Source of the DNA: Pseudomonadota bacterium
GTDB lineage: Bacteria > Pseudomonadota > Gammaproteobacteria > Acidiferrobacterales > Acidiferrobacteraceae
Direction: 5' to 3'
Length of the DNA: 35,235 nucleotides
NCBI GenBank assembly: GCA_021816425.1
Contig: JAKAXT010000010.1
Location: forward strand, 1-35,235
The notes beneath the pieces were generated by a model. The model was not told the DNA's origin and searched no databases. It saw only the letters and a program-made list of their open reading frames with translations. Positions 1 through 35,235 of the stretch are shown in pieces; position 1 is the first letter of the stretch, and each line of letters begins with the position of its first letter. A program made the translations under genes and the position numbers.

Positions 1-2
1 GA

Positions 3-986
3 TCTAAGGCCGCCCATGGGACCAACCCGGCGACCGCGGCCATGTGCGGCTACCGCGTGCGGGAGATCGATGTGCGTCCCGACGGCGACATCGATCTCGC
101 GGCGCTCGATGCCGCCATCGGGCCGCAGACCGCGGGCCTCATGCTGACCAATCCCTCGACCCTGGGCGTCTTCGACCGGCACATCGAGGAGATCGCCCGA
201 CGCGTCCACGCCGCGGGCGGGCTTCTCTATTACGACGGCGCGAACCTGAACGCCATCCTGGGCCGGGTAAAACCGGGGGACATGGGCTTCGATGTCGTGC
301 ACCTGAATCTCCACAAGACCTTTTCGACCCCTCACGGGGGCGGCGGGCCGGGCGCGGGGCCGGTCGGCGTGAACGAGCGCCTCATGCCGTTTCTGCCGGT
401 GCCCATGGTCGCCTTGAGCGGCGGGCGCTACAGCTGGGTCACGGAGAAGACCCGTCCGCAGACGATCGGCCGCCTGTCGGCCTTCATGGGCAACGCCGGC
501 GTGCTCCTGCGCGCCTATGTGTATGCCCGGCTCGTGGGACGCGAGGGCATGGCGCGGATCAGCGACCATGCGACGTTGAATGCGAACTATCTGCTCGCGC
601 GGCTCGGCGATCTGGGGTTCGAGCCCGCCTATGGGCGTCGGCGCGCCACGCACGAGTTTCTGCTGACCCTGAAAGGTCTGAAGGAAAAGACCGGGGTGAC
701 CGCGCTCGATGTCGCCAAGCGCCTGCTCGACAAGGGCTACCACGCGCCGACCATCTATTTCCCTTTGATGGTTCCCGAGTGTCTGTTGATCGAGCCCACG
801 GAGACCGAAAGCCGCGACGAGCTCGACGGCTTCGTGGCGGCCATGGCGGAGATCCTTGCCGAGGCCGACTCCTCGCCTGATCTCCTGCACGCCGCGCCCC
901 ACACGCTGCCCGTGCGCCGCGTGGACGAAGTGCGCGCCGCGCGCGAACTCGATTTGGCCTGGAGACCTGCCGCGACCAAGACCTGA
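3..986 (+). CDS. gcvPB: Glycine dehydrogenase (decarboxylating) subunit 2, C-terminal part (5' end outside window)
   Basis: Frame is open from the window edge ([19 protein letters not shown]...); AHGTNPA motif and PLP-lysine motif [19 protein letters not shown] typical of GcvP. Confidence 0.93.
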
Positions 987-1090
987 GGCAGGCATGAGCC
1001 ACCTATCGGGCCTTTTCTTCCATTCGGACCCGCCACGATATCAGGAGCCCTCGGCGACGGTTATGCTGTGCGCCATCGGGTTGCCTGTAT

Positions 1091-1109
1091 TGAACGGACG
1101 GTCCGTTCA
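1091..1109. promoter_or_regulatory. Perfect 19-bp palindrome TGAACGGAC-G-GTCCGTTCA
   Basis: Read directly; 9-bp arms about a single central G, 17 nt before the likely ATG at 1127; followed by GAGGTTTTTG. Confidence 0.7.
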
Positions 1110-1126
1110 TGAGGTTTTTGAGAAAA

Positions 1127-2062
1127 ATGACCACGCTGATTTGCGGATCCTTTGCGTTCGATACGATCATGGTGTTCCCGGACCAGTTCGGCCGACACAT
1201 CCTTCCGGACCGGCTGCACATTCTGAACGTGTCGTTCATGGTGCCGACGATGCGGCGGGAATTCGGGGGCTGTGCCGGCAATATCGCCTATACCCTTAAC
1301 GCGCTGGGCGGCAGGGCCGTTCCCATGGGCACGGTCGGCGAGGACTTCCTTCCCTATGCCCAGTGGATGGATCGGCACGGCATCGCCCGCGGCCATGTGA
1401 CCGAGGTCCCGGGGACCTATACGGCCCAGGCCTTCATCACGACCGATCTGGACGACAATCAGATCACGGCCTTCCATCCGGGCGCCATGGGCGAGTCGCA
1501 CCGCAATCGCGTCGCCGATGCCGCGGGCGTCACGCTCGGCATCGTCTCGCCGGATGGGCGCCAGGGCATGATCGATCACGCCCGGCAATTCGCGGAGGCC
1601 GGCATACCGTTCATCTTCGACCCGGGTCAGGGCCTACCGATGTTCGATGGTCCGGAGCTGCTGTCGTTCGTCGATCAGGCCGATTACGTGTGCGTGAATG
1701 ATTACGAAGCGCAGATGCTTGCGACCCGCACCAACGTCGACATCGCCGAATTGGCCGCGCGTACCCGGGCGTTCATCGTGACGAAGGGCGCCGAGGGCTC
1801 GGAGATCCATGCCGGCGGGCGCGTCCACAACATCCCGTCGGTGCGCGCGGAAAGGGTTTGCGATCCCACCGGGTGCGGCGACGCCTACCGTGCGGGCCTG
1901 CTGTTCGGGCTGGAGAAGGGCTTCGACTGGGAGACGAGCGGGCGCGTGGCATCGCTCCTCGGTTCTCTGAAGATCGAGCACAACGGGACGCAGAACCACG
2001 CTATTGATGCCGAGACCTTCGGCGAACGTTTCGCAGAGGTCTTCGGGTATCGTCTGAACTGA
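1127..2062 (+). CDS. PfkB-family carbohydrate/adenosine kinase
   Basis: Substrate-site GGCAGNIAYTLNALGG and PfkB signature DPTGCGDAYRAGLLFG; start taken as MTTLICGSFAFD (alternative ATG at 1109). Confidence 0.9.
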   Translation: MTTLICGSFAFDTIMVFPDQFGRHILPDRLHILNVSFMVPTMRREFGGCAGNIAYTLNALGGRAVPMGTVGEDFLPYAQWMDRHGIARGHVTEVPGTYTAQAFITTDLDDNQITAFHPGAMGESHRNRVADAAGVTLGIVSPDGRQGMIDHARQFAEAGIPFIFDPGQGLPMFDGPELLSFVDQADYVCVNDYEAQMLATRTNVDIAELAARTRAFIVTKGAEGSEIHAGGRVHNIPSVRAERVCDPTGCGDAYRAGLLFGLEKGFDWETSGRVASLLGSLKIEHNGTQNHAIDAETFGERFAEVFGYRLN

Positions 2063-2078
2063 CTGAGGGTATCTCTCC

Positions 2079-3032
2079 ATGTTGCTGGAATCGGTGTTTG
2101 CCTTGCTGAAGTCCGTGCCGGCCATTTTTTATGCGATCACGACCGGTTCGACCATCACGCTGAGCGGTCTCTACATGCAAAACCGCAGCGAGTCCGAGCG
2201 CAACACCGAGCGGCTGCGTCATGATGCCCTCATGCGCGATCGCGAGCGTGACATGGCGCTGCGCCGCGAGGTCTATCTCAAGTCGGCGGAGGCCTTGGCC
2301 CACGCCCAGGAGTACCTGGCGGCATTCGCGCGCGACGACCTGGGCACGGGCCAGCACGAGGCGCTCATTCGGGGCATAGGGGGCGACCTGAACAAGGTGC
2401 ATATCGTGGGGTCCATGCCGACCGTGCAGGCGATCGTCGCCGCCAACGAGTTCTTCGTGCGCAGCGTCGCCGATCTCGGGGTCGAGCAGCTGCCCGTGAA
2501 GCGGCTGAAGGAGGAGGTGAAGGCCCAGGAGCTTTTGATCGAGGCGGCCGGCGGCCGACGCGACGAGGCGCTGGCGCGGATGCGCGAGATGGACCAGGCG
2601 CAGGCCACCCAGTCGGCCTTCTGGGACGTGCAGAACCAGATATTGACCGAGGCCCAGACCGCGATCGAGGGCGCCATCGAGCGCGTGCGCTCCCTGAAGG
2701 AGGCGCTGCTGGGGGCCGAGGCCAAATTGCTGCGCGATGCGGCCAACGCCGGGATCGCCTTCGGGGCGCTGGTCGTGCGCGCCAATGTCGCCATCCGTCG
2801 GGAACTGGAGATGCCGCTGGATGCCGAGGCCTATCTCGGGCTCATGGAGCGTTCCCAGGAGGCCCTGGCGCGCAACGTCGGCAATTTCCACGAGCAGGCC
2901 ATGGAAGACCGCAGGACCCTCGCCGAGGCCCATGCCGCGCCGCCGCGCGCCGCCTTCGTCCAATGGTTCGGGCGCGGCAAGGAGGCCGCGGCCCGGCCCG
3001 CCGCCGAGGCGCCGGTCGCGCAGCGGGGCTGA
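2079..3032 (+). CDS. Uncharacterised protein with N-terminal hydrophobic segment and long charged helical/coiled-coil region
   Basis: Complete 317-aa ORF 17 nt downstream of the kinase; hydrophobic N-terminus (LLESVFALLKSVPAIFYAITTGSTITLSGLYM) then Glu/Arg/Ala-rich helical sequence. Confidence 0.75.
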   Translation: MLLESVFALLKSVPAIFYAITTGSTITLSGLYMQNRSESERNTERLRHDALMRDRERDMALRREVYLKSAEALAHAQEYLAAFARDDLGTGQHEALIRGIGGDLNKVHIVGSMPTVQAIVAANEFFVRSVADLGVEQLPVKRLKEEVKAQELLIEAAGGRRDEALARMREMDQAQATQSAFWDVQNQILTEAQTAIEGAIERVRSLKEALLGAEAKLLRDAANAGIAFGALVVRANVAIRRELEMPLDAEAYLGLMERSQEALARNVGNFHEQAMEDRRTLAEAHAAPPRAAFVQWFGRGKEAAARPAAEAPVAQRG

Positions 3033-3552
3033 GGCGGGGCGCGGCCCTTGCATCCCTTCCCGGATCCCGCGCCGGACGAGCCAGCGGTTCGCGGGATGGG
3101 TGGTCGGGGCGCCCGCGCCGAGATCGCCTGAATTCGGCCGCGGGCGGTGCGCTTGCCGCGATGCGACCGCCCACGAATACGACGTCCCCTCCGAAAGAGG
3201 CCCCCGCGTGCGCGGTCGCCGCCGCGGCGGCCCGCGGACAGGGGCACGCTTCGAGAAGGGTTTGAGCGGTCCCTTCCCGCCATCGCGCCCTGCCCGAACC
3301 GGAGAGGGAGGAACAGGCCGGGCGGCCTCGCGGGCCATGTGATCCCCGTGACCCTCGTGGGCTCGCGGCGGCCCGTTGCAATGCCGGGGGTCCTGAAGGT
3401 CGCGGAGGCGAACGCCAGGGCGAACGATGCCCAAGCGAGGCCGGCAAGGATGCGATGGTAGGGCGGGGGCGTTTTGCCTGGGCCCCTCCGTACGCGTCAG
3501 GGCCCGGGCGTGGTCGGGCTGTCGTCTGCCGGGCCTACGGGCGGGGCCGCCC

Positions 3553-3942
3553 TTATGTCCGGACCAGCGCCAAACCTTCCGCCTCCCACAGCACGCAGCC
3601 GCCGGCCAGGCTCGAGACGTCGGTAAAGCCCATCTGTTGCAGGGTGTCGGCGGCCAGCGCGCTGCGCGCCCCCGACTCGCAATAGAGGACCACGGTGCGG
3701 TCCTGGGCCGAGCACAAGGGTTCCACCCTGTGCGGGCTCCCGGGATCCGCCGCCCGCTCGAGGGTCCCGCGCGGGATCAGGATCGCGCCCGGGATATGGC
3801 CGGTCCCGAACTCCGCGGGTTCGCGGATGTCGATTATGAGGACCGCCTCGTTGTCCTCGATAAGGTTGTCGAGCTCGTCGGGCGCCATTTCCTGAATACG
3901 GCTGCGGGCCTGCGCTACGAGGTCGCCGAGACTCATGGGCAT
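3553..3942 (-). CDS. Rhodanese-like domain protein
   Basis: IIDIREPAEFGTGHIPGAILIPRG and active-site-like YCESGARSALAADTLQQMGF; start at MPMSLGDL because upstream residues come from an IS-end-like hairpin. Confidence 0.9.
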   Translation of the reverse strand: MPMSLGDLVAQARSRIQEMAPDELDNLIEDNEAVLIIDIREPAEFGTGHIPGAILIPRGTLERAADPGSPHRVEPLCSAQDRTVVLYCESGARSALAADTLQQMGFTDVSSLAGGCVLWEAEGLALVRT

Positions 3943-3968
3943 GACGGGTTCCTCCACGGTATCTTCAC

Positions 3969-4003
3969 ATCCTCCCCGGCCTGAAGGCCGGAGATTCCTG
4001 CGG
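3969..4003 (-). repeat. Solitary IS200/IS605-type end hairpin (relic)
   Basis: CATCCTCCCCGGCCTGAAGGCCGGAGATTCCTGCG; resembles the right-end hairpin commonly found downstream of tnpB genes; no transposase nearby. Confidence 0.5.
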
Positions 4004-4035
4004 CGCTCGGGCGCGACAGTCATTCCGCACATTCT

Positions 4036-6105
4036 CTAAAGCGCGGTGCGCGCGAGCAAGGCCTCGAACTTGCCCTCGTCGGTCAAGGGCGCCTCGCAAT
4101 GCAGGCCCTGGCAGGCGTAGGCCACCACGGGGCCCGCCGGGGCGCGAGCCGCAAGGCCGTCCGGCAGCTCGCGCGCGTCCTCGGGGATGGCGAAAACCTG
4201 CCGACGCGGCGCGAAGCCCGTCCGGGCGCGTTCGTGCCACCGGGCGAGAGGCCCCGGCGCCCCGCGCAGGACGATGAGAGGCGGCGGGTCGGTCGCGTCT
4301 TCCCAGGCCTCTATGAGCGCGGTGTGCACCGAGGGGTATTGCGCCAGCGCCCCCATGCCGGCCGCTACGGCCCGCTGCGCGGGCGCCTCGAGCGCCGCAT
4401 CGGCGAGCAGGTGGGCGAGGCGCAAGAGCGCCGAGGCGGCCACGGCGTTGCCGGAGGGCAGGGCATCGTCGGAAAAGGTCTTGGGCCGATAGAGGGGTGT
4501 GTCATGGTCGCGGGCCGTGAAGTAGAACCCGCCTTCTTCGCCATCGACGAAATCCGCGATCATGCGTCCCGCCAGGGTCCGCGCGAAGGTCAGATCGCCA
4601 TCCCGCCAGCGTGTCATCATGAGTTCGAGCACGCCGTCGAGCAGAAAGGCATAATCGTCCAGGTAGCCGTAGGGGCTCCTGCGCCCGTCTTTGGTCACGG
4701 CCGAGAGATGCGTGCCGTCCCAGAGATCCCGGCGTATCCGGTCGCAGGCCCGTTGCGCCGAGTCCACGAAGCGCGCGACGCCCAACAGGCGCCCGGCGCG
4801 CGCGAGCGCCTTGATCATGAGCCCGTTCCACGCCGTCAGGATCTTGTCGTCGAGGGCGGGCTTCGGGCGCGTCGCCCGGGCCGCGGCGAGCTTGCCGCGG
4901 GCCTGCGCCAGGCGCCCGGCGGCCTCGTCTTGCGAAAGTCCCAGGCGCGTGGCGACCTCCGCGAGGGGCCGCGCGATCACGAGGTGGTGGGCGTGCCCTT
5001 CGAAGTTCGGGACCTGGTCCAGCCCGAAATACGGGATCGCCACCGCCGCCTCGTCCTCGTCGAGGAGCGCCAGGACCTCCGATCGCTGCCAGAGGTAGTA
5101 GGCCCCTTCCTCGCCGTCGCTGTCGGCATCCAGGGTGGCGTAATAGCCGCCCTCCGGGGCCTGCATGGTCCCGAGCACCCAGTCGCAGGTGGCGACCGCG
5201 ACCTCCCGGAAGCGCTCATCGCCCGTGGCCAGGAAGGCCTCGGCATAGAGCGGGATCAGCTGGGCGTTGTCGTAGAGCATCTTCTCGAAGTGCGGGATGC
5301 GCCATTCCGCGTCGACGCTATACCGGAAAAAGCCCCCTTCGAGGTGATCGTAGAGTCCGCGGTCGGCCATGGCGCGCAAGGTCACGCGCGCCATCCGCAG
5401 CGCCTCGGGGTCGGGCGTGCCCGGCGAGGCGAGCAGAAGCCTGCGCACGCCCCCTGGGTGCGGGAACTTGGGGGCGCCCCCGAACCCGCCATTCGCCGCG
5501 TCGAACCGTCCCCTCAGCTCGGTGAGCGCGCGCAAGGACGGCGACGCGTCCGATGGACCGGCGCCGCCACCGGCGTCTGCGCGTCCTTCGGTCCTCAGGA
5601 CCTCGCGCAATTGGGGTCCCTGCGCGGCAAGATCGGCGCGGTGTTCCCGGAAGTAGCGTTCCACCTGCACGAGCAGGTCGGGGAAGGCGGGGAGCCCGAA
5701 ACGCGATTCCTTCGGGAAGTAGGTCCCCCCAAAAAACGGTGTCAGGTCGTCGGGCGCGAGGAACATGGTAAGCGGCCAGCCGCCGGCGCGACGCGCGAGC
5801 AGGTTGTGGGCCGCCTGGTAGATCCGGTCCAGATCCGGCCGCTCCTCGCGATCGACCTTGATGCACACGAACAGGCGGTTCATGACCGCGGCCACGTCGA
5901 CATCCTCGAAGGATTCGTGGGCCATGACGTGGCACCAGTGGCATGCCGAGTAACCCACCGACAGCAGGATGGGCTTGTCGGCTTCGCGCGCCTCCCGCAG
6001 GGTCCGGTCATCCCAGGGTTGCCAGGCCACCGGGTTGTCGGCGTGCTGCCTGAGGTAGGGGCTCGTTTCGCTTGCGAGTCGATTGCCGAGATCGGTCGTA
6101 TCCAT
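4036..6105 (-). CDS. Thioredoxin-domain protein of the YyaL/SSP411 (DUF255) family
   Basis: N-terminus NRLASETSPYLRQHADNPVAWQPW, SACHWCHVMAHESFED and DREERPDLD motifs. Confidence 0.93.
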   Translation of the reverse strand: MDTTDLGNRLASETSPYLRQHADNPVAWQPWDDRTLREAREADKPILLSVGYSACHWCHVMAHESFEDVDVAAVMNRLFVCIKVDREERPDLDRIYQAAHNLLARRAGGWPLTMFLAPDDLTPFFGGTYFPKESRFGLPAFPDLLVQVERYFREHRADLAAQGPQLREVLRTEGRADAGGGAGPSDASPSLRALTELRGRFDAANGGFGGAPKFPHPGGVRRLLLASPGTPDPEALRMARVTLRAMADRGLYDHLEGGFFRYSVDAEWRIPHFEKMLYDNAQLIPLYAEAFLATGDERFREVAVATCDWVLGTMQAPEGGYYATLDADSDGEEGAYYLWQRSEVLALLDEDEAAVAIPYFGLDQVPNFEGHAHHLVIARPLAEVATRLGLSQDEAAGRLAQARGKLAAARATRPKPALDDKILTAWNGLMIKALARAGRLLGVARFVDSAQRACDRIRRDLWDGTHLSAVTKDGRRSPYGYLDDYAFLLDGVLELMMTRWRDGDLTFARTLAGRMIADFVDGEEGGFYFTARDHDTPLYRPKTFSDDALPSGNAVAASALLRLAHLLADAALEAPAQRAVAAGMGALAQYPSVHTALIEAWEDATDPPPLIVLRGAPGPLARWHERARTGFAPRRQVFAIPEDARELPDGLAARAPAGPVVAYACQGLHCEAPLTDEGKFEALLARTAL

Positions 6106-6160
6106 GGCGTACCCCAAAAACTCCGATTGTACGCCGCTTGCCGCGCCGCGCGCCCTTCCT

Positions 6161-6170
6161 TGGGTATAAT
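6161..6170 (+). promoter_or_regulatory. Candidate -10 element TATAAT (6165-6170) for the RlmI-like gene
   Basis: TGGGTATAAT with the A of the ATG at 6177, 7 nt after the -10. Confidence 0.5.
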
Positions 6171-6176
6171 GGCGTC

Positions 6177-7373
6177 ATGTCTCTGCCTGTTATCCGACTG
6201 CGACCGCGCGAAGATCGGCGCCTGCGTGCCGGCCACCTCTGGGTGTTCAGCAACGAGATCGATTGCGATGCCACCCCGCTCACCGCCTTCACGCCGGGCG
6301 ATCCCGTGCGTCTGGAGAGCGCCCGCGGGCGCCCCTTGGGCGTGGGGTACGTGAACCCGAAGTCCCTCATAAGCGTGCGGCTCATGAGCGCCGATGCGCG
6401 CGTGGTCGTCGACCGGGATCTGCTCGTCGCGCGCTTGCAGGAAGCGTTCGCCTGGCGCGAGCGGGCCTTTGGTCAGCCCTTCTACCGGCTCGTCTTCGGC
6501 GAGGCCGATGGCCTGCCGGGTCTCGTCGTCGATCGTTATGGCAATGCGCTGGTCGCCCAGTTCACCACCGCCGGCATGGAGCGGTTGAAGCCGCTCGTGA
6601 TCGAGGCCCTGGAGCAGGTGGTGCGCCCGGCCAGCATCCTCGTGCGCAATGACACGGCGAGCCGCGCCCTCGAGGGCCTCCCAAGCTATGTCGAGGCGGC
6701 GCTCGGCGAGCCGCCGGCCGAGACCACGGTGATCGAGGGCAGCTGCAGGTTTCGCGTGGCGCTCGGCGAGGGCCAGAAGACCGGGTGGTTCTATGACCAG
6801 CGACCGAACCGCGCGCGGCTTCTGCCTTATGTCGCGCACGCGCGCGTCCTGGATCTCTTCACCTACGTGGGCGGCTTCGGCATCCAGGCCGCGGCCCACG
6901 GGGCCGACCATGTGACGCTCGTGGATGCCTCCGAGCGCGCGCTGTCCTATGCGCGCGGCAATGCCGCCGATAATGGGGTGGCGGGGCACGTTCATGCCAT
7001 CCGGGGCGATGCCTTCGACGTCTTGCGGGAGCTGCGCGGGGCCGGTGAACGCTTCGACGTGGTCATCGTGGATCCGCCGGCCCTCATCAAGCGTCGCAAG
7101 GACTACGAAGCGGGGCTGGCCGCCTATCAGCGACTGAACGAGGCGGCGCTCGCGGTCTTGGGTGAGGACGGGGTGCTGCTTTCGGCGTCCTGCTCCCATC
7201 ATCTCGAGCGCCATGCCCTCTCGCGGGTCGTGGCGCAGGCGGCCGCGCGCTTGAAGCGCGGGCTCCAGTTCGTGGACGAGGGCGGGCAGGGTCCCGATCA
7301 CCCGGTCCATCCCGCGATCCCCGAGACCGCCTATCTGAAGGCCTTCGTCGCGCGTACCTTGTCGGTCCTCTAG
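6177..7373 (+). CDS. rlmI: Class I SAM-dependent 23S rRNA (cytosine) methyltransferase, RlmI-like
   Basis: N-terminal PUA-like LRPREDRRLRAGHLWVFSNEID, GWFYDQRPNR, DLFTYVGGFGIQAA, VDPPALIK. Confidence 0.87.
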   Translation: MSLPVIRLRPREDRRLRAGHLWVFSNEIDCDATPLTAFTPGDPVRLESARGRPLGVGYVNPKSLISVRLMSADARVVVDRDLLVARLQEAFAWRERAFGQPFYRLVFGEADGLPGLVVDRYGNALVAQFTTAGMERLKPLVIEALEQVVRPASILVRNDTASRALEGLPSYVEAALGEPPAETTVIEGSCRFRVALGEGQKTGWFYDQRPNRARLLPYVAHARVLDLFTYVGGFGIQAAAHGADHVTLVDASERALSYARGNAADNGVAGHVHAIRGDAFDVLRELRGAGERFDVVIVDPPALIKRRKDYEAGLAAYQRLNEAALAVLGEDGVLLSASCSHHLERHALSRVVAQAAARLKRGLQFVDEGGQGPDHPVHPAIPETAYLKAFVARTLSVL

Positions 7374-7539
7374 CGCCGGTCGTCGTCAGGCCACGCGCGC
7401 GTTCCGGCGAAATTCGGCAAGCTGAACCGCCTCTTAAGGCGGATACGGTCTGTGAGCTGCCCCCCTAGAATGAGAACCTCCGAAAACGGGCAGGAGATTT
7501 TCTTGTCCAACCGTGGGAAGTCAAAAACGGAGGACAGCT

Positions 7540-8121
7540 ATGATCAGGACAGGAGTGCTCTTCAAGACAGGGATGACGGCGGTGCTCGCTCTCGCACCGG
7601 TGATCGCGTTGGCCCATGACGGCGGCTTCTCGCAAACCGGCCTCTACATCGGGGGCGGTGGCGGGGTTGCTCGGAACCGCGGACTCAATAATGGCGGTGT
7701 ACCGAAGCCCTTCGTCAACCTCCATGGCACGCAGCGGGCGTGGAAGGCCTTCGTGGGTCTCGCCTTCAATCGCTTCTTCGCCATCCAGGCCGGCTACCAG
7801 AATTTCGGGACCGACACCATCTCGACGGCGGTGGGAACGGAGAAGATCCGCAATCGCGGCTATGACCTGAACGCGCTGCTCGCGTTTCCGTTTACGCCGC
7901 GCTTCTCGGTCTTCATCGAAGGGGGCGCCTCGCGGTTCCGTACGCGCACGATCACCCCGGTATCCACCACCGTGGCGCGCGACGGCACTCATCCCGACTA
8001 TGGGGCCGGCGTCCAGTACTACGTCACCCGGCATGTGGCGCTGCGCGGACAGTGGCAGGAGTTCCGCATCCCGAACAACAACACGCAGCTCTACAGCGGC
8101 AGCCTCGTGCTGCGGTTCTGA
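7540..8121 (+). CDS. Outer-membrane beta-barrel protein (opacity/OmpA-barrel type)
   Basis: Signal peptide (MIRTGVLFKTGMTAVLALAPVIALA), GLYIGGGGGVAR start, alternating strands, C-terminal YSGSLVLRF. Confidence 0.78.
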   Translation: MIRTGVLFKTGMTAVLALAPVIALAHDGGFSQTGLYIGGGGGVARNRGLNNGGVPKPFVNLHGTQRAWKAFVGLAFNRFFAIQAGYQNFGTDTISTAVGTEKIRNRGYDLNALLAFPFTPRFSVFIEGGASRFRTRTITPVSTTVARDGTHPDYGAGVQYYVTRHVALRGQWQEFRIPNNNTQLYSGSLVLRF

Positions 8122-8133
8122 ATCGCGCGGTCC

Positions 8134-8165
8134 CCGCGGTCGGCATCGGACGATGTCGGCCGCGG
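8134..8165. terminator. Strong hairpin between convergent genes, possible bidirectional terminator
   Basis: CCGCGGTCGGCATCG-GA-CGATGTCGGCCGCGG; 15-bp arms with two G-U positions; no clear U tract. Confidence 0.45.
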
Positions 8166-8170
8166 AGGCC

Positions 8171-9538
8171 TCACGGGGCGATCCATAAGGTTTTTATGTT
8201 CATGAATTCGCGCACGCCGTAGAGGGCGAGTTCGCGCCCGTAACCCGAGGCCTTTACGCCCCCGAAGGGGACCCTCGGGTCGCTCTTCACCATCGCGTTC
8301 ACGAAGCTCGACCCCGAGTCCAGGCGCCGCGCGAGCGTCGCCGCCCGGGCCGCGTCTTGCGTCCAGAGGCTCGCCCCCAGGCCGTAGCGGTTGTCGTTCG
8401 CCTGCGCGATCGCGTGGTCCGCATCGCGCGCGCGCAAGACGATGGCCACCGGCCCGAAGAGTTCCTCGCCATAAGCCCGCATCCCCGGACGCACCTGATC
8501 CAGGATGGACGGGGGGTAGTAGCTGCCGGGGCCGGCCGGGATCCGGCAGCCCAGCCGCGCCACGGCCCCCTGGCTCAGCGCGTCGGTCACCTGCTCGTGG
8601 AGGGCGGCGCGCAGATCGCGGCGGGCGAGCGGCCCCATGACTACGGTCTCGTCGCGCGGGTCGCCCACCTTCAGGGCGCGGACGCGCGCCTCGAATCGCT
8701 CCAGGAAGGGTTCGGCGATCGCGTCGACGAGGATGAGGCGCTTGGCCGCGATGCAGCTTTGTCCGGCATTCTGGTAACGGGATCGGACCGCCGCTTCCGC
8801 GGCGCGGTCGAGGTCGGCGTCTTCGAGCACCACAAAGGCGTCCGACCCGCCGAGCTCGAGCACGGTCTTCTTCAGCGCGCGCCCGGCCGCTGCCGCCACG
8901 GCGCGTCCGGCCGCCTCGCTGCCTGTGAGGGTCACGGCGTGGACGCGCGGATCTTCTATCAGGGCCGCGGCCGCCTGGGCGCGGATCAGCAGGGTTTGGA
9001 AAAGCCCCTCGGGGGCCCCCGCCCTGTCGAAGACCTCGGCGATCGCCAGGGCGCACTGCGGGACGTTGGCGGCATGCTTCAGGAGGGCCGCGTTACCGGC
9101 CGTGAGCGCGGCGGTCGCGAAGCGGAACACCTGCCAGAACGGGAAGTTCCACGGCATGATGGCGAGTACGACGCCCAGCGGCAGGAAGGCGACGGAGACG
9201 GTCGCCTCCGGGACGTCCACCTTCTCGTCTTCCAGCATGCGTTCGCCGTTTTCGGCGTAGTAGTCGCACGCCAACGCGCATTTCTCGACCTCGGCGCGGG
9301 CCTCCGCGAGGGGTTTACCGACCTCGATGGTGATCATGTTCGCGTAACGCCCCAAATCGGCGCGCAACACGGCGGCCGCCGCCCGCAAAAGGGCGCCGCG
9401 CTCCCGCGGACTGCGTCGGCGCCACTCGGGCGCCGCGCGCGTGGCGCGCCCGAGCGCCATCTCCAGTTCCTCGGGGCTCGTTTCCGGAAAGCTCGCGACC
9501 CTTTCGTCGGTCGCCGGGTTTATGCTGTCGAATGGCAT
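8171..9538 (-). CDS. gabD: NAD(P)-dependent succinate-semialdehyde dehydrogenase-like aldehyde dehydrogenase
   Basis: MPWNFPFWQVFR, LELGGSDAFVVLEDAD, NAGQSCIAAKR, PFGGVKASGYGRE. Confidence 0.87.
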   Translation of the reverse strand: MPFDSINPATDERVASFPETSPEELEMALGRATRAAPEWRRRSPRERGALLRAAAAVLRADLGRYANMITIEVGKPLAEARAEVEKCALACDYYAENGERMLEDEKVDVPEATVSVAFLPLGVVLAIMPWNFPFWQVFRFATAALTAGNAALLKHAANVPQCALAIAEVFDRAGAPEGLFQTLLIRAQAAAALIEDPRVHAVTLTGSEAAGRAVAAAAGRALKKTVLELGGSDAFVVLEDADLDRAAEAAVRSRYQNAGQSCIAAKRLILVDAIAEPFLERFEARVRALKVGDPRDETVVMGPLARRDLRAALHEQVTDALSQGAVARLGCRIPAGPGSYYPPSILDQVRPGMRAYGEELFGPVAIVLRARDADHAIAQANDNRYGLGASLWTQDAARAATLARRLDSGSSFVNAMVKSDPRVPFGGVKASGYGRELALYGVREFMNIKTLWIAP

Positions 9539-9605
9539 GGCGCGGTCCTTTGCACGGTTCGTGACCTCAAGTATAGTAATTTCATCTCGTCACCAAGTCA
9601 GGCCC

Positions 9606-11546
9606 GTGCGCGTCGCTCGAACCTTCGTTCTCGCCCTGGCGTTTTCCGGCATGGCTCACGCCAGCATCTCCCCCGGACTCGACCGGGCCCGCTACCAGCA
9701 GGCGCTCACCGCGCTGAACGAGGAGCGCTATGACCGCTTCCGGCAGCTCTACCAGGAGATGGATGGTTATATCGCCCGCCCCTATCTCCGTTACCATTAC
9801 CTCATGGACCGCATGCGCCATGACCGGCCGCAAGCGGTCGCCGCCTTCCTCGCGCGGCACGGCGGTCTCCCGGTCGCCGGGAAGCTGAGGCGCGCATGGC
9901 TCGAGTTCCTGGCCCGCCATCACGAGGACAAACGCTTCCTCGCCTTCTATGTACCGGCCTTCGACTCCGATGTCGCCCTGCATTGCGACGATCTGGCGGC
10001 GCGTGCGCGCAGCGGACAGGATGTCGCGGCCTCGGTGCGGGCGGTGTGGCTCACCGGGATGTCGCTGCCGCGCAGCTGCCAGGGCGTGACCGCGCGCTGG
10101 CTGCGCGCCGGCGGCGCCACCGAGGCCAACCTGTGGGCGCGCGCCAAGCTCGCCATGCACGCCGGCAACACGAAACTCCTGGAGCGCCTGCGACCGGCGC
10201 TGTCCCCGGTCCACGCGCTCTGGGTCCACCGGTGGCTCGCGCTCTCCGCGCACCCCGTCCAAACCCTGACGCACCTCGAGTATCCGTTGACCCGCAAGCG
10301 CGCCCGCCACATCGTGCGTCAGGCGGTGGTGTCACTCGGCTATCGCAGTCCCACGCTCGCCATGACCCTCTGGCAGCAGCTGCGGGCCAAGCAGCCGGTG
10401 TTGGGCGAGGACAACAACTACGTCCTGCGCGGGCTCGGCCTGATCGGCGCCGCCGATCACCTCCCCGTGGCCTTGTCCTGGCTCTCGGCGGCGGTGCCGG
10501 GCGGCAAGCACGGCGGGCAGCTCGCGCGCTGGCGGGTGCGTGCCGCGCTGCGCGAGCGGGCGTGGAACGACGTCCTGATGTTCATAGACGCCATGCCGGG
10601 GACCTCGCAAAAGGCGCATGAGTGGCAGTACTGGCGGGCTCGGGCGCTCGCGGCCACGGGTCACGCACGCAGGGCGCACGCGCTTTTCGTGAAGCTGGCC
10701 GGGCATTTCGGCTATTACGGATTCCTGGCGGCCGGCAGGCTCGGCCTGCCTTATCATATCCCCAACGTCCCCCTGACCGCCCCCGGTCCCGTGATCCGGT
10801 CCGTCGAGCGCCTCCCGGGCATCCGCTTGGCCCATGAGCTCTTCCGGCTGCATCAGCATCGCGAGGCGCGCGCCCTCTGGTTCCAGGCCCTGCGCGGGCG
10901 ACCCGAGGACCAGATCGAGGCGGCGGGTCTGCTCGCCTCGCGCTGGGGGTGGGGCGATTGCGCGATCCTCACGGTGGCCGGCACCGAGGCCACGCATGCG
11001 CTGTCGATCCGCTTTCCGCTACTTTACCGGTCCCTCATAGAGGCCGACGCCGGACGCAACAAGATCGACCCGGCCTGGGTATACGGCATCATCCGCCAGG
11101 AGAGCGCGTTCATTTTCGATGCGCGATCCGACGTGGGGGCGCTCGGCCTCATGCAGCTCATGCCACAAACCGGATTCATCACCGCCCGCGAGATCCATCT
11201 GCCGATCACGGGCGATCGCGACTTGATCGACGTGGCCAATAACGTGGACGTGGGGACGCGTTACCTGGCGGACGTCCTCCTGCGGGCGCGCGGCGAGGAA
11301 CCGGTGGCGACGGCGGCCTATAACGCGGGACCCACGGCGGCCATCTCGTGGCTGCCGGTCAGGCGCGCCCTCCCGGCGGACATCTGGATCGAGACCATCC
11401 CTTACCGCCAGACGCGTGGCTATGTGAAGAACGTGCTCACGTTCACCGCAATCTACGACTACCTTCTGAAGGGTCGCCAGGACGCCCTGAAGACCCGGAT
11501 GGAGCCCATCCCTCCGGCGGTGGAGGTGGCCGTGAATGGGGGTTAG
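9606..11546 (+). CDS. slt: Soluble lytic murein transglycosylase (Slt70 type)
   Basis: GTG start followed by a signal peptide (RVARTFVLALAFSGMAHA); catalytic IIRQESAFIFDARSDVGALGLMQLMP, ATAAYNAGP. Confidence 0.88.
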   Translation: MRVARTFVLALAFSGMAHASISPGLDRARYQQALTALNEERYDRFRQLYQEMDGYIARPYLRYHYLMDRMRHDRPQAVAAFLARHGGLPVAGKLRRAWLEFLARHHEDKRFLAFYVPAFDSDVALHCDDLAARARSGQDVAASVRAVWLTGMSLPRSCQGVTARWLRAGGATEANLWARAKLAMHAGNTKLLERLRPALSPVHALWVHRWLALSAHPVQTLTHLEYPLTRKRARHIVRQAVVSLGYRSPTLAMTLWQQLRAKQPVLGEDNNYVLRGLGLIGAADHLPVALSWLSAAVPGGKHGGQLARWRVRAALRERAWNDVLMFIDAMPGTSQKAHEWQYWRARALAATGHARRAHALFVKLAGHFGYYGFLAAGRLGLPYHIPNVPLTAPGPVIRSVERLPGIRLAHELFRLHQHREARALWFQALRGRPEDQIEAAGLLASRWGWGDCAILTVAGTEATHALSIRFPLLYRSLIEADAGRNKIDPAWVYGIIRQESAFIFDARSDVGALGLMQLMPQTGFITAREIHLPITGDRDLIDVANNVDVGTRYLADVLLRARGEEPVATAAYNAGPTAAISWLPVRRALPADIWIETIPYRQTRGYVKNVLTFTAIYDYLLKGRQDALKTRMEPIPPAVEVAVNGG

Positions 11547-12441
11547 ACCGGACGCACGCGTGCTCGTCCTCGGCGGCTGCGGTTTCGTCGGTCGGGCGCT
11601 CGTCCGGGATCTCCACGGCCGCGGCTACAGGCTGCGGCTCGTCACCCGCAGGCCGGACCGCCACCGCGACCTCCTCGTCCTGCCCCGCCTGGAGTTGTGG
11701 GAGGGGAATGTCCATGACGAGGGCTTCCTGCGCGAGGCGGTGGTGGAGGTCCAGGCCGTCGTCAATCTGGTCGGGATCCTGAAGGAACGCGCGCCCGGGG
11801 ACTTCGTGCGGGTGCACGAGGAGCTGCCGGCGCGCATGGCGCGCGCGGGACGCGGACGGCGTCTGCTGCAGGTGAGCGCCGCCGGCGCCCACGCCGCCGC
11901 CGACAGCGCCTATCTGCGCAGCAAGGCGCGGGGGGAGGCGCGCCTGCGGGAACTCGCGCCCGATGCCACGATCGTGCGGCCAAGCGTCATCTATGGCCCC
12001 GGCGACCATTTCGTCGACCGCTTCCGCAAGCTCCTGCCCTGGGCGCCCTGGGGCCTGCCCGTACCGCTCGCCGAGAGCCCCATCGCGCCCGTGCATGTGG
12101 ACGATGTCGCCTCCGGCATCGCCGCGGCGCTCGCGCAAACGGCGGCCGCCGGTCAGAGCTATGGGTTCTGCGGGCCCGAGGTCCTCTCTCTCGGGGATGC
12201 CGTGGCCGCCATCGCCGCGCTCTGCGGCCGTACCGCCCCGCGGCGGCTGTCGCCGCGTACGAGCCTCCTTCTGGCGCGTCTCCTCGATCATTGGCCGGGC
12301 GCGCCGTTTTCGGTGGATCAGTGGCGCACGCTGAAGGCGGGGTCGGTCTGTGCCGATACCGCCCCGGGCCTGCGCGACCTGGGCATCCACCCCCGGCCCC
12401 TTCGCGAGGCCTTGGAGGCGCTCATTCCGAGCCATGCCTGA
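11536..12441 (+). CDS. NAD(P)-binding epimerase, complex I NDUFA9-like family
   Basis: VLVLGGCGFVGRALVRDL Rossmann motif, NLVGILKER, PSVIYGPGDHFVDRF; overlaps the slt 3' end. Confidence 0.85.
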   Translation: MGVRPDARVLVLGGCGFVGRALVRDLHGRGYRLRLVTRRPDRHRDLLVLPRLELWEGNVHDEGFLREAVVEVQAVVNLVGILKERAPGDFVRVHEELPARMARAGRGRRLLQVSAAGAHAAADSAYLRSKARGEARLRELAPDATIVRPSVIYGPGDHFVDRFRKLLPWAPWGLPVPLAESPIAPVHVDDVASGIAAALAQTAAAGQSYGFCGPEVLSLGDAVAAIAALCGRTAPRRLSPRTSLLLARLLDHWPGAPFSVDQWRTLKAGSVCADTAPGLRDLGIHPRPLREALEALIPSHA

Positions 12442-12557
12442 CGTGCGGTCGAGCCCATTGGACGGAAGGACGAACGGGACATGTCGGACCATCCTGCCGT
12501 CTGCTAACGTCTAAGGCACAAAAGGATGCTGCGGGCCTACGAGAGGGCGCTCAAGTC

Positions 12558-12899
12558 ATGAATCTTTACATCGGGAATTTGTCGCGGACGGTCACCGAGG
12601 CCGACCTCGAGGTCATCTTCGAGGGCCTCGGGCACATCGTGTTCGTGCATCTCGTGCCGGGCGCGGACCATCATGACGCGCGCGGATATGCCTTCGTGGC
12701 CGTCGCCGACGAGCGCCAGGCCGAGCTCGCCGTGAATGCCATGAACGGTAAATATCTCAAGGGGTTACGTCTGATCGTGCGGCCGGTGCTCGACCGGGCC
12801 CGTCAGGCGCGGGCCTTGCGTGCCCATAACATGCTCGCGGGGTCTTTGGAGGGCGCGGCGCGCCTTCGTCTGTTGAAGGGCGGGCAGGCGCTCGACTAG
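12558..12899 (+). CDS. Single-RRM RNA-binding protein
   Basis: RNP2 LYIGNL and RNP1-like RGYAFVAV. Confidence 0.9.
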   Translation: MNLYIGNLSRTVTEADLEVIFEGLGHIVFVHLVPGADHHDARGYAFVAVADERQAELAVNAMNGKYLKGLRLIVRPVLDRARQARALRAHNMLAGSLEGAARLRLLKGGQALD

Positions 12900-13970
12900 G
12901 CCGCGCCGGCTTCGCAGTTCCCGGTCCCGCAGGGGCGCCGGGAGGCGCGCATACCAGCGCACGGCCCGGAAGAAGGCCGGGAGGTCGCCGTCTTCCAGGA
13001 CCAGCAAGCGCCGGAACGCAGGTACGAGGCTCTCATAGCTCATATACGCCCCGAGCAGGGCATTATTGAGAGGCCCTCGAAAGAACCCCCCATAGCCGTG
13101 ATCGCCGTGCCAGTCTCGCGCCAGTCCGAGGAAGCCGCGCCGCAGGGCCTCGAAGGCGGCTCGTTTGGCCCGGGCGCGCTCGCGTGCGTTCAGGGCCGGA
13201 TCCGCATAGAGGCGGGCAAGCCGGGTCCGGCAGGCCCTCATGAGCGCCACCACCTCCTCATGGCGGGCGCGGCGCCTCCGGTAGGCCGCGCGCTCGCCCG
13301 CGGTCCCTTCGTGTCTCAGGAAGCGTCTCACCCCCACGGCCGCCAGGGTGTCGGCGAACGATTCGTCGAAGGTGGTCGCGTTCCGCACATAGATGAGGTC
13401 GTGACCCAATTCATGGAAGATGATGTGCGCGATCGTCGTTCGCCCGTAACCGATGAACGTGCTCAGGACCGGGTCGCGCAGGTAGCCGAGCGTGGCGAAG
13501 GCGGGCACGCCCCCCACGAACACATCGTAGCCCCTGCGCTTGAGGCCGCGCGCGTAGTGTAAGGCCGCCTGGCGCGAGAAATAGCCGCGGTAGGCGACGC
13601 AGCCCGCGAAAGGGAAGCACCAGCGTTTCAGCGCCAGACGGAAGGGGCGGGCGGCAAAGACGTTCCACACGGCATAGGGGCGATGAAGGTCGGCGTACTC
13701 CCGGTAGTCGCCGTGAAGGGGGAGTCCGAGCCGGTCGCGCGCGAAGCGCCGCACCGTAAGGACGTAGCGCAACCGTTCCTTGAGCGCGGCCGGGGTGGTG
13801 GGATCGGCCAGGACGCGCGCGATGGGGCGTTCGGCGCGCATGATGCCGATTTCACCGCCTATGGCCTGGGTATAGTAGGGAAGCGCGCAGCCCGACAGGG
13901 CGCAGGCGCCGAGCAGGACGGACGCGAAGCCGATACAATGCCAGGCCAGGCCGATTCGCTTGCGAGGCAC
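12765..13970 (-). CDS. Putative lipoprotein zinc aminopeptidase
   Basis: GTG start, lipoprotein signal MPRKRIGLAWHCIGFASVLLGACALSGC, zinc motif HIIFHELGHDLIYV with downstream FDESFADT; stop TAA at 12765-12767. Confidence 0.85.
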   Translation of the reverse strand: MPRKRIGLAWHCIGFASVLLGACALSGCALPYYTQAIGGEIGIMRAERPIARVLADPTTPAALKERLRYVLTVRRFARDRLGLPLHGDYREYADLHRPYAVWNVFAARPFRLALKRWCFPFAGCVAYRGYFSRQAALHYARGLKRRGYDVFVGGVPAFATLGYLRDPVLSTFIGYGRTTIAHIIFHELGHDLIYVRNATTFDESFADTLAAVGVRRFLRHEGTAGERAAYRRRRARHEEVVALMRACRTRLARLYADPALNARERARAKRAAFEALRRGFLGLARDWHGDHGYGGFFRGPLNNALLGAYMSYESLVPAFRRLLVLEDGDLPAFFRAVRWYARLPAPLRDRELRSRRGLVERLPALQQTKARRALQRPREHVMGTQGPRLTGPVEHRPHDQT

Positions 13971-15185
13971 ATGGACACCTATCTGGTAGGCGGCGCGGTC
14001 CGCGACGAACTCCTCGGAAGACCGGTCATCGACCGGGATTATGTCGTGGTCGGCAGCACCCCGCAAGAGATGGAGGCCTTGGGGTTCCGGCGCGTGGGCG
14101 CGGACTTCCCGGTATTTCTGCACCCCGAGACCCGCTGCGAATACGCGCTCGCGCGCACCGAACGCAAGACCGCCCCCGGCTACCGCGGCTTCGTGGTCCA
14201 CGCCGATCCCGATGTGACCCTGGATGCGGATCTGAGGCGGCGCGATCTCACTATCAACGCCATGGCCCGCGCCTCGGACGGCACCCTCGTCGACCCCTAC
14301 GGGGGGCTTGCCGATCTGCGCGCCGGGATCCTGCGCCATGTGAGCCCGGCGTTCGCCGAGGACCCGGTGCGGATCCTGCGCGTCGCGCGCTTCGCCGCCC
14401 GCTTCGGGTTCACGGTGGCGCCCGAGACCCTGGCGCTCATGCGCTCCATGGTGGCAGCCGGCGAGGTCGCGGCACTGGTGCCGGAGCGCGTGTTCACCGA
14501 GCTCGACCGGGCGCTCGCCGAGCCCCACCCGTGGCTTTTCCTGGAGGTCTTGCGCGCCTCCGGGGCCCTGGCGGCGCAGTTCCCGGAGATCGATCGGCTG
14601 TTCGGCGTCCCCCAGCCGCTCGAATACCATCCGGAAGGGGATACCGGCGCGCATGTCCTGCTTGCGCTGCGCCAGGCGGCGGCGCTCGGACTGTCGGCCC
14701 GCGCGCGGTTCGCGGTGCTCCTGCATGACCTCGGGAAGGGCCTCACGCCGCGGGACGAATGGCCCTCCCATAGGGGCCACGAGGCGCGCGGGGCGGCGCT
14801 CGTGGACGTCGTTTGCGCGCGCCTGAAGGCCCCCGTCGAATACCGGGCCCTCGCGCGCGCGGTGGCGGCTCACCATCTCCAGGTCCATGCCGCCCTGCGT
14901 CTCAGGCCCGCCACCATTCTGCGTCTCATCGAGGCGGTCGATGGTTTCCGAAAACCCGGGCGCTTCCTGGAATTTCTCGGGGCCTGCGAGGCCGACGCCC
15001 GCGGGCGCGCCGGTCTCGAGGGCGTGGACTACCCGCAGGCGCGTTGGCTGCGCGCGGTACGGGATGCCACGGCGGGCGTATCCGGGCGGGAGTGGGCGGC
15101 GCAGGGCTACGTCGGAGACCAGATCCAGAAGCGCGTCCGCGCCGAGCGCGCACGGCTCATAACGAAGATGAAGGCGGCCCGCTGA
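13971..15185 (+). CDS. cca: CCA tRNA nucleotidyltransferase with HD domain
   Basis: MDTYLVGGAVRDELLGRPVIDRDYVVVGSTPQEM, RRRDLTINAMA, HD motif LLHDLGKG. Confidence 0.97.
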   Translation: MDTYLVGGAVRDELLGRPVIDRDYVVVGSTPQEMEALGFRRVGADFPVFLHPETRCEYALARTERKTAPGYRGFVVHADPDVTLDADLRRRDLTINAMARASDGTLVDPYGGLADLRAGILRHVSPAFAEDPVRILRVARFAARFGFTVAPETLALMRSMVAAGEVAALVPERVFTELDRALAEPHPWLFLEVLRASGALAAQFPEIDRLFGVPQPLEYHPEGDTGAHVLLALRQAAALGLSARARFAVLLHDLGKGLTPRDEWPSHRGHEARGAALVDVVCARLKAPVEYRALARAVAAHHLQVHAALRLRPATILRLIEAVDGFRKPGRFLEFLGACEADARGRAGLEGVDYPQARWLRAVRDATAGVSGREWAAQGYVGDQIQKRVRAERARLITKMKAAR

Positions 15186-15292
15186 CGGCCTCGGATCCCG
15201 AATCCCGGGGCCCCCGGGCGTGATCCCGCGCCCGCCCGTGGCATTTCGTGCCCCCGGATGTATCATGAGTCTCTTATAAATGAGGGATAGGC

Positions 15293-16141
15293 ATGCGCGG
15301 CTTGATAGAACGACTGCGAGGGGTGGAGCGCGACATCGTGCAGGCCCCGGATTCCGGGAACGGCCCCTACTATGAGCCTCAAGGCGGTGAGATCGCGGTG
15401 TTCGAGGCGGCGTGGCGGAGGCGCCTGCCTGTGATGTTGAAGGGGCCGACGGGCTGCGGCAAGACCCGTTTCCTGGAGTATATGGCCCACCGTCTCGGGC
15501 GGCCGCTCGTGTCTGTCGCGTGCCACGAGGATTTGACGAGCGCCGATCTCGTCGGCCGTTTCCTGCTCGAGGGCGAATCGACCGTCTGGCAGGACGGGCC
15601 GCTGACGCGCGCGGTGAAGGCCGGCGCCATCTGCTATCTGGACGAGATCGTCGAGGCCCGCACCGACTCCACGGTGGTCATCCACCCGCTGACCGACCAT
15701 AGGCGGCGCCTGCCGCTCGAGAAGCGCGGCGTCGAGATCGAGGCCCACGAGGACTTCCTGCTCGTCATTTCCTACAACCCGGGCTATCAGACGGTCTTGA
15801 AGGATTTGAAGCCGTCGACCAAGCAGCGCTTCGTGGCCATCGACTTCCAGTACCCGAGCGCCGAGATCGAGACGCGCATCGTGCAAAAGGAGGTGGGGGA
15901 TCTGGACGCCGACCTCGCCGCGCGGCTCGTCGCGATCGCGCACAAGGCGCGCGCCCTCAAGGATCACGGTCTGGATGAGGCGAGCTCGACGCGCTCGCTG
16001 GTCTATGCGGGCTCGCTCATAAGCGCGGGTCTGCCCCCGCTGGCGGCGGGCGAGGCGGCGCTCGTGAGCCCCCTGACGGACGACATCGAACTTGCCATGG
16101 CCTTGCGCGAGATCGTGAAGGCGCACCTCCAGGCCGCATGA
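15293..16141 (+). CDS. cbbQ: CbbQ/NirQ/NorQ-family MoxR-like AAA+ ATPase
   Basis: [72 protein letters not shown]. Confidence 0.92.
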
Positions 16142-18636
16142 CGGGGGATCCCGGGACGCGCCTTGCGCTCGTCTTGGACGAGCTGAAGGACCTGAGCTTC
16201 GTCGCCCACCGCGATCTCTGCGCGGCGCTGCCGGCCATGGAGCCCCGCGGGGGCGCGACCATCGCCCTTTGGGCCGAGACCGGGCGGGACCTTTTCTTCT
16301 ATGACCGCGAGGCCGGCAAGGCCTTCCTGCGGGCAAGCCCCAGGCTTGCCGCAGACTTGGGCGCGACCGACCTTTGGATCGAACAGGCGCGGGATTTCCT
16401 TGCGATCCGGGGGGCATGGAAGGCCCTGATCGCCTACCTCGACGGCCTCCCCGCGGCGGTGCGGGAGCTGGGTGTCGAGGGCGGCCGTCGCTGGGGGGCC
16501 ACCGGGATCGCGTGGGGACGCACGCACCCGGAAAACGCCGAAGCCTTTTTTCGGATCCCCGTTTCCGACCTCGCCGCCGGCCGCGGCTTCGCCGGCATCT
16601 CCGAGATCCTGGAGCCGCTCGGCGCGCTTGCCGCCGACCGCGGCCTTCCGCCCGCGCTCGCGCTTCCCGGCGCGGTCAGGGTCCGCGCGCTCCTCGGGTC
16701 CGGCGCGCTCGATGGCTGGCTGAGGCGCGGGGCCGACATCCTGAAATCCGGGCGCTTGCGCGGCGAGGCGTATTTCCGCCTGGAGGGTCCCGATAGCGAT
16801 GAGGCCTTGATGGCGGTCCTCCCCGGGTTCCGCACCGCCGAGCACGAACGCTTCCTGGCGCTCGTCGCGCGCGCCGCCCTCTCGATCGCGCCGTCTTTCG
16901 CGCCGCGGGGGCTGACCCATGGCGCGCCCGCCTTCATCGAGACCGATGGCCGCACCCTGTTCGTCCCCCCGGCGTTCCCGACGGGCGAGCACGCGCTCGC
17001 GTCGCTCCTGCACCATGCCGGCCATCTGCGTTTCGGTACTTACGACGCCTCTGCCATAGAGCGGCTCTTTGCGGAGGTGGGCATGACGCACCCGCCGCTC
17101 GATGCCGACCAGCGTGTGACGTGGCGCCCGCTCTTTGCGCGATTCGGCGAGGACCTCTTGCGCTTCCAGGTCCTGTTCGACTTGTGCGAGGATTTTCGGG
17201 TGGATGCCCGGGTGCAGGCCCTGATGCCCAATCATGTCCCGCGTCTTGCGGCCCTCGCCGCCACGCGCCCGCAAGGACCGGCGGGGGCCTACTTCGATCT
17301 CGGGCGGGAGGGCCTCGAGATGCTGGCGGGGCGCGCGGCACCTGTCGGTCCCTGGGGCGCCCTGCTCGCGCCCGACGCCGATCTCGTCACGTCCTTCGTG
17401 GCGGCGCAATCGCTGTATCGGGACTCCCGCTTCCCGGCCCTCGGTCTTGCCGACCGCGATGTCGCCTATCTCCCCGGTCGTTCGCCCAACCAGGGGCGGC
17501 CCGTCTATCCGCGCCCGGCCGCGCCGCCGGAGCGGCCGGAGCCCGAGGGCGGGGCCGTGGCATCGGATGCCCCGGAGCCCAAGGAGGCGCGCCCGGCCCC
17601 CGTGAGTTCGGGTCACGACCCGGACACGCCGATCCCCCCCGAGGACACGAGCGGCTCCGGTGGGCGCGTGGGGGTCGGACGCCCCCAGCCCGCGCCCGTG
17701 TCCGCGCGCGCCCGCAGGCTGCGACCGGCCGGCGAGGGCATCCCGTATCCGGAATGGGATTATCGCGAGAAGGTCTATCGGCGCGATTGGACGCGCGTGG
17801 TCGAGCGCGCCCTGGTCGAGCGCGACGCGGCCTGCGCGGAGGATCTGCTGGCCCGTCATGCGCGGGTCTTGCACAGGCTGCGGCGCGTCATCCAGGCTGA
17901 GAAGCCGCGCCGCATGGCCCCGCGCAAGCGCCAGCACGAGGGCGAGGAGCTCGATCTGGACGCGACCGTCGAGTATGTCGCGGATCGGCGCGCCAAGGCC
18001 GCACCCACGCCGCTCATTTTTCGTAAGCGCCGCTTCCTTTTGCGCGACACGGCGGTGCTGCTGCTCGCCGACCTTTCCACCTCCATCATGCAACAGGCGG
18101 CCGATGGCGCGGGGCGCGTCGTCGACCGCATAAAGGCCGCGCTGCTGCTCTTCGCCGCGAGCCTCGAGGAGGTGGGCGACCCTTACGCCATCGCCGGTTT
18201 CGCCTCCAAATATCGCGATGCCGTGAGCTATTACCCCATCAAGGAGTTCGACGAGCGCTTCACGTCCGAGGGGGCGGCCATCGTGGGCGGGCTTTCGGGG
18301 CGTCTCGCGACCCGCATGGGCGCGGCCATCCGCCACGCCTGCGCGCGTCTGGGCGAGGCCGGGACCGGGCGTCGCCTGCTGCTCATCCTCTCCGACGGGC
18401 GTCCGGCCGACTACGACGATGGCGGCGACGAGCGCTACCTCCACGAAGACACGCGCATGGCGGTGAAGGAGGCGGCGGATCGCGGCATCCACGCGTTTTG
18501 CATCACCCTCGATCCCGCCGGGGCGCCCTATCTCGAGCGCATCTTCGGGCGCGGCCATTTTCTGGTCATCGACACGTTGGATCAGCTGCCCGCGCGGCTG
18601 CCACAGATCTACTTGAAGCTGCGCAAGGCGGGCTAA
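16138..18636 (+). CDS. cbbO: CbbO/NorD-family von Willebrand factor A domain protein
   Basis: ATGA overlap with cbbQ; C-terminal VWA with MIDAS DLSTS and [14 protein letters not shown]; Pro/Glu-rich linker in the middle. Confidence 0.88.
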
Positions 18637-18654
18637 GGGGCGCGCCCGCCGGCC

Positions 18655-18679
18655 GCCCGCGCCTTGCGCGCGGGCCTTT
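18655..18679 (+). terminator. Possible intrinsic terminator after cbbO
   Basis: GCCCGCGC-CTTGC-GCGCGGGC followed by CTTTA. Confidence 0.4.
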
Positions 18680-18688
18680 AGGGGACCG

Positions 18689-19837
18689 TCAGGCGAGCGA
18701 GCGGCGGCGGTCGAGCAGATGGAAGCCCTGGAGCGGGGCCTTTTGGTTGCGCCCGAAGGCGATGACCTTGAAGAGCTCGCCCATCTCGTGCGGGAGCGTG
18801 AGACGCTTGATCGCCTGGCGCGCAAGCAGGGCCTCGCGCTCGTCGTCTGGCATGTCCTCGCCGATGCCAAGCGCGAGCAGAAAGGCCCCCTGGCTCGTGT
18901 AGCCCGCAAGCTCGAGCCCCTCTGCCAGGCCCGCGCGGGCGACTGCCGTGAAATCGACGTGTACGGTGATGTCCTGAAGGCCCGGCAGGATCAAAGGATC
19001 GGGGTGGGCCTGTTGGCGGAAGTGGCACATGAGCGTGCCTTGTCGGCGCTCCGGGTGATAGAACTCGGCGCGCGGGAAGCCGTAATCGATCAGGACGATC
19101 ACGCCGCGCGCGAGGCGAGCGGAGGCCTTGCGCAGGAAGTCGCGGACCCCCGGCAGGACCTCCGACTCGTAGCCATCGGCCAGCGCGAGGCCGGCGAGCG
19201 CCGCGGTCGTCGGCGGCTCCTCGGGGCCTTCGGCAAAGACCCGGACTCCGGCCGCGTCGCGCGTGACGAGGAGGCCTCGGGCGCGCCCGTCCCGGATGCG
19301 GAATCGGGCCGCCGGGAGCGCGTCGAGGATCTCGTTCCCCAGGACGATCGAGGCCTCGGCATCGGGCCAGTCGGCCACCACGAAGACCCGGTCGGCCCAT
19401 TGCGGGATCTCCGATGCCACGCGCTCCTGCGCGGCGGCGCGCAGGCGTGCGCTCCGTTCTATCATCCAGTAGCGCTCGGGGAGTCTGCAGGCCGCGCCCA
19501 GGGCCTTCAGGGTGTCCACCGCCAGCTGGCCGTTTCCGGAGCCCACCTCCATAATAGAGCCGCCGTGCGCGGCCAGTACCGGCGCCCATTGGCGGGCGAG
19601 CGCGCGGGCGAGGTGCGCGGACAAGAGCGGTGCCGTGACGTAATCCCCGCGCGCGCCGAAGACCTCGCGCCGCGCGTAATAGCCGCACTCGTCGTCGTAG
19701 AGTGCCCATTCCATGTAATCGGCGAAGGCGAGCGGCCCTTGGGCGAGGCGCGCCTCGAGGACCCGCTCATTATGCGCGAGCGCGGCCTTTTCCGGAGGCG
19801 AGAGCGCGGCCCATGCGGGAAGCGAAGAACCGGACAT
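18689..19837 (-). CDS. MidA/NDUFAF7-like SAM-dependent methyltransferase (DUF185)
   Basis: FADYMEWALYDDECGYYARREVFGARGDYVTAPLLS, IMEVGSGNGQLAVDTL. Confidence 0.9.
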   Translation of the reverse strand: MSGSSLPAWAALSPPEKAALAHNERVLEARLAQGPLAFADYMEWALYDDECGYYARREVFGARGDYVTAPLLSAHLARALARQWAPVLAAHGGSIMEVGSGNGQLAVDTLKALGAACRLPERYWMIERSARLRAAAQERVASEIPQWADRVFVVADWPDAEASIVLGNEILDALPAARFRIRDGRARGLLVTRDAAGVRVFAEGPEEPPTTAALAGLALADGYESEVLPGVRDFLRKASARLARGVIVLIDYGFPRAEFYHPERRQGTLMCHFRQQAHPDPLILPGLQDITVHVDFTAVARAGLAEGLELAGYTSQGAFLLALGIGEDMPDDEREALLARQAIKRLTLPHEMGELFKVIAFGRNQKAPLQGFHLLDRRRSLA

Positions 19838-19891
19838 GGTTATGAGACCATAGAGGGAACGTCGGCCATTTTGTCACAAAAGGAGAGGGTC

Positions 19892-20632
19892 ATGCAGGTG
19901 TCTGAGCGGGTGGTACTGGTGACGGGCGGCGCGCGGCGGCTGGGCGCCGCCATCGTCCGCCAACTGCACGCCCGCGGCCTGTCGATCGTCCTGCATTACC
20001 GCTCCTCGGCCGATGAGGCGCACCGGCTGCGCGCCGAGCTCGAGTCCGCCCGCCCCGCCAGCGTGGTCCTCGTGCGCGCCGATATCCTGAACGAGGATGC
20101 CCCGCGCGCCCTGGTCGATTGCGCGCTCGCGCGCTTCGGGCGCCTCGACATGCTCGTCAACAATGCCTCGACCTTCTATCCGACGCCGATCCAGGAGGCG
20201 ACGGCCGACCAGTGGGACGACCTCCTGGGGACCAATCTGCGCGCACCGTTTTTCCTGAGCCGTCACGCCGCGCCCCACCTCGCGGCGCAGGGAGGCGCCA
20301 TCGTCAACCTCATCGACATCCATGCCGCGCGTCCGCTCAAGGATTACCCCATTTACAGCGTCGCCAAGGCCGGGCTTGCCATGTTGACCCAGTCGCTGTC
20401 GCGCGAACTGGCTCCGACGATACGCGTGAACGGCGTGGCGCCCGGGGCCATACTGTGGCCCGAGGCGGGGGCCGACGAGGCCGAGCGCGAGCGCGTGCTG
20501 GCGCAGATCCCCCTGCACCGCACGGGCCTCCCCGAGGACATCGCCCGCGCCGTGGCCTTCCTGCTCCTGGATGCCCCTTATGTGACGGGTCAGATACTGG
20601 CAGTCGACGGCGGCCGCTCGACCGTGGCTTGA
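19892..20632 (+). CDS. Pteridine reductase / short-chain dehydrogenase
   Basis: VVLVTGGARRLGAAIVRQLH, LVNNASTFYPTPI, YSVAKAGLAMLTQSLSREL; start at ATG 19892 after AGGAGAGGGTC. Confidence 0.9.
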   Translation: MQVSERVVLVTGGARRLGAAIVRQLHARGLSIVLHYRSSADEAHRLRAELESARPASVVLVRADILNEDAPRALVDCALARFGRLDMLVNNASTFYPTPIQEATADQWDDLLGTNLRAPFFLSRHAAPHLAAQGGAIVNLIDIHAARPLKDYPIYSVAKAGLAMLTQSLSRELAPTIRVNGVAPGAILWPEAGADEAERERVLAQIPLHRTGLPEDIARAVAFLLLDAPYVTGQILAVDGGRSTVA

Positions 20633-20902
20633 GGCCGCAGGCCTGCCGCCATCCCCCTAAGCCTCGGCACGGCGGGGCCTGGGCCCGCGCTTTTGCGAGG
20701 CGGGGACCTGCGTCCGCGCCCGAGGCCTTGCCGGGACCACACGGCCCATGGCGCGCCGCGAGAGCGCATACCCGTAGGGTCCCGAGGCGTCGTGGTGGCC
20801 GGGCGCCACCCGGGACCTCCCCGACCGCGCGTCCTTGTCGCCCGGGGGCCCGGGCTGCGGCCCGGCGGCCTGCGATCGGTCGTCCCCGGAGCCGGGGTCT
20901 CC

Positions 20903-21463
20903 TCAGCCGAAGTGGTAGGTCATCCCGAAGAGCGCGGAGCCGATGTCGAGATCGTGGCCGTTGACGGCCATGGCGCGGTAGATGCGGTATTCGAGGCGCA
21001 GGCCGATGCGGCGCCTCAGGCGATAGGAGATGCCCAGCCCGTAAAAGTCCTGGTGGAGCTCCTCCAGCATGTCGTTTTGCGCCGAGCTGCCCGTGACCCT
21101 ATGTTCGCCCCCGCCCCCCGTACCTATCGTGGACCAGTCCACGAAGCCCACGCGCCCGTAGACATGCCACCGCCGGCCGAATCGGGGGCCCGCGGTCAGC
21201 GAAACGTCGACATTGTTCACGATCGTGGTGTAGGGCTGGCCTTGATCGTGGCCGACCCACCGACCGAGGCGGTTGTAGCCGGCCTCCACGCTAAACCAGG
21301 GGTCGATGGCATAGCCCGCAAAGATTCCCGCGCTCGCGGCGTTGCCGAGGCCCTGGGCATCGGAGGCGCCGATGGTGGCGCCCATGTAGAAGCCGGCGGC
21401 ATGGGCGGCGGTGGACAGGGACAAGACACCGATCAAGGCGGCGGCGCGGGATGTCAAAGGCAT
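20903..21463 (-). CDS. Outer-membrane beta-barrel protein
   Basis: Signal peptide ending STAAHA, GFYMGATIGASDAQG start, terminal aromatic MTYHFG. Confidence 0.78.
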   Translation of the reverse strand: MPLTSRAAALIGVLSLSTAAHAAGFYMGATIGASDAQGLGNAASAGIFAGYAIDPWFSVEAGYNRLGRWVGHDQGQPYTTIVNNVDVSLTAGPRFGRRWHVYGRVGFVDWSTIGTGGGGEHRVTGSSAQNDMLEELHQDFYGLGISYRLRRRIGLRLEYRIYRAMAVNGHDLDIGSALFGMTYHFG

Positions 21464-21490
21464 TAGGCTGTTTATCCTCTCGAGGTGGGT

Positions 21491-21868
21491 TTATGGGGAT
21501 TTCAGGGTGACGTCGGGGGGGCTGGCGCGGTGCCGTTCGATCACGAGCCCGACCTGGCCCGCGCCGCGGATGGCTCCCCGCTTGTCGAGGCGCAGGCGCA
21601 GCCAGGGGACTGGAAACTCCCGCAACACGAGTTCCGCCACGCGTTCCGCGAGGGTCTCGACGAGACGAAACTCCGAGGCCTCCACGAAGGCGACGACGCG
21701 TTTGGCGACCGCCTTGTAGTCGAGCGCATCGCGGATGTCGTCGGACGCCGCCGCGGCGCGTATGTCGACGGCCATGTCGAGATCGAATACGATGGTCTGA
21801 CGGGTCTGGCGCTCCCAGTCCCAGATGCCGATAATGCAATCCGCTTTCAGATCGTGTAAATACAGCAC
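21491..21868 (-). CDS. folB: Dihydroneopterin aldolase
   Basis: LYLHDLKADCIIGIWDWERQTRQTIVFDLDM, ALDYKAVAKRVVAFVE, VETLAERVAELVL; start is GTG 21868 or ATG 21901. Confidence 0.9.
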   Translation of the reverse strand: MLYLHDLKADCIIGIWDWERQTRQTIVFDLDMAVDIRAAAASDDIRDALDYKAVAKRVVAFVEASEFRLVETLAERVAELVLREFPVPWLRLRLDKRGAIRGAGQVGLVIERHRASPPDVTLKSP

Positions 21869-21880
21869 ATCGCTACTGTC

Positions 21881-22516
21881 TTGGGGAACGCCGTCACGCA
21901 TATCTCGATTTGGGCCTATGTTTTGCCGGGGCTTGCCTATCTTTCAGGCTCCCTTTCCACGGCCATTTTGGCAAGTCGGGTGCTCGGGCTGCCCGATCCG
22001 CGTCAGGTGGGCTCGGGAAATCCCGGGGCCACCAATGTGCTGCGCGTCGGGGGCAAGAAGGCCGCCATTATCACCTTAATCGGCGATGTCCTCAAAGGGG
22101 TGCTGCCGGTGATCTTTGCGCGGCTCCTCGGGGTCGCGCCGTGGATCGTCGCGACCGTCGCCTTGTGCGCGCTGCTTGGGCACATCTATCCCGTGTTCTT
22201 TCGTTTTCGCGGCGGCAAGGGCGTGGCCACCGCGCTCGGGGTGCTCGCGGCCATCGATCCCCTGGCGGGCGCCGGACTTCTGGGTATCTGGCTCGTGGTG
22301 GCGATGGCGTTCCGCTATTCGTCGCTCGCGGCGCTCACCGCGGCGGTGGCCGCCCCGTTCCTGATGGCGCTCACCCTGCGCGCCCATGTCGGCGTGTTCT
22401 TTGCCGCCACATCGGCCATGAGCGTGCTCCTCTTGTGGCGCCATCGTAGCAACATCCGCAATCTTCTCGCGGGCCGCGAGACCAAGATCGGCGCTAAGGC
22501 GGCGCAAGTTCGCTGA
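21881..22516 (+). CDS. plsY: Glycerol-3-phosphate acyltransferase
   Basis: [63 protein letters not shown] start assumed. Confidence 0.93.
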
Positions 22517-23504
22517 GGGGCCAGCGGGGACGGACACCGAAATCCTGGCTGCCGGTCTGGCCGGCGGCGAGCCGCAGGCAGCCGGCGTAGGCGATCATGG
22601 CCCCGTTGTCGGTGCAGAAGGCGAGCCGCGGATAGTAGAGCTTGACCCCGAGGGCCCCCGCCTCTTCCGTAAGCCGCTCGCGCAGTCTCTGGTTGGCCCC
22701 CACCCCGCCTGCGATGATGAGGCGCTCATGGCCGGTCTGACGCAGTGCCCGGCGGCACTTCACGGCCAGGGTATCGACGATCGCGTCTTGCAGGGCGTAA
22801 GCGAGATCGCAGACCCGCTCGTCATCCAAGGGCCGATCCCGGGCGGCCTGCAAGAGCGCGGTCTTCAGGCCGCTGAAACTGAACTCCAGACCGGGGCGGT
22901 CGATGAGCGGGCGGGGCAGCCTGAGAGCCGTCTCGCGCCCGCGCATCGCCGCCTTGCTGATGGCGGGCCCCCCCGGGAAACCCAAGCCCAGGACCTGGGC
23001 GCTCTTGTCGAAGGCCTCGCCCGCGGCATCGTCGCGCGATTCGCCAATGATGGTATAGCGGCCGAGCGCCTGGACGTCGGCGAGCAGGGTGTGTCCCCCG
23101 GAGACGAGCAGGGCGAGAAACGGAAAATCCGGCGCCTCCGGTTCGAGTCGTGGCGCGAGGAGGTGGCCTTCCAGGTGGTGCACGCCGAGCGCCGGTATGG
23201 CGAGCGCGAAGGCGAGCGCGCGCGCCAGGGCCGCGCCCACGAGCAGAGCCCCCGCGAGGCCCGGACCGGCCGTATAGGCGATGGCGTCCACGTCGGCGAT
23301 CGTCGCCCCCGCGTCGACGAGCAGGGCGTCGATGAGCGGGAGGAGCTTCTGGATATGGTCGCGCGAGGCGATTTCGGGGACCACGCCGCCGTAGAGGGCA
23401 TGGCTCATCTGGCTGAAAAGCGCATGGGCGCGCAGGCCCGTGTCGCGGTCGTAGAGCGCGACGCCTGTGTCATCGCAGGAGGTCTCGATACCGAGCACGA
23501 GCAT
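22494..23504 (-). CDS. tsaD: tRNA threonylcarbamoyladenosine biosynthesis protein TsaD
   Basis: [51 protein letters not shown]. Confidence 0.97.
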
Positions 23505-23693
23505 GGGCCGTGGTCCTGGTTTCACCTGAGGAAACCGTGCAGCTTACCGCCCCGGGGCGCGTTCACCAAGGGCGCGGCGCTCGGGGCCGGGCCCCGGCGA
23601 CAGCCCCGCCCTAGGCGGCGCCATCCCTGGGTAGTCGAGAAGCGCCTCCTTTTTGGCGGCGTCACCGCCCCCGGCCGCGGCACCGTGTAGCGG

Positions 23694-23722
23694 TGTACAA
23701 ATCGCTCGGCGCGCGCTAGAAT
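23694..23722 (+). promoter_or_regulatory. Candidate promoter upstream of rpsU: TGTACA-N17-TAGAAT
   Basis: -35-like 23694-23699, 17-nt spacer, -10-like 23717-23722. Confidence 0.6.
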
Positions 23723-23781
23723 CCGCCGTTTACCACGGGCCGCCGGCTCAACTACCACTTATAGCGAGGTGTATTGCGTCT

Positions 23782-23997
23782 ATGCCATCGGTGCGCGTCA
23801 AGGAGCACGAACCCTTCGAGGTTGCGCTTCGTCGTTTTCGCAGGTCGTGTGAGAAGGCGGGTGTGTTCGCCGAGGTTCGTCGTCGCGAGTTCTATGAGAA
23901 GCCGACGGCAGTCCGCAAGCGCAAGGCGGCGGCCGCGCGCAAGCGCGAGTTGAAGAAGATCGCCCGCGTCGCCCAGCGCGCCAACAGGCCGTTCTAG
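23782..23997 (+). CDS. rpsU: 30S ribosomal protein S21
   Basis: [55 protein letters not shown]. Confidence 0.98.
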
Positions 23998-24003
23998 GGA
24001 TCC

Positions 24004-24447
24004 ATGGCGCTGAAGGAGCAAATCGCCGAGGACATGAAGGCGGCGATGCGCGCCAAGGACACGCCGCGGCTCGAGGCGATCCGGATGTTGCGAGCCGCCA
24101 TCCAGCGCCGGGAGGTCGACGAGCGCGTGTCGCTGGACGATACCGGGGTCCTTGTGGTCCTGGAAAAACTCGTGCGCCAGGGTCAGGAGTCGATCGAGCA
24201 GTTCAGCGCGGCAGGCCGCGCGGACCTCGTGGAGAAGGAGCAGGCCTCGCTCGCCGTATGGCAAGCCTACCGGCCCGCGCCCTTGTCCGCGCAGGAGATC
24301 GAAGACCTCATTCAAGAGGCCATGGCGCACACGCAGGCCACCTCGATCAAGGATATGGGACGGGTGGTGGCCCACATCAAGCCGCGCGCGCAGGGGCGGG
24401 CCGACATGGCCGCCGTGAGCGCGCGGATCAAGGAGCGGCTGAGTTAA
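24004..24447 (+). CDS. yqeY: GatB/YqeY-domain protein
   Basis: MALKEQIAEDMKAAMRAKDTPRLEAIRMLRAAIQRREVDE; located between rpsU and dnaG. Confidence 0.95.
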   Translation: MALKEQIAEDMKAAMRAKDTPRLEAIRMLRAAIQRREVDERVSLDDTGVLVVLEKLVRQGQESIEQFSAAGRADLVEKEQASLAVWQAYRPAPLSAQEIEDLIQEAMAHTQATSIKDMGRVVAHIKPRAQGRADMAAVSARIKERLS

Positions 24448-24491
24448 GGAAGGGCGCCTGTCTTCCCTATGCGGGCGCCTGGGGGGCCTGT

Positions 24492-26228
24492 GTGGCAACA
24501 AAGATACCGTCGCCCTTCATCGATGCGGTCCTCGCGCGCACGGACATCGTCGAGCTGATCGGCGGTCGCGTGCCCTTGCGCAAGGCCGGCCGGGATTACA
24601 AGGCCTGCTGTCCTTTCCATGAAGAACGGACCCCCTCGTTTACGGTAAGCGCGGATAAGCAGTTCTATCACTGTTTCGGTTGTGGGGCGCATGGGTCTGC
24701 GATCGGATTCCTGATGAACTACGATCGCCTGGGCTTTGTCGAGGCGGTGACGGACTTGGCCAAGCGGGCCGGTCTCGAGATGCCGCAGGAGGGTCGCCCG
24801 ACCGTAAAGGCGGGGCCGGACCTGCAGCCTGTGCTTACGGCCGCCGCACACTATTATCAGGAGGCCTTGCGCCACCATCCGTCCGCCGAGCGCGCCCAGG
24901 CCTATCTGAAGGGGCGGGGTATAACGGGGACGATCGCCAAGGGTTTTCAGTTGGGCTACGCCCCCCCTGGCTGGAATGGCCTCCTGAACGCCCTGGCCCG
25001 GGACTTCGATCCACCCTTGCTGGAACGCGCGGGCCTCGTCATCGCCCGCGAGGGGGCGGGGGGCTTCTACGACAGGTTTCGCGACCGGGTGATGTTTCCG
25101 ATCGCGGATGCGCGGGGGCGCATCATAGGGTTCGGCGGCCGGGTGCTCGATCAGGGTGAGCCCAAATATATGAATTCGCCGGAGACGGCGTTGTTTCATA
25201 AGGGGCGCGAGATCTACGGCCTGCCACAGGCGCTGGACGCCATCGACAAGGCCGGACAGGTAGTCGTCGTAGAGGGCTATATGGACGTCCTCGCCCTGTC
25301 CCAGTTCGGTATCGCCCATGTGGTCGCGACCTTGGGGACCGCCACCACCCGCGAACACCTCGACCGTCTGTTTCGTTATGCGCCGGAGATCGTTTTTTGC
25401 TTCGATGGCGATCGGGCCGGGCGCGAGGCGGCATGGCGCGCCCTGGAGCAGGCGCTTGCGGCCTTGAGGGATGGGCGCCAGGTGAGCTTTTTGTTTCTGC
25501 CCGAAGGCGAGGACCCCGACACCCTGGTGCGGGCCGAGGGCGCGGCCGGGTTCCAGGCGCGGCTGCGCGGCGCCACCGAGCTTCCGGAGTTCTTCTTCGA
25601 GACCTTGTCGGCCCGGGCCGATCTTTCGCGCCTGGATGGGCGGGCGCGGTTGGTTGAACTTGCCAAGCCCCTGTTGTCGAAGCTAGCGAAGGGGGCGCTC
25701 TACGAACTCATGATAGGCCGGTTGGCGGAGCTGACCGCGCTGAAAGCCCCGCAGGCCGAGGTTTTGGTGCCGGCCCGCGCCGAGGAGGCGCGCCGGGCGG
25801 AGCCCCTGGTCCCGGTGCGCGGCGGTTCGCTCGTGCGTCAGGCCGTGGCCTTGCTTTTGCAATACCCCGCCCTCATTGAGGAAGTCGGGGAACTCCCGTT
25901 GCCCGGGAGACCAGGGATGGATGTGCTGGCGGCGCTCGTGGCGCTGCTGCGGGAAACGCCGGGACTGACGACCGGGGCCATCCTCGAGCGATTCGCCGAC
26001 AGTGCGCACCGCTCGACCTTGGCGCGGCTCGCCGTCTGGGAGTACCCGTCGCTGCTGCCCGATCACAAGGGGGTCATGCGTGACATCATGAGCACACTGA
26101 ACGAGCAGGCCCGCGCGGCCAAGGCCAAAGAGCGTCATAACTTCTTGATTAATAAAGGCAGTCTTACTCCTGACGAGCAGGCGGAGCTGGTCGCCTATCT
26201 GCGGAGTCGCAATCCCGGGGCGCAGTAA
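24492..26228 (+). CDS. dnaG: DNA primase
   Basis: GTG start; zinc finger CPFHEERTPSFTVSADKQFYHCFGCGAHGSA; TOPRIM VVVEGYMDVLALSQFG and FDGDRAGREAAWRALE. Confidence 0.97.
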   Translation: MATKIPSPFIDAVLARTDIVELIGGRVPLRKAGRDYKACCPFHEERTPSFTVSADKQFYHCFGCGAHGSAIGFLMNYDRLGFVEAVTDLAKRAGLEMPQEGRPTVKAGPDLQPVLTAAAHYYQEALRHHPSAERAQAYLKGRGITGTIAKGFQLGYAPPGWNGLLNALARDFDPPLLERAGLVIAREGAGGFYDRFRDRVMFPIADARGRIIGFGGRVLDQGEPKYMNSPETALFHKGREIYGLPQALDAIDKAGQVVVVEGYMDVLALSQFGIAHVVATLGTATTREHLDRLFRYAPEIVFCFDGDRAGREAAWRALEQALAALRDGRQVSFLFLPEGEDPDTLVRAEGAAGFQARLRGATELPEFFFETLSARADLSRLDGRARLVELAKPLLSKLAKGALYELMIGRLAELTALKAPQAEVLVPARAEEARRAEPLVPVRGGSLVRQAVALLLQYPALIEEVGELPLPGRPGMDVLAALVALLRETPGLTTGAILERFADSAHRSTLARLAVWEYPSLLPDHKGVMRDIMSTLNEQARAAKAKERHNFLINKGSLTPDEQAELVAYLRSRNPGAQ

Positions 26229-26256
26229 CCGTCGAGGCGTGATGTCGATGGCCTGC

Positions 26257-26262
26257 TATACT
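26257..26262 (+). promoter_or_regulatory. Candidate extended -10 promoter (TGC TATACT) for rpoD
   Basis: TGnTATACT in the dnaG-rpoD gap; no good -35 at 17 nt. Confidence 0.5.
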
Positions 26263-26318
26263 TACCAGTTAATTTTTGAGTCCGAACTCAACTGAAACGG
26301 CACGAAGGGCGACCTTAA

Positions 26319-28166
<1,848 letters not shown>

Positions 28167-28175
28167 ACCCCTTAC

Positions 28176-28252
28176 GGGCCTGTAGCTCAGTCGGTTAGAG
28201 CAGGGGACTCATAATCCTCTGGTCGAAGGTTCGAGTCCTTCCGGGCCCACCA
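28176..28252 (+). tRNA. tRNA with CAT anticodon, probably tRNA-Ile2 (lysidine)
   Basis: Full cloverleaf: GGGCCTG/CGGGCCC acceptor, GCTC/GAGC D stem, GGGGA-CTCATAA-TCCTC anticodon arm, GAAGG-TTCGAGT-CCTTC T arm, encoded CCA; C4:G69 and C5:G68 pairs. Confidence 0.93.
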
Positions 28253-28262
28253 TGTCCGACGG

Positions 28263-28289
28263 CGGGTTGCGCAGTTCGTGCGCGACCCG
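28263..28289 (+). terminator. Hairpin after the tRNA, possible terminator of the rpsU-rpoD-tRNA unit
   Basis: CGGGTTGCGC-AGTTCGT-GCGCGACCCG (one G-U pair) followed by TTCGTCC. Confidence 0.4.
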
Positions 28290-28672
28290 TTCGTCCCCTG
28301 GCTTCTGCCAGGCCCCGAGATTTTGTCGAGGGCCGCCTTATCCGTTCAGCCCAAGCTCGATACCGCGGGCCCCGGGCCTGCCTCTTTTGTGCCGTTTCCC
28401 GAGAAGACGACTGTTCTTGCCGGACCTTCTTGTTTCGGCCGCGCGATGGCGACTTTGCGGCGGCGGCCGACCCCGGACCCCGCGTCCGTCGACCATAAGG
28501 CATGATCCGGCGCGCGGGCGCCCGGACTGCTGCCCGGGGCGCGGGTTCGGTAAGCTCTGGCGTCACGGCCGGGTTTACGCGGCGCCATCCCCGGTTCCCG
28601 TCGCCATGAGAGGGGCGCGCCTCGCCATGCCCTCCCAGGGGGTATCCCGGGGCGCGTCACCCGTTGGCGTCC

Positions 28673-29662
28673 CTAGGGTTCGCGCTGTCGTGCTTTGTCG
28701 GGAAGGGGGTAATGGCAGGCGACGAGGCGCTCGCCATCAAGGACGGTGGGCTCCGGGGAATCGAGGTGGCAGCGCGACTGCGCGTGGTGGCACCAAGGGC
28801 AATAGACGCAGCCCATGGACGGGATGTGGCTTGCGCGGGAGATGGCGCTCGACAGGGTCTTCATGTCCCGCCCACTGGTCGGATTGGGCAATGCCGCGAG
28901 CAGGGAGGCGGTGTAGGGGTGGGCAGGGCTTTCTATCAGGGCGGTCGTGGGCCCCTGTTCCATCATGTGTCCCCCGAAGAGGACCAGCGTGCAGTGGGCC
29001 ACGTAGGAGATTGCCGAAAGGTCATGGCTTATGAAAAGGTAGCTCAAGCCTTTTTCGGCCTGGAGGTCGCGCAGGAGGTTCAGGATACGGGCTTGCAGCG
29101 AGACGTCGAGCCCGGAGGTCGGTTCATCCAGCACGAGCAGGCGCGGCTCCGTTGCGAGCGCGCGCGCGAGCGCGACGCGCTGGCGCTGCCCCCCCGAGAG
29201 CTGGCGTGGGTGGCGTGACAGCGCGGCCTCGTCGAGACCGACGCGCCGAAGCAGTTCGATGGCTTTGCGCTGCCGCGCGACCCGCGCCATCCCGAAGGCG
29301 AGGTGCAGGGGTTCGGAGACGATACGATCGACCGTCATGCGCGGGTTCATGGCCTCGAAGGGGTCCTGAAAGACGAGCTGCATCTGTCGCCTGAAGGGCC
29401 GCAGGGCCGCGCCCTTCAGTGCGGTGATCTCGATGCCGTCCCAGAAAATCCGCCCCTGGCTTATGGGCGTCATCTGCAAGACCGCGTGCCCGAGCGTCGT
29501 CTTGCCACAACCGGATTCCCCGACGATTCCAAGGGTCTTTCCACCGGAAAGCGAGAAGCTGATGTCGGCGAGGGCCGTGTGGCGCCGTTCCTCCTTGTGG
29601 CCCAGCCGCGGCCTCTTCACATATTCGACAGTCAGGTTTTCGACCTGAAGACCGCTCATCAT
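28673..29662 (-). CDS. Peptide-type ABC transporter ATP-binding protein (OppF/DppF type)
   Basis: Walker A GESGCGKTT, LSGGQRQRVALARAL, LVLDEPTSGLD, Cys-rich C-terminus. Confidence 0.92.
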   Translation of the reverse strand: MMSGLQVENLTVEYVKRPRLGHKEERRHTALADISFSLSGGKTLGIVGESGCGKTTLGHAVLQMTPISQGRIFWDGIEITALKGAALRPFRRQMQLVFQDPFEAMNPRMTVDRIVSEPLHLAFGMARVARQRKAIELLRRVGLDEAALSRHPRQLSGGQRQRVALARALATEPRLLVLDEPTSGLDVSLQARILNLLRDLQAEKGLSYLFISHDLSAISYVAHCTLVLFGGHMMEQGPTTALIESPAHPYTASLLAALPNPTSGRDMKTLSSAISRASHIPSMGCVYCPWCHHAQSRCHLDSPEPTVLDGERLVACHYPLPDKARQREP

Positions 29663-30639
29663 GGCGCCTCCGGACAGGGATGAAAACAGGCAAAGCGTGG
29701 CTCGGTCCGCCGCATGGCAGGCTCGTTCTGGCGGCAGTCGTCGCGCGCGTTCGGGCAGCGTGGGGCGAAGCGGCAGCCCGCGGGCAGGGCGCCGGGCCCC
29801 GGGGGCAATCCCGGTATCTCGGCAAGCCGGCCGCCGTGCCCGTGAAGCGGCGGGACCGCGTCACGCAGAGCGCGGCTGTAGGGATGGCGTGGCGCCTCGA
29901 AAAAGTCCGCGGCGCGGCCTTCCTCGATCCCGCGCCCCGCGTAGAGCACGAGTATCCGATCGGCGCGGGATGCGGCAAGGGCCAAGTCGTGAGTGATGAA
30001 GACCACGGCAAGCCCGCGTTCGCGGCGCAGTCGCGCGAGCAGATCGAGGATCTGCGCCTGAACCACGACATCGAGGGCGGTCGTCGGCTCATCGGCTATG
30101 AGCAGCGTCGGGTCGCAGACGAGCGCCATGGCGATCATGGCGCGCTGGCGCATGCCGCCGGAGAGCTGGTGGGGGTAGGTCTCCGGACCGTCCGCCGCGT
30201 GCGCGAGCCCCACCTCGGTCAGAAGTGCGCGCAGCCGCTTCTGGGCCGCGCGCCGCGTCCCGCCCCTGTGGACCCGATAGGTCTCGGCGATCTGGGCCCG
30301 TATGCCGCGGCTCGGATTGAGGGCGGTCAGCGGGTTCTGGAAGACGAGTCCCATGTCGCGCCCGCGCCGCGCCCGCAGCGCGGGCTCGGGCAGCGCCGTG
30401 AGCACCGTGTCATGCAGATGGATCGAGCCCGCGAGGCGCCGCACCCCGAAGGGCAAGAGGCCGAAGATGGCGGCGGCGGTTAGCGATTTGCCGGAGCCCG
30501 ATTCGCCCACGAAGGCCAGCATCTCGCCTTCGGCCACTTCGAATGAAAGGTCGTCGACCAGCGGCCGCGCGCGCCCCGCGTGCGCAAGCCCTATGGTGAG
30601 GCCGCGGACATCAAGCACGATGCGACCTTGCGCGCTCAT
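29659..30639 (-). CDS. Peptide-type ABC transporter ATP-binding protein (OppD/DppD type)
   Basis: [46 protein letters not shown]-terminal [15 protein letters not shown]; start [14 protein letters not shown]. Confidence 0.93.
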
Positions 30640-31526
30640 CCCGACGCCTCGCCGTTCAGCCGCGCAAGCAACCCCTGCCCCAACATATTCATCGCCAGGA
30701 TCGCAAGGAAGATGGCCAGTCCCGGGAACACGATGAGCCACCACGAGCCTATGACGGCCAGGCCCGCGCCGGTATTCAGGAGGCCGCCCCAGGAGGCGTG
30801 CGGAGGCTGGATGCCGAGCCCGAGGAAGCTCAGGCCCGAGAGGCCCAGAATCATGTCGGCCATGAGGAAGGTCGCATTGACGATCACGAGCGGGAGCATG
30901 GCGCGCAGGATATGTGTCCGCGCGATATAGAAACCACCCGCGCCGAACTGGCGGGCGGCGCGCACATAATCGCGTTCGCGCGCCGCGAGCGTCTCGTTGC
31001 GGGCGAGCCGCGCGATGCCGGGCCAGGACACGAGCCCGAGAAGCGTGGCAAGTCCGGTCTCGCCCAAGGGTACGATGGCCGCGAAGAAGATCATCAAGAT
31101 GAGCGTCGGAATGGCGAGCAGGGCGTCGAGCAGGCGCATGAGCGCGCGATCGATCCACGCGGGCCCGAGGCCTGCCAGTATCCCGTAGGCGAGACCGGCA
31201 AAAAGCCCGATGGCCGATGCCCCGAAGGCGACGGCGAGCGTGGTCTGGCCGCCGCGCATGAGGCGCGCCAGGGTATCGCGCCCGAGGGCGTCGGTTCCGA
31301 GAAGGAAGCGTGCGTCGGGGGCGGCAAGGATGTGACGCGCATGGATCGCGAGCGCATCGTGGGCATAGAAGGCGGGCCCGGCCCATGAAAAGAAGGCGAG
31401 CGCCAGCATGAGTGCGGCACCCAGGTATTCCGCGGACGCCGCCCGGACCATGCGCCGCCATGACCACCCCATGACGGAAGCGCAGGCCCTTTCCCTCGTA
31501 TCCGCGGAGAAGTTACCCTCAGTCAT
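30636..31526 (-). CDS. Peptide-type ABC transporter permease (OppC/DppC type)
   Basis: FLLGTDALGRDTLARLMRGGQTTLAVAF and multiple TM segments; ATGA overlap with the downstream ATPase gene. Confidence 0.92.
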   Translation of the reverse strand: MTEGNFSADTRERACASVMGWSWRRMVRAASAEYLGAALMLALAFFSWAGPAFYAHDALAIHARHILAAPDARFLLGTDALGRDTLARLMRGGQTTLAVAFGASAIGLFAGLAYGILAGLGPAWIDRALMRLLDALLAIPTLILMIFFAAIVPLGETGLATLLGLVSWPGIARLARNETLAARERDYVRAARQFGAGGFYIARTHILRAMLPLVIVNATFLMADMILGLSGLSFLGLGIQPPHASWGGLLNTGAGLAVIGSWWLIVFPGLAIFLAILAMNMLGQGLLARLNGEASG

Positions 31527-32490
31527 AGCGCACCCGTACGTCGAGCAGGGTGTTCAGGAGGTCTGCGGCCAGGTTGCCGAGCACGGTGAGGATCCCGATC
31601 AGAAGCACGATCGCCGTCAGCGTCGGGTAGTCCTGTTCCAGCGCCGAGCGCCACAAGAGCCAGCCAAGCCCCGGGTAGTTGAATACGCTCTCGGTCAACA
31701 CCCCGCCCACGAAGATCTGCGGGACCATCATGCCGATCAAAGTTGCAAGCGGCCGCGCGGCGTTGCGCAGGACGTGCCCGAAGGCGATGCGCGCAGGCCC
31801 CAGTCCGCGTGCGGCCGCGGCGCGCACATAGTCCTGCCGGTATTCGTCGCGCACCTGGTGGCCAAAGTAGCGCGAAAGCCCCGCTGCGAGCGGCAGCGTG
31901 AGCGTCGCAGCCGGCAGAACGAGATGCCGCCACAGCGTCCCGCCAGGCGCGGTCGCCGCCGCGCCGCCGATGCCGCCTGGGGGCAGCCATGCAAGATCGG
32001 CCGCGAACACCAGGATCAGGACCGTGCCCACGAAAAACGTGGGGAGCGAGTAGCCGACGATCTGCCACGCGCCGATCAGACGTTCCGGCAGGCGGCGGGC
32101 GTAAGCCCCCTGCGCAAGCCCGAGGGTCACGGCGAGCCCGATGGCGGCCACCGCGACCACCGCGTCCAGGAGCAGGGTATTGTGGAGGTAGGAGCCGATC
32201 AGGCGCACCACGGGCGCATGTTGCGTATACGAGTAGCCGAGATTGCCGTGTGCGAGATGCATCCACCAGGTGAGGTACTGCTGCCAGACCGGGTGGTCGA
32301 GCCCCATCTGCCGGTCCAAGGCGGCCACTGCGTTCGGCGACGCATGGACCCCGAGAATGCTGTAGGCGGGCCCCCCGGGTGTCGCGTAGATCATGAAGAA
32401 CACGAGGGTGACGAGCAGCGCAACCGACAAAACCGAACCGCCGAGCCTACGCAAAACCGCGACGATCACGAGGGATCCCCCCTTGCGCAT
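31519..32490 (-). CDS. Peptide-type ABC transporter permease (OppB/DppB type)
   Basis: LRRLGGSVLSVALLVTLVFFMIYATPGGPA, YVRAAAARGLGPARIAFGHVLRNAARPL, VLTESVFNYPGLGWLL. Confidence 0.92.
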   Translation of the reverse strand: MRKGGSLVIVAVLRRLGGSVLSVALLVTLVFFMIYATPGGPAYSILGVHASPNAVAALDRQMGLDHPVWQQYLTWWMHLAHGNLGYSYTQHAPVVRLIGSYLHNTLLLDAVVAVAAIGLAVTLGLAQGAYARRLPERLIGAWQIVGYSLPTFFVGTVLILVFAADLAWLPPGGIGGAAATAPGGTLWRHLVLPAATLTLPLAAGLSRYFGHQVRDEYRQDYVRAAAARGLGPARIAFGHVLRNAARPLATLIGMMVPQIFVGGVLTESVFNYPGLGWLLWRSALEQDYPTLTAIVLLIGILTVLGNLAADLLNTLLDVRVRYD

Positions 32491-32521
32491 CGCGGTCTTC
32501 GCGGGCCCGGTGCGCTCATGG

Positions 32522-34192
32522 TCACCGCTGGCCCCTCGCAATCCAGAGGTACTGGGGGTTGAAGCCGCCGAGAGGCGAATAGGCCCGACGCAGCCCGCGT
32601 ATGTCGCCCCGGGCCTCTATGACGTGCCGCTGGCCGGGAAGGACCACCACCGGCTGCTCCTTTATGAAATAATCCTCATACCGGAAGATCGCATCCTTAC
32701 CGGGCGCCGACGGAACCGCATCGAGAAGCGCATCCATGTGCTTGTCGCAGTAGTGGTAGAAATTATTGGCCCCGCCGCACCCGAAGATGTTGCGTGCGCT
32801 CGGATATGCGCTCAGCCCCCAGGCGAGGTAAAGCGCGTCCCATTTCGCGGCGTCCGGCCCCTGGGTCATGGCCACGATCTCGTTGAACGGCTTTTCGCGA
32901 AGACGCATGTCGATGCCGACTTGAGCCAGCATCTCCTTGATGATGGTGGGCCCCCGGACCTGCCCTGGCGGCACGAGTGCCGTAAACATCAATCGTCGCC
33001 CCTTCCTTTGACGCACCCCGTTACGGCCAAGCCGCCACCCCGCCTCGCGCAGAAGCCTGCGCGAAAGACGCGGATCATAAGCCCCGGTACGTTCGAGCCT
33101 ACGCGCAAGCGGCGAGAGGTAGGTGGCCGGACTTGGCGGTATTGGGCCGTAATCGCGCACCCCTTGACCATAATATTGTACGCGAATCAAGAGACTTTGG
33201 TGGATCGCGTGCATCATGGCGGCGCGCACGCGCGCATCACGCAAAAAGGCGACCCGGGGGTTGGCGTAATCGAAACCAAGGTAGTTGAAGCCCCACACGG
33301 GCCCGACCACGCGTTGCCGGAACCCGCGCAGCTTCCCGCGCCCCGGAAAAAGTTCGTGGGGCAGGTCGGCGATCTGAATCTTGCCGGTCTTGAGGCCGAA
33401 GAAGATCGACTCGGGATCGTGCAGGAAGCGCAGCACGAGCCTATGGAGGTAGGGCCTGTCAGGCCCGGTAAAGCGGCGATTGGGGCCAAAGGCGACGTAC
33501 CGGCCGAATGCGAAGGCAACGAGCCGGAACGGTCCGTCGACGATCCGAAAAAATCGCAAGTCGGCGAGGTGGGCATAGAGGCTCGTGACGGAAAACCCCT
33601 TCCATGCGGCGGCCGGCAGGGGCGTCAACAAGGTCAGCCCATTTAGAATGAACCAGCGCGGATTCACGGCCTTTTTCAAGGTTATGCGCAAACGATAGGG
33701 TCCGAGAACGCGGAATGAGGCGACGTCCGTCGGGATGCCGCCCACCCCGTAGTTCGCGAACCGCGGACCCAGGCGCCGAATCATGCGGTAGGTGTAGGCG
33801 ACGTCCGCCGCGGTGACGGGCGCCCCGTCGGACCATCGCCAGCGACGCCCCAAGGTCAGCGTATACGTTCGGTGGTGGGGGCCCGTGACGATTCGTCGAG
33901 CAATACTCAAACGTCTAGAGATATGGAATCGACGCGTCACCCATACGAGCGGCTGATAGAGAAGCCCCGCCGCCTGCTGATCGAAGGCCGAAGAGATCAA
34001 AAGCGGGTTGAAGCCGTTCACGGCCGCCGGCGGGCCGAGGCCTACCCCGGGCACGGTGACGATCGTTCCGCCAGGTCTGGGATGGATGCCCCGCGTGCGC
34101 ATCACGCCCCACGTGGCGCCGGTGAACAGGCACAGTGCCGTATACAGCCCGACCTGGGCGATGCGCCCCATTCTTCCCTGTCGCCGCGGCAT
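32522..34192 (-). CDS. Extracellular solute-binding protein family 5 (peptide ABC transporter)
   Basis: RWRWSDGAPVTAADVAYTYRMI, DYANPRVAFLRDARVRAAMMHAI; Arg-rich; N-terminal hydrophobic segment. Confidence 0.87.
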   Translation of the reverse strand: MPRRQGRMGRIAQVGLYTALCLFTGATWGVMRTRGIHPRPGGTIVTVPGVGLGPPAAVNGFNPLLISSAFDQQAAGLLYQPLVWVTRRFHISRRLSIARRIVTGPHHRTYTLTLGRRWRWSDGAPVTAADVAYTYRMIRRLGPRFANYGVGGIPTDVASFRVLGPYRLRITLKKAVNPRWFILNGLTLLTPLPAAAWKGFSVTSLYAHLADLRFFRIVDGPFRLVAFAFGRYVAFGPNRRFTGPDRPYLHRLVLRFLHDPESIFFGLKTGKIQIADLPHELFPGRGKLRGFRQRVVGPVWGFNYLGFDYANPRVAFLRDARVRAAMMHAIHQSLLIRVQYYGQGVRDYGPIPPSPATYLSPLARRLERTGAYDPRLSRRLLREAGWRLGRNGVRQRKGRRLMFTALVPPGQVRGPTIIKEMLAQVGIDMRLREKPFNEIVAMTQGPDAAKWDALYLAWGLSAYPSARNIFGCGGANNFYHYCDKHMDALLDAVPSAPGKDAIFRYEDYFIKEQPVVVLPGQRHVIEARGDIRGLRRAYSPLGGFNPQYLWIARGQR

Positions 34193-34663
34193 TCCCTATA
34201 CCCGTCCTGAATCCTCGAATCATGATGCCAAAGACGCGCGTCCGATGCGAGAAGGAGATGGCCTGTCCGAGACCGGCCGGGGAGGACCGCACCGTATGCG
34301 GAGGGGGCGAGACCTGGCGCGTGGACCACGTTGCAGGCGCGAGCCACCCTCCGGGCGGCTTGGGGCGGGGTGACGCAAGGCGCGTGCGCGTCACGCGCGA
34401 CGGGTGTCGTTTTGATACCGGGCGGGTGGCCTTGGCGGCTCGTTCCCGGGCCGCGCGCCGCCAATCCGGTGGCCACCGCCATAACGCGCGCTTATGGGTC
34501 CCGGTTTTGAAAATTCGCCGATAGGTTCTCGTGTTTCCGTGTCGCGGGCTTTGGGGCGCGATGGCCCGTGTGGCGTTAAGCCCATGTTTCCTTAAATCTA
34601 TTGAAGGGCCAAAGCTTTTCTATGATCGCCGTTTTTCCTGGGTCCGAGCGTCCGGCTGAGGGC

Positions 34664-34692
34664 GGGAATGGGCCCGGTGGGTTGGGGGCGGG
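34664..34692 (+). other. G-quadruplex-compatible motif
   Basis: GGG-AAT-GGG-CCCGGT-GGG-TT-GGGGG-C-GGG. Confidence 0.5.
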
Positions 34693-34704
34693 CCCATCGG
34701 GGTC

Positions 34705-34737
34705 TTGACATAGCATTCTTTTATGAGTCATAACTCA
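34705..34737 (+). promoter_or_regulatory. Candidate promoter/operator: TTGACA and two interlocked palindromes
   Basis: TTGACA 34705-34710; TTATGAGTCATAA 34721-34733; TGAGT-CATA-ACTCA 34724-34737; possible -10 CATAAC 34729-34734. Confidence 0.55.
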
Positions 34738-34765
34738 CCATTAGGCGCTTTGATAGGCCTCATAA

Positions 34766-34790
34766 ATATGCATTATGCACTTATGCATAT
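34766..34790. promoter_or_regulatory. Inverted repeat ATATGCAT-N9-ATGCATAT with three ATGCA copies
   Basis: Arms 34766-34773 and 34783-34790; ATGCA at 34768, 34775 and 34783. Confidence 0.55.
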
Positions 34791-34818
34791 AAGAATTTAT
34801 TTATAAGGCAACGGCGCA

Positions 34819-34944
34819 CGGCCACGGGGGCCGGCGACGGTTTCACGAAGGCAGGACGGAGATTTCTGGAAATGGCGATTGCCCGACGCGGGCGGGGCGC
34901 AAAGGCCCAGGCCCCGTCGGGCCGTTCCGCTAAGACCGGTCTTA
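34819..34944 (+). other. GC-rich structured leader candidate
   Basis: Hairpins CGGCC-ACGGG-GGCCG, GCCCG-ACG-CGGGC, GGCCC-CGTC-GGGCC, then perfect palindrome TAAGACCGGTCTTA, all before the ATG at 34991. Confidence 0.45.
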
Positions 34945-34990
34945 TCTCGTGTCTGCAAGGATCACTGTGTTCGAGGAGGGGTCGGTACGC

Positions 34991-35235
34991 ATGAGATGGG
35001 CATCTAAGGCGTTCGGAGTGGGTTTGGGGCTACTTGCGGTCACGGCTGTCGCCTATGCCGCGAACCCGGCCAAGACGCAGCCAGACCATAAGTCCGGGGT
35101 GGTGCGCAAGGCCGCCGTGACGAAATCCAAGGCCGGCAAGGCCGCCCCCAAGGCCAAGGCCGTCAAGGCCAAGGCCCCGGTCCTGACCGGGCGGCGGCCG
35201 CCGCTCGTGGCCGTGGGCATGAAGGCCCCGGCGCT
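34991..35235 (+). CDS. Secreted Lys/Ala-rich protein, truncated by window end
   Basis: MRWASKAFGVGLGLLAVTAVAYAANPAKTQPDHKSGVVRKAAVTKSKAGKAAPKAKAVKAKAPVLTGRRPP...; signal peptide; GAGGAGG upstream; open to the window edge. Confidence 0.75.
   Translation, partial: MRWASKAFGVGLGLLAVTAVAYAANPAKTQPDHKSGVVRKAAVTKSKAGKAAPKAKAVKAKAPVLTGRRPPLVAVGMKAPA

Follow-up and report, generated by a model that had tools for sequence, protein, structure and literature searches.

Background

In the published model of iron oxidisers, the bc1 complex works uphill when iron is the electron donor and in the forward direction when it is sulfur. Higher transcription on Fe(II) than on sulfur is one of the marks of a petI-type operon. 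The petI operon of Acidithiobacillus ferrooxidans has the order cycA1-sdrA1-petA1-petB1-petC1 (PMC2754497). Its promoter is regulated, and both Fur and RegA have been reported at it; no binding motif was derivable for RegA (PMC5506826).

The locus described here lies at the end of a 35,235-nt stretch of DNA ('the window'), which is the entire contig C117 of a metagenome-assembled genome (MAG) in 160 contigs. It is like A. ferrooxidans petI in the gene content and order seen in congeners, with the cytochrome c4 gene first, and its promoter is partly similar. It is unlike petI in that the host genus has the operon duplicated, with near-identical coding parts, and in that its promoter block carries a CATAA/TTATG array and has no match to the Fur consensus. 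The accessible parts of the A. ferrooxidans papers do not mention the array for petI, and the operator motif and the two-promoter arrangement are absent from what they report on petI and petII (PMC5506826, PMC2754497), which is no proof of novelty. Like the host genus, A. ferrooxidans has in one cell a second bc1 operon with a cytochrome c4 and an SDR gene, petII; this is described as sulfur-induced and includes Hip (PMC2754497), whereas the second copy of the host is a near-identical twin, apparently kept so by gene conversion. The sequence-only reading had proposed an undescribed regulatory system at this place. Support for this is weak, because petI is well known and its promoter is regulated in A. 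ferrooxidans (PMC5506826): the operator motif is new with respect to that literature, and the target operon belongs to a familiar type.

Genomes compared and the host

The window's genome was compared with 13 congeners (14 genomes of the genus). A locus of the window type is present in seven of them, namely a close group of four (the window's genome, G011, G006 and G003) and three distant congeners (G002, G005 and G008). Rusticyanin-like matches were found in 13 of the 14 genomes, nine of them, the window's own included, above the family cut-off. Together with the petI-type operon, these matches indicate that the host is probably an acidophilic iron oxidiser; the genus is probably Acidiferrobacter or a close relative, a name that we infer. 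Contigs C12 and C113 were rejected as the genome's own copies, being 100% and 99.9% identical to G011 contigs over the common stretch (loci L005 and L036). They probably represent contamination or strain mixing, that is, a bin mixed with a second species or strain. The sole Rfam match across the whole window is a tRNA (28176-28249).

A probable petI-type operon in two copies

The features at the gene and at the contig end are as follows.

34973..34981, + strand: Shine-Dalgarno region GAGGAGGGG, from sequence and conservation
34991..35235, + strand: probable cycA1-type diheme cytochrome c4 gene, of which the first 81 codons lie before the end of the contig; homologous to full-length congener genes with two CxxCH
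35109..35235, + strand: 127-base stretch identical to the end of contig C102; the 128th base differs

The reading frame from ATG 34991 encodes a signal-type N-terminus and then a Lys/Ala-rich linker, and runs into the contig end before any heme motif. Full-length orthologues in congeners contain two CxxCH motifs and match Pfam Cytochrom_C. By homology, the truncated gene most probably encodes the N-terminal part of a cycA1-type diheme cytochrome c4. An earlier description as a truncated gene for a secreted Lys/Ala-rich protein was right about the gene and its truncation, and is superseded as to the product. The order cycA-sdrA-petA-petB-petC was found in G006, G008 (both copies), G004, G013 and other congeners, the products being cytochrome c4, a short-chain dehydrogenase, the Rieske protein, cytochrome b and cytochrome c1. 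Read from these congeners, the window gene, whose own copy is cut at 35235, would be the first of a petI-type bc1 operon.

The window ends at 35235 because its last 127 bases match contig C102, which holds the second cycA gene of the genome, adjoining rsmI. Exact sharing of 127 bases at contig ends was also found in G011, G003 and G002 (four MAGs with the window), and we take it for an assembler k-mer overlap at a repeat. Two petI operons each are present in the better assembled G008 and G005. The G008 pair shows 99.9% identity over cycA-sdrA and petB-petC and 92% over petA; between G008 and G005 the difference is about 7%. Identity within a genome is thus higher than between species, which indicates concerted evolution, most simply by gene conversion; where it could be checked, the petI copies are near-identical within a genome. 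The contrast between petA and its flanks gives this evolution a mosaic character, with visible tract borders (L145 and L146 in G008, L147 and L148 in G005). In G005, a single-contig genome, internal duplications break the cycA frames of both copies (L147, L148), which may be an assembly fault.

The upstream regions of the two copies are unrelated, and each is conserved separately. The rsmI-side copy heads the same operon and has a promoter of its own, marked by the strongly conserved upstream element TATTAGTATTTAATTGATAWWTGTCA and, after it, CTTGAG (L029 region; L030, L032, L033, L035, L002). In the two species examined, no CATAA or TTATG half-site was found within 330 bp upstream of it. With near-identical petI operons lying behind unrelated, separately conserved promoters, the genus makes the relation of bc1 supply to electron donor testable: one promoter can be set directly against the other, and the candidate TTATG operator could serve as bait to find its regulator.

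A conserved block within the intergenic gap

The gap extends over 798 nt, from the start of a family-5 solute-binding protein gene (34192, minus strand) to the ATG at 34991 on the + strand. This agrees with the initial account of a gap of roughly 800 nt between these genes, free of a credible coding sequence. Most of its sequence motifs were also present as first listed: TTGACA (34705-34710), the palindrome TTATGAGTCATAA (34721-34733), an ATGCA triplet (34768-34787) and a 14-bp palindrome, TAAGACCGGTCTTA (34931-34944). Two parts of the gap are considered below.

34693..34804, + strand: conserved AT-rich block, a probable promoter-operator; each 20-bp bin is 55 to 95% invariant in four species, and the right part is also present in the three distant congeners
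34805..34990, + strand: leader, with conserved flanks and a variable GC-rich middle, which folds; 67% invariant in four species

Between 34664 and 34990, five hairpin-type inverted repeats (arms of 6) were counted, compared to 0.8 in dinucleotide shuffles (P = 0.004). The excess is due to the AT-rich part, where odd palindromes of at least 11 are also in excess (P = 0.008); in the GC-rich leader alone, inverted repeats are at chance (P = 0.38). The same count is reached by 6.5% of 327-bp tiles across the window. The proposal that this gap is much denser in such elements than any other gap is therefore not confirmed by the count, which compares tiles and not every gap.

The four close genomes could be aligned along the gap, and the three distant ones convincingly only over part of the AT-rich block and around the start codon. 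Invariance among the close four was 81% over 34705-34803, compared to 67% for the leader and 48% for the whole gap; most 20-bp bins in 34253-34692 were 0 to 45% invariant. Conservation of the dyads in relatives, the lack of which had been named at the outset as refuting, divided the motifs. The AT-rich dyads are conserved and pass this test. The GC hairpins, the G-run (25 to 45% invariant) and the 14-bp palindrome (imperfect in all three close relatives) are not, and of the ATGCA triplet a single copy is left in G011, the unit kept being TTATG. Footprinting across seven genomes supports a strongly conserved regulatory region upstream of the gene. We take the region for a real, conserved and gene-specific promoter-operator, well marked but of a known, ordinary kind among bacterial promoter regions.

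Candidate promoters and half-sites

Within and beyond the block, the following elements were identified.

34705..34734, + strand: candidate promoter P1, TTGACA-N18-CATAAC (CATAAA in three close relatives); conserved in four species, absent from the distant three
34788..34804, + strand: candidate P2 -10 box TATAAG (TAGAAT in distant species), then AATTTATTTAT; AATTTATTTAT is invariant in seven genomes
34721..34733, no strand: dyad TTATG-N3-CATAA, overlapping the P1 -10 box; conserved in four species
34761..34785, + strand: candidate proximal operator CATAA-N7-TTATG-N3-TTATG; [C/G]ATAA-N7-TTATG-N3-TTATG in all seven genomes with the locus
34480..34496, no strand: distal dyad CATAA-N7-TTATG, a likely operator on the ABC-transporter side; half-sites kept in the close four

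Relative to sigma-70, P1 matches the -35 hexamer at 6 of 6 positions and the -10 hexamer at 4 of 6, with N18 between them. A strict sigma-70 scan, with -35 and -10 boxes 16 to 18 bp apart, returned no canonical pair, and P2 has no canonical -35 box at 16 to 18 bp. The petI promoter printed for A. ferrooxidans (PMC5506826) can be read as containing TTGACC-N18-CATATA, spaced like P1; this reading is ours, made independently of the boxes marked by the authors. Similarity of the block to that promoter exceeds the similarity of shuffled sequences (P = 0.003 in the window, 0.013 to 0.15 in its relatives), which is a hint only, given that the sequences compared are related to one another. Three further promoters in that paper, rus, cta and reg, were compared with the block as well, and all scored at shuffle level.

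TTATG or CATAA half-sites lie at 34721, 34729, 34761, 34773 and 34781, that is, five in 65 bases compared to 0.77 expected, a number reached in none of 1,000 dinucleotide shuffles. The distal dyad is kept although its surroundings are poorly conserved; it is absent from the distant three, where the upstream sequence is different. A search of all 14 genomes gave 19 places with CATAA-N7-TTATG, including one on C113, the probable contaminant, compared to three for a reversed control. There are only two copies in the window's species, with C113 set aside, and only two in G003, all of them in the gap; G011 and G006 have three each, two of them in the gap. The composite TTATGNNNTTATGNATANAA has one exact match per genome in the seven genomes, always at the window-type locus, and its inexact matches show no excess over the control.

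Most likely, a single regulator uses these half-sites as an array of operators at the petI promoter. The best explanation of the region as a whole, which we hold to be fairly probable, is a promoter-operator of one of two petI-type operon copies, with TTATG sites bound by a regulator. One dimeric DNA-binding protein would recognise the TTATG half-sites and, when bound at 34721-34785, would block or recruit RNA polymerase, as proposed from the overlap or direct contact of the sites with both candidate -10 boxes. Since the half-sites coincide with or adjoin the place where the polymerase would bind, they are read most simply as the target of a repressor or of an activator in close contact with it. 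Through the distal dyad, the same protein could also influence the divergently oriented ABC-transporter side. The duplication would place one bc1 complex under two promoters with different regulation, and gene conversion would hold the coding parts alike. If A. ferrooxidans petI is a guide, the signal is presumably the redox state or which of iron and sulfur is in use.

The two dyads lie about 283 bp apart (281, 284, 284 and 283 bp in the four species), which is near 27 helical turns. A dedicated, undescribed TTATG regulator might loop the gap through these two in-phase dyads, so that a single switch would serve the divergent ABC transporter as well as this copy of the bc1 operon, a scheme that we regard as rather doubtful. 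If it held, a bc1 operon evolving in concert with its twin would gain a separate expression programme.

Alternative explanations

The AT-rich block might be no more than a strong promoter or UP-element-like DNA, the half-sites arising from base composition and no dedicated regulator being involved. AT-rich promoter DNA is common in GC-rich genomes, and candidate -35 and -10 elements do exist here. Dinucleotide shuffles, however, fail to reproduce the half-sites; their spacing is fixed in seven genomes while neighbouring bases vary, and the distal copy sits in poorly conserved, GC-rich DNA. We therefore judge this explanation unlikely. It is still less probable that the motif is a known Fur or RegA site, hence not new, as might be supposed from the report of both proteins at the A. 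ferrooxidans petI promoter (PMC5506826): the best match of the block to the 19-bp Fur consensus is 11 of 19, no better than shuffles (P = 0.6 for the window, at least 0.94 in the distant three). RegA, which has no defined motif in A. ferrooxidans (PMC5506826), may still bind here. On the whole, we consider such an identity distinctly improbable.

Control could also lie in the RNA, as the initial suggestion of a leader element implied. The leader of about 190 nt would fold and govern translation or termination of the operon, its conserved flanks pairing around a variable arm. Folding is more stable than in shuffles in two of the four leaders (z = -2.55 in the window and -2.26 in a relative), a common long-range fold exists, and three pairs of the consensus structure are changed on both sides, one of them appearing as A-U, G-U and G-C. 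Against this, the other two leaders give z = -1.52 and +0.36, and 37 of 500 shuffles reach the same covariation. Rfam gives no match in the region, whether at the gathering threshold or with E values allowed up to 1, no terminator-like site was found in a scan of the region, and the leaders of the three distant genomes cannot be aligned with it. The suggestion thus retains weak support from folding and covariation and none from Rfam, and RNA control is quite unlikely. A small ORF or leader peptide was also considered and rejected: its ATG at 34872 is lost in G006, hence no leader peptide is conserved.

Other occurrences of the motifs

When TTATGNGTCATAA was tried as a regulon motif, its matches were scattered, mostly with one mismatch, and gave no clear target set; it was rejected. 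The three distant congeners have one exact CATAA-N7-TTATG in common, upstream of a gene for a DoxX and pyridine-nucleotide-disulphide reductase (NDH-2-like) protein (L150, L158 and L163, position 1501). The gene is likely respiratory, and the regulator may have its second target here, though this is a single case.
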